Positions 1 to 64,000 of a stretch of DNA of 64,000 nt are shown one piece after another. The stretch lies in NCBI RefSeq assembly GCF_024266585.1, contig NZ_CP100647.1, positions 2,337,001-2,401,000 of the forward strand, read 5' to 3'. Position numbers and translations under genes: made by a program. The DNA is from Xanthomonas sacchari. Lineage in GTDB: Bacteria > Pseudomonadota > Gammaproteobacteria > Xanthomonadales > Xanthomonadaceae. Under the pieces are notes generated by a model. It was not told the DNA's origin. It saw only the letters and a list, made by a program, of their open reading frames with translations, and searched no databases. Each line of letters opens with the position of its first letter. Positions within the stretch are counted from its first letter, which is position 1.

Positions 1-720
1 GGCACCTCGCGGCTGTCGCCGCATCTGCACTTCGGCGAGATCGCGCCGTGGCGCATCGTCGCGACGCTGGAGCGGCAGCGCCGCGCCGCCACCGCCGCGG
101 CGATCGACGGCTATATCCGCCAGCTCGGCTGGCGCGATTTCGCCCATCACCTGCTGCACCATTTCCCGGACACGCCCGAGCGCAATCTCAATCCGCGCTT
201 CGAGCGCTTTCGCTGGGCCAAGCCCGATGCGGCGCGACTGCACGCCTGGCAGCGCGGCCGCACCGGCGTGCCGATCGTCGATGCCGGCCTGCGCGAGCTG
301 TGGCACACCGGCTGGATGCACAACCGCGTGCGCATGATCGTCGCCAGCTACCTGTGCAAGCACCTGCGCATGCATTGGTCCGAGGGCGCGCGCTGGTTCT
401 GGGACACCCTGGTCGATGCCGACCTGGCCAACAACACGCTGGGCTGGCAGTGGGTGGCCGGTACCGGCGCCGATGCCGCGCCGTATTTCCGCGTGTTCAA
501 CCCGGTGACCCAGGCGCAGAAGTTCGATCCGCAGGGCGCGTACATCGCGCGCTGGGTGCCGGAACTGGCGGCGCTGCCGGTGGCCGAGCGCTTCGCCCCG
601 TGGCAGGCGCCGCAGCGGCTGGCCCGCGCCGCGCCGCACTATCCGCGACAGCCGATCGTGGACCTGGCCGCCGGCCGCGATGCGGCGCTGGCCGCCTACC
701 GCGAGACCGCCGCCGGCTGA
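1..720 (+). CDS. phrB: Deoxyribodipyrimidine photolyase, C-terminal part (5' end outside window)
   Basis: The last 239 residues of a class I CPD photolyase, which repairs UV cyclobutane dimers using light and reduced FAD. The reading frame is open from base 1 with no start codon, so the N-terminal antenna domain is missing. What remains is the helical FAD and DNA-binding domain. It opens with TSRLSPHLHFGEIAPW and continues through the family motifs HTGWMHNRVRM, DADLANNTLGWQW and ADAAPYFRVFNP. These carry the tryptophans and polar residues that contact FAD and the flipped-out dimer. The gene ends in TGA at 718-720, and the next gene starts 95 bases later on the same strand. The motifs make the family certain. 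A photolyase is much likelier than a cryptochrome but cannot be proved from half a protein. Confidence 0.93.
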   Translation, partial: GTSRLSPHLHFGEIAPWRIVATLERQRRAATAAAIDGYIRQLGWRDFAHHLLHHFPDTPERNLNPRFERFRWAKPDAARLHAWQRGRTGVPIVDAGLRELWHTGWMHNRVRMIVASYLCKHLRMHWSEGARWFWDTLVDADLANNTLGWQWVAGTGADAAPYFRVFNPVTQAQKFDPQGAYIARWVPELAALPVAERFAPWQAPQRLARAAPHYPRQPIVDLAAGRDAALAAYRETAAG

Positions 721-815
721 GCGCCGTGCCGTATTGCGCAGCGCAGCATGGACGCCGGCGCGATTGACGCCCTTCGCGGGGCCATGATTCACTCCGGGCT
801 CGGACAGGAGCCCGC

Positions 816-2270
816 ATGGCCACCAGCTCAGCTCGCCGCAAGCCGCCGCGCGAACCGATGTCGCGCGTGGACACCGCCTGGTTGCGGATGGACCGGCCGA
901 CCAATCCGATGATGATCACCGGCGTGCTGATGTTCGATGAGCCGCTGACCCTGCAGGCCCTCAAGCAACTGGTGCGCAAGCGCTTCCTGGCCTTCCCGCG
1001 GTTCCTGCAGAAGCCGGTGGAGACCGCCACCGGCGCCTACTGGCAGCGCGACGACGATTTCGACCTGGACTGGCACGTGCGCCTGTCGGCCTTGCCCGGG
1101 CGCGGGCAGAAGAAGGCGTTGGAGCGCTTCGCCGGGCAGATGGCGTCCACGCCCTTGGACAAGACCAAGCCGCTGTGGCAGTTCCACCTGATCGAACGCT
1201 ACGAAGGCGGCTCGGCGCTGGTGGCGCGGATCCACCACAGCTACGCCGACGGCATCGCGCTGGTGCAGGTGCTGCTGTCGCTGACCGATACCCAGCGCAC
1301 GCCGGAACCCTCGGCGCAGCTCGGCCAGGCCTGGCTGAAGGACGACGGCAAGGAGGTGGTGCGCCGGGTCGGCGCGGTGGACCGCTACCTCAAGCTCGGC
1401 GGGCGCATGCTCGACAAGGGCCGGGCGATGGCGCAGGACCCGAACCTGCCGACGATGCTGGCGCGCGAAGGCGGGCTGATCGGTCGCGAACTGGTCAATG
1501 CCTTGCTGCTGGCCGACGATCCGCCGACGCTGCTGCGCGGCCGCCTCGGCGTCAGCAAGCGCGTGGCCTGGGCCGAGCCGCTGGACCTGGACGAGGTCAA
1601 GGCGGTCGGCCGCGCCTGCGACTGCACGGTCAACGATGTGCTGATGGCGACCATGGCCGGCGCCTTGCGCGACTACATGCTCGAGCGCGGCGAGCGCCTG
1701 GACGGGGTGACCCTGCGCGCCACCGTGCCGGTCAATCTGCGGCCACTGGAGCACGCGCGCAAGCTCGGCAACCACTTCGGCCTGGTGTTCCTGGAGCTGC
1801 CGGTGGGCGAGGCCAATCCGGTGCGGCGCCTGCAGCGCGTGGCCGAGTCGATGCGGCAGCTCAAGCAGTCGCGCCAGGCGATGGTGGTGTTCGGCCTGCT
1901 GGCCGCGGTGGGCATGGCGCCGGCGGCGCTGCAGTCGGCGGCGCTGGATCTGTTCAGCCGCAAGGCCACCACCGTGGCGACCAACGTGCCGGGGCCGCAG
2001 CAGCCGCTGTACCTGGCCGGCAGCCGCGTGCGCGAGATGATGTTCTGGGTGCCGCAGACCGGTTCGATCGGCGTCGGCGTGTCGATCATGAGCTACAACC
2101 ACCGCGTGCACTTCGGCCTGATCGGCGATGCGCGGCTGATTCCCGATCCGGACGCGGTGATGCGGCGGGTCGGCGCCGAATTCGAGAAGCTGCTGTACCT
2201 GGCGCTGATGAGCGACTGGGAGCAGCCGCTGCGCGCGGCCGAGGCCGAGGGCCTGCTGCGGTCTTCCTGA
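816..2270 (+). CDS. Wax ester synthase/diacylglycerol acyltransferase (WS/DGAT) family protein
   Basis: A 484-residue member of the bacterial WS/DGAT family. These enzymes join acyl-CoA to fatty alcohols or diacylglycerol to make wax esters or triacylglycerol at the inner membrane. The catalytic motif HHSYADG (HHxxxDG) lies at residues 140-146. The early stretch WLRMDRPTNPMMI and the late ATNVPGP and GVGVSIMSYN segments are typical of both halves of the fold, and the length is normal for the family. The ATG at 816 follows GGACAGGAG at a good distance. An internal ATG at 858 (MSRVDTAWLRMD) is nearer the usual family N-terminus and is a possible alternative. The substrate cannot be deduced from sequence. 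A gap of 95 bases precedes the following OmpA-type gene. Confidence 0.9.
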   Translation: MATSSARRKPPREPMSRVDTAWLRMDRPTNPMMITGVLMFDEPLTLQALKQLVRKRFLAFPRFLQKPVETATGAYWQRDDDFDLDWHVRLSALPGRGQKKALERFAGQMASTPLDKTKPLWQFHLIERYEGGSALVARIHHSYADGIALVQVLLSLTDTQRTPEPSAQLGQAWLKDDGKEVVRRVGAVDRYLKLGGRMLDKGRAMAQDPNLPTMLAREGGLIGRELVNALLLADDPPTLLRGRLGVSKRVAWAEPLDLDEVKAVGRACDCTVNDVLMATMAGALRDYMLERGERLDGVTLRATVPVNLRPLEHARKLGNHFGLVFLELPVGEANPVRRLQRVAESMRQLKQSRQAMVVFGLLAAVGMAPAALQSAALDLFSRKATTVATNVPGPQQPLYLAGSRVREMMFWVPQTGSIGVGVSIMSYNHRVHFGLIGDARLIPDPDAVMRRVGAEFEKLLYLALMSDWEQPLRAAEAEGLLRSS

Positions 2271-2365
2271 ACCGGACGCATCGCGCGCCTGGCGGCGTTC
2301 ATCCGCGCCTCGCGTGGCGCTGTTTATGCTGCGGCCACGTCAATCCAGGTTCGGGAGAGAACACC

Positions 2366-3070
2366 ATGAAAACGACCGCCCTTCGCGGAATATCCGTGGC
2401 TCTGGCCAGTGCGCTGGTGCTGTCCGCCTGCGCCACCGGCGGCTCCTACGTGCAGCGCGACCAATACGGCAACCCCACCGAGCAGCAGAACCGCACCGGC
2501 CGCGGCGCGCTGATCGGCACCGCGATCGGCGTGGCCGCCGGCCTGCTCAGCGGCAGCAGCGCCACCGAGCGCCGCCAGCACGCGATGATCGGCGCCGGCA
2601 TCGGCGCGCTCAGCGGCGCGGCGATCGGCAACTACCAGGATCGGCAGGAGCGCGCACTGCGCGAGCGCACCGCCAGCACCGGCATCGACGTGCGCCGCGA
2701 CGGCGACAACATCACCCTCAACCTGCCCGATGGCATCACCTTCGACTTCAACCAGTCCACGCTCAAGCCGCAGTTCTATTCGGCGCTCAACGGCGTGGCC
2801 AGCACCCTGAAGGAATACAATCAGACCATGATCGAAGTGGTCGGGCACACCGACAACATCGGCAGCGATGCGGTCAACCAGCGCCTGTCCGAACAGCGCG
2901 CCTCCTCGGTGGCCGCGTACCTGACCGCGCAGGGTGTGCAGCCCGAGCGCATCCAGACCCTGGGCGCCGGCAAGAAGTATCCGATCGCCGACAACAGCAC
3001 AGAGGCCGGCCGCGCGCAGAACCGCCGCGTGGAGATCCGCCTGGTGCCGCTGCGCGCCTCCGCCGGCTGA
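2366..3070 (+). CDS. OmpA-family peptidoglycan-binding lipoprotein with glycine zipper
   Basis: A 234-residue outer-membrane lipoprotein of the YiaD/OmpA C-terminal type. The signal peptide ends in the lipobox LSAC, so Cys about 20 would be lipidated. Residues about 45-90 form glycine-zipper segments (GALIGTAIGVAAGLLSG and MIGAGIGALSGAAIGNY). The C-terminal OmpA domain has the peptidoglycan-binding signature VGHTDNIGSDAVNQRLSEQR and later AGRAQNRRVEI. The start at 2366 follows GGGAGAG and is the only start that leaves an intact signal peptide. Upstream extension of this frame is antisense-like filler. The gene is followed directly by a perfect 12-bp hairpin, so it probably ends its own transcript. 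Confidence 0.92.
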   Translation: MKTTALRGISVALASALVLSACATGGSYVQRDQYGNPTEQQNRTGRGALIGTAIGVAAGLLSGSSATERRQHAMIGAGIGALSGAAIGNYQDRQERALRERTASTGIDVRRDGDNITLNLPDGITFDFNQSTLKPQFYSALNGVASTLKEYNQTMIEVVGHTDNIGSDAVNQRLSEQRASSVAAYLTAQGVQPERIQTLGAGKKYPIADNSTEAGRAQNRRVEIRLVPLRASAG

Positions 3071-3092
3071 TCGGTTGCGGCGATAGCGACAA

Positions 3093-3119
3093 CGAACGGG
3101 CCGCACTGCGGCCCGTTCG
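3093..3119 (+). terminator. Hairpin terminator after the OmpA-type lipoprotein gene
   Basis: A perfect 12-bp inverted repeat (3093-3104 with 3108-3119) with a three-base loop lies 22 bases after the stop codon. The downstream run is only weakly T-rich (GTTTCC). It sits between a plus-strand gene and a convergent minus-strand LysR gene, so it may serve both directions. Confidence 0.75.
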
Positions 3120-3166
3120 CGTTTCCGCCGTACCGATGCGCTGCGCGGCGGCGTGCGCGGCGTGGT

Positions 3167-4270
3167 TCAGACCAGCGCCGCGTCCTCCTCGTCCTCGGCT
3201 TCGGTCTCCAGCGCCGCGTCCGCAGGCGCGGGGACGGGCGCGGCGGCGATGCGCGGCACGCTGCCCAGCGACTGCGTGTTCATCGCCACGCCGCTGCACA
3301 GGGTGAACTCGGCGCCATCCTCGGCCTGCTGCGTGGCCAGCTTGGCCGGGCACTGCGCCATCATGTAGCTGACGTCGAAGTTGAGCTTGTCGACCAGGAA
3401 GTCGACGAAGGCGCGCACCTTCGGCGAGAGCATGCGCCCGCCCGGGAACACCGCGTTGAAGTCCAGGTCCGGCCCGACCCAGCCGCCGAGCACGCGCCGC
3501 GCCTTGCCGGCCTCGATCAGCGGCTTGATCGTCGCGTCGCTGGCCAGCACCAGGCCTTCGCCGCAGACCAGGCCGCCGATCAGCGCCGCCGAATCGTTGG
3601 CCAGCAGGATCGGCTGGACCAGGAACTCGCCGCTCTGCTTGCCGTTGCGCAGCGGCCAGCACAACCGGTTGCCGCCGTTGCGGCCGTTGCTCAGCGCCAG
3701 CGTGCGGTGGTGCTGCAGGTCGTCCGGATGCAGCGGTTCGCCGTGGCGCTCGATGTAGTAGGGGCTGGCGAAGACCTGGGTGCGGAAGGTGGCGAGCTTG
3801 CGCGCGACCATGGTCGAATCCGGCAGCGTGCCCATGTGCAGGGCCACATCCACGCCTTCGGCGATCGGGTCGACCTTGTCGCTGGTCATGATCATTTCCA
3901 GCCGCACTTCCGGGTGCTGGCGGTGGAATTCGCCCAGGATCGGCGCGACCCAGGAGATGCCGGCCGAGTAGGGCACGCTGAAGCGCAGCCAGCCGCGCGG
4001 GCCGGCCTGCAGCTGGCCGACCGCGCTCTCGGCCTCCTCCAGTTCGCGGGCGATGCGCTGGCAATGCTCGTGGTAGACCGCGCCGGCCTCGGTCAGCCCG
4101 AGCCGGCGCGTGGTCCGGTGCAGCAGGCGTGCGCCCAGCCGCGCCTCCAGGTCCTGCACCTTGCGGCTGACGGTGGTCTTGGGCAGGCCGAGGGCATTGG
4201 CCGCGGCGATGAAGCTGCCTTGCTCGACCACCTTGACGAAGATCAGGGTGTCGTTCAGATCGTGGCTCAT
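3167..4270 (-). CDS. smeRv: LysR-family regulator of the efflux operon (SmeRv-like)
   Basis: A 367-residue LysR-type regulator. Residues 1-60 form the winged helix-turn-helix (FVKVVEQGSFIAAANALGLP followed by KTTVSRKVQDLEARLG). The rest is a substrate-binding-like effector domain, plus an unusually long acidic, alanine-rich C-terminal tail that ends EAEDEEDAALV. LysR proteins average about 300 residues, so the tail is extra. It is divergent from the SDR-MFP-RND-SDR-OMF operon across a 346-base gap, the arrangement of smeRv and smeU1VWU2X in Stenotrophomonas maltophilia, where SmeRv controls the pump. The functional assignment rests mainly on this synteny. The effector is unknown. Confidence 0.82.
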   Translation of the reverse strand: MSHDLNDTLIFVKVVEQGSFIAAANALGLPKTTVSRKVQDLEARLGARLLHRTTRRLGLTEAGAVYHEHCQRIARELEEAESAVGQLQAGPRGWLRFSVPYSAGISWVAPILGEFHRQHPEVRLEMIMTSDKVDPIAEGVDVALHMGTLPDSTMVARKLATFRTQVFASPYYIERHGEPLHPDDLQHHRTLALSNGRNGGNRLCWPLRNGKQSGEFLVQPILLANDSAALIGGLVCGEGLVLASDATIKPLIEAGKARRVLGGWVGPDLDFNAVFPGGRMLSPKVRAFVDFLVDKLNFDVSYMMAQCPAKLATQQAEDGAEFTLCSGVAMNTQSLGSVPRIAAAPVPAPADAALETEAEDEEDAALV

Positions 4271-4616
4271 GGCGGTTCCTTGAGGGAGAGACGATTGGAC
4301 CGATAGCGGGACGATTATTCCCCTTAATTCGGACTAATCAAGTGCGGCTTTGGCGCCTAATTTGTTCGCATTCGCCATCCCCGACGGTCTTTGCCATGTC
4401 GATGCGCCACCTGTTCCAGTTTTTCGCCTGCCCCGATCGCCAGCCGCGGCGCCGTTCCGCGCCGGCCGTGGTGACGCAATCCCTTTACCCGAAAGCGTTT
4501 CGCGAGTTCACGCCGCCGCCGCGGCGGCAGGGCGGCGGCAGCCTGCGCCTGGGCGCGTCGGGCAGCGATCGGCTGGGTCGCATCGCGATTGTCCCGTCGG
4601 CGGGAGGAAAAGTCCC
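4271..4616. promoter_or_regulatory. Divergent control region of the LysR gene and the efflux operon
   Basis: A 346-base gap between divergent genes. It holds a clear AT-rich pocket at about 4310-4345 in otherwise GC-rich DNA. The pocket contains TTAATTCGGACTAA (4324-4337), which fits the LysR rule T-N11-A and is partly symmetric (TTA-N8-TAA). It is a candidate operator and promoter zone. The rest of the gap shows no credible coding sequence. Confidence 0.45.
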
Positions 4617-5390
4617 GTGAGCGGGATGTTGGCCCCCGAGGTCCTGGTCCTCGGCGGCAGCGGCACGGTCGGGCAGGGCGTGGTGCAGGCGCTGCTGGAG
4701 GCCGGCAGCCCGGTGCTGGCGGTGGCGCGCGACCGCGCTCGCCTGGGCGCCTTGCGCGAGCGCCACCGCGACGAACCGGGCCTGGACGTGCTGTGCGGTT
4801 CGGTCGGCACCGACGCGGCCGCTGCGGCATTGGCGGCCGAGGTCGCGCAGCGGCCGCGGCCGCTGGCGGCGGTGGTGGTGTGCCTGGGCAGTCCGCTGCG
4901 GCCGGGGCGCCTGCTGGAGCGGCCGCTGAGCGCGCTGCGCAAGCGCCTGGATGCGGACCTGCTGCCGCACCTGGCCGCGGCCCGGCACCTGCTGCCGCTG
5001 CTGGCCGAGCATCCGCGCGGCGGCCGCTACGTGCTGCTGGGCAGCCCGTGCGCGCTGCGCGCCTGGTCCGGCCATGGCGACAGCTCGGTGGCGGCGGCGG
5101 CGATCCGCATGCTCGCCCAGGTGCTGCACGAAGAAGCCAAGCCGCTGGGCGTGCACGTGCATCTGCTGTCGCTGTCCGAGCCGGTGTGCCGCAGCGACGC
5201 CGCCATCGACGATTGCCCGGAGTGGTTCACCACCCTCGGCGTCGGCCGCGCCGTGGTCCACCTGCTCGCCGATCCGCAGCGACCGGACCGCGCCCTGGTC
5301 GAGATCGACCGCCGCCACTTCGCCCAGCCGCGCAACGCCCTGCTGACCGCCTTGCCGTTTTCCTTCTCCCCCCACGAGGTCTCTCCATGA
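4617..5390 (+). CDS. smeU1: SDR-fold protein without catalytic Tyr-Lys (SmeU1-like)
   Basis: A 257-residue Rossmann-fold protein that opens the efflux operon. The dinucleotide motif is present near the N-terminus (VLGGSGTVGQG). The short-chain dehydrogenase active site YxxxK is not seen: the matching stretch reads GHGDSSVAAAAIRML, with neither Tyr nor Lys. It may bind NAD(P) without acting as a normal reductase. GTG at 4617 is chosen because GGGAGG ends nine bases before it, and an ATG at 4626 is the alternative. Its stop overlaps the ATG of the next gene (ATGA at 5387-5390), so translation is coupled. Stenotrophomonas smeU1 holds the same first position. Confidence 0.75.
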   Translation: MSGMLAPEVLVLGGSGTVGQGVVQALLEAGSPVLAVARDRARLGALRERHRDEPGLDVLCGSVGTDAAAAALAAEVAQRPRPLAAVVVCLGSPLRPGRLLERPLSALRKRLDADLLPHLAAARHLLPLLAEHPRGGRYVLLGSPCALRAWSGHGDSSVAAAAIRMLAQVLHEEAKPLGVHVHLLSLSEPVCRSDAAIDDCPEWFTTLGVGRAVVHLLADPQRPDRALVEIDRRHFAQPRNALLTALPFSFSPHEVSP

Positions 5391-6592
5391 ATCCGATTCT
5401 GATGCCGTCGCGCCTGCTGCCGGGCGCCCTGCGCCCGCTGGCGGTGGCGCTGCTGGTCGCCACGCTCGCCGCCTGCGGCAGCCACGCCAACGAACCGGGC
5501 GCGCCGCCGCCGCCGAGCGTGGGCGTGGCGCCCGCGCTGCAGAAGCAGATCAGCCAGTGGGACGAGTTCAGCGGCCGTGTCGAGGCGGTCGAGCACGTCG
5601 ACCTGCGCCCGCGCGTGTCCGGCTACATCGACAAGGTCGCCTACGTCGAAGGCCAGGAAGTGAAGAAAGGCCAGGTGATGTTCACCATCGATGCGCGCAG
5701 CTACCGCGCAGAGCTGGCGCGTGCCGAGGCCGAGCTGGCGCGCGCGCGCACCCAGGCCAAGCTCAGCGCCAGCGAGGCCGCGCGGGCCAAGACCCTGTCC
5801 GAACAGCAGGCCATCTCCACCGAGAGCTGGGAGCAGCGGCGTGCCGCCGCCGAGCAGGCGCAGGCCGACGTGCTGGCCGCGCAGGCGGCGGTGGACACCG
5901 CGCGCCTGAACCTGGAATGGACCCAGGTGCGCGCGCCGATCGACGGCCGCGCCGGTCGCGCGATGGTCACCGCCGGCAACCTGGTCAGCGCCGGCGACAG
6001 CGCCAGCGTGCTGACCACGCTGGTGTCGCTGGACAAGGTGCACGTGTACTTCGATGCCGACGAAGGCACCTTCCTGCGCTATGCGCAGATGGCGCGCGAC
6101 GGCCAGCGCCCGAGCGACCGCGATGGCGGCCTGCCGGTGCAGGTCGGCCTGGTCGGCGAGGACGGCTATCCGCATGCCGGCAAGGTCGATTTTCTGGACA
6201 ACCAACTGGTGCGCAGCACCGGCACCATCCACGTGCGCGCGCTGCTGGACAACGCCGATCGCCGCTTCACGCCCGGCCTGTTCGCGCGGGTGCGGCTGCT
6301 CGGCAGCGGCCGCTTCGACGCGGTGCTGATCGACGACCGCGCGGTGCTCACCGACCAGGACCGCAAGTACGTCTACGTGGTCGACAAGGACGGCAAGGCG
6401 CAGCGGCGCGACGTGCAGCTCGGCCGCAGCGCCGAGGGCCTGCGCATCGTGCAGAGCGGGCTGTCCGCCGGCGACAAGGTCATCGTCGACGGCGTGCAGA
6501 AGGTGTTCATGCCCGGCATGCCGGTGCAGGCCAAGCCGATCGCGCAGACCACGTCCCCGGCCGCACCGCGCCAGGCCGTCGCCCTCGACTGA
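5387..6592 (+). CDS. smeV: RND efflux periplasmic adaptor (SmeV-like)
   Basis: A 401-residue membrane fusion protein that bridges an inner-membrane RND pump and an outer-membrane channel. The N-terminus is a lipoprotein signal (VATLAACGS), so it should be anchored to the inner membrane at Cys about 30. The domains follow in usual order: a biotinyl-lipoyl half (EAVEHVDLRPRVSGYIDKV), an alpha-helical hairpin rich in Ala, Glu and Arg (about residues 105-170), the second lipoyl half (LEWTQVRAPIDGRAGR), then beta-barrel and membrane-proximal domains (RFTPGLFARVRL, GDKVIVDGVQKV). It overlaps the upstream SDR by four bases and is 135 bases ahead of the pump gene. Confidence 0.93.
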   Translation: MNPILMPSRLLPGALRPLAVALLVATLAACGSHANEPGAPPPPSVGVAPALQKQISQWDEFSGRVEAVEHVDLRPRVSGYIDKVAYVEGQEVKKGQVMFTIDARSYRAELARAEAELARARTQAKLSASEAARAKTLSEQQAISTESWEQRRAAAEQAQADVLAAQAAVDTARLNLEWTQVRAPIDGRAGRAMVTAGNLVSAGDSASVLTTLVSLDKVHVYFDADEGTFLRYAQMARDGQRPSDRDGGLPVQVGLVGEDGYPHAGKVDFLDNQLVRSTGTIHVRALLDNADRRFTPGLFARVRLLGSGRFDAVLIDDRAVLTDQDRKYVYVVDKDGKAQRRDVQLGRSAEGLRIVQSGLSAGDKVIVDGVQKVFMPGMPVQAKPIAQTTSPAAPRQAVALD

Positions 6593-6727
6593 GTCGCGGG
6601 CGTCGACGCAGCACCGGCCGGCCACCGCCGGCCGTACCCGCCGGGCCCGCAAAGGCCCGGCGCCGCCACCGGCATGCCCGCGTCCGCGCCCGGCCTCCCG
6701 TTCCATCCGTTTCCAGGACCACCACCC

Positions 6728-9700
6728 ATGGACTTTTCCAGATTCTTCATCGACCGGCCGATCTTCGCCGCCGTGCTGTCGATCGTCATCTTCGCCGCGG
6801 GCCTGATCGCCATCCCGCTGCTGCCCATCGGCGAATACCCGGACGTGGTGCCGCCCTCGGTGGTGGTGCGCACGGTGTATCCGGGCGCCAACCCCAAGGT
6901 CATCGCCGAGACCGTCGCCACGCCGCTGGAGGAAGCGATCAACGGCGTGGAGAACATGATGTACATCAAGTCGGTCGCCGGCTCCGACGGCGTGCTGCAG
7001 ATGACCGTGACCTTCCGCCCGGGCACCGATCCGGACGATGCCGCGGTCAAGGTGCAGAACCGCGTGGCGCAGGCGCAGGCGCGCCTGCCCGAGGACGTGC
7101 GCCGGCAGGGCGTGACCACGCAGAAGCAGTCGCCGACCTTCCTGATGGTGGTGCACCTGACCTCGCCCAAGGGCAAGTACGACACCCTGTACCTGCGCAA
7201 CTACGCGCGCCTGCACGTCAAGGACGCACTGGCGCGGATCCAGGGCGTGGGCGATGCGCAGGTGTTCGGCGGCGGCGACTACGCGATGCGCGCCTGGCTG
7301 GACCCGGAGCGGGTGGCTGCGCGCGGGCTCACCGCCAGCGACGTGGTCGCGGCGATGCGCGAGCAGAACGTGCAGGTCTCCGCCGGCCAGCTCGGCGCCG
7401 AGCCGATGCCCGAAAGCAAGTTCCTGACCCTGATCAACGCCCAGGGCCGCCTGCGCACCGAGCAGGAATTCGGCGACATCGTGCTCAAGGTCGGCGCCGA
7501 CGGCCAGACCGTGCGCCTGTCCGACGTCGCGCGCCTGCAGCTGGGCGCCGGCGACTACACCCTGCGCGCGCAGCTGGACGGCAAGAACGCGGTCGGCATC
7601 GGCATCTTCCAGGCGCCGGGCGCCAACGCGCTGCAGATCCGCGACCAGGTCATCGCCAAGATGGACGAGCTGACCAAGCAGTTCCCGGACGACGTGAAGT
7701 ACGAGGCGGTGTACGACACCACCATCTTCGTGCGCGACTCGATCAGCGCGGTGGTGCACACCCTGCTGGAGGCGGTGCTGCTGGTGGTGCTGGTGGTGAT
7801 CCTGTTCCTGCAGACCTGGCGCGCCTCGATCATTCCGCTGATCGCGGTGCCGGTGTCGGTGGTCGGCACCTTCGCCGCGCTGTACCTGCTGGGCTTCTCG
7901 ATCAACACGCTGACCCTGTTCGGGCTGGTGCTGGCGATCGGCATCGTGGTCGACGATGCGATCGTGGTGGTGGAGAACGTGGAGCGCAACATCGAGGAGG
8001 GGCTGAGCCCGCTGGCGGCGGCGCACCAGGCGATGCGCGAGGTGTCCGGGCCGATCATCGCGATCGCGCTGGTGCTGTGCGCGGTGTTCGTGCCGATGGC
8101 GTTCCTGTCCGGGGTGACCGGGCAGTTCTACAAGCAGTTCGCGGTGACCATCGCCATCTCCACGGTGATCTCGGCGATCAACTCGCTGACCCTGTCGCCG
8201 GCGCTGGCCGCGCGCCTGCTGCAAGGCCACGACGCGCCCAAGGACCGCCTGTCGCGCGGCATGGAACGGCTGTTCGGCGGCTGGCTGTTCCGTCCGTTCA
8301 ACCGCTTCTTCCACCGCAGTTCCGACCGCTACCAGAGCGCGGTGTCGCGCATCCTCGGCCGCCGCGGCGCGGTGTTCGCGGTGTACGTGGCGCTGCTGCT
8401 GGTCACCGGGCTGATGTTCAAGGCGGTGCCGGGCGGTTTCATTCCGACCCAGGACAAGATGTACCTGATCGCCGGCGTCAAGCTGCCGGAAGGCGCCTCG
8501 ATCGAGCGCACCGACGCGATGCTGCGCAAGGTCGCCACCATCGCCATGCAGACCGACGGCGTGGCCCATGCGATCTCGTTCCCGGGCCTGAACGCGCTGC
8601 AGTTCACCAACACGCCCAACACTGGCGTGGTGTTCCTGCCGCTGAAGCCGTTCGCGCAGCGCCACCGCAGCGCGCTGGAGATCAATGCCGAGATCAACCA
8701 GCGCATCTCGCAGCTGGGCGAGGGCATGTCGTTCGCCTTCATGCCGCCGCCGATCCTCGGCCTGGGCAACGGCAACGGCTACCAGCTGTTCATCGAGGAC
8801 CGCGCCAACCTCGGCTACGGCGCGTTGCAGAACGCGGTCAGCGCGATGCAGGGCGCGGTGGCGCAGACCCCGGGCATGAGCTTCCCGATCGGCACCTACC
8901 AGGCCAACGTGCCGCAGCTGGATGCCGAGGTCGACCGGGTCAAGGCCAAGGCCCAGGGCGTGGCCCTGACCGATCTGTTCGACACCTTGCAGACCTACCT
9001 GGGCTCGACCTACGTCAACGACTTCAACCAGTTCGGCCGTACCTGGCAGGTGATCGCCCAGGCCGATGCGCCGTTCCGCGAGAGCGTGGAGGACATCGCC
9101 CGGCTGCGCACCCGCAACGCCCAGGGCGAGATGGTGCCGATCGGCTCGATGGTGACGATCAAGCAGACCTACGGCCCGGACCCGGTGCTGCGCTACAACG
9201 GCTATCCGGCCGCCGACCTGGCCGGCGAAGCGGATGCGCGATCGCTGTCCTCTGCCGAGGCGATGGCCAAGATCGCCCAGATCGCCAAGCAGGTACTGCC
9301 CAACGGCATGGAGATCGAGTGGACCGACCTGAGCTACCAGCAGGCGACCCAGGGCAATGCGGCGCTGGTGGTGTTCCCGCTGGCGGTGCTGCTGGCGTTC
9401 CTGGTGCTGGCCGCGCTGTACGAGAGCTGGACGCTGCCGCTGGCGGTGATCCTGATCGTGCCGATGACGCTGCTGTCGGCGCTGTTCGGGGTGTGGCTGA
9501 GCGGCGGCGACAACAACGTGTTCGTGCAGGTCGGCCTGGTGGTGCTGATGGGCCTGGCGTGCAAGAACGCGATCCTGATCGTCGAGTTCGCCCGCGAACT
9601 GGAACTGCAGGGCAAGGGCATCGTCGAATCGGCGCTGCAGGCCTGCCGCCTGCGCCTGCGCCCGATCGTGATGACCTCCATCGCCTTCATCGCCGGCACC

Positions 9701-9898
9701 GTGCCGCTGGTGTTCTCGCATGGCGCGGGCGCGGAAGTGCGCTCGGCCACCGGCATCACCGTGTTCGCCGGCATGCTGGGCGTGACCCTGTTCGGCCTGT
9801 TCCTCACTCCCGTGTTCTATGTCGCCCTGCGCAAGCTGGCCGGGCGGCCGCTGGTCTCGCATGCGCCGGCCCACGCCGACGCGCCGGCGCACGGCTGA
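6728..9898 (+). CDS. smeW: RND multidrug efflux pump, HAE1 family (SmeW-like)
   Basis: A 1056-residue AcrB/MexF-type inner-membrane pump that exports drugs from periplasm or membrane by proton exchange. It begins MDFSRFFIDRPIFAAVLSIV, the usual TM1. It has two large periplasmic loops and the TM4 proton-relay motif GIVVDDAIVVVENVERN with both aspartates. GGFIPTQDK opens the second periplasmic part. The C-terminal TM bundle has MGLACKNAILIVEFARE. Length and repeat layout are normal and complete. The start at 6728 is the usual one for the family, and 54 bases of in-frame open sequence upstream are not needed. The operon context points to the MexF/SmeW branch, which in relatives exports chloramphenicol and quinolones. 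The actual substrates here are not shown by sequence. Confidence 0.95.
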   Translation: MDFSRFFIDRPIFAAVLSIVIFAAGLIAIPLLPIGEYPDVVPPSVVVRTVYPGANPKVIAETVATPLEEAINGVENMMYIKSVAGSDGVLQMTVTFRPGTDPDDAAVKVQNRVAQAQARLPEDVRRQGVTTQKQSPTFLMVVHLTSPKGKYDTLYLRNYARLHVKDALARIQGVGDAQVFGGGDYAMRAWLDPERVAARGLTASDVVAAMREQNVQVSAGQLGAEPMPESKFLTLINAQGRLRTEQEFGDIVLKVGADGQTVRLSDVARLQLGAGDYTLRAQLDGKNAVGIGIFQAPGANALQIRDQVIAKMDELTKQFPDDVKYEAVYDTTIFVRDSISAVVHTLLEAVLLVVLVVILFLQTWRASIIPLIAVPVSVVGTFAALYLLGFSINTLTLFGLVLAIGIVVDDAIVVVENVERNIEEGLSPLAAAHQAMREVSGPIIAIALVLCAVFVPMAFLSGVTGQFYKQFAVTIAISTVISAINSLTLSPALAARLLQGHDAPKDRLSRGMERLFGGWLFRPFNRFFHRSSDRYQSAVSRILGRRGAVFAVYVALLLVTGLMFKAVPGGFIPTQDKMYLIAGVKLPEGASIERTDAMLRKVATIAMQTDGVAHAISFPGLNALQFTNTPNTGVVFLPLKPFAQRHRSALEINAEINQRISQLGEGMSFAFMPPPILGLGNGNGYQLFIEDRANLGYGALQNAVSAMQGAVAQTPGMSFPIGTYQANVPQLDAEVDRVKAKAQGVALTDLFDTLQTYLGSTYVNDFNQFGRTWQVIAQADAPFRESVEDIARLRTRNAQGEMVPIGSMVTIKQTYGPDPVLRYNGYPAADLAGEADARSLSSAEAMAKIAQIAKQVLPNGMEIEWTDLSYQQATQGNAALVVFPLAVLLAFLVLAALYESWTLPLAVILIVPMTLLSALFGVWLSGGDNNVFVQVGLVVLMGLACKNAILIVEFARELELQGKGIVESALQACRLRLRPIVMTSIAFIAGTVPLVFSHGAGAEVRSATGITVFAGMLGVTLFGLFLTPVFYVALRKLAGRPLVSHAPAHADAPAHG

Positions 9899-9929
9899 TC
9901 CTTTTCCCATCCTTCTCAGGAATTTCGCA

Positions 9930-10664
9930 ATGAACGCAGCACACAAGATCGCCCTGGTCACCGGCGCCACCCGCGGCATCGGCCTGCATACCGTGCGGCA
10001 GCTGGCCGAAGCCGGCGTGCACACCCTGCTGGCCGGGCGCGACGCTACCCGCGCCAGCGCCGCGGCCCTGGAACTGCAGGGCGAGGGCCTGCCGGTCGAG
10101 CCGCTGACCCTGGACGTCACCGACGCCGCCAGCATCGCTGCCGCGGTGGAGGCGGTGCGCGCGCGCCACGGGCGGCTGGACATCCTGGTCAACAACGCCG
10201 GCATCCTGCGCGACGACCTGCGCCTGAGCGTGTCGCAGCAGCGCCTGGACACCTGGCGCGAGACCTTCGACACCAACCTGTTCGGCCTGATCGCGGTCAC
10301 CCAGGCGTTCCTGCCGCTGCTGCGCGAAGCGCCGGCCGCGCGCATCGTCAACGTCTCCAGCCTGCTCGGCTCGCTCACGCTGCACAGCCAGCCCGGTTCG
10401 CCGATCTACGACTTCAAGGTGCCGGCCTACAACGTGTCCAAGAGCGCGGTGAATGCCTGGACCATCCAGTTGGCGCACGAACTGCGCGATACCCCGATCA
10501 AGGTCAACACCATCCACCCCGGCTACGTGAAGACCGACATGAACGGGGGCGAGGGCGAGCTGGACGTGGCCGACGGCGCCCGCAGCAGCGTGATGATGGC
10601 GCTGCTCGACGCGGACGGTCCCACCGGCAGCTACACCCATGTCGGACAGGTGCTGCCATGGTGA
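9930..10664 (+). CDS. smeU2: Short-chain dehydrogenase/reductase (SmeU2-like)
   Basis: A 244-residue classical SDR with the cofactor motif TGATRGIG (residues 11-18), the NNAG motif (LVNNAGIL) and the active-site YxxxK in PAYNVSKSAVNAW. It lies inside the efflux operon between the pump and the outer-membrane factor, as smeU2 does in Stenotrophomonas. Its stop overlaps the ATG of the next gene. AGGA lies ahead of the ATG at 9930. A role in reducing or detoxifying the pumped compounds is plausible but unproved. Unlike the first SDR of the operon, it keeps all catalytic residues. Confidence 0.88.
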   Translation: MNAAHKIALVTGATRGIGLHTVRQLAEAGVHTLLAGRDATRASAAALELQGEGLPVEPLTLDVTDAASIAAAVEAVRARHGRLDILVNNAGILRDDLRLSVSQQRLDTWRETFDTNLFGLIAVTQAFLPLLREAPAARIVNVSSLLGSLTLHSQPGSPIYDFKVPAYNVSKSAVNAWTIQLAHELRDTPIKVNTIHPGYVKTDMNGGEGELDVADGARSSVMMALLDADGPTGSYTHVGQVLPW

Positions 10665-12115
10665 TCCGTCCCGCACTCGGCGCGCTGGCGTTGGCGCTGC
10701 TCAGCGCCTGCGCCAGCGTCTGCCCCGACTACCGCGCGCCGGCGCAGCCGCCGGTGACGCTGCAGGGCGCGGCGTCGCCGGTGTTCGCGACCGATTCGCC
10801 GGTCGCGTCCTGGTGGGCGCAGTTCGACGATCCGGTGCTGGAACAACTGGTGCACGACAGCCTGGTCGCCAACCTGGACCTGCGCATCGCCCTGGCGCGC
10901 GTGCACGAGGCGCGCGCGGTCTTCGCCGAGCAGCGCCTGGACCAGGCGCCGCACGTCACCGCCGATGGCGACTACAGCCGCGGCAAGGCGCCGGATGCCG
11001 ACGCCGGCGGCGCACGCGTGCTCACCGAGAGCTATCGGCTGGGCTTCGATGCCGGCTGGGAGCTGGACCTGTTCGGGCGCCAGCGCCGCGCCAGCGAAGC
11101 CGCGCGCGCGAATCTGGAGGCCGAGCAGGCCGGCCTGGCCGACGCCCAGGTCACCGTCGCCGCGGAGGTGGCGCGCAATTACTTCGCCCTGCGCGGCACG
11201 CAGAAGCGCATCGCGCTGGCGCGCACCACACTGGACAACCTGCACGACACCCAGCGCCTCACCGAGACCCGCTGGCGGCTGGGTGCCGGCAGCGAACTGG
11301 ACGTGCAGAGCAGCCGCGCGCGGTTGAAGGCGATCGAGGCCGACATCCCGCTGCTGGAAGTCGACGCCGCGCAGGCGCGGCACCGGCTGGCGGTGCTGCT
11401 GGGCAAGCCGCCGGGCACGCTCGACGCGCTGCTGGCGCCGCAGCCGACCCCGGCCTATGCGCGGGCCTTGCCGCTGGGCGACACCACGCAGTTGCTGCGC
11501 CGGCGTCCGGACGTGCGCATCGCCGAACGCCGGCTGGCGGCGGCGACCGCGCGGGTCGGCGTGGCCACCGCCGATCTGTTTCCGCGGATCAGCCTGTCCG
11601 GGTTCGTCGGCTTCCTGTCCGGCGACGCCGGCGCCTTGCTGCACGGCCGCAGCAAGGCTTGGTCGCTGACCCCGTCGATCCAGTGGGCGGCGTTCGACCT
11701 GGGCAGCGTGCGCGCGCGCCTGCGCGCCAGCGAGGCGCAGGCCGACGGCGCCGCCGCCGACTACGAGAAGGCCGTGCTCGGTGCGCTGGAGGACACAGAG
11801 AACGCGCTGACCGCCTATGCCCACGAACAGGCCAGGCTGGCGATCGTGGCCGAGCAGGCGCAGGCCGCGCAGCGCGCCGAGGCGCTGGCGCAGATCCGCT
11901 ATCGCGAAGGGTCGGAGGATTTCCTGACCCTGCTCGATGCGCAGCGCACGCAACTCACCGCCAACGCCGACCTGGCCGACGCGGAGGCCGCGGTGAACAT
12001 CGGCGTGGTGCGGGTGTACAAGGCGCTCGGCGGCTGGGGCCAGGATGCGGGCACGGAGGCGGGCAGGGACGTGGCGACCACCGCGGTGGCGGCGTCCGCG
12101 GTGCAGGCGCGCTGA
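10658..12115 (+). CDS. smeX: Outer-membrane efflux channel lipoprotein, OprM/NodT family (SmeX-like)
   Basis: A 485-residue TolC-type outer-membrane factor that completes the tripartite pump. It starts with a lipoprotein signal (ALALLSACAS), followed by the family opening CPDYRAPAQPP and the WWAQFDDPVLEQLV segment. Two repeated halves carry the long coiled-coil helices of the tunnel (for instance LAAATARVGVATADLFPRIS and IRYREGSEDFLTLLDAQR). ATG at 10658 overlaps the SDR stop by seven bases, so the last two genes are coupled. A strong inverted repeat follows the gene and precedes the convergent GGDEF gene. Confidence 0.93.
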   Translation: MVIRPALGALALALLSACASVCPDYRAPAQPPVTLQGAASPVFATDSPVASWWAQFDDPVLEQLVHDSLVANLDLRIALARVHEARAVFAEQRLDQAPHVTADGDYSRGKAPDADAGGARVLTESYRLGFDAGWELDLFGRQRRASEAARANLEAEQAGLADAQVTVAAEVARNYFALRGTQKRIALARTTLDNLHDTQRLTETRWRLGAGSELDVQSSRARLKAIEADIPLLEVDAAQARHRLAVLLGKPPGTLDALLAPQPTPAYARALPLGDTTQLLRRRPDVRIAERRLAAATARVGVATADLFPRISLSGFVGFLSGDAGALLHGRSKAWSLTPSIQWAAFDLGSVRARLRASEAQADGAAADYEKAVLGALEDTENALTAYAHEQARLAIVAEQAQAAQRAEALAQIRYREGSEDFLTLLDAQRTQLTANADLADAEAAVNIGVVRVYKALGGWGQDAGTEAGRDVATTAVAASAVQAR

Positions 12116-12215
12116 GCGGGAGGCTGCGAAGTCCGCGGTGCGGGCCGACTGCACGCACCGCGATGCCTGGCGGCCCATCTCGTCTCACCATCGGGCCGGA
12201 TGCAGGGTTGCCTTT

Positions 12216-12277
12216 AGGAGCGGCTTCCGCTGCGATGGGCGTTTCTGGTTTAGCCCGCCGCGGCGGAAGCCGCTCCT
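12216..12277. repeat. Paired GGAGCGGCTTC-type inverted repeat acting as bidirectional terminator
   Basis: Two perfect 15-base arms (12216-12230 and 12263-12277) face each other across 32 bases, in the gap between convergent genes. They are variants of the dispersed Xanthomonad repeat found all over this window. The position suggests a transcription end for the efflux operon and the GGDEF gene. Confidence 0.7.
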
Positions 12278-12321
12278 GCGCGCGGCCGATCGCGCCGTGT
12301 CTGCCCGCGGGTGCCGGCCGC

Positions 12322-13317
12322 TCAGTCCTGCGCGACGTCCTCGGCGATCACGTAGCGGTCGCGTCCGTTGTTCTTGGCCTGGTACAGCGCGGCGTCGGCG
12401 CGCGAGAACCAGTCGTGCCACTGCACCTCGTCGCAGAGCATGGCCGCGCCCAGCGAGACGGTGATCGTGCCGTTGGGGCCGCGCAGCGCGGCGCGTGCGG
12501 CGTCGTGCAGGCGCCTGGCGAAGGCGGACAGTTCGGTTGTGGACTGCAGCCGCGCCACCACCACGAACTCCTCGCCGCCGAACCGGAACACCTCGTCCGG
12601 CGCGCGGACCTGCGCGCGCAGCAGCGCCGCCAGCTCGGCCAGCACCCGATCGCCCTCGGCATGGCCGTAGAGGTCGTTGACCTCCTTGAAATGATCGATG
12701 TCGAGCACGATCAGCCCATGCCGGCGGTTGGCGCGACGCGGGTCGGCCAGCCGCTGCGAGAGGCTGCGCTCGAGCATGCGGCGGTTCGGCAACCCGGTCA
12801 GCGGGTCGTGCGACGCCAGTTGCTCCAGTTGCACGCGATCGCCTTCCACCCGCAACGCCAGCATGTAGCCCAGCCCGGTGATCAGCAACGACACCGCCAG
12901 CATCGAGAAGAGGTGTTCGGCGCCCAGTCCGCTCGCCGTGACCACCAGCAGGACCGCGATCAGGGTGGCGTTGCAGGCCAACGCGACATGGCGCGTCACC
13001 ACGAAGAAGTTGCTCATCATCACCAGGTACAGCCACGGCACCGCGGCATGGCGCAGCGCATGGCAGGCCAGGGCGCTGCCCAGCAACCAGCTCAGCGACA
13101 GCAGCGGATCCATGCGGCCGTCGCCGCGGTGCAGCGCCAGCCAGGTCGCCAGCGCGGCCAATCCGGCCAGCGCGGCACCGGCCAGCGCGTTCAATGGCGC
13201 GCCGATCGCCATCTGGTAGGCGGCGAACAGCAGCAGCACCGCCGCCGTGGACGGACCCAGGACCTTGATGATGCCGAGTCGGAAGTGCCGGCGCAGGGTC
13301 AATCCCGCGCCGCTCAC
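12322..13317 (-). CDS. Membrane-anchored GGDEF diguanylate cyclase
   Basis: A 331-residue protein that should make cyclic di-GMP from GTP. The first about 170 residues are hydrophobic with roughly five or six membrane spans (for example VLLLFAAYQMAI, AALAGLAALATWLAL, LIAVLLVVTASGLG) and form a MASE-like sensor of unknown ligand. A GGDEF domain follows from LASHDPLTGLPNRRMLERSL, with the active site FRFGGEEFVVVARL (GGEEF is an active variant). No clear RxxD inhibitory site is seen five residues before GGEEF. The gene is transcribed alone and converges on the efflux operon. Confidence 0.88.
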   Translation of the reverse strand: MSGAGLTLRRHFRLGIIKVLGPSTAAVLLLFAAYQMAIGAPLNALAGAALAGLAALATWLALHRGDGRMDPLLSLSWLLGSALACHALRHAAVPWLYLVMMSNFFVVTRHVALACNATLIAVLLVVTASGLGAEHLFSMLAVSLLITGLGYMLALRVEGDRVQLEQLASHDPLTGLPNRRMLERSLSQRLADPRRANRRHGLIVLDIDHFKEVNDLYGHAEGDRVLAELAALLRAQVRAPDEVFRFGGEEFVVVARLQSTTELSAFARRLHDAARAALRGPNGTITVSLGAAMLCDEVQWHDWFSRADAALYQAKNNGRDRYVIAEDVAQD

Positions 13318-13740
13318 GGAGAAGGACCCCGGATCAGTGCATGGGCAAGGTGGATGGGCGAGCTGGGGCGGGCGACGGACATGGTGACGTCAGCGGAGGC
13401 GGAAGGATGCTGCGCACGCAGAAGCAAGTTCCGTGCCCGACCTGTTTTTGTGGTTTTCATTCCGCTGCTGAACAGGACGTCGCGCGATTGTCGACACGCT
13501 GTGCGTCGCGACGGCATCGCATTGACGCCGGGACGGAGGTTGCGAAGAGGTCGGTTGCGCCACACGACGGGCGTGCCCGGGTCGGGGTGGCTCGAGCCGC
13601 CGCGTACGGCGGCGCAGCGGACGTGGTGCTGGCCTCGAGCTGGCGCCGTGCGCGTCGATGCGATGACGGGATCGCCGCGACGTGGTGCGCTGGCATCGCG
13701 CCGGCAGGGCATGGCGAACCCGACACGCCGGCGAGGACGA
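13318..13740. other. Non-coding gap, nothing recognised
   Basis: About 420 bases between the start of the GGDEF gene and a small minus-strand ORF. Long open frames here have arginine-rich, low-complexity translations with no start signal and look like chance openings in GC-rich DNA. The promoter of the GGDEF gene should lie near 13318-13400, but no good -35/-10 pair was picked out. Confidence 0.4.
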
Positions 13741-13914
13741 CTACGCCGCGTCGCCGTCGATGGCCTTCAAGCCCTTCTGGTTCAGCGCGAGATCGCCGTC
13801 CTCGCCTTGCGCCGCATAGTTCTCGCGCACCGCCCAGGCCGCCTCCGCTTCGCTGACCGGCGTGGTGGCGTGGATGTCCTGCAGGATGCGCAGTTGTTCC
13901 TGGGTCAAGGGCAT
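13741..13914 (-). CDS. Small conserved-looking acidic protein, unknown function
   Basis: A 57-residue ORF starting MPLTQEQLRILQDIHATTPV and ending with a short acidic, Ala-rich tail (NQKGLKAIDGDAA). It is soluble with no signal peptide or membrane segment. Amino-acid use is balanced, unlike the arginine-rich shadow ORFs nearby, which favours a real gene. The ribosome-binding site is weak (GAG about 13 bases upstream). It stands alone between sparse regions. I do not recognise a family. Confidence 0.5.
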   Translation of the reverse strand: MPLTQEQLRILQDIHATTPVSEAEAAWAVRENYAAQGEDGDLALNQKGLKAIDGDAA

Positions 13915-14494
13915 GGCGGGCAGTCTCGGAGCGGTCAGGGCATTCCACCCTACAGGCCAGCGGTGACGGGGGCGTCGGCGCGCCATGAAGGTGGCCTCCG
14001 GCAGGCGGAGCGCCGGACGCTGAGCGGGGCGTGCGTCCGGCGCGTTCCGCGGCGCGGTCGCGTCGACATCATTCCGCAACGCCTCAAGGACGCCGCCGTA
14101 ACGGACGCCGCCGCATCCTACGCGTACCAGCTGTGCGGCCGAAGGCAACGCTCGGGGCTGCTTCAAGGATGCAAGCATCCGCGGCTGGACCACTTCCTTG
14201 CGCATCGCCAGGCACACTGGTCTGGCGATGCGTTTTCGTGTCTTTCGTGGCGATGCAGGCGCAGCGCGATGGCGTTCATTGCGCTGCGCTCGGAGCGTAC
14301 GCCGTGACGCGCGGTGTCGGCGCCTGCCGCGCACCATCCGCAGCCCGCGCGCTGGTGGATGGACGCGGTCGCAACGAAAGCTCCGCTGGCGCCCGCGCTT
14401 TCAGCGGCACAAGGCCAAGTGGCCCGGCGACTGGAAACGCGATTGCGCGCATGGGCGCGCAACCGCGTCGACCGTGTGCCTGCAACGCGCCGCG
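13915..14494. other. Long gap with no credible gene
   Basis: About 580 bases between a small minus-strand ORF and an SDR gene. Open frames are arginine and alanine-rich with no signals. The only clear structure is a strong plus-strand terminator-like hairpin at 14200-14245, listed separately, which has no gene upstream on its strand. Confidence 0.45.
14200..14245 (+). terminator. Orphan rho-independent terminator, possible small-RNA end
   Basis: GCATCGCCAG (14202-14211) pairs perfectly with CTGGCGATGC (14222-14231) around a ten-base loop, and the stem extends by one or two pairs. The plus strand then reads GTTTTCGTGTCTTTC, a good T-rich tail for this GC content. No plus-strand gene precedes it within 2 kb, so it may end an untranslated transcript. 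Confidence 0.5.
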
Positions 14495-15388
14495 CTAGGC
14501 GACGCCGGCGCCACCCGTCGCGCCGAACACCTCGCCGGTCAGGTAGCTGCCTTCCTGGCTGGCGAGGAGCACATACAGCGGGGCGATTTCGACCGGCTGG
14601 CCGGGGCGCTTGAAGTGCGTCTTCGATCCGAACTGGGTGACCGCCTCCATCGGTTGGCCGCCAGAGGACTGCAGCGCGGTCCAGAAGGGACCCGGTGCCA
14701 CCACGTTCGCCCTGATGCCCTTTTCGCTCAACTGCGCCGCCAGCGCCTTGGTGTAGGCGACGATGCCGGCCTTGGTGGTCGCGTAGTCGAGCAGGATCGC
14801 CGACGGGTCGTACGCCTGGATGGACGCGGTGGTGATCACCGCGGCGCCCGCCGGCAGGTGCGGCACCGCGGCGCGGCAGATCCAGTGCATGGCATAGAGA
14901 TTGGTCTTCAGCGTCTTGTCGAAATCCTCGTCGCTGACCTCGCCGATCTCTTCCCGATACTGCTGTCGCCCCGCATTGATCACCAGGATGTCCAGGCCGC
15001 CCAGGCCGGCAACGGCTTTCTCGACCAACGCCGCGCACCAGTGCCGGTCGGTGATGTCGCCGGGAAGGCTGATCGCCTTGCGTCCTTCGGCCTCGATGAG
15101 GGCGACGACCTCCTGCGCGTCCGACGCCTCTTCGGCAAGGAAGGAGATGGCCACGTCGGCGCCCTCGCGGGCGAACGCGATCGCCGCGGCGCGACCGATG
15201 CCGCTGTCGCCGCCGGTCACCAGCGCCCGGCGGCCTGTCAGCTTGCCCGAGCCGCGGTAGCTGGTCTCGCCATGGTCGGGAACCGGGTCCATGTCCGACG
15301 CCTTCCCCGGAACCGGCTGCGGCTGCGGCGGGAAGGGCGGCTTGGGGTATTGTTCGCGCGGGTCCTGCATCTTCAGTCGATCGTTCAT
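14495..15388 (-). CDS. SDR-family oxidoreductase, YghA-like
   Basis: A 297-residue NAD(P)-dependent short-chain dehydrogenase of the YghA/general-stress subgroup, which carries a proline-rich N-terminal arm (about 40 residues, PKPPFPPQPQPVPGKASDMD) ahead of the Rossmann core. The cofactor motif is TGGDSGIG, then VINAG, and the active site is YATTK (LLDYATTKAGIVAY). The gene starts at 15388, after GAGGAAG, and its ATG overlaps the stop of the GH15 gene (ATGA), so the two are co-translated. The substrate is unknown. Relatives are often induced by osmotic or stationary-phase stress. Confidence 0.88.
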   Translation of the reverse strand: MNDRLKMQDPREQYPKPPFPPQPQPVPGKASDMDPVPDHGETSYRGSGKLTGRRALVTGGDSGIGRAAAIAFAREGADVAISFLAEEASDAQEVVALIEAEGRKAISLPGDITDRHWCAALVEKAVAGLGGLDILVINAGRQQYREEIGEVSDEDFDKTLKTNLYAMHWICRAAVPHLPAGAAVITTASIQAYDPSAILLDYATTKAGIVAYTKALAAQLSEKGIRANVVAPGPFWTALQSSGGQPMEAVTQFGSKTHFKRPGQPVEIAPLYVLLASQEGSYLTGEVFGATGGAGVA

Positions 15389-17238
15389 CGCGTCTTCCTC
15401 TTCTTGGCGTGTGGGCGGAGTTTCACCGGATTGGTTTGCGTGTTCTCGATGGTCGACATCGCCATGATCTGGGCGAGATGGCTCAGTCCTTGCGGGAAGT
15501 TGCCCAGGAAACCGCCGGAATGCGGATCGACCATTTCGCTCAACAGGCCGTCGCAGCGATCCAGCGCGGCGTTGAGCTGGATCAGCCGTTTCCTGGCTTT
15601 GGCTTTCTGTCCCAGGCGGGCATAGGCTTCGGCGATCCAGTAGGAGCACGCCACGAAACACCCTTCTTCCTGCGCCATGCCGGAGTAGCGGTAATGGAAC
15701 ACGCCGGCCCCCAACGCGCGGTCGATCGCGTCGAGGGTGGACAGCAGGCGATCCTTGCCGTCGAAGCGGAAGCGCGCGGCGAGCGCCACCGACGCATCCA
15801 GCCTGTCGCTTCCCGGATACATCACGAACGCCTGTTGCGCGTCCGACCAGCAGTGGGTTTCGATCCAGTCCTTGATCCTGTCGCGCTCGCGTTCCCAGCG
15901 ATCGCGACAGGTCGTCGGCAGTTGGCCCTGATCGGCCAACTCCACGGCCCTGGCCAGCGCCTGCCAGCAGCTGACCTTCGACATGGTGTAGTGCTGCAGC
16001 TCGGGCAATTCCCAGATCCCCGAGTCGGCCTTGCGCCAGCGATCGGCGCATTGGTCGGCCAGGCGCGACAGCAGTTCGGCGCTGGACGCGTCCAGGATGT
16101 TGCCGCGGCTCACGAAGCAATACGCGGTCTCGAAGATGTCGCCGTAGATGCCGTGCTGGTGCTGCTCGCCGGCGAGATTGCCTTTCACCACCGGCAGGGT
16201 GTTGCGATAGCCGGCGGCCTCCAGTTCGGTGACGTCGGTAACCACTCCGCCGTCCAGGGTGAACACGACTTTCGGGCCGTGCTGTCGCAGTTGCCGGATC
16301 AGCCAGGTGAACGCGGCCTTCGATTCCGCTTCCAGGCCCGCGGCGAGAAACGCCTGGATGGTGTAGCCGGCATCGCGGACCCAGGCATAGCGATAGTCGA
16401 AGTTCTTGTCTCCCCCGATCCGTTCCGGCAGCGACGTCGTCGCGGCCGCGGCGATGGCGCCGGAGGGCGAATACAGCAGCAGCTTGAGCGCGAGCGCGCT
16501 GCGCAGGAAAAAGTCCCGGCCCTCGCCGGAGAACGTCACGTTCTTCGACCATGCCCGCCATTCCTTGTCGGTCAGGTCGATGCGGCTGTCGATCTCCTCG
16601 ATGGTGGGGGCGACCAGCGGCTCGTCCTCGCCGACGACCAGGCCGACCGTCGCGCGTTGCCCCTGCGCGACGGTGATATGGCCGCGAACGCCGTGGTCCG
16701 ACCACGCGCAGGTCAGCCGGTCGTCATGGATCATGACGCCGAGCAGGCGGTCGACATGGAACACGGTGTGCGGGCCGATCGCTGAACAGTAGGGGCTGGC
16801 GTTCTTGGCCCGCAAGCTGAATTTCAGCTCCAGCCGGAAGCGCATTGTTCCGCGCTGGCACTCGATGCGCCGCGCAAGCTCGCACCAGGGCAGTCGTCCC
16901 GCATGCCCGCTGTTGAGCGACTCGGTCAGCGTCGCCCGTCCGGATGCGGTGGTGAACGTGGTGACCAGGACATTGCTGTCTCGCCGATAGTGCCGCTCGC
17001 TGCGGAACGGCTGGTCCGGGGCGAAAACGAAGTAACCGCCTTCCTCCGCATCCAGCAGCCGGTCGAACAGCGGCGCGCTGTCCATGTTGGGCGCGCACCA
17101 CCAATCGATGGAGCCGTCCGCCCCGGTCAACGCGACCGAGCGTCCTTCGCCAAGCGCGCCGTACTGCTCGATCGGCAATGCGCCGTCGGTGCGCTCAGCG
17201 GTATGGGTCGAACGACGCCGACGGGCGGTCGCAGGCAC
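15385..17238 (-). CDS. Glycoside hydrolase family 15 protein (glucoamylase/trehalase-like)
   Basis: About 617 residues. GH15 enzymes cut terminal alpha-glucosides, and bacterial members of this type are often trehalases or dextrin glucosidases. The N-terminal beta domain begins LPIEQYGALGEGRSVALTGA, then DGSIDWWCAPNMDS, the usual family opening. The (alpha/alpha)6 barrel has YAWVRDAGYTIQAF, the general acid in SGIWELPE (Glu about 410), a second Glu in CSYWIAEAYARLG (about 537) and the final GGFLGNFPQGLSHLAQI. The start is uncertain. GTG at 17238 follows GGAG and leaves a 221-base gap to the divergent operon, while longer frames run into that operon. No signal peptide is seen, so it should be cytoplasmic. 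It is co-translated with the SDR. Confidence 0.82.
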   Translation of the reverse strand: MPATARRRRSTHTAERTDGALPIEQYGALGEGRSVALTGADGSIDWWCAPNMDSAPLFDRLLDAEEGGYFVFAPDQPFRSERHYRRDSNVLVTTFTTASGRATLTESLNSGHAGRLPWCELARRIECQRGTMRFRLELKFSLRAKNASPYCSAIGPHTVFHVDRLLGVMIHDDRLTCAWSDHGVRGHITVAQGQRATVGLVVGEDEPLVAPTIEEIDSRIDLTDKEWRAWSKNVTFSGEGRDFFLRSALALKLLLYSPSGAIAAAATTSLPERIGGDKNFDYRYAWVRDAGYTIQAFLAAGLEAESKAAFTWLIRQLRQHGPKVVFTLDGGVVTDVTELEAAGYRNTLPVVKGNLAGEQHQHGIYGDIFETAYCFVSRGNILDASSAELLSRLADQCADRWRKADSGIWELPELQHYTMSKVSCWQALARAVELADQGQLPTTCRDRWERERDRIKDWIETHCWSDAQQAFVMYPGSDRLDASVALAARFRFDGKDRLLSTLDAIDRALGAGVFHYRYSGMAQEEGCFVACSYWIAEAYARLGQKAKARKRLIQLNAALDRCDGLLSEMVDPHSGGFLGNFPQGLSHLAQIMAMSTIENTQTNPVKLRPHAKKRKTR

Positions 17239-17459
17239 GCGCTCAGGCTCCGCACCAACACGCGTTGGCGCAGTGCTGGTACGTCGTCGATTCCGGCATG
17301 GCGTGTCGATGCGGCATGAAGAAAGCGCAATAAGCAAGGGCAGGCCGACGGTAGTGGTCGGGCTGCCGACGCGCGGTGAAGACGGCACGCGCCGCGCAGG
17401 CCTGCACGTGGCGTGGACGAGGGCTGTTCCATCGTGCGTGACCGTCATCGAGGTGCGCC
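17239..17459. promoter_or_regulatory. Divergent promoter region, GH15 operon versus hydrolase-GMC operon
   Basis: A 221-base gap between head-to-head operons, so both promoters must lie here. No strong sigma-70 pair stands out by eye. The assignment rests on gene layout only. Confidence 0.4.
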
Positions 17460-18818
17460 ATGGGAAAACCGGTCCTGTACTTCCTGCACGCCCTCGGCTC
17501 GAGCGGGCGCGAGTGGTCTGCGGTGATCGAGTTTCTGGACGCGCGCTTCGACTGCATCGCACTGGACATTCCGGGCTTCGGCAATGCGCCGGCGTTGCGC
17601 CGTCCCGATGTGGCGGCGCTGGTCGATTGGTTCACGGGCGAGGTCGCGCGGGACAGGCCCGACTGCTGGTATGTCGTGGGCCACAGCATGGGCGGGAAGA
17701 TCGCCACCCTGGCCGCGGCGCGCGCACGCGACGGCATGGCCGGACTCGCCGGCCTGGCCGGGGTCGTCCTGGTGGCCGCATCGCCGCCCGCGCCCGAGCC
17801 GATGGACGAATCCCGGCGGCAGACCATGCTGTCCTGGTTCGCCGCCGCCGGTCCCACGCGGCAGCAGGCCGAGCAGTTCATCGACGACAACTGCGCGACG
17901 GCGTTGCCGACGCCGCCGCGCGACGGCGCCGTCGACGATGTGCTGCGCAGCAGCGCGCGCGCATGGAACGCCTGGCTCACGCATGGCAGCCGCGAGGATT
18001 GCGCGGCGCAAGCCGGCTGCATCGAAGTGCCCGCCCTGATCGTCGCGGGCAGCGAGGATGGCGATCTCGACGAAGCGGCGCAGCGGCGCTGGAACCTGCC
18101 GCATTACCGCGACGCGCGCCTCGCGGTGGTGGCGCAGGCCGCGCACCTGATCCCCTACGAACAGCCGCAGGCGCTCGCGGCGTTGATCGCCGCGCATGTC
18201 GACGGCACCGCAGCACGCCGGCTGCCCGACGACTTCGTGGCGTTGCTCAACGCGGAGCGTGTCGCGCCGCAGATGCGCAAGACGCTGCTGCATCGCCACG
18301 CAGGGCCGTCCAGCACGGCGAAAGGGGTATTGAGCGCGCGCCAGTCGAGCACGCTGGCCGCGGTGGTCGAACGCGTGCTGGACGGTGCCGGCGACGCCAG
18401 GGACATCGCACGCCGCATCGACGTCGATCTCGCCAGCGAAGTGGGCGACGGATGGCGCTTTGCCGATCTGCCCCCCGATCGTCTCGCCTGGCCGCTGGGG
18501 CTCGATGCGCTGGACGCACTGTCGGGCGGGTTCGCCGCCTTGTCCGCACAGGAGCAGGATCGTTGGCTGCATGCCATTTTCGTGCGCGAGGCGGGCGATT
18601 GTGCCGATTGCGGATGGAGCGCGGCGCAACTTGCCGCCTGGTTCGAAGACCTGCGCGCCGAGACCGTGCGGATCTGGACAAGCCTTCCCGTCACCATGGC
18701 CGCATTGGGCTACGACGGCTTCGCCGTGGGCGGATTGGGCGCGGGCAGCCCCGGTTACCAGGAAACCGCCGCCGATCGGCGCGAGGCGTGGCAGCTGTTG
18801 CCCAAGGCGCATCCATGA
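17460..18818 (+). CDS. Alpha/beta-hydrolase fused to a gluconate 2-dehydrogenase subunit 3-like domain
   Basis: A 452-residue two-domain protein. Residues 1 to about 250 form an alpha/beta-hydrolase with the nucleophile elbow GHSMGG (Ser76), an acid region VAGSEDGDLD (about 197-203) and the catalytic His in AAHLIPYEQP (about 229). From about 290 the sequence changes to a helical domain opening VLSARQSSTLAAVVERVL and ending GYDGFAVGGLGAGSPGYQ. This resembles the small subunit of membrane gluconate/alcohol dehydrogenases, which normally partners a GMC flavoprotein. The next gene is exactly such a GMC protein and overlaps this one by four bases (ATGA). No Tat or Sec signal is present, although free-standing subunit 3 proteins usually carry one. 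The subunit-3 call comes from motif resemblance and context. Confidence 0.78.
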   Translation: MGKPVLYFLHALGSSGREWSAVIEFLDARFDCIALDIPGFGNAPALRRPDVAALVDWFTGEVARDRPDCWYVVGHSMGGKIATLAAARARDGMAGLAGLAGVVLVAASPPAPEPMDESRRQTMLSWFAAAGPTRQQAEQFIDDNCATALPTPPRDGAVDDVLRSSARAWNAWLTHGSREDCAAQAGCIEVPALIVAGSEDGDLDEAAQRRWNLPHYRDARLAVVAQAAHLIPYEQPQALAALIAAHVDGTAARRLPDDFVALLNAERVAPQMRKTLLHRHAGPSSTAKGVLSARQSSTLAAVVERVLDGAGDARDIARRIDVDLASEVGDGWRFADLPPDRLAWPLGLDALDALSGGFAALSAQEQDRWLHAIFVREAGDCADCGWSAAQLAAWFEDLRAETVRIWTSLPVTMAALGYDGFAVGGLGAGSPGYQETAADRREAWQLLPKAHP

Positions 18819-20338
18819 CCGTCGCCTCGGCTGCTGTAGCGGATGCGGTCGTGGTCGGCAGTGGCGCCGGCGGCGGTCCGCTGGCCGCGCGGTTGGCGCA
18901 GGCCGGCGTCTCGGTGGTGGTGCTGGAAGCCGGCGCGGCGTTCGGCCCAGACGCGCACCGCGCGGACGAGCTGGCGACGGACATCTACTGGATGGACGAG
19001 CGCCTCAGCGGCGGGCGCACGCCGACGGCATTCGGCCCGAACAATTCCGGTGCGGGGCTCGGCGGTTCGACGCTGCATTGGGGCGCCTTCTGCCCGCGCC
19101 CGGACCCGCGCGATCTGCAACTGCGGACGCAGACCGGCCAGGGCGAAGACTGGCCGATCCCGCATCAGGAGCTGCTGTCCTATCTGCAGCGTGTCGAACG
19201 CTTCATCGGCGTGTCCGGGCCGGCGGTCTATCCATGGGATGGCGCGCGCTGCTATGCCTTCCCGCCCGCCCAGCGCAACGCGCCTGCCGAGGCGATGGCG
19301 CGCGGCTGCCGTGCCCTCGGCATCACCGCCGCCGATGCACCGGCGGCATTGGTCACCCGCACGCACGAACAGCCGCATTGGGGCATGCGGGTCGCCTGCA
19401 ACAATTGCGGTGCGTGTCATCAGGGCTGCAGCAACGGCGCCAAGGTCAGTGTGGATACGACTTGGTTGCCGTTGGCACGGGCGCATGGCGCCGACCTGCG
19501 CACCGATTGCCGGGTGGTCGGGATCGAGCGCGACGGCCGTGGCGCGGTCAGCGGCGTCGTCTACCGGCAGGGCGAGCGCGAACTGCGCCAGCGTTGCTCG
19601 GCCTTGTTCCTGTGCGCTGGCGGTGTGGAAACCCCGCGCTTGCTGCTGAACCTGGGACTGGCCAACTCCAGCGGCCAGGTCGGGCGCAATTTCATGGCGC
19701 ATGTCGCCACCCAGGTCTGGGGCGCGTTCGACATGGACATGCGCATGAACCGCGGCTACCCCTCGTCGCTGATGAGCGAGGACATGCTGCGCCCCGCGCA
19801 TGCCGGGTTTGCCGGGGGCTATCTGATCCAGAGCCTGGGCGTGCAGCCGGTGACGCTCGCCAACACCCTGGCGCGCGGCGCCGGACGCTGGGGCGCGGCG
19901 CTGGTGCGGACCATGATGCGTTACAACCGCCTGGCCGGCATCGGCGTCAATGGCGAATGCCTGCCGCAGGACGCCAATCGCCTGACGCTCGCCGACGAGC
20001 ACGACGCCTTCGGCCTGCGCAAGGCGCGCATCGACTTCAGCTACGGCCCCAACGAACAGGCGCTCGATGCCCACGCCAGGCGCACGCTGCAGGCGATCTG
20101 GGAGGCGGCCGGCGCCCAGGACATCTTCGCCGCCGCGCGCTCGGCGCACACGCTCGGCACCTGCCGGATGGGCCGCGATCCCGCGCGGGCCGTGGTCGAT
20201 CCGGACGGCCGTTCGTTCGACATCGGCAACCTCTACGTCTGCGACAACTCCGTGTTTCCCAGTGCGTTGGCGGCCAATCCCGGCTTGACGCAGATGGCGC
20301 TCGGCCTGCGCACCGCGGAGCGGTTTCTCGCGCAATAG
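18815..20338 (+). CDS. GMC-family FAD oxidoreductase with four-cysteine motif
   Basis: A 507-residue glucose-methanol-choline oxidoreductase, which oxidises an alcohol or sugar hydroxyl with FAD. The FAD motif GSGAGGGPLAARLAQAG lies at residues 15-31 with VVVLEAG after it. GLGGSTLHWGAF is the GMC signature region. The C-terminal part has AHTLGTCRMG and the active-site stretch NSVFPSALAANPGLT. Residues 195-205 read CNNCGACHQGC, a Cys-x2-Cys-x2-Cys-x3-Cys array that could bind an iron-sulfur cluster, as in FAD-dependent dehydrogenases that pass electrons to a cytochrome. No signal peptide and no cytochrome c gene are nearby. It probably works with the subunit-3-like domain encoded upstream. Confidence 0.9.
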   Translation: MTVASAAVADAVVVGSGAGGGPLAARLAQAGVSVVVLEAGAAFGPDAHRADELATDIYWMDERLSGGRTPTAFGPNNSGAGLGGSTLHWGAFCPRPDPRDLQLRTQTGQGEDWPIPHQELLSYLQRVERFIGVSGPAVYPWDGARCYAFPPAQRNAPAEAMARGCRALGITAADAPAALVTRTHEQPHWGMRVACNNCGACHQGCSNGAKVSVDTTWLPLARAHGADLRTDCRVVGIERDGRGAVSGVVYRQGERELRQRCSALFLCAGGVETPRLLLNLGLANSSGQVGRNFMAHVATQVWGAFDMDMRMNRGYPSSLMSEDMLRPAHAGFAGGYLIQSLGVQPVTLANTLARGAGRWGAALVRTMMRYNRLAGIGVNGECLPQDANRLTLADEHDAFGLRKARIDFSYGPNEQALDAHARRTLQAIWEAAGAQDIFAAARSAHTLGTCRMGRDPARAVVDPDGRSFDIGNLYVCDNSVFPSALAANPGLTQMALGLRTAERFLAQ

Positions 20339-20375
20339 GCGGTTGCTTCCCCTTCACTATAACGAGGACATCGAC

Positions 20376-21179
20376 ATGGACCTAGGCATCAACCATCGCA
20401 TTGCCCTGATCAGCGGCGCCGACTCGGGCATGGGCAAGGAAACCGCACGGCAACTGCTGCAGGCCGGCGTCCGCGTGGCCATCACCGACCGCGTCGATGG
20501 CACGCTCGAGGAGGCGCTGTCCGAACTGTCGGGCCTGGGCGAGGTCATCGCCGTGGCGGGCGATGTGAGGCGTGCGAACGATGTCGCGCAGATCTGGGCG
20601 CAGGTCCGGGCGCAACTGGGCGATCCGGATATCTACGTCAACGCGGCCGGCGTCACCGGCGCGACCGGCGACTTTCTGGACGTGAGCGATGCCGGGTGGC
20701 TCGAGACGCTGGACATCAACCTGATGGGCGCGGTGCGGATGTGCCGCGAAGCGATTCCCGCGATGCGCCGCAACCGATGGGGACGCATCGTGCTGTTCGC
20801 GTCCGAGGACGCCGTGCAGCCCTACGTGGACGAGCTGGCCTATTGCGCGTCGAAGGCGGGGATCCTGAGCCTCGCCAAGGGCCTGGCCAAGGCCTACGGC
20901 GGCGACAACGTGCTGGTCAATACGGTGTCGCCCGCGTTCATCCATACCCCGATGACCGACGCGATGATGCACAAGCGTGCGAAGGAGAAGGGAACGACCT
21001 TCGATGAAGCGGTGTCGTCGTTCCTGGACGAGGAGCGCCCCGGCATGGTCCTCAAGCGGCGTGGCCGGCCGGAAGAGGTGGCGGCGGCGGTCGCGTTTCT
21101 CTGCTCCGAGCGCGCCAGTTTCATCAATGGCGCCGGCATCCGGGTCGATTCCGGGTCGGTGCAGACCATCGCTGGTTGA
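20376..21179 (+). CDS. Short-chain dehydrogenase/reductase, third gene of the GMC operon
   Basis: A 267-residue classical SDR with SGADSGMG at the cofactor site, YVNAAGVTG, and the active site YCASK (ELAYCASKAGIL). The late RRGRPEEVAAAVAFLCSERA and GAGIRVDSGSVQTI are typical of the family. ATG at 20376 is chosen because GAGGA sits seven bases before it, and 33 in-frame bases upstream are ignored. It follows the GMC gene by 37 bases on the same strand and is probably in the same transcript. A joint pathway for a sugar or polyol is likely, but the substrate is unknown. Confidence 0.86.
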   Translation: MDLGINHRIALISGADSGMGKETARQLLQAGVRVAITDRVDGTLEEALSELSGLGEVIAVAGDVRRANDVAQIWAQVRAQLGDPDIYVNAAGVTGATGDFLDVSDAGWLETLDINLMGAVRMCREAIPAMRRNRWGRIVLFASEDAVQPYVDELAYCASKAGILSLAKGLAKAYGGDNVLVNTVSPAFIHTPMTDAMMHKRAKEKGTTFDEAVSSFLDEERPGMVLKRRGRPEEVAAAVAFLCSERASFINGAGIRVDSGSVQTIAG

Positions 21180-21416
21180 GTCGGAAGCGGCCTGAGGCGA
21201 CGACAGTGCTCCTGTGCGCTTCGCAGGAGCCCGCCGTCGAAGATGACGCTGTCTCAAGAGGGGCCGCAGGCAAACAGCAACTGCTGCTTCGGCGACTGGC
21301 GGTTCGACGGTAGCACGCGTGAGGAGCACACAGTGCGTGTTTCGCTGTCTCGCACCCGGCCACCGCGCCGGCGTGCCTGTGTACGGAACATCGCGTGAGT
21401 GCTGTTTTCGACGTGG

Positions 21417-21926
21417 CTAGCGCGACAGCAATTTGGCCTTCTGCGCCTGGAACTCGGCGTCGGTGAGTAGGCCTTTCTTTCGCAAGTCGTCCAGCTTCAG
21501 CAGTTCGGCGTATAGATCGGGCTGGGCGCCAAGTGTGTGCGCAGGCGCGCTGGCTGCGGCTGGCGAGGTGGCGCTCGCGTTCACCTCGATCTGAATGTCA
21601 GCTCGTGGCTGCAACCCGACGGCATCCTCAGCCCCCTGTGGGACCAGGCGGAACTGATACTCGACGTATGGCCATTAGCCCGGTCCGCCTGCGTCCACTG
21701 CTTGCATTGCCACCGGCACCGCCTGCATGTTCTGGGCAGCGGCGAAAGCGTTGGCGGCGAGGAGTGCCTTGCGCTTGGTCGTGGCGGCGCTTGCGAAGAT
21801 GCCGGCGTGATTCTTGACTGTCACCATCCACACGCCTGGCGATACCTTCACGAACTCGGGTTCACCGGCCTGCGCGGTGCAAGCTAGCACCATCCATAGC
21901 ACGGGCGCGAACAGAATGCGTTTCAT
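21417..21926 (-). pseudogene. Exported SHOCT-domain protein gene interrupted by an in-frame TAA
   Basis: From ATG at 21926 the frame encodes a signal peptide (MKRILFAPVLWMVLACTAQA), then a basic mature part (EFVKVSPGVWMVTVKNHAGI and KRKALLAANAFAAAQNMQAV), and stops at TAA 21675-21677 after 83 residues. The same frame continues at once with coding-like sequence: WPYVEYQFRLVPQGAEDAV, then a C-terminal SHOCT motif (LLKLDDLRKKGLLTDAEFQ) ending at 21417. The two parts together give about 168 residues, a normal length for such proteins. One substitution in the TAA would restore it. I read it as a recent nonsense pseudogene. A truncated but functional N-terminal product or stop read-through are alternatives. 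Confidence 0.72.
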
Positions 21927-22020
21927 GGTCTTCTTCCTCGGCGAGTGGTCGCAGTGCTGTCTCGTAAGGCTGTTGGGCTCCTCACGGTCCCGTGTCTCAT
22001 CATGGCACGCGGCAACGTGA

Positions 22021-22032
22021 CCGGTTAACCGG
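22021..22032. repeat. Perfect 12-bp palindrome
   Basis: CCGGTTAACCGG lies between the tmRNA terminator and the start of the broken SHOCT gene. It could be an operator for that gene, but nothing else supports a function. Confidence 0.3.
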
Positions 22033-22076
22033 ACGGTGTCGGTGGCGACAGGCGGGCCACTGGTTGGCATCAGGCA

Positions 22077-22116
22077 CAAAAAAAGCCGGATACCGATGCG
22101 ATCGGGATTCCGGCTT
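22077..22116 (-). terminator. Rho-independent terminator of tmRNA
   Basis: On the minus strand, just after the tmRNA 3' end, AAGCCGGA (rev. 22116-22109) pairs with TCCGGCTT (rev. 22090-22083), with an inner stem CCGAT/ATCGG, followed by a run of T residues. It is the best terminator in the window. Confidence 0.9.
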
Positions 22117-22142
22117 CGTTTGCACGTCCGTGGACGTTTGGA

Positions 22143-22494
22143 TGGTGGAGGTGGGCGGAATCGAACCGCCGTCCGAAGGCACTCCATCCCCGGCACTACA
22201 TGCTTAGCTCATCGTTGGATCTCGCCCCGGGACAGCACGATGTGCGAAGCGCATCCCGGGACCAGCCTGCTTGATTTAGCCAATGGCTGACAGGCAGCCA
22301 CCACCGGCGATTCCGTGATAATGACCCTACGTCGCGAGCACGGACACAAGCGATTTCGGGGCTAGGCCTTAAGCGGCCAGTGCGTAGTTGTCGTCGTTGG
22401 CAACTATAAGTTTGCGGCTGGATTTACGAGGAAAGCTGCCCCCTCGGCATGCGCCAAGCGATTTTGCAACCCCCGTCGAAACCAGTGCACCCCC
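22143..22494 (-). ncRNA. ssrA: tmRNA (transfer-messenger RNA)
   Basis: A 352-base tmRNA that rescues stalled ribosomes together with SmpB. The 5' end GGGGGTG (22494-22488) pairs with CACCTCC next to the encoded CCA at 22145-22143, and the tRNA-like domain keeps the T-arm GGTTCGATTCCGCC. The tag frame (22401-22369 on the minus strand) reads GCC AAC GAC GAC AAC TAC GCA CTG GCC GCT TAA, giving ANDDNYALAA. The ALAA end is the usual protease signal for ClpXP and related proteases. A promoter and a terminator flank the gene. It is complete, with no sign of an integrated element at its 3' end. Confidence 0.97.
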
Positions 22495-22522
22495 GGGGAC
22501 AACGTCAAACGCTGACCTGCAC

Positions 22523-22551
22523 AGTGTAGGGATCGGGGAGGGCAGTCACAA
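22523..22551 (-). promoter_or_regulatory. Sigma-70-type promoter of ssrA
   Basis: On the minus strand TTGTGA (22551-22546) and TACACT (22528-22523) are separated by 17 bases. The mature 5' end lies 28 bases after the -10 box, in line with a precursor that is trimmed at its 5' end. Confidence 0.6.
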
Positions 22552-22645
22552 GTCTTGCGACAGGCCGCGCTTAAGCTGGCTTCACTGCGGCGCCGGCCCT
22601 GCCGCGGCGCGGTCCCCCAGGCAACCCCCAGCATGGAGCAGCGCA

Positions 22646-25312
22646 ATGGCAAGCAGACAGTCGCGTGGCCGCAGCAGCGGACGCGTGTCCAAGACGCCCG
22701 TCACGTCCTCCACCCCGGCCCGCGCACAGGCCTCGGCCAAGGCGCAGCCGACATCTGACGGCAAGCCGACGGCGGCGGCCAGGACGGCCGCAAGCGGCGG
22801 CGCCGGCGCCAAAACGGCGCAGAAGGCCGCGACGGTATCGGCAGGTGCGTCGACAACGGCGCCTGCATCGGTACCGGCCGCTGCGCCGCCCAGGTCCAAC
22901 GCCGCGGGTCCCCGCACCGGCCGGCGCGCCGCGGCGGCGCCTGCCGCCACGCCGCCGGCCGACACCGCGCTGCGGCCCAAGGCCACCGGCGCAGGCTCGC
23001 TGGCGCAAGGGCGGGCACGCACGGTCGTCTACATCCATGGCATTGGCAATAAGCCGCCGGCCGAGGTGTTGCGCTGCCAGTGGGACCGCGCGTTGTTCGG
23101 TCGCGCGATGGGCGAACGCACGCGCATGGCCTACTGGGTCAATCGCGAACGCTATCCGTCGCCGGAGCCGGGCGACTGCCAGGATCAGGACCGCGGCCCG
23201 GTGTTGAACCAGGCCGAGCAGCGCGTGCTCAGCGCGCTCGGCCTGGCCCCGCAACTGGCCGATCTGCGCCAGCTCGCCGACACGCTGGCCGCCAGCGACG
23301 CCGAGCGTGCGCGGCTGCAGCAACTGCTGGACGAAGTGGAGGCGGTGGCACCGCCTGCGGCGAGCGCCGACGTGCATGCGCAAGGCGTGGTCGACGTGCT
23401 CAACCGCGCGCTGCTCAAGTTGATCTCCGCGGCGCTGCTGCAGGATGTGCACGACTTCTTCTTCGTGCCTGCGCGACGTGAGCAGATGCGTGAGAGCCTG
23501 CTGCAGCGCATCCGCGCCGGCGGCGGCCCGTTCGTGGTGATCGCGCACAGCCAGGGCTCGCTGATCGCCTACGACGTGCTGCGCGAGCTGCAGCCGCAGG
23601 ACTGCGAGGTGTCGCTGCTGCTCACGCTCGGCTCGCCGCTGGGGCTGCCGGTGGTGCGCAGCATGTTCAAGGAATGGACCGGCACGCCGAAGTTGCCGTT
23701 TCCGGCCTGCGTGGCGCGCTGGGTCAATGTCGCCGAGCGGCGCGACCCGGTGGCACTGGACGCCGATCTCGGCGACGACATCGCCGATGCCGACGGGCGC
23801 TTCCACAACATCGCCGGCTCGAAGATCAATCCGGATTGGCAGCACAACCCGCATTCCGCCGCCGGCTACCTGTCCATCCCCGACGTGCGTGCCGAGGTGC
23901 GGCGCGCGGTGGGAGTGGGCTTCGATCAGCCGATCGCGCATCCGGTACTGATCAAGGACCTGTCCGACCAGTTGGAGGCGCGCGCGCCGGACTATCGGCA
24001 CGAAGTGCTGATCGAGCTGGAGCGGTTGTCCGATGCCGGCGATCCGGCGCAGCGCAAGCACGCGCTGATCGCCGCGTTGCGTGCGCTCACCGAGGCCTCC
24101 ACCGGCCTGCATGGCGAGGCGCTGGATGCGCAGATCGAACTGGAGGACACCCTGCAGCGTTACGTGTCGGCGCGGCTGACCCGGTTCGAGATCGAGAGCC
24201 TGCGCGAGCGCTATCGCGACCTCAACCTGAAGCGCCTGTGGCGCGATGCGGGCAAGCGCGCGCTGATCTACCAGTCGCGCAGCACGATCCAGGTGGACGC
24301 GGCGCAGGTGGCCTATCGCGCGCTCGGCGCCGGCATCGGCTGGGCGGTGCTGGACAGCGGCATCGCCGCGGCGCATCCGCATTTCCACGCGTCCGGACAG
24401 CCGGCGACGGTATTGGCGCAATGGGACTGCACCCAGCGCGGGCGCCCGCGCGCGCTGCGCCCGGGCGAGGCCGGTTTCGACGCGCTCGACGGCAACGGCC
24501 ACGGCACCCACGTGGCCGGCATCATCGCCGGGCAATGCCAGGCGCCGCTGCCGGGCCTGCCGGCCGCCGCGCCGCTGCAGTTCGCCGGCATGGCGCCGCT
24601 GGCCCGGCTCTACGGGCTGAAGGTGCTGGACGACGACGGCAACGGCCGCGACTCGTGGATCATCAAGGGCGTGCAGCAGGTGGCCGAGCTCAACGAGCGC
24701 GCCGGCGAACTGGTGGTGCACGGGGTCAACCTGAGCCTGGGCGGCTACTTCGACGCCGAGAGCTATGGTTGCGGCTTCACTCCGCTGTGCAACGAACTGC
24801 GCCGGCTCTGGCGGCAGGGCGTGGTGGTGGTGATCGCGGCCGGCAACGACGGCCTGGCCTGGCTGATGCAGGGCGATGGCGAGGCCTACCCGCTGAACCT
24901 GGACCTGAGCATCGGCGACCCGGCCAACCTGGAGGAGTCACTGGCGGTGGGCTCGGTGCACAAGAGCAGCCCGCACAGCTACGGCATTTCGTATTTCTCC
25001 TCGCGCGGCCCGACCGCCGATGGCCGCTACAAGCCCGATCTGGTCGCACCGGGCGAAAAGATCCTGTCGGCGCACCACGGCTATGTGCTCGAGGATCCGG
25101 GCACCTGGATGGTGGAGATGAGCGGCACCAGCATGGCCGCGGCGCATGTGTCCGGGCTGATCGCCGCGTTCCTGTCGGTGCGCCGCGAGTTCATCGGCGC
25201 ACCGGACCGGGTCAAGCAACTGGTGCTGGCGCAGTGCCTGGACCTGCAGCGCGATCGCTACATGCAGGGCAGCGGGTTGCCGAGCTTGATGCGGATGCTT
25301 GGTGGGACGTGA
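22646..25312 (+). CDS. Large two-domain enzyme: lipase-like alpha/beta-hydrolase plus subtilisin (S8) peptidase
   Basis: An 888-residue protein. Residues 1-120 are Ala/Thr/Ser/Pro-rich and probably disordered, without a signal peptide. Residues about 125-430 form a lipase-like hydrolase (VVYIHGIGNKP, nucleophile AHSQGS with Ser302, then LTLGSPLGLPVVRSMF). A helical linker (430-550) leads to a subtilisin domain with the full triad: Asp570 in AVLDSGIA, His619 in GNGHGTHVAG and Ser829 in SGTSMAAAHVSG, plus AAGND near 731-735. The frame is open back into tmRNA, so ATG at 22646 (MASRQSRGRSSG) is chosen, 152 bases past the tmRNA 5' end. It is transcribed away from ssrA and separates ssrA from smpB. 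The role is unknown; the lack of an export signal suggests an intracellular protease. Confidence 0.88.
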   Translation: MASRQSRGRSSGRVSKTPVTSSTPARAQASAKAQPTSDGKPTAAARTAASGGAGAKTAQKAATVSAGASTTAPASVPAAAPPRSNAAGPRTGRRAAAAPAATPPADTALRPKATGAGSLAQGRARTVVYIHGIGNKPPAEVLRCQWDRALFGRAMGERTRMAYWVNRERYPSPEPGDCQDQDRGPVLNQAEQRVLSALGLAPQLADLRQLADTLAASDAERARLQQLLDEVEAVAPPAASADVHAQGVVDVLNRALLKLISAALLQDVHDFFFVPARREQMRESLLQRIRAGGGPFVVIAHSQGSLIAYDVLRELQPQDCEVSLLLTLGSPLGLPVVRSMFKEWTGTPKLPFPACVARWVNVAERRDPVALDADLGDDIADADGRFHNIAGSKINPDWQHNPHSAAGYLSIPDVRAEVRRAVGVGFDQPIAHPVLIKDLSDQLEARAPDYRHEVLIELERLSDAGDPAQRKHALIAALRALTEASTGLHGEALDAQIELEDTLQRYVSARLTRFEIESLRERYRDLNLKRLWRDAGKRALIYQSRSTIQVDAAQVAYRALGAGIGWAVLDSGIAAAHPHFHASGQPATVLAQWDCTQRGRPRALRPGEAGFDALDGNGHGTHVAGIIAGQCQAPLPGLPAAAPLQFAGMAPLARLYGLKVLDDDGNGRDSWIIKGVQQVAELNERAGELVVHGVNLSLGGYFDAESYGCGFTPLCNELRRLWRQGVVVVIAAGNDGLAWLMQGDGEAYPLNLDLSIGDPANLEESLAVGSVHKSSPHSYGISYFSSRGPTADGRYKPDLVAPGEKILSAHHGYVLEDPGTWMVEMSGTSMAAAHVSGLIAAFLSVRREFIGAPDRVKQLVLAQCLDLQRDRYMQGSGLPSLMRMLGGT

Positions 25313-25820
25313 GTGGGGCTGGGAGTGGGGATTTGGGATTGGGGATTCGCAACGGCGGCGCCTCGGCCCGTTTTGTCGGTTCTGTAGGAGCGGCTTCAGC
25401 CGCGACGCGGTGAGGCGCGGATTGAGGATTTAGGCGTGGGGATTCGCAACAGCGGTTCCCAGGCCACAATCGTCTTTCATGCGGGAATCTGCTTTCGCCG
25501 CCGTGGCTGAATGCCAGCGTGGCGGGATGAGGCCTTGAAACGGGCTGGCGCGCCTTCTGCAACCGGCGCGTCCGCATCGCGGCGAGATTCCCACTTCAGC
25601 GCGTCGCGGCTGAAGCCGCTCCCACACGGGCATCGGCGCGCCTGCGACGGGTGAGTCCCGTGCTTGCGGCTGAGCTGGTGCGTCTGGGAACTGCCGTTGC
25701 GCGTCCAGTCTCTAATCCCCAGTCCTCGGTCGCGGCTGAGGCCGCTCCTACGGGAGAGACTGGGCGGGCGGGGCAGCCGCCGTTGCGAATCCCCACTCCC
25801 GACTCCCCAATCCCCGCCCC
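25313..25820. repeat. Repeat-filled gap with three GGAGCGGCTTCAGCC-type elements
   Basis: About 500 bases without a gene between the subtilase fusion gene and the 3' end of smpB. Copies of the dispersed repeat lie at 25384-25406 (forward), 25603-25624 and 25729-25750 (reverse). GGGATTTGGGATTGGGGATT-type runs lie at about 25327-25350, and their complement at 25795-25820. The opposed copies could fold into long hairpins, so the region may end the transcripts of both convergent genes. Confidence 0.7.
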
Positions 25821-26324
25821 TCAGGCATTCTTGTTGTGCCGGCGCATGATCCGCTGCTTGTCGCGGGCCCAGTCGCGGTCCTTGGCCGCATTGCGCTTGT
25901 CGTGATCCTGCTTGCCCTTGGCCAGTGCGATCTCGAGCTTGATCTTGTTCTTGCTCCAGTACATCGCGGTGGGCACGAGGGTGTAGCCGTCGCGTTCGAC
26001 GCGGCCGATCAGCTTGTCGATCTCGTTCCGGTGCAGCAGCAGCTTGCGCGTGCGCCGGTCGTCGGCGACCACATGGGTGGAGGCCTGGATCAACGGGGTG
26101 ATCTGCGCACCGAACAGGAACAGCTCGCCCTGGCGCACGAAGGCGTAGCTCTCGCCGATGTTGGCGCGGCCGGCGCGGATCGACTTCACCTCCCAGCCCT
26201 GCAGGGCCAGGCCCGCCTCGTAGCGGTCCTCCAGGTGGTATTCGTGGCGCGCGCGCTTGTTCAGGGCGATGGTCTTGTTGGCCGCCGCGCCGTTTGCTTT
26301 ATCCTTGACGGGTTTCTTGCTCAT
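25821..26324 (-). CDS. smpB: SsrA-binding protein
   Basis: A 167-residue SmpB, the partner that carries tmRNA to stalled ribosomes. Characteristic stretches are [50 protein letters not shown] and the basic C-terminal tail [20 protein letters not shown] that enters the mRNA channel. The length is normal. It is divergent from ratA with a 59-base gap, as in many gamma-proteobacteria. Its RNA partner lies 3.3 kb away, on the far side of the subtilase fusion gene. Confidence 0.97.
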
Positions 26325-26383
26325 CTTGCTATTGTCTCCGATTCGGGGCCTCCCGAACGTCTTGGTCCCACTTCCCGTCCCGA

Positions 26384-26815
26384 ATGCCTATCATCCGCCG
26401 CAGCGCCCTGGTCGAACACGCCGCAACACGCATGTTCGATCTGGTCAACGACGTCGCCGCCTATCCGCGCCGGTTCGCCTGGTGCGATGCGGCCCATATC
26501 CTCGAGCAGAGCGACCGCTTCCTGGTGGCGCGGCTGGACCTGGGGCTGGGTTCGTTCCGCACCTGGTTCACCACCGAAAACAGCCTGCAGCGTCCGGATC
26601 GCATCGATATGCAGCTGCGCGACGGCCCGTTCAAGCGCCTGCAGGGGCAGTGGACCTTCCAGGGCTTCAACGATCACGCCAGCAAGGTCAGCCTGATGCT
26701 CGACTTCGAACCCGCCTCGCGCCTGCTGGGGCCGGCGCTGGCGCTGGGCTTCCAGAGCCTGGCCGATCGCATGGTCAACGACTTCGTGCGCGTGGCCGAC
26801 CAGGAACCGGGCTAG
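26384..26815 (+). CDS. ratA: RatA-family START/polyketide-cyclase-like protein
   Basis: A 143-residue protein of the RatA (YfjG)/Coq10 family with a START-like lipid-binding fold. It begins [20 protein letters not shown] with the usual [14 protein letters not shown]. The late [16 protein letters not shown] is also typical. E. coli RatA was described as a ribosome-association inhibitor, while the family is also linked to ubiquinone binding, so the function is not settled by sequence. It is followed after five bases by ratB in the common ratA-ratB order. Confidence 0.93.
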
Positions 26816-26820
26816 CCGCG

Positions 26821-27075
26821 ATGCAGGTCGAAGTGGTGCTGGCCTGGCCGGAGCATTTCGTGTCCCGCCGGCTGGAACTGCCTGAGGGGGCGACGGTCGC
26901 CGATGCGCTTGCGGCCGCCGCGTTGCCCGGGGCGACGCCGGGTATGCCGTGCGCGGTCTACGGCGAAGTCGCCGCGCCGACGCGGCTGCTGCAGGACGGC
27001 GACCGGGTGGAACTGCTCAGGCCGTTGCTGATCGATCCCAAGGACGCCAGGCGACGCCGCGCCAAGCCGCGCTGA
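26821..27075 (+). CDS. ratB: RnfH/RatB-family ubiquitin-like protein
   Basis: An 84-residue beta-grasp protein starting MQVEVVLAWPEHFVSRRLEL, with GDRVELLRPLLIDPKDARRR near the end, which is diagnostic of RnfH/RatB. It starts five bases after the ratA stop and converges with bamE, leaving 28 bases between the stop codons. The biochemical role is unknown. Confidence 0.92.
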   Translation: MQVEVVLAWPEHFVSRRLELPEGATVADALAAAALPGATPGMPCAVYGEVAAPTRLLQDGDRVELLRPLLIDPKDARRRRAKPR

Positions 27076-27103
27076 GCGGCGGGGCGCGGACGCGGCCGTC
27101 GGC

Positions 27104-27502
27104 TCATTCGCCGCGGCGCTGCTTCTTCTTGTCCTTGGCCAGGTTGCGGCCGAACTGGCGCACGCTGTTCTTGGCCAGCTCTTCGTCCTGGTCCGGGAAG
27201 TAATCGCCTTCCCAACGGGTCACCAGGTCGTTGTCGAAGAACACCACGAAATTCTTGATCTCGGTATGGCCCAGCCGGTCCAGACGCTCGGTGGAGGTGT
27301 AGTCCCAGCGCTGCGCGTGGAACGGGTCCGGAATCGAGGGGGTGCCCAGCAGCGCATTGACCTGCTGCTTGCTCTGCCCGACCTTGAGCTGCTCCACGGC
27401 CGACGGCTCGATCAGATTGCCCTGGTAGATGGGCTGCTTGTAAATGATGCCGCAGCCAGCGGTGGACAGGGCAACAGCGGCGACCAGCAGGAGATTGCGC
27501 AT
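27104..27502 (-). CDS. bamE: Outer-membrane assembly lipoprotein BamE (SmpA/OmlA)
   Basis: A 132-residue lipoprotein of the BAM complex that helps insert beta-barrel proteins. The signal ends in LSTAGC, and the mature part has YKQPIYQGNLIEPSAVEQLK, VNALLGTPSIPDPFHAQRWDY and a lysine-rich end. In Xanthomonas it is called OmlA and is transcribed divergently from fur, exactly as here with about 100 bases between. ATG at 27502 is the only start that gives a proper signal peptide. Confidence 0.96.
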   Translation of the reverse strand: MRNLLLVAAVALSTAGCGIIYKQPIYQGNLIEPSAVEQLKVGQSKQQVNALLGTPSIPDPFHAQRWDYTSTERLDRLGHTEIKNFVVFFDNDLVTRWEGDYFPDQDEELAKNSVRQFGRNLAKDKKKQRRGE

Positions 27503-27605
27503 CGGGGACAGGGCTGAATGAAATCGCGTCGATGATACACTCCCGGCGACCGCCGCGACCCATTCCCAGGCAGCTGGCGATAAACCAGCTATGAACGGAG
27601 ACGCC
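27503..27605. promoter_or_regulatory. Overlapping divergent promoters of bamE (omlA) and fur
   Basis: A gap of 103 bases that must carry both promoters. The AT-richer part, GATGATACAC (27531-27540), gives TACACT on the plus strand and TATCAT on the minus strand as possible -10 boxes. Upstream -35 matches are weak. No clear Fur box was found, so autoregulation is not supported by sequence. Confidence 0.4.
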
Positions 27606-28028
27606 ATGGAATCCCACGATCTGCGCAAAGTCGGCCTGAAGGTCACGCACCCCCGGATGCGCATCCTCGAGCTGCTGGAGCAGAAATCGGCGCGGCACCA
27701 CATGACCGCCGAGGAGATCTACCGGCAGCTGCTGGACCACGGCGACGAGATCGGCCTGGCCACGGTGTACCGGGTGCTGACCCAGTTCGAGGCGGCCGGG
27801 CTGGTGCTCAAGCACAACTTCGAGGGCGGCCAGGCGGTGTACGAACTGGACCGTGGCGGCCACCACGACCACATGGTGGACGTGGACACCGGCAAGATCA
27901 TCGAGTTCGAAAGCGCGGAAATCGAGGAATTGCAGCGCAAGATCGCCGCCGATCACGGCTACGAACTGGAAGAGCACTCCCTGGTGCTGTACGTGCGCAG
28001 CAAGCGCCCGAGCGGCAAGAAGGGGTAG
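27606..28028 (+). CDS. fur: Ferric uptake regulator Fur, cysteine-free
   Basis: A 140-residue iron-sensing repressor. The winged helix (KVTHPRMRILELLEQKSARH and DEIGLATVYRVLTQFEAAGL) is followed by the metal-binding and dimer domain (DRGGHHDHMVDVDTGKIIEF). The E. coli CxxC that follows HHDH is replaced by VDVDT, and the protein has no cysteine at all, so it cannot bind a Cys-type structural zinc. ATG at 27606 (MESHDLRKVGLK) is preferred over the ATG at 27591 because GGAG lies five bases before it and it matches the family N-terminus. Confidence 0.96.
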   Translation: MESHDLRKVGLKVTHPRMRILELLEQKSARHHMTAEEIYRQLLDHGDEIGLATVYRVLTQFEAAGLVLKHNFEGGQAVYELDRGGHHDHMVDVDTGKIIEFESAEIEELQRKIAADHGYELEEHSLVLYVRSKRPSGKKG

Positions 28029-28596
28029 TCCTGGCGGCCGGGTGCGCCTGGCCAGCCTGTGCGCCACCGGCGCGGGAGATGCGCTGGGGCTTCGCCGACG
28101 GACCCTCACCCCAACCCCTCTCCCGGGGGGAGAGGGGCTTTGGTGCCGCTCGACGGATGGCTTGGTGCACAACGCCGACCTCATGCCGCGGCGATACCGG
28201 CTCGGCAGCGGCGCGCATGCGTGGTCTGGCGTCTGAGTGGACTTGGCGGACTGTCGGCTCGCGGCTGAGGCCGCTCTAATCGCTACGGGGCACTCGGCAT
28301 CCCGCTTCATTGCGGCGGAAGCAGGCGATGAGAGGTGCCCTTCAGTCGCGATGCACCGTGTCGGCCAACCTGCTGGTTGGGAAAAGCGTCGGGACTGAAG
28401 TCCCTCCCACAAGGTATCCGCTGGGCGTGTCCTGGGCGCAAGCCGTAGGAGCGGCTTCAGCCGCGCCCTCGCATGCCGATTACGTCCGTCGCAGCCAGGC
28501 TGGAGAGACATGTCTGGCCAGCCGGTGTGGCCTCTCCGGGCCGGCGCTAGGGGCAGGGCCGGCCGGCGCCCGCATGGCGCCGTCGGCCCCCGCGTC
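28029..28596. other. Repeat-bearing gap between fur and recN
   Basis: About 570 bases without a credible gene. A perfect hairpin at 28115-28137 belongs to another widespread Xanthomonad repeat (CCCTCTCCC-GGG-GGGAGAGGG type) and probably ends the fur transcript. Single GGAGCGGCTTCAGCC-type copies lie at 28256-28279 (reverse) and 28445-28467 (forward). Confidence 0.6.
28115..28137 (+). terminator. GC-rich hairpin downstream of fur
   Basis: A perfect ten-base stem (28115-28124 with 28128-28137) and a three-base loop, followed by CTTTGG. It lies 86 bases after the fur stop. The core is a dispersed repeat that may double as terminator. Confidence 0.55.
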
Positions 28597-30258
28597 TCAC
28601 CCGGCGCTGAGCAGCAGCCGCTTGGCGGCCGCGCGGGCTTCCTTGCTGACCTCGACCCCGCCCAGCATACGCGCCAGTTCTTCCTCGCGCTGGCGCGGCG
28701 CCAGCAGTTCCACCGAGCTCTGGGTCATGCCTTCGACCGGTGCCTTGCTGACCCGGTAGTGGGCATGGCCCTGCGCTGCGACCTGCGGCAGGTGGGTCAC
28801 GCACAGCACCTGGCGCTGCTCGCCGAGCGCGCGCAGTTTCTTGCCGACGATGTCGGCGACGGCGCCGCCGATGCCCGAGTCCACTTCGTCGAAGACCATG
28901 GTCGGCACCGCGTCCAGGCCCAGCGCGGCGACCTCGATCGCCAGCGAAATGCGCGACAGTTCGCCGCCGGAGGCGACCTTGCGCAGGGCGCGCGGCGGCT
29001 GCCCGGCGTTGGCGGCGACCAGGAACTCGACCCGCTCGGCGCCGGCCGGGTCCGGCCGTTCGCTCTCGTGCGGCTCGAGCTGGATCAGGAAGCGGCCGCC
29101 GCCCATGCCCAGTTCGCCGATCAGCGCGGTGGTGTCGCGCGAGAGCGCCTGCGCGCCGCGGTCGCGGGTGGCGGTCAGGGCCGCCGCGGCGTCGCGCCAG
29201 GCCTGGGTGGCCTGGGCGATCTCGGCGTCGAGCACGTCCAGCCGCTCGCCGGCACCGCGCAGGCTCTCCACTTCGGCGAGCAGGGCGTCGCGGTGGTCGG
29301 CCAGCGCGTCCACCCCGATGCGGTGCTTGCGGGCCAGGTCGTGCAGGCGGCCGAGCCTGCGTTCCATTTCATCGAACTGCGCCGGGTCGGCGTCCAGGTC
29401 GTCGCGGACCCGGTCGATCAGCGCCAGTGCTTCCTCCAGCTGGATGCCGGCGCTGTCGATCAGCGCCTGCACCTCGGCCAAGCGCGGGTCGTACTCGCCG
29501 ACCTTGCCGAGCTCGTGGCGGGTCTGCTGCAGCAGGTCCAGCACGGCCGGCGCCTCGTCGCCGTTGAGCCGCTGCGCCGCGCCCTCGCAGGCGCCGATCA
29601 GCGCGGCGGCGTGGGCCTGGCGGCGGTGGTTGGCGTCCAGGGCGGCGATCGCCGCCGGGTCCAAGTCCTCGCGCTGCAGCTCGGCCAGCTGGTGCTGCAG
29701 GAACCCGATGCGGTCGCTGACGTCGCCCTGCGCCAGCAGGGTCTCGCGCTCGCTGAGCAGGCCCTGCCAGCGGGCGGCGGCGGCGCGCACCGCGGCGCGC
29801 TCGGCGTCGTTGCGGGCGTAGGCGTCGAGCAGGCCGAGCTGGCTGCCGCGCGAGAGCAGGGCCTGGTGTTCGTGCTGGCCGTGGATCTCGACCAGGTGTC
29901 CGGCCAGTTCGGCCAGTTGCGACAAGGTCACCGGGCGCCCGTTGATCCAGGCGCGGGAGCCGCCGTCGGCGCGGATCACCCGGCGCAGCTGGCAGTGGTC
30001 CTCGTCGTCGAGTTCGTTCTCGCGCAGCCAGGCGCGGGCCGGGGTAGGGGCGACGAACTCGGCCGACAGTTCGGCGCGGTCGGCGCCGTGGCGGACCACG
30101 CCGCTGTCGGCGCGCAGCCCGGACAGGAAGCCGAGCGCGTCCACCATCAGCGACTTGCCCGCGCCGGTTTCGCCGGACACCACGGTCATGCCTGGGCCGA
30201 ATTCCAGTTCGGTGCCGCGGACGACGGCGAAATCCTTGATCGAGAGATGTCTGAGCAT
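28597..30258 (-). CDS. recN: DNA repair protein RecN
   Basis: A 553-residue SMC-like ATPase used in double-strand break repair. It begins MLRHLSIKDFAVVRGTELEF. Walker A is SGETGAGKSLMVDAL near residue 30, then comes a long coiled coil, and the C-terminal lobe has the ABC signature region SGGELSRISLAIE, Walker B PTMVFDEVDSGIGG, and CVTHLPQVAAQGHAHY. The length is normal for RecN. It is divergent from hrcA with about 110 bases between. No LexA box was identified by eye. Confidence 0.97.
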   Translation of the reverse strand: MLRHLSIKDFAVVRGTELEFGPGMTVVSGETGAGKSLMVDALGFLSGLRADSGVVRHGADRAELSAEFVAPTPARAWLRENELDDEDHCQLRRVIRADGGSRAWINGRPVTLSQLAELAGHLVEIHGQHEHQALLSRGSQLGLLDAYARNDAERAAVRAAAARWQGLLSERETLLAQGDVSDRIGFLQHQLAELQREDLDPAAIAALDANHRRQAHAAALIGACEGAAQRLNGDEAPAVLDLLQQTRHELGKVGEYDPRLAEVQALIDSAGIQLEEALALIDRVRDDLDADPAQFDEMERRLGRLHDLARKHRIGVDALADHRDALLAEVESLRGAGERLDVLDAEIAQATQAWRDAAAALTATRDRGAQALSRDTTALIGELGMGGGRFLIQLEPHESERPDPAGAERVEFLVAANAGQPPRALRKVASGGELSRISLAIEVAALGLDAVPTMVFDEVDSGIGGAVADIVGKKLRALGEQRQVLCVTHLPQVAAQGHAHYRVSKAPVEGMTQSSVELLAPRQREEELARMLGGVEVSKEARAAAKRLLLSAG

Positions 30259-30315
30259 GGGGTCTGCTTCCGGGGCCGCGCAACGCTAGCATGCGCGGGT
30301 AGGTGGGCCAATGAC

Positions 30316-30344
30316 TTGCCAAGCCGGCGTGCAGCCATTATCTA
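30316..30344 (+). promoter_or_regulatory. Candidate promoter of hrcA
   Basis: TTGCCA (30316-30321) and TATCTA (30339-30344) are 17 bases apart, a fair sigma-70 match 26 bases ahead of the start codon. The same stretch (CTTGCC-N14-CCATTAT) also loosely resembles a heat-shock promoter. No CIRCE inverted repeat was seen here. Confidence 0.45.
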
Positions 30345-30369
30345 AGGACCAGTCTCACGGGTTGATTCC

Positions 30370-31428
30370 ATGCGCGCTTCCCAGGTCCATTCCAGCCTCG
30401 ATCCGCGTGCCCGGCAGCTGCTGCGGACGCTGATCTCGCGCTATATCCGCGACGGCGAGCCGGTCGGCTCGCAGACCCTGGCCCGGCATGCCGGGCTGGA
30501 CGTGAGCCCGGCGACGATCCGCAACATCCTCGCCGACCTGGAGGACGCCGGCCTGCTCAGCTCGCCGCACACCTCGGCCGGACGCGTGCCCACCGCCACC
30601 GGCTACCGGGTGTTCGTCGACAGCCTGGTGCAGATGCGCCCGCCCGCCGAAGGCGAGGTGGCGCGGCTGCGCGCGGAGATGGCCAGCGCCGCCGGTACTC
30701 AGGCGCTGCTGGGCAGCGCCTCGGAACTGCTGTCGGCCATGACCCACTTCGTTGGCGTGGTCAGCGCGCCCAAGCGCGAGCAGTTCGCGTTCCGGCATAT
30801 CGACTTCGTGCCGCTGGACGCGCGGCGGGTGCTGGCGATCCTGGTGTTCGCCGACAACGAGGTGCAGAACCGGGTCATCGAGCCGCGCAAGGCCTACGAA
30901 CCGGCCGAGCTGGAGCGGGTGGCCAACTATCTGAACCGCCATTTCGCCGGGCGGGCGCTGGCCGACATCCGCGCCAGCCTGCTGCGCGACCTGCGCCATG
31001 CGCGCGACGAGATGGAGCAGTTGCTGGCGCACAGCGTCGAGCTGGCCGAGCAGGCGCTGGCCCCGGCCGGCGACGACGTGGTGCTGGCCGGGCAGACCAA
31101 GCTGATGGGCGTGCAGGACCTGTCGGACCTGGAGCGGCTGCGCGAGCTGTTCGAGGTCTTCGCCAGCAAGCGCGAGATCCTGCAACTGCTCGAGCGCACC
31201 ATCCGCGCCCCGGGCGTGCGCATCTTCATCGGCGAGGAGACCGGCATGGTGCCGCTGAAGAGCGTGTCGCTGGTGACCGCCCCGTACATGGCCGGCGGCC
31301 AGGTGCTGGGCGTGCTCGGGGTGATCGGCCCCAAGCGCATGGACTACGACCGCGTCATCCCCCTGGTGCAGACCGCCGCCGACGTCCTCGGCGCCCGCCT
31401 GGACCCGGCCCCGCCCAGCGACCGCTGA
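30370..31428 (+). CDS. hrcA: Heat-inducible transcription repressor HrcA
   Basis: A 352-residue repressor that binds CIRCE elements, usually before groESL. The N-terminal winged helix has RQLLRTLISRYIRDGEPVGS and LDVSPATIRNILADLEDAGL, followed by TSAGRVPTATGYRVFVDSLV. The effector domain ends GVLGVIGPKRMDYDRVIPLV. The length is typical. It heads the order hrcA-grpE-dnaK-dnaJ, with gaps that allow separate promoters for the later genes. Confidence 0.96.
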   Translation: MRASQVHSSLDPRARQLLRTLISRYIRDGEPVGSQTLARHAGLDVSPATIRNILADLEDAGLLSSPHTSAGRVPTATGYRVFVDSLVQMRPPAEGEVARLRAEMASAAGTQALLGSASELLSAMTHFVGVVSAPKREQFAFRHIDFVPLDARRVLAILVFADNEVQNRVIEPRKAYEPAELERVANYLNRHFAGRALADIRASLLRDLRHARDEMEQLLAHSVELAEQALAPAGDDVVLAGQTKLMGVQDLSDLERLRELFEVFASKREILQLLERTIRAPGVRIFIGEETGMVPLKSVSLVTAPYMAGGQVLGVLGVIGPKRMDYDRVIPLVQTAADVLGARLDPAPPSDR

Positions 31429-31527
31429 CACGGTTCGTGACGCGCCACGGCGCCATCCGCCAGCCCGCGATCCAGCCGCGGCGCGCCATTCCCCATTCCC
31501 GATTCCCCATTCCCGGCACTCAGGCGT

Positions 31528-31554
31528 CTTGAATCCGCCCCGGACGCCCACATA
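31528..31554 (+). promoter_or_regulatory. Possible heat-shock promoter of grpE
   Basis: CTTGAAT (31528-31534) is followed after about 13 bases by CCCACATA (near 31547-31554), a fair but imperfect match to the sigma-32 pattern CTTGAAA-N13-CCCCATNT. It lies 44 bases before grpE. A run of TTCCCCA-type repeats (31485-31518) lies just upstream. Confidence 0.4.
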
Positions 31555-31597
31555 GGTGGTCGGGTAAGGCGGGACGCACCCCGCCAGGGACACGGAC

Positions 31598-32119
31598 ATG
31601 ACGCAAGAGCACCCCGAATTCGATTCCGAACACCTCACCGAGGCGCAGCAGCCCTCGACCGATCCGCTGCAGGCGGAAGTGGAGACGCTGCGCAGCGAGC
31701 TGGCGCTGGTCAAGGCCGACGTCCTGCGCGAGCGGGCCGACCTGGAGAACCAGCGCAAGCGCATCGCCCGCGACGTGGAGCAGGCGCGCAAGTTCGCCAA
31801 CGAGCGCCTGCTCGGCGACCTGTTGCCGGTGTTCGACAGTCTGGACGCGGGGCTGGCCGCGGCCGGCAGCGAGCCCAGCCCGCTGCGCGACGGCCTGGAG
31901 CTGACCTACAAGCAGTTGCTGAAGGTCGCCGCCGACAACGGCCTGACCCTGCTGGACCCGACCGGGCAGCTGTTCAACCCGGACCACCACCAGGCGATCA
32001 GCCAGGCCGAGGCCGAGGGCGTCGCCCCGGGCCACGTGATCCAGGTGTTCCAGAAGGGCTACCTGCTCAACGAGCGCCTGCTGCGCCCGGCGCTGGTCGT
32101 GGTCGCCAAGCACGACTGA
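31598..32119 (+). CDS. grpE: Nucleotide exchange factor GrpE
   Basis: A 173-residue co-chaperone that drives ADP release from DnaK. A charged N-terminal tail leads into the long helix ([20 protein letters not shown], then [20 protein letters not shown]) used for dimerisation, then the family core [16 protein letters not shown]. The beta domain ends [20 protein letters not shown]. It is complete and follows hrcA by 169 bases. Confidence 0.96.
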
Positions 32120-32184
32120 GCGGGGCCGCCCGCCCGCGCCTGAACCCGGCGCGGCATGAGTGGAACGCTAGTTTGCGGCGATGG

Positions 32185-32212
32185 CTTGAATGACCTGCGG
32201 CCATCCCTATAT
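32185..32212 (+). promoter_or_regulatory. Sigma-32-type promoter of dnaK
   Basis: CTTGAA (32185-32190), then 14 bases, then CCCTATAT (32205-32212), lies 54 bases before dnaK. This is close to the heat-shock consensus CTTGAAA-N13-CCCCATNT and is the best such match in the window, so dnaK can be induced apart from hrcA and grpE. Confidence 0.65.
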
Positions 32213-32265
32213 CCGAATCAGATCCCGGCACTGGCCGGAAACACGACCTTTCAGGAGTCATCGCA

Positions 32266-34194
32266 ATGGGCAAGATCATCGGCATCGACCTGGGCACCAC
32301 CAACTCGTGCGTGGCGATCATGGACGGCGGCAAGGCGCGCGTCATCGAGAATTCCGAGGGTGACCGCACCACGCCTTCGATCGTCGCCTACACCAAGGAC
32401 GGCGAAGTACTGGTGGGCGCCTCGGCCAAGCGCCAGGCTGTCACCAACCCCAAGAACACCTTCTACGCGGTCAAGCGCCTGATCGGCCGCAAGTTCACCG
32501 ACGCCGAAGTGCAGAAGGACATCGGCCTGGTGCCGTACGGCATTGTCCAGCACGACAACGGCGACGCCTGGGTGGCCACCGCCGACGGCCGCAAGCTGGC
32601 GCCGCAGGAAATCTCCGCGCAGGTGCTGGAGAAGATGAAGAAGACCGCCGAGGCGTTCCTGGGCGAGACCGTCACCGAGGCGGTCATCACCGTGCCGGCG
32701 TACTTCAACGACAGCCAGCGCCAGGCGACCAAGGACGCCGGCCGCATCGCCGGCCTGGACGTCAAGCGCATCATCAACGAGCCGACCGCGGCCGCGCTGG
32801 CCTACGGCCTGGACAAGGCCCAGGGCGGTGACCGCAAGATCGCGGTGTACGACCTGGGCGGCGGCACCTTCGACGTGTCGATCATCGAGATCGCCAACGT
32901 CGACGGCGAGAAGCAGTTCGAAGTGCTGGCCACCAACGGCGACACCTTCCTGGGCGGCGAAGACTTCGACAAGCGCGTCATCGACTACCTCGTCGAAGAG
33001 TTCAACAAGGACCAGGGCATCGACCTGCGCAAGGATCCGCTGGCGCTGCAGCGCCTGAAGGACGCCGCCGAGCGCGCCAAGATCGAACTGTCGTCCTCGC
33101 AGCAGACCGAGGTCAACCTGCCGTACGTCACCGCCGACGCGTCGGGCCCGAAGCACCTCAACATCAAGCTGACCCGGGCCAAGCTCGAGGCGCTGGTGGA
33201 GGACCTGGTCAAGCGCACCATCGACCCGTGCCGCACCGCGCTGAACGACGCCGGCCTGCGCGCCAGCGACATCACCGAGGTGATCCTGGTCGGTGGCCAG
33301 ACCCGCATGCCGAAGGTGCAGCAGGCCGTGGCCGAGTTCTTCGGCAAGGAACCGCGCAAGGACGTCAACCCGGACGAGGCCGTGGCGCTGGGCGCCGCGA
33401 TCCAGGGCGGCGTGCTGGCCGGCGACGTCAAGGACGTGCTGCTGCTCGACGTGACCCCGCTGAGCCTGGGCATCGAGACCCTGGGCGGCGTGTTCACCAA
33501 GATCATCGAGAAGAACACCACCATCCCGACCAAGGCCTCGCAGGTGTTCTCCACCGCCGAGGACAACCAGTCGGCGGTGACCGTGCACGTGCTGCAGGGC
33601 GAGCGCGAGCAGGCCCGCTTCAACAAGTCGCTGGCCAAGTTCGACCTGTCCGGCATCGAGCCGGCGCCGCGCGGCCTGCCGCAGGTGGAGGTGTCCTTCG
33701 ACATCGACGCCAACGGCATCCTGCACGTGTCGGCCAAGGACAAGAAGACCAACAAGGAACAGAAGGTCGAGATCAAGGCCGGTTCCGGCCTGTCGGACGA
33801 TGAGATCCAGCGGATGGTCGCCGACGCGGAAGCCAACCGCGAGGAAGACAAGAAGTTCCACGAGCTGGTGCAGGCGCGCAACCAGGCCGACGGCCTGATC
33901 CACGCCACCCGCAGCGCGATCACCGAGCACGGCAGCAAGGTCGGCGGTGACGTGATCGGCAAGGTCGAGTCGGCGCTGGCGGATCTGGAAACCGCGATGA
34001 AGGGCGACGACAAGGGCCAGATCGAGGCCAAGACCAAGGCGCTGGAAGAGGCCGGTCAGTCGCTGTACGCGGCCGCGGCCGCCGGCGAGCAGCAGCCGGG
34101 CGGCAACGCCGGCGGCGGCGCGCACGCCTCGGCCCCGTCCGACGACGTGGTGGACGCCGAGTTCACCGAGGTCAAGGACGACAAGAAGGCGTGA
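32266..34194 (+). CDS. dnaK: Molecular chaperone DnaK (Hsp70)
   Basis: A 642-residue Hsp70. It begins [20 protein letters not shown]. The nucleotide domain holds the phosphate loop [18 protein letters not shown] and [17 protein letters not shown]. The substrate domain has [20 protein letters not shown], and the lid ends in a glycine/alanine-rich tail and the acidic end [13 protein letters not shown]. It uses GrpE and DnaJ, encoded on either side. It is complete and has strongly biased codon use, as expected of a highly expressed gene. Confidence 0.98.
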
Positions 34195-34217
34195 CCCAGC
34201 TGTAGGGAATCGGTTTT

Positions 34218-34249
34218 CGAAGGAGCGGTGCTCAGGCTCCGCTCCTTCG
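34218..34249 (+). terminator. Hairpin between dnaK and dnaJ
   Basis: A perfect 11-bp stem (34218-34228 with 34239-34249) and a ten-base loop, followed by CCGTTTAAGG. It sits 23 bases after the dnaK stop and 96 before dnaJ. It could partly end transcription, so that less dnaJ is made than dnaK, or protect the dnaK 3' end. Confidence 0.65.
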
Positions 34250-34344
34250 CCGTTTAAGGTTCCCGGTTTCAACGCCGCTATGACGTATCGCCAAAGGATG
34301 CCCGTTTTGAACCATTCCCCATTCTCCACCGCCTATTCCCAGCT

Positions 34345-35475
34345 ATGAGCAAACGCGACTATTACGAAGTGCTGGGTGTGGCCCGCACCGCCAGCGACGA
34401 CGAGCTGAAGAAGGCCTATCGCCGTTGCGCGATGAAGTACCACCCGGACCGCAATCCCGGCGACCAAGCCGCCGAGGCCGCGTTCAAGGAATGCAAGGAA
34501 GCCTACGAGGTGCTGTCCGACGGCAACCGCCGGCGCATGTACGACGCGCACGGCCACGCCGCGTTCGAGCACGGGATGGGCGGCATGGGCGGCGGTCCCG
34601 GCGGCCCGGACATGGGCGATATCTTCGGCGACATCTTCGGCAACATCTTCGGCGGGGCCGGCGGTGGCGGGCGTGCGCCGCGGCGTGGCGCCGACATCGG
34701 CTACGTGCTGGAGCTGGACCTGGAGGAAGCGGTGGCCGGCATCGAGCGCCGCATCGAGATTCCGACCCTGAGCGAGTGCGAGCACTGCCACGGCAGCGGC
34801 TCGGAGGACGGCAAGGTCGAGACCTGCGGCACCTGCCACGGGCGCGGCCAGGTGCGCATCCAGCGCGGCATCTTCGCCATGCAGCAGACCTGCCCGCATT
34901 GCGCCGGTCGCGGCCAGATCGTGCAGAACCCGTGCGGCGTGTGCCGCGGCGCCGGGCGCGTGGAAGAGACCAAGGTGCTGTCGGTGAAGATTCCCGCCGG
35001 CGTCGACAACGGCGACCGCATCCGCCTTTCGGGCGAGGGCGAGGCCGGTCCGGCCGGTACCCCGCCGGGCGATCTGTACGTGGAAGTGCGGGTGCGCGAG
35101 CATGCGATCTTCCAGCGCGACGGCGACGACCTGCACTGCGAGGTGCCGATCCGCATCTCGCAGGCGGCCCTGGGCGACACCGTGCGCGTGGCCACCCTCG
35201 GCGGCGAGGCGGAGATCCGCATTCCCGCCGAGACCCAGACCGGCAAGCTGTTCCGCCTGCGCGGCAAGGGCGTGCGCTCGGTGCGCAGCCGCAGCGAAGG
35301 CGACCTGTACTGCCGGGTGGTGGTGGAGACGCCGATCAACCTCACCGCCGACCAGCGCAAGCTGCTGGAGCAGTTCGAGTCCACCTTCACCGGCGAGGAC
35401 GCGCGCAAGCATTCGCCGAAGTCGGCGACCTTCATCGATGGGGTGAAGGGGTTCTGGGATCGGATGACGTCGTAA
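34345..35475 (+). CDS. dnaJ: Co-chaperone DnaJ (Hsp40)
   Basis: A 376-residue class I DnaJ. The J domain (residues 1-70) holds the HPD motif in [11 protein letters not shown] glycine/phenylalanine-rich linker follows ([20 protein letters not shown]). The zinc domain has four CxxCxGxG repeats: [24 protein letters not shown] and CGVCRGAG. The C-terminal peptide-binding domains are complete. It closes the heat-shock cluster, 150 bases after dnaK with a hairpin between them. Confidence 0.98.
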
Positions 35476-35885
35476 GGCCGGGATTGGGGATTCGGGATTC
35501 GGGATTCGGGATTCGGGATGACAGCCTGCGGCTGCTGAAAGCCGGAATTCGGGATGTTCCAAGCGTTCCTGGTCGCTGCCAGGCTTTTTGTGGGAGGGGC
35601 TTCAGCCCCGACGCGTTATCGTCGAACGCGTCGCGGCTGAAGCCGCTCCTACATCGGAATGTTGTGCTGGACTGTTTCGCTCGCTGAGTGCAGCGGCGAA
35701 TCAGGATCTTCAAGGCTTGATGCGTGGCGATCCACCTGCATCTGGCGTCTTCGTTGCAGGAGCGGCTTCAGCCGCGCCGCTTTCTCGTCGGAGCGTTGCA
35801 GCTGAGGCCGTTGTTGCTGAAAGCCCCGCAACACGGCGCATATGCGCGCCTCTGGGCGTGCTTGCGCTGGCGCTACACTACGGCG
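35476..35885. repeat. Repeat-dense gap: TTCGGGA tandem array and two GGAGCGGCTTCAGCC-type elements
   Basis: About 410 bases without a gene. Four perfect tandem copies of TTCGGGA lie at 35491-35518. A paired inverted repeat lies at 35588-35655: a GGAGGGGCTTCAGCCCC variant faces a GTCGCGGCTGAAGCCGC copy. A further single copy lies at 35756-35778. The pdxY promoter should lie in the last 100 bases. Confidence 0.75.
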
Positions 35886-36803
35886 ATGAACGCAGCCGAC
35901 GCCTCCGCAGACAGTCATCTCATCCATGGCCGCCGCCAGCGGCCCGACGGGCCGACGCCGGTCGATGTCATTTCCGTGCAGTCGCAACTCGTCTACGGCC
36001 ACGCCGGCAACAGCGCGGCGGTGCCGCCATTGCGCGCGCTGGGCCTGCGCGTGGCCGAAATCCCGACCACGCTGCTGAGCAATGCGCCGTTCTACGCCAC
36101 GCTGCGCGGCAAGGTGCTGCCGTCGGACTGGTTCGCCGATCTGCTGCTCGGCGCCAGCGAGCGCGGCCTGCCGCAACGCGCGCGCATGCTGGTCTCCGGC
36201 TACTTCGGCAGCGTCGGCAATGGCGCGGCCTTCGCCGACTGGCTCGACGCCACGCTGCCGCAGTGCCCGACGCTGCGCTACTGCCTGGACCCGGTGATCG
36301 GCGATACGCACACCGGTCCCTACGTGGAGCCGGGCCTGGAAGCGATCTTCGCCGAGCGCCTGTTGCCGCATGCATGGCTGGTGACGCCGAACGCGTTCGA
36401 ACTCGGCCGCCTGACCGGCATGCCGGCGCTGGCCCAGGACGAGGCGATCGCCGCGGCGCGGGTGTTGCTGGCGCGCGGGCCGCAGTGGGTGCTCGCGCAC
36501 AGCGTCGGCGGCGATGCCGGGCAACTGGTGACGCTGGCGGTGAGCCGCGACGCGGTCTACCGCTGGGGTTCGCCGTTGCTGCCGGTGGACGTGGCCGGCA
36601 CCGGCGATGTGCTGATGGCGCTGCTGGTGGCGTTCCTGTTGCGCGGCGAGGCGTTCGAGGCGGCGATCGGCCGCGCCATCGCCGGCGTGCATGCGGCGCT
36701 GGAGGCGACCCTGGTCGCGGACGTGGAGGAACTGGACGTGCTGGCGGCGGCGCCGGCGGCGCTGGCCACCCCGCTGCGCTTCGTCGCCGAGCGCCTGGCG
36801 TGA
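35886..36803 (+). CDS. pdxY: Pyridoxal kinase
   Basis: A 305-residue ribokinase-fold kinase that phosphorylates pyridoxal in the vitamin B6 salvage route. Near the N-terminus it has DVISVQSQLVYGHAGNSAAV, the PdxY/PdxK signature. YCLDPVIGDTHTGPYVEPGL forms part of the active site, and the anion-hole region is VDVAGTGDVLMALLVAFLL with the catalytic Asp. ATG at 35886 is chosen because the upstream open frame crosses the repeat DNA. Its stop overlaps the GTG of tyrA (GTGA at 36800-36803), so the two genes are translationally coupled. Confidence 0.92.
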   Translation: MNAADASADSHLIHGRRQRPDGPTPVDVISVQSQLVYGHAGNSAAVPPLRALGLRVAEIPTTLLSNAPFYATLRGKVLPSDWFADLLLGASERGLPQRARMLVSGYFGSVGNGAAFADWLDATLPQCPTLRYCLDPVIGDTHTGPYVEPGLEAIFAERLLPHAWLVTPNAFELGRLTGMPALAQDEAIAAARVLLARGPQWVLAHSVGGDAGQLVTLAVSRDAVYRWGSPLLPVDVAGTGDVLMALLVAFLLRGEAFEAAIGRAIAGVHAALEATLVADVEELDVLAAAPAALATPLRFVAERLA

Positions 36804-37912
36804 GCCTGCGCCCGGTCGTCGGCATCGTCGGCAGCGCCGGTGCCTACGGGCGCTGGCTGGGCCGTTTCTTCCGCGAGCGCATGCAACTGGAGGTGGTCGG
36901 CCACGATCCGGCCGACCCGCAGTCGCTGGCGCCGGAGGCGCTGCTGCAACAGGCGCAGGTGCTGATCTTCTCCGCTCCGATCCGCCACACCCCGACGTTG
37001 ATCGGCGACTACGTGCAGCGCGCCGGCGGCCGCGAGCGCGGCCAGCTGTGGCTGGACGTCACCTCGGTCAAGGCCGGACCGGTGGCGGCGATGCTGGCCT
37101 CGCAGGCGGAAGTGGCCGGGCTGCACCCGATGACCGCGCCGCCCAAGTCGCCCACGCTCAAGGGCCGCGTGCTGGTGGTATGCGAGGCGCGCGTGGCGCA
37201 GTGGCAGCCCTGGCTGCAGCAGATGTGCGCGGCGCTGGAAGGCGAGTGCGTGCGCACCACGCCCGAGCACCACGACCGGGTGATGGCGTTGGTGCAGGCG
37301 ATGGTCCACGCCACGCACCTGGCCCAGGCGGGCGTGCTGCGCGCGCATGCGCCGGCGCTGGGGCCGTTGCAGGCCTTGCTGCCGTACCGCTCGGCCTCGT
37401 TCGAGCTGGATACCGCGATCATCGCGCGCATCCTGGCCCTGAATCCTGCCATCTACGAGGACATCCAGTTCGGCAATCCGCATGTCGGCGACGTGCTGGA
37501 CGGCTTGATCGCGCAACTGTCGCGGCTGCGCGCGCAGGTCGGCCGCGGCGACGACGCGGCGCGCGCGCAGTTCCGCGCCGAGTTCCTCGACGCCAACCGG
37601 CAGGCGCTGGGCGAGGCGGCGATCGCGCAAGGCAACTACAGCTACGAGCGCGTCGGTTACCTGCTGGCCGATCTGACCGAGCAGGCCGCGCTCAGCGTGT
37701 ACCTGCCGGAAGACCGCGCCGGCTCGCTGCGCGCGCTGTTGCACGTGTTCGAGCGCCACGGGGTCAACCTGGCCTCGATCCATTCCTCGCGTACCCAGGC
37801 GGGGGAGCTGCATTTCCGGCTCGGCTTCGATCCTGCCAGCGACGCGGCGGCGGTGCGCATGGCCGCCGCGGAGATCGACGCCAGCGGGATCGGGCGGGTG
37901 CTGGCGGGCTGA
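36800..37912 (+). CDS. tyrA: Prephenate dehydrogenase with C-terminal ACT domain
   Basis: A 370-residue enzyme that converts prephenate to 4-hydroxyphenylpyruvate in tyrosine synthesis. The Rossmann motif is VVGIVGSAGAYGRWLG. Next come SAPIRHTP, LWLDVTSVKAGPV and GLHPMTAPPKSPTLKGR, all typical of TyrA. The last about 90 residues look like an ACT regulatory domain (LSVYLPEDRAGSLRALLHVF, then HGVNLASIHSSRTQ), which suggests control by tyrosine or a related amino acid. It starts with GTG inside the pdxY stop. There is no fused chorismate mutase domain. A simple hairpin follows. Confidence 0.9.
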   Translation: MSLRPVVGIVGSAGAYGRWLGRFFRERMQLEVVGHDPADPQSLAPEALLQQAQVLIFSAPIRHTPTLIGDYVQRAGGRERGQLWLDVTSVKAGPVAAMLASQAEVAGLHPMTAPPKSPTLKGRVLVVCEARVAQWQPWLQQMCAALEGECVRTTPEHHDRVMALVQAMVHATHLAQAGVLRAHAPALGPLQALLPYRSASFELDTAIIARILALNPAIYEDIQFGNPHVGDVLDGLIAQLSRLRAQVGRGDDAARAQFRAEFLDANRQALGEAAIAQGNYSYERVGYLLADLTEQAALSVYLPEDRAGSLRALLHVFERHGVNLASIHSSRTQAGELHFRLGFDPASDAAAVRMAAAEIDASGIGRVLAG

Positions 37913-37955
37913 GCCGCGCGAGGTTGGTCGATCGCGTGGGTTCGCTGGTTTACGT

Positions 37956-37977
37956 GGTCGCGGCTTCAGCCGCGACC
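37956..37977 (+). terminator. Hairpin after tyrA (single repeat element)
   Basis: A ten-base perfect stem with a two-base loop (GGTCGCGGCT-TC-AGCCGCGACC), 43 bases after the tyrA stop. It is a compact form of the dispersed repeat, and there is no T-run. Confidence 0.5.
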
Positions 37978-38014
37978 GCCGCCCCCGAAACGCATCACGC
38001 CCGCCTTCCCTGAG

Positions 38015-38060
38015 TCATCCACAGCCCATGTGGATGGCCACTGCGCAAACATGTGGATAA
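38015..38060. promoter_or_regulatory. Cluster of DnaA-box-like 9-mers
   Basis: TGTGGATAA (38052-38060) is a perfect reverse DnaA box. TCATCCACA (38015-38023) has one mismatch to TTATCCACA, and TGTGGATGG (38029-38037) has two. The last two form an eight-base inverted repeat with a five-base loop. The cluster lies between tyrA and a small convergent gene, far from any dnaA gene in this window. A DnaA-binding or titration site is possible. Confidence 0.4.
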
Positions 38061-38185
38061 CCGTCGGCGCGCCTTGCGCGGCAAGCCTGTCAAGTGGCCT
38101 GGCGAAAAATTGACCAGTCCGCCGCCAGCGCCCCGAACGCCAGCGGCGATGACGGGGCCTCGCGGCGATGCTTGCCGTCGCAGCG

Positions 38186-38398
38186 CTAGACCGCGGTCAG
38201 GGTCAGCTCGCCGCCGGTGGTGACGAACTGTTGGCCGCGGCGGATCAGTTTGCGGCCGTCGGCCAGTTCGTAGCGCAGTCCGCTGTCGTGGTGCGCGTCG
38301 TGCTGCGCCTGCTGCTGGCGCGGCGCGTCGTCCTGGAACTCGGTGATCAGATAGGCCTCGCCGTCGGGGCCGAGGGCGGGCAATTGGCGAAAGGACAT
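38186..38398 (-). CDS. Small conserved-looking protein, unknown function
   Basis: A 70-residue soluble ORF (MSFRQLPALGPDGEAYLITE start, QFVTTGGELTLTAV end) with a histidine/glutamine-rich middle (RQQQAQHDAHHDSG). An AGGAGG ribosome site lies seven bases before the ATG, the strongest in this region, so I take it as real. It stands alone upstream of nothing obvious and shares the strand of the ABC transporter gene behind it. No family is recognised. Confidence 0.65.
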   Translation of the reverse strand: MSFRQLPALGPDGEAYLITEFQDDAPRQQQAQHDAHHDSGLRYELADGRKLIRRGQQFVTTGGELTLTAV

Positions 38399-38517
38399 CG
38401 GGAGCCTCCTGTCGAACGCTGCATCGAATGCGGGGCGCCGGAGCGGCGGCCGCGGTGCGTGCGGCCGCAGCGCAGACGCGGTCCGACCGCAGTCCCGCGG
38501 TCGTTAGGGCGGCGTGC

Positions 38518-40284
38518 TCAGTCGATGAACTGCAGCCGAGCAAGCTCCGCGTACAGCCCGCCCTGCGCCAGCAGCTGCGCATGCGTGCCCTGGGCGATGA
38601 TGCGGCCGTGGTCCATCACCACGATGCGGTCGGCCTTGAGCACGGTGGCCAGGCGATGCGCGATCACCAGGGTGGTGCGCCCGGCCATCAGCCGCTCCAC
38701 CGCATGCTGCACGGCATGTTCGCTCTGCGCGTCCAGCGCGCTGGTGGCCTCGTCCAGCAGCAGGATCGGCGCGTCCTTGAGCAGGGCGCGGGCGATGGCG
38801 ATGCGCTGCTGCTGGCCGCCGGACAGGCGTGCGCCGCGTTCGCCCAGTTCGCTGGCGTAGCCGTCGGGCAGTTGCTGCAGGAACGTATCGGCTTCGGCCG
38901 CGCGCGCGGCGGCCTCGACCTCGGCCTCGCTGGCCTCGAGCCGGCCGTAGCGGATGTTGTCGGCGGCGCTGGCGGCGAACAGGGTCGGGTGCTGCGGCAC
39001 CAGTCCGATCGCCGCGCGCAGCTGCGACGGGTCCAGCGTGCGCAGGTCCAGGCCGTCCACCTGCACGCTGCCCGATTGCGGATCGTGGAAGCGCATCAGC
39101 AGCGCCAGCACCGTGCTCTTGCCGGCGCCGGACGGGCCGACCAGGGCCACGCTCTCGCCGGGCCGCACGTGCAGGTCGAAGCCGTCCAGCGCCGGGTGAT
39201 CGGGGCGCTGCGGATAGCGGAAGCTGACGTTGTCGAAGCGCACCTCGCCGCGCAGCGGCTGCGGCAACGCGCACGGCTGCGCCGGCGCCACCACTTCGGG
39301 GCGCTCCTGGAACAGCTCGGCGATGCGGCCCATGCCGCCGGCGGCGCGCTGCAGGTCGTTCCAGACCTCGGCCAGCGAGGCCACCGAGCCGCCGCCGAAC
39401 ATCGCGTACAGCACGAACTGGCCGAGTGCGCCGGCGCTCAGTTCGCCGGCGGCGACCTCGTGCGCGCCCGACCACAGCACCAGCACGATGGCGCCGAAGA
39501 TCAGCACGATGGCCGCGGCGGTGATCATCGCCTGCGCGCCGACCCGGCGCCGCGCCACCGCCACGGTCTGCGCCAGCGCCTCGCCGAAGCGGCCGCGTTC
39601 GTAGCCTTCGCGCGCGTACGCCTGCACCGTGCGCACCGCGCCCAGGGTCTCGGCGGCCAGGGTGTTGGCGTCGGCGACGCGGTCCTGGCTGGCGCGCGAG
39701 ATCTTCTGCAGGCGGCGCGCGCCGAGCACGATCGGCAGCACCGCCAGCGGAATGCCCAGCAGGGTGTAGGCGGCTAGGTGCGGGCTGGTCACGCACAGCA
39801 TCACCACGCTGCCGATCGCGGTGACCGTGCTGCGCAGCGCCACCGACATGGTGCTGCCGATGACCCCGCGCAGCAGTTCGCTGTCGGCCGACAGGCGCGA
39901 GACCAGTTCGCCGCTGCGGTTGCGGTCGTGGAAGCCGGCATGCAGGCCGATCAGGTGCGCGTACAGGCGCTCGCGCAGGTCGGCGACGACCTTCTCGCCG
40001 AGCAGCGACACGAAGTAGAAGCGCGTGGCGGTGGCCACCGCCAGCACCAGCGCGACCGCGAACAGCAGGGCGAAGGACTGGTTGATGCGGCTGCTGTCGC
40101 TGAAGCCATGGTCGATCATCTGCCGCACCGCCACCGGCAGGCTCAGCGTGGCGCTGGAAGAGATCGCCAGCGCCACCAGCCAGGCGATCAGCAGGCCGCG
40201 CCGGCGTCGCACGAACGGCCACAGGGTGCGCAGGCTGCCGAGCCTGCGCAGCGACTTGGCCTGGTCGGCCGACGGGGTGTTCAT
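38518..40284 (-). CDS. ABC exporter, fused permease and ATPase (MsbA-like)
   Basis: A 588-residue half-transporter. The N-terminal part has about six membrane spans (LLIAWLVALAISSSATLSL, FALLFAVALVLAVATATRFY and others) with FHDRNRSGELVSRLSADSEL, typical of lipid or drug exporters. The ATPase has Walker A VGPSGAGKSTVL, the Q-loop, signature ARLSGGQQQRIAIARALL, Walker B ILLLDEATSALDAQ and the H-loop VIAHRLATVLKADRI. It should work as a homodimer. MsbA itself is usually next to lpxK, which is absent here, so the substrate is open. ATG at 40284 overlaps the stop of the upstream YigZ-family gene by four bases. Confidence 0.9.
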   Translation of the reverse strand: MNTPSADQAKSLRRLGSLRTLWPFVRRRRGLLIAWLVALAISSSATLSLPVAVRQMIDHGFSDSSRINQSFALLFAVALVLAVATATRFYFVSLLGEKVVADLRERLYAHLIGLHAGFHDRNRSGELVSRLSADSELLRGVIGSTMSVALRSTVTAIGSVVMLCVTSPHLAAYTLLGIPLAVLPIVLGARRLQKISRASQDRVADANTLAAETLGAVRTVQAYAREGYERGRFGEALAQTVAVARRRVGAQAMITAAAIVLIFGAIVLVLWSGAHEVAAGELSAGALGQFVLYAMFGGGSVASLAEVWNDLQRAAGGMGRIAELFQERPEVVAPAQPCALPQPLRGEVRFDNVSFRYPQRPDHPALDGFDLHVRPGESVALVGPSGAGKSTVLALLMRFHDPQSGSVQVDGLDLRTLDPSQLRAAIGLVPQHPTLFAASAADNIRYGRLEASEAEVEAAARAAEADTFLQQLPDGYASELGERGARLSGGQQQRIAIARALLKDAPILLLDEATSALDAQSEHAVQHAVERLMAGRTTLVIAHRLATVLKADRIVVMDHGRIIAQGTHAQLLAQGGLYAELARLQFID

Positions 40285-40883
40285 GCGGGAGCGGGTTCCG
40301 AACAGCGGACCCGATTGCGAGTGGCGTCGCGCAGGCGGGTTTTCAAGGCGTCCACCCGATCGCTGGGCAGGCGCAGGCGCAGTTCGGCGCCGCCGGCATC
40401 GAAGCGTTCGTCGAGTTTTTCCGCGGCGCAGGCGCCCAGCGCCGCATGCACCGCGCCCAGGTCGTCGAAGCCGCAGTGCAGGGTCAGCAGGCTCAGCGCC
40501 AGCAGCGGTTGCCGTGGCGCCAGGCGCAGGCATTCGGCGGCGGTGCCGCCGTAGGCGCGGACCAGGCCGCCGGCACCGAGCTTGATGCCGCCGTACCAGC
40601 GCGTCACCACCACCACCACGCGGTCGAAGCCTTGGCCGTCGATCGCCGCCAGAATCGGCCGGCCGGCGGTGCCGGCGGGCTCGCCGTCGTCGCTGGAGCG
40701 GTACTCGTCGCCATGGCGGTAGGCCCAGCAATTGTGGGTGGCGTCGGCCACCGAGACCTGCTGCACGAACGCCAGGGCCGCGCCGGCGTCGGCGATCGGC
40801 GCGGCGTGGGCCACGAAGCGGCTGTGCTTGATCTCCACGCTGTGGCTGACGGGGTGCGGGAGCGTATCGGGCATCGGCGGCAT
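40281..40883 (-). CDS. YigZ/IMPACT-family protein
   Basis: About 200 residues. The N-terminal UPF0029 (IMPACT) domain is clear: EIKHSRFVAHAAPI, HNCWAYRHG, SSDDGEPAGTAGRPILAAID and VVVVTRWYGGIKLGAGGLVR. The C-terminal domain is a short alpha/beta fold. Members are related to a regulator of translation stress in eukaryotes; the bacterial role is unclear. ATG at 40883 or 40874 are equal candidates, and no ribosome site decides. Its TGA overlaps the ABC transporter start. Confidence 0.88.
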   Translation of the reverse strand: MPPMPDTLPHPVSHSVEIKHSRFVAHAAPIADAGAALAFVQQVSVADATHNCWAYRHGDEYRSSDDGEPAGTAGRPILAAIDGQGFDRVVVVVTRWYGGIKLGAGGLVRAYGGTAAECLRLAPRQPLLALSLLTLHCGFDDLGAVHAALGACAAEKLDERFDAGGAELRLRLPSDRVDALKTRLRDATRNRVRCSEPAPA

Positions 40884-40938
40884 TGTAGACGACACGCGCC
40901 GCCGGCCCGTCGCGGGGCTCGCGTCGGCGCGGTGCGGC

Positions 40939-42090
40939 TCAGTCCGGCAACAGCGCGCGCAGATCCTCCGGCACCGACCGGTGCGGATGCGCGCGCTGGA
41001 AGCGCAGCAGGCTGGCGCGCGCCGCCTCCAGGTCTCCCTGGTCGCGGCGCTCGCGGATCCGCTGCAGCCAGCGGCGCGGCGGCAGGCGCGCATCGGCCTC
41101 CGTCGCGGCCGCCAGGGCCGCGGCGGAGGGGGGCGCCGGCGCTGCGGCGGTGGGAGTGGCGGTCGACGTCGACGGGGGCGGTGCATGCGCGTCCGATGCC
41201 GCAGACGTCGTGGCCTGGGTGTGCGCGCCAGACGCGGCCCGCTTGGCCTGCATGGTGCTGTCGGTTTGCGCACTGCGCATCAAGCTGTCCTGCGCCGTCG
41301 CCGCGCGCAGGGCCATCGTGGCCGGTGCGGCCTGTCGCGTCGTGTCGGGTTCGGCGGAAGGCGCGTCGCGCTCCGCTGCGACTGCCGGCACCGGCGCCGG
41401 CGTGGCGGCCGGGGCGGGCGGTGTGGAGGGCGCCACCATGGCCGGTGGCGCGGGAGCCGGCGCCATGCGCTCCGCGGGTGCCGGCTCGCCTGCCTGCGCC
41501 TGCGGCGCGCGCTGCGGCGGCGGCGTGGCTGGCGCCTCCGCTGCCATGCGCGCGGAGGCCGTCGCGGTCGGTGCTGCGGTCGTGGCTGCCGCCGGCGCGG
41601 CGGCAGGCGGCGCCGCTTCCACAGACGGCGGTGGCGGCGCTGCGCCAGGCGCTGGCGTGGCGTCGGAGGCGGGCGCGACGGCCGGGGCGGGCAGCGCCGC
41701 CGGTGCCGGCGCGGAAGGCGCCGGCGGGCGCCCGCGCCAGGCGATGCCGGCCACCAGCACCAGCGAGGCGGCCAGGCCGAGCCAGGTCGGCCAGCGCGAG
41801 CGCGAACGTGCCGTGGCGGGGGACGTCGGTGCAGCCACTGCCGAGGCCGAGGTGGAATTGGCGGGCGTTGCCGCCATCGGTGCGGCTGGCGCTGCGGCGG
41901 CGTGCGCCCGCGCCCGCTCGGCGGCGCTGCTGGGATATTCCGCGATCTCGGTGGCACCCGGCGCGACCGCCGCGCGCGCGGCAGCCAGGATCGCCGCATC
42001 CAGCGACGGCGGTGGCAGCGCCTGCCGGCCCAGGCGCAGACGTTCGGCGAGCGCGCGCTCTTCCGGGGTCAGCGGTTCGTCGGCGCTCAT
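40939..42090 (-). CDS. Single-pass membrane protein, Ala/Pro-rich, putative sigma-factor partner
   Basis: A 383-residue protein of unknown function. Residues 1-40 are a charged helical cytoplasmic part (LTPEERALAERLRLGRQALP). A membrane span lies at about 100-118 (PTWLGLAASLVLVAGIAW). Then come about 210 residues of Ala, Pro and Thr-rich low-complexity sequence and a basic helical C-terminus (PPRRWLQRIRERRDQGDLEA). The layout, a short cytoplasmic part, one span and a long outer part, fits an anti-sigma factor. The ATG overlaps the stop of the ECF sigma gene (ATGA at 42087-42090). No zinc anti-sigma HxxxCxxC motif is present, so the role is inferred from context. Confidence 0.7.
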   Translation of the reverse strand: MSADEPLTPEERALAERLRLGRQALPPPSLDAAILAAARAAVAPGATEIAEYPSSAAERARAHAAAAPAAPMAATPANSTSASAVAAPTSPATARSRSRWPTWLGLAASLVLVAGIAWRGRPPAPSAPAPAALPAPAVAPASDATPAPGAAPPPPSVEAAPPAAAPAAATTAAPTATASARMAAEAPATPPPQRAPQAQAGEPAPAERMAPAPAPPAMVAPSTPPAPAATPAPVPAVAAERDAPSAEPDTTRQAAPATMALRAATAQDSLMRSAQTDSTMQAKRAASGAHTQATTSAASDAHAPPPSTSTATPTAAAPAPPSAAALAAATEADARLPPRRWLQRIRERRDQGDLEAARASLLRFQRAHPHRSVPEDLRALLPD

Positions 42091-42731
42091 CCGCCCAGCC
42101 TCGCGCGCAGTTTGTCCATCGCATAGCGCAGCCGCGACTTGACCGTCTCGCGGCCGACGCCGGTGATCTGCCCGATCTCGTCCAGGCTCAGTTCCTGCTC
42201 CAGGCGCAGCAGCAGCACGTCGCGTTGCTCCTCGGGAAGCGCATCCAGCGCCAGTTGCAGCTGGCGCCGTTGTTCGAAGGCGGACAGTTGCCGCTCCGGG
42301 GTGTCGGGGTCCTGCACGCGGGCGGTGCGCAGGTCGGCGTCGGCCGGCGCCGGCGGGCGATGCTTGGCCGCGCGCCAATGGTCGCCCAAGCGATTGTGGG
42401 CAATGCGCAGCAGCCAGGTGCTGAACGCGGCCTGCGGCTGCCAGTCCAGGCGGGCGGCGATCACCCGCTGCCACACGTCCTGGAACAGTTCTTCGGCCAG
42501 CGCGCGATCGCGCAGCTGTCGCAGCAGGTACTGGTACAGGCGGCCGCGGTGGCGCAGATACAGCGTCTCGAACGCGCGCGCATCGCCGGCCGCGTAGGCC
42601 AGCATCAGGGCTTCGTCGCTCGCTTCGACCGGGGCGTCCACGGCGGCAAGCCTAAGCGTTCGCCGGGCCGGCGGATAGTCGGGAGGCGCGGGCCGGGGAG
42701 TGGGAGCCAAGGGGGGCAGTTCGGACAACAT
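42087..42731 (-). CDS. ECF-type RNA polymerase sigma factor
   Basis: About 214 residues. Region 2 reads SDEALMLAYAAGDARAFETL, then QLRDRALAEELFQDVWQRVI and AAFSTWLLRIAHNRLGDHWR. Region 4 has LDALPEEQRDVLLLRLEQEL and SLDEIGQITGVGRETVKSRL, the helix-turn-helix for the -35 box. The start is uncertain: ATG 42731, ATG 42749, or a GTG that would begin VDAPVEASDEAL, just ahead of region 2. It is co-translated with the membrane protein downstream, the usual ECF/anti-sigma order, and is divergent from the GGDEF-EAL gene with about 130 bases between. Confidence 0.9.
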   Translation of the reverse strand: MLSELPPLAPTPRPAPPDYPPARRTLRLAAVDAPVEASDEALMLAYAAGDARAFETLYLRHRGRLYQYLLRQLRDRALAEELFQDVWQRVIAARLDWQPQAAFSTWLLRIAHNRLGDHWRAAKHRPPAPADADLRTARVQDPDTPERQLSAFEQRRQLQLALDALPEEQRDVLLLRLEQELSLDEIGQITGVGRETVKSRLRYAMDKLRARLGG

Positions 42732-42860
42732 GGGGAGACAAACGCCCATCTCGCCGCTTCGGGGTCGATCGGGCGTCGATCGGTTCATGCAACGGGTATG
42801 CTGATGGCGTAGGGCGAGCGTGGAGCCGTTCCGGGGGGCCCTGCAGGAGAGTCGTTGTCG

Positions 42861-45755
42861 ATGCCGTTCAATTCGTCCGCCACCGTCCGCGAAGACTCGT
42901 CCGGCGGCCATGCGCCCATGCGCACGGCGCAGGCCTTGTGCGGCCTGCTGCCGCCCGGCAGCGCGGTGGCGATCGGCTGCGGCGACGGCGTGGTCGGGCG
43001 CCTGTACGGCGCCAGCGCGGAGGCGCCGGAGTGGCTGCAGGCGCTGGTCGCGCAAGCGCTGGCCGACGCCGGGCCGCTGCCGACGACGCCGGCGGTGCTG
43101 CACGTGCACCGCACCGCCGAGGGCGCCTGCGTTGCCATCGGCGCGCAGCTGGCGCAGCCCCTGGACGCGGCGCAACGCGCGGCCTGGTGCGATGCCGCGG
43201 TCGCGTTCGGCCTGAACCTGCTCGACACCGAGCGCATGCGCGCGCGCATCGAGGGCCTGGAAAAATCCAAGCAGTTGCAGCAGGCGCTGTACGAGATCGC
43301 CGACCTGGCCGGCGCCGATCTGGAAATGCGCCAGATGCTGCAGCGCGTGCATGCGGTGCTGGGATCGTTGATGTACGCGGAGAACTGCTACATCGTCGAG
43401 TACGACGAAGACCAGCAAAGCATGCGTTTTCTTTACTTCTGCGATCGCCACGACGATTTCGTCGCCGATCCGCAGCAGACCCACTTCCTGCGCGACATGC
43501 CGCAAAGCCTCACCGTCGGCCTGCTGCGCCACGGCCGCGCAGTGCGCGGACCGTCGGAGCAGGTGCGCGAACGCCTGAGGGTCGGCGACAACACCGAGCA
43601 TGGCCCGGAGAGCCAGGATTGGCTGGGTGTGCCGATGCTGCGCGAGGGCCGTGTGTGCGGCGCCATCGTGGTGCAGGACTACGACCACGCGCTGCGCTAC
43701 ACCGATGCCGACCGTGCGCTGCTGGCCTATGTGGCGCAGCACGTGCAGACCGCGATGGACCGGCGCCACGCGCAGGTGCAGTTGGAGCGGCGCGTGCATC
43801 TGCGCACCCAGGAACTGCAGCGCGCCAACCACGACCTGCAGGAGGAGATCCAGGAGCGCAAGCGCGCCGAAACGCTGCAGTTGGCGCTGTTCCGCATTGC
43901 CGAGCTGGCGATCCGTTCGGAGAGCCTGCAGCAGTTCTATGCCGAGGTGCATGCCATCGTCGGCGGGCTGATCGATGCGCGCAACCTGTACATCGCCCTG
44001 CTGTCCGACGACGCCAAGCACCTGGAGTTCGTCTATTCGGTGGACGAGTACACGCCGTACCGGCCGCAACGGGGCCGTGGTCGCGGCCTGACCGAATACG
44101 TGATGCGCATGGGGCATCCGAAGTTGCTCGACGTCGCTTCGATCGACGAGCTGGTGGCGCGGGGGGAGGTACAGGGCTACGGCAGGCGTTCGTACAGCTG
44201 GCTGGGCGTGCCGCTGTTCGACGAAGGCGAGGTGGTCGGCGCGATCGTGGTGCAGAGCTACATCGCCAAGGTGCGGTTCACCGAGCACGACCAGCGCCTG
44301 CTGACCTTCGTCGCGCACAACGTCGGCAACGGCCTGGCGCGGCAGCGCGCGCAGGAGCGGCTGCGGCAGGCGCACGCGGAGCTGGAACAGCGCGTGGACG
44401 AGCGCACCCGCGAACTGGCCGAGGTCAACCAGCAACTGTTGGCGCAGATCGCCGAACGCTGGCGCGCCGAGCAGCGCCTGACCCACCAGGCGTTGCACGA
44501 TGCGCTGACCGGGCTGCCGAACCGCTCGCATCTGCTGGACCGGCTCAGCGAGGCGATCGCCCGCGCGCGTGGTGGCGGCAAGACCTTCTCCGTGCTGTTC
44601 CTGGATCTGGACCGCTTCAAGCTGGTCAACGACAGCATCGGCCACGCCGCCGGCGACGAGATGCTGGTGCAGGTGGCCAAGCGCATCGTTTCCACGATCC
44701 GCGGCCAGGACGTGGTGGCGCGCCTGGGCGGCGACGAATTCGCGGTGCTGACGCCGAGCGAGCACGGCCTGGACGGCGCGCGCGAGCTGGCGCGACGCCT
44801 GCTGCACGTGCTCGGCCAGCCGATGTGGGTGGCCGGCCGCGAACTGTTCCCGTCCGGCAGCCTGGGGATCGCCGCCTGGCATCCGCGCTACCACAACGGC
44901 GAGGAGATGCTGCGCGACGCGGACGCGGCCATGTACCGGGCCAAGGCGCAGACCCAGGACCGCTGCGTGGTGTTCGACGAGGCCATGCGCGAGGCGGCGC
45001 TGCGCAGCCTGGATCTCGAGGCCGACCTGCGCCGCGCGATCAACAACCGCGACTTCGAGCCGTTCTATCAGCCGATCGTGCGCCTGCGCGACGGCGAGGT
45101 GATCGGCCACGAAGCCCTGTTGCGTTGGCGCCACGAAAGCCGCGGGCTGCTGGTGCCGAGCCAGTTCATCGACCTGGGCGAGGAGAGCGGCCTGATCGAG
45201 CAGGTGGACTGGCTGCTGTACGCGCAGGTGATCCGGCGCCTGGCGCAGAGCGAGGGCGGCTACGTCTCGGTCAACGTCTCGCCGCGGCACTTCCGCTCGC
45301 CGGATTTCACCGAGCGGCTGTTCGGGCTGATCGACACCGCCGGCGCCGATCCGCGCCGCCTGCGCGTGGAGATCACCGAGGTGGCGCTGCTCGACGACGC
45401 CCCGCGCACCCTGACCATCCTGCAGGCGCTGCGCGAGCGTGGCGTGCTGGCGCAACTGGACGATTTCGGTACCGGCTTCTCGGCGCTGTCGTACCTGCAC
45501 CGCTTCCCGATCTCGGTGCTGAAGATCGACCAGAGCTTCGTCGCCGGCCTGCAGGGCGATGGCGACGGCGGCGCCGGCGCCGGCAGCCATGCGCTGGTAC
45601 GCGGCATCCTGGCCCTGGCCAGCACCCTGGGCATCGAGACGGTGGGCGAAGGCATCGAGACCGAGCAGCAACTGGCGACCCTGCGCGAACTGGGCTGCGA
45701 TTACGGACAGGGCTATCTGCTGGGGCGCCCGGCCGCCGCGCCGCAACAGCTCTGA
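42861..45755 (+). CDS. GAF-GAF-GGDEF-EAL cyclic di-GMP enzyme
   Basis: A 964-residue soluble signalling protein. Two GAF-like sensor domains occupy about residues 130-300 and 345-490 (each ends in a DWLGVPML or YSWLGVPLF segment followed by GAIVVQ), joined by coiled coil. The GGDEF domain starts THQALHDALTGLPNRSHLLD and has an intact active site (ARLGGDEFAVL) with an RGQD inhibitory site five residues before it. The EAL domain is also intact: GHEALLRWRH, NVSPRHF, EITEVALL, LDDFGTGFSAL, KIDQSFV and ETVGEGIETEQQ. Both synthesis and breakdown of cyclic di-GMP look possible. The ATG at 42861 follows CAGGAG, and a TTG at 42855 is the alternative. Confidence 0.93.
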   Translation: MPFNSSATVREDSSGGHAPMRTAQALCGLLPPGSAVAIGCGDGVVGRLYGASAEAPEWLQALVAQALADAGPLPTTPAVLHVHRTAEGACVAIGAQLAQPLDAAQRAAWCDAAVAFGLNLLDTERMRARIEGLEKSKQLQQALYEIADLAGADLEMRQMLQRVHAVLGSLMYAENCYIVEYDEDQQSMRFLYFCDRHDDFVADPQQTHFLRDMPQSLTVGLLRHGRAVRGPSEQVRERLRVGDNTEHGPESQDWLGVPMLREGRVCGAIVVQDYDHALRYTDADRALLAYVAQHVQTAMDRRHAQVQLERRVHLRTQELQRANHDLQEEIQERKRAETLQLALFRIAELAIRSESLQQFYAEVHAIVGGLIDARNLYIALLSDDAKHLEFVYSVDEYTPYRPQRGRGRGLTEYVMRMGHPKLLDVASIDELVARGEVQGYGRRSYSWLGVPLFDEGEVVGAIVVQSYIAKVRFTEHDQRLLTFVAHNVGNGLARQRAQERLRQAHAELEQRVDERTRELAEVNQQLLAQIAERWRAEQRLTHQALHDALTGLPNRSHLLDRLSEAIARARGGGKTFSVLFLDLDRFKLVNDSIGHAAGDEMLVQVAKRIVSTIRGQDVVARLGGDEFAVLTPSEHGLDGARELARRLLHVLGQPMWVAGRELFPSGSLGIAAWHPRYHNGEEMLRDADAAMYRAKAQTQDRCVVFDEAMREAALRSLDLEADLRRAINNRDFEPFYQPIVRLRDGEVIGHEALLRWRHESRGLLVPSQFIDLGEESGLIEQVDWLLYAQVIRRLAQSEGGYVSVNVSPRHFRSPDFTERLFGLIDTAGADPRRLRVEITEVALLDDAPRTLTILQALRERGVLAQLDDFGTGFSALSYLHRFPISVLKIDQSFVAGLQGDGDGGAGAGSHALVRGILALASTLGIETVGEGIETEQQLATLRELGCDYGQGYLLGRPAAAPQQL

Positions 45756-46172
45756 GGCGATCGAACGTGGCGCGGGTCGCGGTGCGCGTGGCGCTTGCTG
45801 TCGGCACGTTCCCGTTGGCGGCAGCGCGATGCGTTGCGGCGCGTTTGTTCGATTCGCGCCTCCGTCATCCTCCGACGCTGGAGCGACTGAAGGTTTCGCC
45901 ATGGCAGCTTATCGTGTAGGAGCGGCTTCAGCGGCGACGGAGCTATACCGGGAACGCCCGTCGCGGCTGAAGCCGCTCCTACACGACACGTCCTGTCGTT
46001 GTATGCGGTGACCTAAGCGGTCGCCACGCGCCACGAACTCGCCGCCCGTCAGGCACCTCTTAGCGCAACGCGTTGCGCCGCTTTTTGTTGATCCGCTCCG
46101 CAGGAGCCGTGGGGCGCAGGACTCTGTAACGCGTCGCCACGCGCCACGAACTCGCCGCCCGTCAGGTACCTC
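45756..46172. repeat. Gap with long inverted repeat and a duplicated gene end
   Basis: About 420 bases without a gene. Arms 45913-45932 and 45966-45985 are perfect 20-base inverted copies of the dispersed repeat and pair further with mismatches. Then 46014-46095 repeats, with a few changes, the sequence at 46127-46208, a direct duplication at 113-base offset that includes the 3' end of the following LOG-family gene. Confidence 0.8.
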
Positions 46173-46208
46173 TCAGCGCAACGCGTTGCGACGCTTCTCG
46201 TCGATCCA
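46014..46208. repeat. Direct duplication of the 3' end of the LOG-family gene
   Basis: Two about 82-base copies, 46014-46095 and 46127-46208, share a 113-base offset. On the minus strand the intact copy encodes WIDEKRRNALR and stop; the extra copy reads RINKKRRNALR and stop, with TAA instead of TGA. The copy has no link to a start codon and is a remnant. Confidence 0.85.
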
Positions 46209-46766
46209 CTTCGACGCCTGCGCCGGCGTGTAGTCCCGCATCCAGCCCAGCATCGTGTCGATGTCGCTGCCGTACCACAGGTCGGCGCGCTGGTCCGGGT
46301 GCAGGAAGCGTTCCTCGACCATGCGGTCGATCATGCCGATCAGCGGGGCGTAGAAGCCTTCCACGTCGAGGAAGGCGCAGGGCTTGTTGCCGATGCCGAG
46401 CTGGCGCCAGGTGAGCATCTCGAAGATCTCTTCCATGGTGCCGAAGCCGCCGGGCAGGGCGACGAAGGCGTCGGAGAGGTCGAACATGCGCGACTTGCGT
46501 TCGTGCATCGAGCCGACGATTTCCAGCTCGGTGAGGCCGCGGTGCGCGACCTCCCAATCGGCCAGTTGCTTGGGAATCACGCCGGTGACCGTGCCGCCGG
46601 CGGCGAGCACCGCATTGGCGACGGTGCCCATCAGGCCGACATTGCCGCCGCCGTAGACCAGGCGCAGCCCCTCTTCGGCGATGCGCGTGCCCAGCGCGGT
46701 GGCACGTTCGACATAGGCGGGCTTGTTGCCGGCATTGGAGCCGCAGTAGACGCAGATGCTTTTCAT
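46173..46766 (-). CDS. LOG-family protein (cytokinin riboside 5'-monophosphate phosphoribohydrolase-like)
   Basis: A 197-residue TIGR00730-type protein. It begins MKSICVYCGSNAGNKPAYVE. GLRLVYGGGNVGLMG and the active-site motif VALPGGFGTMEEIFEM (PGGxGTxEE) are both present. Family enzymes release a base from nucleoside 5'-monophosphates. In plant-associated bacteria this can yield active cytokinin, otherwise it serves nucleotide turnover. The gene is complete; its 3' end is duplicated downstream. It follows lpdA on the same strand after about 150 bases of repeat-rich DNA. Confidence 0.9.
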   Translation of the reverse strand: MKSICVYCGSNAGNKPAYVERATALGTRIAEEGLRLVYGGGNVGLMGTVANAVLAAGGTVTGVIPKQLADWEVAHRGLTELEIVGSMHERKSRMFDLSDAFVALPGGFGTMEEIFEMLTWRQLGIGNKPCAFLDVEGFYAPLIGMIDRMVEERFLHPDQRADLWYGSDIDTMLGWMRDYTPAQASKWIDEKRRNALR

Positions 46767-46918
46767 CGAGAATGGGGAGTCGGGAATAGGGAATAGGGAA
46801 TGGGAAAAACCAAAAGCCGAAACGCATGACGCCGGACCTGAGTCCGGCGTCATGCGGTGGGAGTGGAGTGCCGGGAATGCGCTTGCCATTCCCGATTCTC
46901 CACTCCTGTTTCCCGGCC
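46767..46918. repeat. GGGAATR-type short repeats and a hairpin between LOG gene and lpdA
   Basis: Runs of GGGAATAGGGAATAGGGAAT lie at about 46775-46803, and complementary TTCCCGATTCTCCACTCC runs at about 46889-46913. Between them, GACGCCGGACC (46828-46838) and GAGTCCGGCGTC (46841-46852) form a strong hairpin. The flanking runs are opposed, so the whole gap can fold. Confidence 0.7.
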
Positions 46919-49719
<2,801 letters not shown>

Positions 49720-49766
49720 TGCAGGGGGCGTCCTAGTGGTGTCTTTTTTGGAATGTGAAAAGGGAT

Positions 49767-52592
<2,826 letters not shown>

Positions 52593-52775
52593 GATGGTGG
52601 GGTCGGGTCGCTTTGTTGGGTTGGCTTGCGGTAGGGACCGGCGGACGCGGGGGCCGCGCGGGCGTAATCAAGCGAAAAAATTATACCCCCATGAACCTGC
52701 CGGGGTGTGCATTCGGCGTGGTCGGGCCGATCCCGGTTCATCCATGGCGCATGCGGCGGCGTGGTCGCGGCCGCG

Positions 52776-53672
52776 TCACCAGCCCAGCGCGCGTAGCTCG
52801 CTGCAGGGGCGCGCACGCTCCCAGACCCGGGCGAAGGACGTGCGCAGCTGGCGCGCGCGGCCGCCGCCGAGCAGGTCGGTTTCGCCGTCGTAACGGTGAC
52901 CGAGTCCACGGAAGTAGTAGCCGCCGCCCTCGTTGACCAGGTAGGCGGTGGCGTCGCTGCGGTCGACCGGATCGCTGACTTCGCGGAACTGGAATACGCT
53001 GGGCAAGCGCTGCGCCAGCGCCAGCAAGGGCGCGCCGGCGCGCTGCGGCGCCGCCGCGTCGTGCAGCAGCACCCAGACCTGCTTGGCGTGCGCGGCGACC
53101 GCGAAGCGGCGCAACTGCTCCAGCACCCGGGCATCGTCGAGCAGGCCCGGATCCAGCGCGCGGCTGTGGATCAGTACCTGGCGGCGGGCCTGGGCCAGCA
53201 CCGCGATGCTGGCGGCGATCGCCATCGCCGCGTCCTCCACTGCCGCGGCACCGTCGAAGCGGCGGCGCAGCGGCACCGCCGCTGCGTCGGCGGCCGCGCT
53301 GCCCGGCGGCGGCAGGAAGCCGTGCCGGGCGCAGAACGCCACGGCCGCCGCCGGGGCGTGCAGCTCCAGTTGCGGCCAGTGCCGGCGCTGTGCCTGCGCG
53401 ATCAGGCCGCGCAGCAGTGCGCTGCCGACGCCGCGCCCGCGCCAGTCCGGCAGCACCGTCAGCGCGGCGATCCGCCGGTCCGCGCCGAGCCGGGCCGCAC
53501 CGACCGCCTGGCCGTCGTCACTGCGCGCCACCAGGTGCTCTCCCAGCGCATCCTGGGCCGCGGCGGCGTCGGCCGGGTCCGCGACGGTGCCGGCCGCGGC
53601 ACGCAGCGCGCGCAGTTCGGCGCCGTCGCGGACGGGGTCGAGCGCAGCGATGCGGAAACCTGGGCCGGGCAT
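52776..53672 (-). CDS. GNAT N-acetyltransferase with extra C-terminal domain
   Basis: A 298-residue protein. Residues about 1-135 form a GNAT domain with the acetyl-CoA motif LTVLPDWRGRGVGSALLRGL and the late FCARHGFLPP. Residues about 160-298 are a second domain (HSRALDPGLLDDARVLEQLR, LLHDAAAPQRAG, RYDGETDLLGGGRARQLRTS), which resembles the PLD-like DUF7931 often fused to GNAT proteins. ATG at 53672 lies eight bases after the stop of the JmjC gene, so the two are in one operon. The substrate is unknown. Confidence 0.85.
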   Translation of the reverse strand: MPGPGFRIAALDPVRDGAELRALRAAAGTVADPADAAAAQDALGEHLVARSDDGQAVGAARLGADRRIAALTVLPDWRGRGVGSALLRGLIAQAQRRHWPQLELHAPAAAVAFCARHGFLPPPGSAAADAAAVPLRRRFDGAAAVEDAAMAIAASIAVLAQARRQVLIHSRALDPGLLDDARVLEQLRRFAVAAHAKQVWVLLHDAAAPQRAGAPLLALAQRLPSVFQFREVSDPVDRSDATAYLVNEGGGYYFRGLGHRYDGETDLLGGGRARQLRTSFARVWERARPCSELRALGW

Positions 53673-53679
53673 GGTCGGA

Positions 53680-54930
53680 TCAGGTCGCCTCGGCGTGCTC
53701 GTCGGCGTCGTCGGCGTCGTCCTGCGCATCCAGCGGCTGGTAGAAGCCGCCTTCGATCAGCGCCAGCAGGGTCTGCTTGCCGGCCGCCGACAGCGCCGCG
53801 TAGTCCGTGCCGTCGATGTGTTCGGCCGCGGCCAGGCGCTTGGCGTCCTTGACCGGCAGCGCGAACTCCAGGCCGCTGCAGAACAGCATCGCGCCGCGGC
53901 TGGCGCGCCGCCAGGCCGGCCGCGCCCACGGGTGCCGTTGCAGGACCAGGCCCTGTTCCAGCGCCGCGGCGATCTCGGCCGCCGGCGGCAGCCCGGCCGG
54001 CGGCAGGATCTCGCCGGCGGCGCGGTAGGTGGTGATGAAGCGGCCGAACCAGGCGCCGAGCCGGTCCGGGTCGTTCATGCGCAGCGCGTTCAGCGCCTCG
54101 ACCACGCGGCCCATCGCCGCCGCGTCGATCTCGTACGGGTCGGCCGGCGCCTGCAGGTCCTCGTCGTGGTAGCGCAGCGTCTCGTCGGCGCCGTCGATCA
54201 GGGTGTCCAGGTAATCGGCGATCAGTTCGGCCGAGGACGGCGCACGCATGCCCACCGAGAAGGTCAGGCAGGCGTCTTCGGCGACGCCGTGGTGCGGCAC
54301 CAGCGGCGGCAGGTACAGCATGTCGCCCGGCCCCAGCACCCAGTCGTGGGTCGGCTCGAACTGGCGCAGCAGCTTCAGCTCCACGTCGTCGCGGAAGTCG
54401 GTCGGCGGCGCCGGGCGGCCCAGCGCGGCGCTGGCGTCGATCTGCCAGCGGCGGTGGCCGTGGGCCTGCAGCAGGAACACGTCGTAGTGGTCCACGTGCG
54501 CGCCGACCGAGCCGCCGCGCGCGGCGAAGCTGACCATCACGTCGTCCACCCGCCAGCGCGGCAGGAAGCGGAACTGCGCGAGCAGGGCGCGGATGTCCGG
54601 ATCCCACTTGTCCACGTCCTGTACCAGCAGGGTCCAGTCGTGGTCGGGCATGCCGGGAAACTCGTGTTCCTGGAACGGGCCGCTGCGCACGCGCCAGCGG
54701 TCGTTGGCGCGGTCGTGCTCGATCAGCCGCGACAGTGCCGCCTCCTCGCAGGCCAGGCCGGCCAGGTCGCCCGGCTCGATCGGCGAGACGAAGCCGGGGA
54801 AGGCGTTGCGGATCAGCAGCGGGCGCTTGTGCCAGTAGTCGCGCAGGAAGGTCGCCGCGGGCATGCCCAGCGGTTGTCCGGGGCGGGCGTGGAGTTCGAA
54901 GGCGGGAGCGACGGTCTTGCGGGCAGCCAT
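53680..54930 (-). CDS. JmjC/cupin oxygenase, RoxA (YcfD)-like ribosomal protein hydroxylase
   Basis: A 416-residue iron(II) and 2-oxoglutarate dioxygenase. YcfD/RoxA hydroxylates an arginine of ribosomal protein L16. Family marks: PAATFLRDYWHKRPLLIRNA near the N-terminus, the HxD iron ligands in SVGAHVDHYDVFLLQ (His145, Asp147) and the distal His in LPPLVPHHGVAEDA (about 213). The C-terminal helical and winged-helix part is present but ends in a longer acidic tail (DAQDDADDADEHAEAT) than usual. It precedes the GNAT gene in the same operon. Confidence 0.88.
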   Translation of the reverse strand: MAARKTVAPAFELHARPGQPLGMPAATFLRDYWHKRPLLIRNAFPGFVSPIEPGDLAGLACEEAALSRLIEHDRANDRWRVRSGPFQEHEFPGMPDHDWTLLVQDVDKWDPDIRALLAQFRFLPRWRVDDVMVSFAARGGSVGAHVDHYDVFLLQAHGHRRWQIDASAALGRPAPPTDFRDDVELKLLRQFEPTHDWVLGPGDMLYLPPLVPHHGVAEDACLTFSVGMRAPSSAELIADYLDTLIDGADETLRYHDEDLQAPADPYEIDAAAMGRVVEALNALRMNDPDRLGAWFGRFITTYRAAGEILPPAGLPPAAEIAAALEQGLVLQRHPWARPAWRRASRGAMLFCSGLEFALPVKDAKRLAAAEHIDGTDYAALSAAGKQTLLALIEGGFYQPLDAQDDADDADEHAEAT

Positions 54931-55147
54931 GTGCGGTGGGTCCTTGCAACGCGGAAGGAAAGGGCGGGCGCGCAGCGGCGCCGGCCGAACCCGGCCATTG
55001 TCCGCCGGTTTGGCGCGTGGAGCCATCGTGGGAGTTGCCGGATCGGCGTAGGCCGCGGCGATCCGGCGGCAGGGGCCCTGCGGGCCGCCGGCCGCGTCGG
55101 GACGGCGGCGGCGCGCCGCAACCGCGTCGCGGGCGGGCGCTGTGGCG

Positions 55148-55735
55148 TTACTGGCCGAGGATGCGGTTGTCGCGGCCGCCGTCATCGACCCGCACGCGAC
55201 CGCTGCGCTGGACGATGGCGTTGTCGTTGCCGTGCAGGGCGATGGTGCCGATCTCGCTGGCCTGCAGCTGGTTCTGGTCGCCGGACACCTCCAGCGTGGC
55301 GATGCGCGCCATCTGCAGCCGACCGTTGCGGCCGAACAGCGCGACCTGCCCGGCGTCGCCATGCATCGCCACCTGGGCGTCGTCGCCGAGCACGCGCAGG
55401 GTGTCGGCCCGCTCGATCTGCAGGTTGCCGTTGCGGCCGAACAGGCTGACGGTGGCGCAGTGCCCGTGCAGCACCAGGGTGGCGTCGCGGCCGACGATGT
55501 TGAGGTCGCGGCCGTCGCAGTCGATGTCGCCGCTGGCCGAGGCGGCCATGCGGATCGGTGCCTCGGCGTCGCGTTCGTCGCCATCGGCGATATCGCCGGC
55601 GGACGGTGCCGCCGCGAGCATGACCAGGGTGCGGCCGGCAGCGGCGTGGGCGCCATCGCCGGCCGGCGGGCGGGGCGCCTGTGCGCAGCCGGCCAGGACC
55701 AGCAGCGGCAGCACAAACAACGGGGTGCGTTTCAT
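55148..55735 (-). CDS. Lipoprotein with internal beta repeats (DUF3060-like)
   Basis: A 195-residue lipoprotein. Signal peptide with lipobox VLAGCAQ. The mature protein has an Ala-rich spacer and then short repeats: VSLFGRNGNLQIERADTLRV and VALFGRNGRLQMARIATLEV are about 35 residues apart and share the LFGRNGxLQ core, with further HGN/HGD turns. This pattern suggests a small parallel beta solenoid of the DUF3060 kind. Function unknown. A GTG one codon upstream is a possible alternative start. It lies 65 bases upstream of purB on the same strand. Confidence 0.75.
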   Translation of the reverse strand: MKRTPLFVLPLLVLAGCAQAPRPPAGDGAHAAAGRTLVMLAAAPSAGDIADGDERDAEAPIRMAASASGDIDCDGRDLNIVGRDATLVLHGHCATVSLFGRNGNLQIERADTLRVLGDDAQVAMHGDAGQVALFGRNGRLQMARIATLEVSGDQNQLQASEIGTIALHGNDNAIVQRSGRVRVDDGGRDNRILGQ

Positions 55736-55802
55736 CACGGGGCTCTGCTGTGAACCCTCAGCATGCCCGCGGCGGATTAACCCAGGATGGACGGGCCGCG
55801 GC

Positions 55803-57206
<1,404 letters not shown>

Positions 57207-58526
57207 CTACGTCGGCGCGGCCTCGGCCGGCGCCAGACGCACGCTCACCGCCTGGATGCGGTGCCCGGCCATGCGCTTGACCGTGAACAGGTGCCCGTCC
57301 AGCTCCAGGCGCTCGCCTTCCTCGGGCAGGCGCTGCAACCGGTGCACGATCAGCCCGCCGACCGAATTGAGGTGCTCGGGCGCGCGCAGGCCGCGGCCGA
57401 GCAGGCGCTCGAGGCGGAAGATCGAGGTCGAGCCGGCGACCAGCACGCTGCCGTCGGCGCCGCGGGTCGGCGCGTCCTTGACCACGTGGGGGTGCTCGTC
57501 CTCGATGTCGCCGACCACCACTTCCAGCAGGTCTTCCAGGGTGAAGTAGCCGAGGATGCGGCCGTGCTCGTCCACGCACAGCGCCATGTGCGTGGCGCCG
57601 CTGCGGAAGCGCTCCAGCACCAGCGGCACCGGCGTCTCCAGCGCGATCAGGTTGGCCGGGCGCAGCAGCGGGCGCAGGTCGTCGCTGCGGCGGCCACGGG
57701 CGATCTCCACCAGCAGGTCCTTCATGTGCAGGATGCCCAGCACCTGCTCGCCGTCGCGGTCGAACCACGGGTAGCGGCTGTAGCGGCTGTCGGCGAACTC
57801 GGCCATCACCGCGTCCAGCGCCATGCCCTCGCGGAACCCGCGCAAATGGTCGCGCGCGCGCATCAGATCGCCGGCCACCAGTTCCGGCAGCTCCAGCGCG
57901 TGGCTCATCAGGGTCAGTTCGTGATCGGGCGCGGCGCCGGCGGGTTGCTGGCGGCCGACGATCAGCTTCAGTTCCTCGCGCGAATAGCGGTGCGAGGCGT
58001 GCTCGACATCGCCCCAGCCCACGGCCTTCAGCAGCCCGTTGGCGCTGGTGTTGAGCAGCCAGATCGCCGGATACATCGCCCAGTAGAACAGGTACAGCGG
58101 GGCGGCGGTCCACAGCGACATGCGCTCCGGGCGGCGGATCGCCATCGACTTGGGGGCCAGTTCGCCGAGCACGATGTGCAGGAACGAGATCACGCTGAAG
58201 GCGATGATGAAGGCGCTCAGGCGCGCCGCCTCCTCGCTCAGCCCCAGCAGGTCGAACAGCGGCTGCAGCAGGTGCGCGAAGGCCGGCTCGCCGACCCAGC
58301 CCAGGCCCAGCGAGGACAGGGTGATGCCGAGCTGGCAGGCCGACAGGTAGGCGTCGAGGTGACCGTGCACGTTGAGCAGCAGGCGGCCACGCCAGCCGTG
58401 ATGCTCAGCCAGGCCCACGGCCTGGGTGTGGCGCAGCTTGACCAGGGCGAACTCGGCGGCGACGAAGAAGCCGTTGAGCAGCACCAGCAGCATCGCCAGT
58501 GCCAGCAGCAGGAGGTTGCCGATCAT
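57207..58526 (-). CDS. Hemolysin/CNNM-family membrane protein with CBS and CorC domains
   Basis: A 439-residue inner-membrane protein. The N-terminal DUF21/CNNM domain has about four spans (NLLLLALAMLLVLLNGFFVA, QLGITLSSLGLGWVGEP, FIIAFSVISFLHIVLGEL, LYLFYWAMYPAIWLLNTSA) with the motif ELAPKSMAIRRPE. Two CBS repeats follow (YSRYPWFDRDGEQVLGILHM and MALCVDEHGRILGYFTLEDL) and then a CorC/HlyC C-terminal domain. Relatives transport or sense magnesium or cobalt; true hemolysins are a misnomer. It is complete and upstream of purB. Confidence 0.92.
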   Translation of the reverse strand: MIGNLLLLALAMLLVLLNGFFVAAEFALVKLRHTQAVGLAEHHGWRGRLLLNVHGHLDAYLSACQLGITLSSLGLGWVGEPAFAHLLQPLFDLLGLSEEAARLSAFIIAFSVISFLHIVLGELAPKSMAIRRPERMSLWTAAPLYLFYWAMYPAIWLLNTSANGLLKAVGWGDVEHASHRYSREELKLIVGRQQPAGAAPDHELTLMSHALELPELVAGDLMRARDHLRGFREGMALDAVMAEFADSRYSRYPWFDRDGEQVLGILHMKDLLVEIARGRRSDDLRPLLRPANLIALETPVPLVLERFRSGATHMALCVDEHGRILGYFTLEDLLEVVVGDIEDEHPHVVKDAPTRGADGSVLVAGSTSIFRLERLLGRGLRAPEHLNSVGGLIVHRLQRLPEEGERLELDGHLFTVKRMAGHRIQAVSVRLAPAEAAPT

Positions 58527-58899
58527 CTGCGTTCCCCGGCGCGCGCCGCTGGCGCGTCATGGTGCGGGGTGGGCGGGGTGGAAACGGCGGGGTGCGTGGC
58601 CCGGCGCAGCGTGCGCCGGCATCTACAGTCTGATGCGTCGCCCATGGCGGCGTGAGAGTTCCATCGGTGATACGTCGCCGCAGTCTAGCCGATGCGCTGC
58701 GTGGCCGCCGCCGGCACGCGCCGTCTCGCGCAGTCCGTCACAGGCGAGCGTCGCCAACGAATCGCCTGGACGAGCGCGCAACCGCGCTTGCGAATCCCCG
58801 ATTCCGACGCCCCAATCCCGGCCCTCCAGCCATCACGCTGCGACGATCTTTTGGTTTGCTAGACTTTCTGTAACCGTTTTCAACATCGTCCTTTCCTAT
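58527..58899. promoter_or_regulatory. Divergent gap before the DUF3829-like lipoprotein gene
   Basis: A 373-base gap with promoters for two divergent genes. A GCGAATCCCCGATTCC-type repeat lies at 58788-58812. The last 60 bases (58845-58899) are much richer in A and T (TTTTGGTTTGCTAGACTTTC) than anything nearby and are the likely promoter of the plus-strand gene. Confidence 0.4.
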
Positions 58900-59904
58900 A
58901 TGAAATCCTCTTTGCGTATGGCGGCGCTGGCCGTCGCTGTGTCCGTTTTCCTGAGCGCATGCGGTGGCAAGCCGTCCGCCACGCCGACCGATTCCGATGC
59001 CAGTGCCGATGCCAGCCATGCATCCGCCGATGCTGCCGCCAGCGCCGCGGACCAGGCGCTGACCAGCAAGCTCAATGCCTACATCGAATGCTTCAACAAG
59101 GTCGATGGGCGCATCCACGAAGGCGCGCAACAGTACATCCGCTGGATGGCCGACCCCAAGGCCGGTCCCACCGGCAAGGAAACCAGCGTGTACGGGCCCG
59201 CCCCGATCGACGAATACGCGATGAAGCTGTGCGACGCGCCGATGACCCAGGCGATCGCGGCCAAGCCGGCGTTGCCGGCGCTGGATACGGCGGCGAAGCG
59301 CTATCAGGCCGCGTTGAAGACGCTGCAGCCGCTGGCCAACCAGGCCCGCGACTACTACGACCGCGAGGACTACCAGGACGACCAGTTCGCCAAGGGCAAG
59401 CAGTTGCATGCGCCGCTGATGGCCGCGCTGTCCGAATTCCACGAGGCCAGCGAGGCGTTCAGCCATGAGCTGGACGCGCAGAACGATGCCGCGCAGCGCG
59501 AGCAGTTGAAGGCGATGGAGAAGGCCGAGGGCCGCACCCGCGACTTCTACCGGCTGTCGATGATGCTCGAGGCCAAGGACATCGTCGGCTTGATGCAGGA
59601 CGACGACTTCGACACCGCCAAGGCCACGGCGCTGGTGGCCGGCTTCAACAGCCTGTCCGACGAAGCGCACGCCAAGGTCGCCAACCAGGAGCCGGGCAAG
59701 TCCGACTGGAGCGGTTTCGAGAGCGCCGCGGAGGATTTCCGCAAGGAAGCCAAGGCGCGGATCAAGCGCGTGGCGGACAAGGTTCCGTACAGCGAATTCG
59801 AGCGGCGCTCGCTGGACAATCCGATCGTCGCGCCGGAAGGCTCGCCGGCACGCTTGATGAAGCGCTACAACGACCTGGTGTTCCAGAGCAACCGCCAGCG
59901 CTGA
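58900..59904 (+). CDS. DUF3829-like (YiiG-type) lipoprotein
   Basis: A 334-residue lipoprotein. The signal ends FLSACGGK, followed by a spacer rich in Ser, Ala and Asp. The body is helical: SKLNAYIECFNKVDGRIHEG, QARDYYDREDYQDDQFAKGK and DFYRLSMMLEAKDIVGLMQD, with a C-terminal MKRYNDLVFQSNRQR. This matches YiiG/DUF3829 proteins of unknown function. Start at 58900 is fixed by the signal peptide. It is a single gene with a long promoter region upstream. Confidence 0.82.
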   Translation: MKSSLRMAALAVAVSVFLSACGGKPSATPTDSDASADASHASADAAASAADQALTSKLNAYIECFNKVDGRIHEGAQQYIRWMADPKAGPTGKETSVYGPAPIDEYAMKLCDAPMTQAIAAKPALPALDTAAKRYQAALKTLQPLANQARDYYDREDYQDDQFAKGKQLHAPLMAALSEFHEASEAFSHELDAQNDAAQREQLKAMEKAEGRTRDFYRLSMMLEAKDIVGLMQDDDFDTAKATALVAGFNSLSDEAHAKVANQEPGKSDWSGFESAAEDFRKEAKARIKRVADKVPYSEFERRSLDNPIVAPEGSPARLMKRYNDLVFQSNRQR

Positions 59905-60286
59905 GCCTCCGGGCCGGCGGCGCAAGGCCGCCGGTCCCGCCGGTGTCGCCGCCGCGCGCGGCAACGGCATCGGCGTGGCATCTTGTGGCTGCTTCTCCGT
60001 TAACGATGCGGCGCCCACGCCTAGCCGCCAGCATTCGCGCAGCACGCGCGTAACGCTCCGGCGCGCAGGCCATCCGTGTCCCGGCCTGCGCCTGCCGAGC
60101 GTGGCAGGCCCCGGCCGTGCGCACACGCCTCCAGACATTCCTAACATCCGCCGGCGCACACTGGCTGACGCGGGGCGCTGCGCCGCGGATAATGCGCGCG
60201 CCAGCCGCACGCCCGCCAGCCTGCCTCCCCGGACGTCCGACGACGTCGCCGATGGATTCCTTTCATGCAGATGCGGAGATTGCGCG
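59905..60286. other. Gap before fumC, nothing certain
   Basis: About 380 bases of GC-rich DNA without a credible gene. A GGCCGGCGGC/GCCGCCGG hairpin at about 59913-59932 lies just after the DUF3829 gene and may end its transcript. No clear fumC promoter could be picked. Confidence 0.35.
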
Positions 60287-61720
60287 ATGAGTGACACATA
60301 CAGGGTCGAACACGACAGCATGGGCGAACTGCAGGTGCCTGCGGACGCCTTGTGGGGTGCGCAGACCCAACGTGCGGTGCAGAACTTTCCGGTGTCCGGG
60401 CGACCGATGCCGCGCGGCTTCATCCGCGCGCTTGGCCTGATCAAGGCCGCCGCGGCCGGGGTCAACGCCGATCTGGAGCTGTTGCCCAAGGCCGTCGCCA
60501 AGGCGATCCAGGCCGCGGCGCTGGAGGTGGCCGACGGCCGCCACGACGCGCATTTCCCGATCGACATCTACCAGACCGGATCGGGCACCTCGTCGAACAT
60601 GAACGCCAACGAGGTCATCGCTACGCTGGCCAACCGTCATGCCAAGGGCGCCGGCAAGCACGGCGGCAAGGCGCTGCCGGCGGTGCATCCCAACGATCAC
60701 GTCAACCTCGGCCAGAGTTCCAACGACGTGGTGCCGACCGCGATCCGCGTCGCCGCGCTGCTGGCGGCGCGCGAGCAGCTGTCGCCGGCGCTCAAGCATC
60801 TGCGCAAGGTGATCGACAAGCGCGCCAAGCAACTGCAGGGCGTGGTCAAGACAGGGCGCACCCATCTGATGGACGCAATGCCGCTGACCTTCGGCCAGGA
60901 GTTCGGCGCCTGGTCGGCGCAACTGCTGTCGGCGCAGGCGCGCATCGACGACAGCCTCAAGCGCCTGCGCCGGCTGCCGCTCGGTGGTACCGCCATCGGC
61001 ACCGGCATCAATGCCGATCCGCGCTTCGGCGGCAAGGTCGCCAAGGCGTTGTCGGCGCTGACCGACCACAGCTTCGAGAGCGCCGAGAACAAGTTCGAGG
61101 GCCTGGCCGCGCAGGACGACGCGGTGGAACTGTCCGGCCAGCTCAATGCGCTGGCGGTGGCGCTGATCAAGATCGCCAACGACCTGCGCTGGATGAACGC
61201 CGGGCCGCTGGCCGGCCTCGGCGAGATCGAACTGCCGGCGCTGCAGCCGGGCAGCTCGATCATGCCGGGCAAGGTCAACCCGGTGATTCCCGAGGCCACG
61301 GTGATGGCCTGCGCGCAGGTCATCGGCCACCACACCGCGATCACCGTGGCCGGGCAGACCGGCAACTTCCAGTTGAACGTGACCCTGCCGCTGATTGCGG
61401 CCAACCTGCTGGAGTCGATCCAGTTGCTGAGCAACGTGTCGCTGCTGCTGGCCGACTCGGCGATCGCCGGGCTCAAGGTGCGCGAGGAGCGGGTGCGCGA
61501 GGCGCTGGACCGCAATCCGATCCTGGTCACCGCGCTGAATCCGATCATCGGCTACGAAAAGGCCGCGGCGATCGCCAAGCGCGCCTACAAGGAGAACCGG
61601 CCGGTGCTGGAGGTGGCCAAGGAAGACAGCGGCCTCGGCGAGGACGAACTGCGCCGGCTGCTGGACCCCGCCGCGCTGACCGAAGGCGGCATCCACGCCG
61701 GCGCGGGCGGCGGCGGCTGA
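60287..61720 (+). CDS. fumC: Class II fumarate hydratase
   Basis: A 477-residue iron-free, oxidant-resistant fumarase of the TCA cycle. It begins YRVEHDSMGELQVPADALWG and has the active-site segments GSGTSSNMNANEVIA, HPNDHVNLGQSSNDVVPTAI, GRTHLMDAMPLTFGQEFGAW and the signature GSSIMPGKVNPVIPEA. The C-terminus ends in four glycines, longer than usual. Start at 60287 (MSDTYRVEHDS) matches the family; a long upstream open frame is non-coding. The aspartase alternative is less likely given the fumarase-type segments. Confidence 0.92.
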   Translation: MSDTYRVEHDSMGELQVPADALWGAQTQRAVQNFPVSGRPMPRGFIRALGLIKAAAAGVNADLELLPKAVAKAIQAAALEVADGRHDAHFPIDIYQTGSGTSSNMNANEVIATLANRHAKGAGKHGGKALPAVHPNDHVNLGQSSNDVVPTAIRVAALLAAREQLSPALKHLRKVIDKRAKQLQGVVKTGRTHLMDAMPLTFGQEFGAWSAQLLSAQARIDDSLKRLRRLPLGGTAIGTGINADPRFGGKVAKALSALTDHSFESAENKFEGLAAQDDAVELSGQLNALAVALIKIANDLRWMNAGPLAGLGEIELPALQPGSSIMPGKVNPVIPEATVMACAQVIGHHTAITVAGQTGNFQLNVTLPLIAANLLESIQLLSNVSLLLADSAIAGLKVREERVREALDRNPILVTALNPIIGYEKAAAIAKRAYKENRPVLEVAKEDSGLGEDELRRLLDPAALTEGGIHAGAGGGG

Positions 61721-61883
61721 GTTTGGCCCGTGACCGCGCCGCCGCGCCCCGTCGCGGGCGCCGGCGCGGTGCGCGGGTGGGCGGTGCACCGCTTCAGGGA
61801 GTCTTATACCGATAACAGGCATGCGCGGAGCCGGTTCTTGCGCCCCTTTTGTCGGATCCGCCGCGACCAGGCCGGGCGCGGTT

Positions 61884-61907
61884 GTCGCGGCTGAAGCCGC
61901 TCCTGCC
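61884..61907. repeat. GGAGCGGCTTCAGCC-type dispersed repeat element
   Basis: A single reverse copy, GTCGCGGCTGAAGCCGCTCC, in the gap between convergent fumC and the nitrilase-family gene, where it probably works as a terminator. Confidence 0.7.
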
Positions 61908-61951
61908 GGGCAGCGGATTGCGTGGCGAACGCAGCGTGTTGGAGGTCCCCT

Positions 61952-62695
61952 TCAGCCGCGCGTTGCCGCAGGCGGCGGTTTCGGCACGTCGTACACCGCC
62001 GCGCCTTCGCTCGACTCGGGGACACGCGCCACGATCCGGCCATCGGGCGCGACGATCGCGGTGCAGCCGTAACTCACATGTCCATTCGCCATGCCGGTCA
62101 CGTCGGCCGAGGCGATCCAGCAATGGGTCTGCCGCGCGCGATCCACCAGGTTCTGCAGACTCCTCGCACGCCAGCGCGCGGCGGTCTGCGGCGGCAGCAT
62201 GTTGTTGAGCGGGTACACGATCAGGGCGGCGCCCTGCGCGGCGATCCGCGCAGCGGCGTCGGCATGGTTGGCGTCGTTGCAGACATTGATGCCATAGCGC
62301 AGGCCCGACCTGAGAAAGGTGGGGAAGTCGCGACCCGCGCTCACCACCGGTTCGTTGGGATGGGCCTTGGCGTAGCGTCCGGTGATCCGGCCGTGCTCGA
62401 CCACCAGCGCGCTATTGAAGACGTGCGGAGGCCGCAGTTCGAAGGCGCCGATGACAAGGGTCGTCTCGAAGCCCGCCACGTGTCGGCATAGCACGTCCAG
62501 CGCCGCCTCCGATGCCTGGCGGGCGCGGCGGCGGATCGTCTGCGCATCGTAGGAATGCCCGAGCAGGAACGCTTCGGGGAATACCAATAGGTCGATCGCC
62601 TGCGCGGCGGCCCAGTGCAGGCGCTGTACGATGACCTGGCAGGCGCCGTCCAGGTCGTCGTCGATGGCCGCGCATTGGATGGCCGCGATCCGCAT
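61952..62695 (-). CDS. Carbon-nitrogen hydrolase (nitrilase superfamily)
   Basis: A 247-residue amidohydrolase with the Glu-Lys-Cys triad of the superfamily: Glu in LVFPEAFLLG, Lys in GRYAKAHPNEP and Cys in YGINVCNDANHADAA. GCTAIVAPDGRIVARVPES is the usual end segment. It is cytoplasmic with no extra domains. The substrate (an omega-amide, carbamoyl or nitrile compound) cannot be told. It converges with fumC and is followed upstream by a gap of 175 bases. Confidence 0.87.
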   Translation of the reverse strand: MRIAAIQCAAIDDDLDGACQVIVQRLHWAAAQAIDLLVFPEAFLLGHSYDAQTIRRRARQASEAALDVLCRHVAGFETTLVIGAFELRPPHVFNSALVVEHGRITGRYAKAHPNEPVVSAGRDFPTFLRSGLRYGINVCNDANHADAAARIAAQGAALIVYPLNNMLPPQTAARWRARSLQNLVDRARQTHCWIASADVTGMANGHVSYGCTAIVAPDGRIVARVPESSEGAAVYDVPKPPPAATRG

Positions 62696-62870
62696 CCGGG
62701 TCTTCCTGGAACGTGTCGTTACATCGGGAGGGGAGGGCGGTTTGCCCTGCCGTGAGACGGCCGACCACGCCGATGTCGGGTCGGATCGCTCGCGCGGTCA
62801 GCGCGACGGTCATCGGCCGATCGACGGAGGACGGAGGGCGGAGACGCGCGAGCGCAGCGCGGTCGCCGCT

Positions 62871-63311
62871 TCAGCGGCGCTCGGCCTGCAGGTTGCCGAA
62901 GCTGTCGCGGTACGGCTGCAGCGAGGGAATGTCGCGCAATACCGCCGCCTGCGCTGCGGTGATTTCCGGAGTCGGCGCGAAGCCGACCGAGCGCATGTTC
63001 GGGTCCGGCGGCGCGGTCTCCAGGGTTTGCTGGCGCTGCATCTGCAGGTGCATGAACAACTGCTGCAGCTCGCTGCGCTGGGCGGCGGGCAACGGCAGTT
63101 CGATGTCGTCGATGCGCAGGCTGCCGTCCGGTCCGATGGTGGCGTTGGCGGCCGGCGCACGCCGCAGCATCACGGTCATGCTGTCCACCGCCACCCGCGG
63201 CTTGCTGCGCTCGGCGCGCGAGGAGGCGGTCTCGCCGCCGCGTCCGCCGCAGGCGGCGAGCAGCAGGCATAGCGACAGCAGCGAGAACCAGGCGAACAGC
63301 GTCTTCTTCAT
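62871..63311 (-). CDS. Small lipoprotein, unknown function
   Basis: A 146-residue lipoprotein with signal peptide MKKTLFAWFSLLSLCLLLAAC. The mature part has a beta-like segment (DSMTVMLRRAPAANATIGPD) and a glutamine-rich helix (LQQLFMHLQMQRQQTLE), ending SLQPYRDSFGNLQAERR. No family is recognised. Start at 63311 gives the only sensible signal peptide. It is the last complete gene in the window. Confidence 0.75.
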   Translation of the reverse strand: MKKTLFAWFSLLSLCLLLAACGGRGGETASSRAERSKPRVAVDSMTVMLRRAPAANATIGPDGSLRIDDIELPLPAAQRSELQQLFMHLQMQRQQTLETAPPDPNMRSVGFAPTPEITAAQAAVLRDIPSLQPYRDSFGNLQAERR

Positions 63312-63390
63312 GGGGGCGGTGAAGTAGGGGAGTGACGGCATTCTAGAACGTGCGGCGGCCCCGGTCGCGGCGGCATGCGCCTGCCGCGCG

Positions 63391-64000
63391 CTAGCGGCGC
63401 TGCCGCGGCACGGACTGCATGGCGCGCGCGAGCACCGTGAATATCCGCTCGTCGGTGGATTGCGCGACGTTGAAGCGCAGGAAATCGCCGGCGCTCAGCG
63501 ACTGGCTGAAGGCATTGCCGGGCGCAAGGACGACGCCCTCCTGCAGGCAGGCGCGCGCGATCGCCGCGGCCTCCATGCCCTCGGGCAGCCGGCACCAGAG
63601 GAACAGGCCGGCCTGGGGCAGCAGCCAGGGCCGGATGCCCAGGCCCTGGAGCCGCGCCACGGTCTTGGCCATCTGCTCCGCCAGCCGGCGCCGCAGGGTC
63701 TCCAGATGCCTGCGGTAGCCGCTGTCGGTGAGCGCGATCAGCACGGCTTCGGCCGCCAGCCGGCCGCTGCCGAAGCTCGTGGCGATCTTCAGGTCGGCGA
63801 GGCCGTCGATCCAGTCGCCCCGTGCCGCGATGTAGCCGCACCGCAGTGACGCCGAGACCGTCTTGGAAAAGCTGCCGAGCTGGATGACCCGCGCCAGGCC
63901 GTCGAAGGCCGCCAGCCTGGGCGCCGGGCTGATCTCGAAGTCGGCGAAGATGTCGTCCTCGACGATCACCAGGTCCGAGCCCTCGGCCGCCATCAGCAGC
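63391..64000 (-). CDS. PLP-dependent aminotransferase-like protein, probably MocR/PdxR-type (5' end outside window)
   Basis: The last about 203 residues of a fold-type I aminotransferase domain. The reading frame is open to the window edge, so the N-terminus is missing. Visible marks: VIVEDDIFADFEI (PLP Asp region), the Schiff-base Lys in SFSKTVSASLRCGYI, and the end stretch LAPGNAFSQSLSAGDFLRFN. The spacing fits GntR/MocR regulators, which carry an N-terminal DNA-binding domain that would lie outside this window. A plain aminotransferase is the alternative. Confidence 0.8.
   Translation of the reverse strand, partial: LLMAAEGSDLVIVEDDIFADFEISPAPRLAAFDGLARVIQLGSFSKTVSASLRCGYIAARGDWIDGLADLKIATSFGSGRLAAEAVLIALTDSGYRRHLETLRRRLAEQMAKTVARLQGLGIRPWLLPQAGLFLWCRLPEGMEAAAIARACLQEGVVLAPGNAFSQSLSAGDFLRFNVAQSTDERIFTVLARAMQSVPRQRR

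Follow-up and report, generated by a model that had tools for sequence, protein, structure and literature searches.

The Xanthomonas sacchari locus described here encodes an alpha/beta-hydrolase fused to a gluconate-dehydrogenase subunit-3 domain, in a gene that overlaps that of a GMC flavoprotein. We consider it very likely that the two proteins form one complex, and put at roughly 0.55 the probability that this complex forms and that its hydrolase acts on the same small molecule as the flavoprotein, in either order. The case for a complex draws on the GMC gene always lying downstream, the 4-nt gene overlap, the co-occurrence of the genes where they are split, the GMC tree, the conserved iron-sulphur, FAD and His/Asn sites, and a conserved tail on the fusion. 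The data suggest a pair of enzymes acting within the cell to oxidise and cleave a small molecule, which may derive from a sugar. A dehydrogenase that carries its own hydrolase and has no cytochrome gene beside it would be of interest for sugar biosensors and biocatalysts. We found no account of the fusion in the open-access papers searched; most subscription journals and preprints lay outside that search.

The fused protein and its locus

The window, meaning the whole stretch of DNA analysed, spans 64,000 nt of the X. sacchari contig NZ_CP100647.1 (assembly GCF_024266585.1; positions 2,337,001-2,401,000, forward strand). Its relevant features, numbered from the first letter of the window, are as follows.

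14495..15388, minus strand: SDR2, PRK06128-type, 297 aa, recurrent neighbour (NCBIfam NF004782)
15385..17220, minus strand: GH15 glycoside hydrolase, trehalase-like, divergent neighbour (Pfam Glyco_hydro_15, TREH_N; start codon not fixed)
17460..18818, plus strand: fused protein, 452 aa; alpha/beta-hydrolase at about 1-251, subunit-3 domain at about 256-446 (Pfam, AlphaFold model, alignment A2)
17685..17687, plus strand: codon of catalytic Ser76 (GHSMGGK), invariant in alignments A1 and A2
18057..18059, plus strand: codon of Asp200, probably catalytic, nearly invariant in A2
18144..18146, plus strand: codon of catalytic His229, invariant in A2
18225..18815, plus strand: Gluconate_2-dh3 (PF13618) domain, internal, without a Tat signal (Pfam; domain model)
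18815..18818, plus strand: ATGA stop/start overlap from the fusion to the GMC gene
18815..20338, plus strand: GMC flavoprotein, 507 aa (Pfam; best PDB matches BcGDH alpha and the FDH large subunit; alignment)
19397..19429, plus strand: putative iron-sulphur Cys array C195, C198, C201, C205 (alignment; BcGDH 3Fe-4S ligand spacing)
20376..21179, plus strand: SDR1, 267 aa, optional member (Pfam; adjoins fusions, >60% identity)

A sequence-only reading of this DNA had proposed the 452-residue fusion, and Pfam bears it out: Abhydrolase_1 covers residues 4-234 (E 9.5e-21) and PF13618 residues 294-418 (E 1.5e-6; 29.1 bits against a cut-off of 23.4). The fusion is the sole PF13618 match of the X. sacchari genome at E 0.001. 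Most relatives tested match the family more strongly (Methylobacterium, 2.2e-16; Granulicella, 3.4e-11; locus L131, 1.8e-11; a split Hymenobacter protein, 7.8e-19), while a Curtobacterium row, at 22.4 bits, falls slightly below the cut-off. Against the PDB, the subunit-3 profile (A3) returned no significant match (best E 0.025, taken as chance), a result that we did not count against family membership, since L232, a PF13618 protein of the canonical Tat type, likewise had no sequence match there. For the distant clade, a small subunit (L154) produced PDB matches at chance level only. Foldseek and VIA-align, used to look for a fold like that of BcGDH gamma, listed no significant match.

AlphaFold modelled the fusion alone with a pLDDT of 89.8 and a pTM of 0.87, and the subunit-3 domain alone as almost all-helical (pLDDT 85.9). 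Residues 422-452 of the fusion fell below a pLDDT of 50. Despite this low model confidence, the tail at 422-446 is conserved to the same degree as the rest of the domain (0.49 vs 0.435), which would be the behaviour expected of a partner-bound lid.

Ser76 and a His near 229, earlier singled out as catalytic, are both invariant in 18 aligned fusions (A2), and Asp200, the third member of the triad, is nearly so, with Glu in Granulicella. The hydrolase resembles aryl esterases, a feruloyl esterase and also lactonases. It shares 12-22% identity with hydrolases of the PcaD enol-lactonase and Pseudomonas fluorescens esterase type (50 rows listed), from which it differs in being fused to PF13618 and in scoring far under the NCBIfam equivalog cut-offs for PcaD (58.1 vs 255.85 bits), MenH (62.7 vs 208.55) and BioH (44.9 vs 206.95).

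Subunit 3 is usually regarded as a Tat hitchhiker. Among PF13618 loci of other genomes, 25 of 30 passed a simple Tat filter, in agreement with the earlier statement that the subunit is normally Tat-exported; one of the 25, L240, looks doubtful on inspection by eye, and L241 looks Tat-like by eye only. An excerpt of PMC10924467 describes the Tat signal as quite widely conserved across the family. The X. sacchari fusion begins MGKPVLYFLHALG and the GMC protein MTVASAAVADAVVVGSGAGGG; neither N-terminus is signal-like by eye, as had been noted from the sequence, and with the PF13618 domain internal, the Tat signal of a small subunit is absent. No Tat-like start occurred among the fused or split subunit-3 starts read. 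Since the domain has been kept without export, it should have another role, such as capping the iron-sulphur face, stabilising the GMC protein or docking a second enzyme.

The absence of a cytochrome subunit nearby also held up within the window. The genome has six PF13442 and eight PF00034 matches, none of them inside the 64 kb and the nearest about 176 kb from the GMC gene, and no frame in the window carries three CxxCH motifs. This result pertains to the window and is compatible with a distant cytochrome partner.

Fused and split forms across genomes

The fusion recurs in Pseudomonadota, Actinomycetota and Acidobacteriota, with 33 fused loci read; the number of fusions from the GTDB scan is a lower bound. 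The translational coupling proposed for X. sacchari is general, as fusion and GMC genes overlap by 4 nt (ATGA or GTGA) in 33/33 of these loci. The GMC gene lay directly downstream in all 18 full-length fusion loci among the scan matches listed, and when the search started from the GMC instead, the four loci whose GMC proteins were most similar (62-65%) each had the fusion just upstream. With genes that overlap, the two proteins would most likely make up one complex.

In Hymenobacteraceae, the hydrolase, subunit 3 and GMC protein are encoded by separate genes. Across whole genomes, the hydrolase was present in 36/37 GMC-positive and 2/63 GMC-negative members of the family. Split loci were read in 22 of the 37 GMC-positive genomes: subunit 3 was upstream of the GMC gene in 22/22, and the hydrolase lay within the fetched stretch in 12/22. 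Separate genes here and a fusion elsewhere constitute a Rosetta-stone case, strengthening the functional link drawn earlier between fusion and GMC. The same co-occurrence, together with the conserved triad in fusions of several phyla, renders it improbable that the hydrolase is a passenger or assembly scaffold with no role in the same pathway, even if a fusion would set stoichiometry regardless of hydrolase activity.

Neighbouring genes and the candidate substrate

The sequence-only reading had included SDR1 in a three-step route. That route is unsupported as written, since SDR1 adjoins only 17/33 fused loci and is thus optional. SDR2 (NF004782, 513.7 bits vs a cut-off of 481) occurs at 11/33 fused and 20/22 split loci. 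GH15 was the only non-SDR family recognised as common to several fused lineages (45 neighbour rows listed). We took most other listed rows to be known genes read antisense or out of frame; one was a low-complexity Curtobacterium frame. GH15 recurs at 11/33 fused loci vs 1/62 control loci and, counted by lineage, beside 6/18 fused lineages and 3/4 stand-alone loci vs 1/61 controls; it was not found in the 22 split loci. The GH15 protein had no PDB match at 0.001.

The tethered hydrolase would most likely act on the same small molecule as the GMC protein. Our preferred step, held tentatively, is that it opens the lactone arising from oxidation of a cyclic sugar. Sugar and lactone chemistry is favoured because the nearest solved GMC relatives are glucose and fructose dehydrogenases, because GH15 genes are neighbours, because GH15, an SDR1-like gene and a stand-alone hydrolase stand in a row in Pedobacter (L070), and because in Sphingomonas Leaf10 the fusion follows a gene of the gluconolactonase family. 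The Pedobacter genome had no GMC match at 1e-50. Among the neighbours scanned, gluconolactonase, sugar transporter, phosphoglucomutase and bd oxidase genes each appeared at one locus.

The opposite order, put forward in the sequence-only reading, strikes us as rather unlikely: ester cleavage by the hydrolase would come first, and the GMC protein (and sometimes the SDR) would then oxidise the alcohol released. It would suit the resemblance of the hydrolase to aryl esterases and a feruloyl esterase, seen alongside that to lactonases, and in Sphingomonas PP-F2F (L051) the GMC gene is followed by two more genes for alpha/beta-hydrolases, their starts Tat-like by eye. However, among the matches listed the module has no recurrent esterase neighbour, and the non-SDR family that does recur there is a glycosidase; three chosen hydrolase-only relatives adjoin pullulanase, GH1 and glycogen-debranching genes. 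A hydrolase working on the GMC product, e.g. a lactone, suits the neighbourhood slightly better.

It is also rather improbable that the substrate is a non-sugar (e.g. a terpenoid, aromatic or long-chain alcohol) and GH15 merely a neighbour in a stress-type island. GH15 was not found at 22/33 fused loci or at the split loci, SDR2 and DUF2383 genes, which we presume to be stress-type, are neighbours, and 4/18 record titles name strains from leaves (Leaf8, Leaf10, Leaf22, Leaf34). Against this stand the sugar substrates of the closest solved GMC relatives and the recurrence of GH15 in several gene orders, including with the stand-alone clade.

The flavoprotein, its cysteine array and known relatives

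Pfam assigns GMC_oxred_C (1e-23) and GMC_oxred_N (2.6e-18) to the flavoprotein, whose best PDB match is BcGDH alpha (6e-32), with the FDH large subunit also among the best. The four-cysteine array described from the sequence is present as C195-x2-C198-x2-C201-x3-C205. We take CxxCxxCxxxC to be a ferredoxin-type [4Fe-4S] pattern. It occurs in 32/33 fused tree rows (all but Granulicella) and in 0/4 stand-alone, 0/22 distant and 0/22 split rows. The four-Cys fused rows are one clade of the GMC tree (100/99), in which the distant (Tat), stand-alone and split rows are likewise each set apart by a branch. C195, C201 and C205 have the spacing of BcGDH Cys212, Cys218 and Cys222, its 3Fe-4S ligands (PMC6719666, excerpt); the phmmer alignment has one gap within the Cys stretch. 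Judged by spacing, the fourth Cys turns a 3Fe-4S-type site into a ferredoxin-like motif, and the cluster of this clade is probably [4Fe-4S]. A heme c site, for which the CxxCH spelled by C198-G-A-C201-H in the four-Cys rows (33 listed) would speak, is very improbable, since heme c is attached outside the cytoplasm whereas no export signal was seen, the other ligands are spaced as in the BcGDH 3Fe-4S site, and neighbouring clades lacking C198 retain the other three Cys.

The locus shares with the three-subunit FAD-dependent GMC dehydrogenases (Burkholderia cepacia BcGDH, fructose dehydrogenase, gluconate 2-dehydrogenase) a GMC catalytic subunit, a small partner subunit or domain, and three cysteines of iron-sulphur spacing. 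By motif, His88 corresponds to the FAD-linked His105 of BcGDH, and His445/Asn488 form the catalytic pair, both sites being conserved (alignment; PMC6719666, excerpt). The locus departs from these enzymes in that its subunit-3 domain is joined to a hydrolase and carries no Tat signal, that the window contains no gene for a cytochrome c, and that the fourth Cys is additional; BcGDH Cys213, of the inter-subunit disulphide, corresponds to Asn196 in an ungapped reading.

The module would be a cytoplasmic version of these dehydrogenases, with a subunit-3 domain that carries a Tat signal in exported relatives, appears to have lost export and now makes up the C-terminal half of a serine hydrolase. Going by the small subunit of BcGDH, it should cover the iron-sulphur face of the GMC protein, which would oxidise a hydroxyl via FAD and pass electrons to a surface iron-sulphur cluster and on to an acceptor that is not a dedicated cytochrome c encoded nearby. 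A more speculative and frankly doubtful extension is a self-contained 'oxidise-and-open' enzyme, in which a periplasmic respiratory pair was turned inward, its [3Fe-4S] cluster became a ferredoxin-like [4Fe-4S] cluster for a soluble acceptor, and a lactonase was built into the former export subunit, the whole spreading over at least three phyla. Because split, fused three-Cys and fused four-Cys states are all extant, the three- to four-Cys step is directly testable.

Stand-alone cytoplasmic subunit-3/GMC pairs beside TPP-enzyme genes (L157-L160) likewise have a PF13618-like protein upstream of the GMC, no Tat signal in the three starts read (of four), and GH15 nearby in 3/4. They differ in having no hydrolase match in the stretches read, three Cys only, and a GMC about 38-42% identical. 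An EcfG (general stress) promoter was rejected for the fused loci: across 21 loci scanned, no GGAAC-N15-18-CGTT site fell within 1 kb upstream of a fusion gene. In L157, one such site precedes the TPP-enzyme operon by about 70 bp.

Fusion gene and its coupling to the GMC flavoprotein

The three genes proposed in the sequence-only reading are real, and each lies where it had been placed:

17460–18818: fusion of 452 aa, alpha/beta-hydrolase followed by Gluconate_2-dh3 (Pfam)
18815–20338: GMC protein of 507 aa, overlapping the fusion by ATGA
20376–21179: SDR (SDR1)

A subunit-3-like domain had been suspected in the 452-residue protein, and Pfam assigns Gluconate_2-dh3 (PF13618) to residues 294–418 with a modest yet passing score (29.1 bits vs the cut-off of 23.4), the sole copy found in the organism's own genome. 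An AlphaFold model of the fusion (18 sequences; pLDDT 89.8, pTM 0.87) places the hydrolase before a helical domain, with pLDDT <50 at residues 422–452. Modeled on its own, the subunit-3 domain is nearly all-helical (pLDDT 85.9). An antisense open frame of 526 codons through the GMC gene (18755–20335, minus strand) was taken to reflect high G+C.

Across the 33 fused loci examined (the window and loci L032–L042, L048–L064, and L161–L164 of other genomes), the fusion and GMC genes always share a 4-nt stop/start overlap (ATGA or GTGA), bearing out the proposed coupling. A three-step route including the SDR had been proposed but is not supported as it stands: SDR1 (>60% identity) occurs in 17/33 loci and SDR2, a PRK06128-type SDR (>44% identity), in 11/33, absences referring to the stretch available, as flanks are unequal. 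The module core is therefore the fusion plus GMC, with the SDR optional.

Export signals and the iron–sulfur site

PF13618 is present in 35 of 249 genomes of the phylum. A simple Tat filter is passed by 25 of the 30 loci listed, among them L240, which looks doubtful on inspection; L241 is judged Tat-bearing by eye, the start of L253 carries a KR variant, and that of L255 is ambiguous. The other two loci are hydrolase fusions lacking a signal. In these loci subunit 3 is thus normally Tat-exported, as had been claimed, in agreement with PMC10924467, which describes the twin-arginine signal as quite widely conserved in the family. An RR signal is found on 8/8 upstream small subunits examined in a distant clade, whose "Tat" label is based on these 8 of its 22. 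RR signals are absent from 3/3 starts examined in a four-member stand-alone clade (L157–L160, beside TPP-enzyme genes) and, by eye, from 22/22 subunit-3 starts of a split class in Hymenobacteraceae. The window holds no cytochrome c domain, consistent with the earlier remark that a cytochrome subunit is missing nearby. Given this absence and the lack of a signal in the fused loci, the fused module is most likely cytoplasmic. The fusion plus GMC is a new form of GMC/subunit-3 dehydrogenase outside the exported three-subunit class, since searches for a Tat signal and for cytochrome c nearby found neither. Searches of an open-access library found no published account of the fusion.

For the exported three-subunit glucose dehydrogenase of Burkholderia cepacia (BcGDH), PMC6719666 describes a 3Fe–4S cluster held by Cys212, Cys218, and Cys222, a disulfide from Cys213 to the small subunit, and a small-subunit C-terminal tail that is lid-like over the interface. 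The window GMC has Cys at all three cluster positions in an ungapped alignment (phmmer set a gap here), but Asn in place of Cys213 and an extra Cys, C198. Four-Cys GMCs (33 rows in the alignment, 32 in the tree after removal of one duplicate) all come from fused loci. The GMC of the Granulicella fusion has three Cys, as do those of the stand-alone (4), more distant (22), and split (22) rows. Each class is set apart by a branch of the tree; the four-Cys fused rows group at 100/99 and are joined by the three-Cys Granulicella fusion at 97/87, which argues that the fourth ligand, completing CxxCxxCxxxC, probably arose once, later than the fusion. This pattern is that of ferredoxins; the cluster in this clade is probably, by inference, [4Fe–4S]. 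In the same tree, the GMC of L048 (record Arthrobacter sp. TPD3018) clusters with Sphingomonas rows, and the record may be misnamed, contaminated, or a recent transfer.

Distribution and the split form

Full-length fusions occur in 12 of 297 genomes of the same family, five in the organism's own genus (its own genome counted) and seven in genus g17. Genome G159 retains only hydrolase fragments (L044:8474–8779); the 16 kb examined gave no match to GMC or subunit 3, and this genome has apparently lost the module. Past 1e-20, a class-level search of 369 genomes returned the organism's own fusion alone. A scan of GTDB contigs gave at least 18 full-length fusions among the best 80 of 217 relatives; fusion-bearing records among the loci listed include Xanthomonas, Pseudoxanthomonas, Sphingomonas, Pseudoroseomonas, Methylobacterium, Frigoribacterium, Curtobacterium, Granulicella, and one named Arthrobacter (L047 and G118 are one and the same genome). 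GMC matches at 1e-30 occur in 107/398 genomes of the phylum; among 29 further loci listed, the fusion is also present at the four whose GMCs are 62–65% identical.

In Hymenobacter roseosalivarius (L071), SDR2, subunit 3 (no signal; PF13618 E 7.8e-19), GMC (53% identical), and hydrolase are separate genes, the hydrolase 4 kb from the others. Among 100 genomes of its family, GMC (E up to 1e-100) is found in 37, the hydrolase (E up to 1e-40) in 38, and both in 36 (Fisher 1.3e-23, which ignores kinship; presence may partly track genus). The two genes lie <15 kb apart in 20 of these 36, farther apart on one contig in eight, and on separate contigs in eight. Subunit 3 is 5′ of GMC in all 22 split loci examined, SDR2 is present in 20, and the hydrolase lies within the stretch examined in 12. 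Parts fused in some lineages and separate yet co-occurring in this family are Rosetta-stone evidence for hydrolase and dehydrogenase working together. Old-yellow-enzyme type genes lie near a fused module (L049:491–1600; Pfam Oxidored_FMN) and near the split one (L071:3990–5207; by eye).

Neighboring genes and possible substrates

Among GMC proteins of solved structure, glucose and fructose dehydrogenases are the closest. A GH15 gene with a trehalase-like N-terminal domain adjoins 11/33 fused loci, in several gene orders, vs 1/62 control loci with a related hydrolase only, a set that takes in L071 (Fisher 2.3e-5, ignoring kinship). Collapsed by lineage, the counts are 6/18 fused, plus 3/4 stand-alone loci, vs 1/61 controls; the organism's own genome has three GH15 genes in total. 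In the sole control match, Pedobacter L070, GH15, an SDR1-like gene, and a stand-alone hydrolase are consecutive, with SDR2 adjoining; that genome gave no GMC match at 1e-50. In Sphingomonas sp. Leaf10, an SMP-30/gluconolactonase-family gene (L052:1782–2786) lies immediately 5′ of the fusion. Together, these GMC relatives and neighbors suggest that a sugar is oxidized and a lactone opened. Two points count against this: no GH15 gene was found at any of the 22 split loci or at 22/33 fused loci, and the hydrolase fold suits esterases as well as lactonases. We put opening of a lactone at roughly 35%; cleavage of an ester prior to oxidation and a substrate other than sugar are each somewhat less probable, and the three readings overlap.

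The stand-alone clade has further neighbors. At L158:9448–11917, genes for cytochrome bd oxidase subunits I and II sit directly 3′ of GMC, which may give its electrons a route via quinone. At three loci, a protein of 273–329 aa with zero Pfam matches separates the TPP-enzyme gene from the subunit-3/GMC pair:

L157:8220–9041: 273–329 aa protein
L159:6939–7922: 273–329 aa protein
L160:4301–5290: 273–329 aa protein

An EcfG-like promoter match is located ~70 bp 5′ of the clade's TPP-enzyme operon (L157:10905, minus strand).
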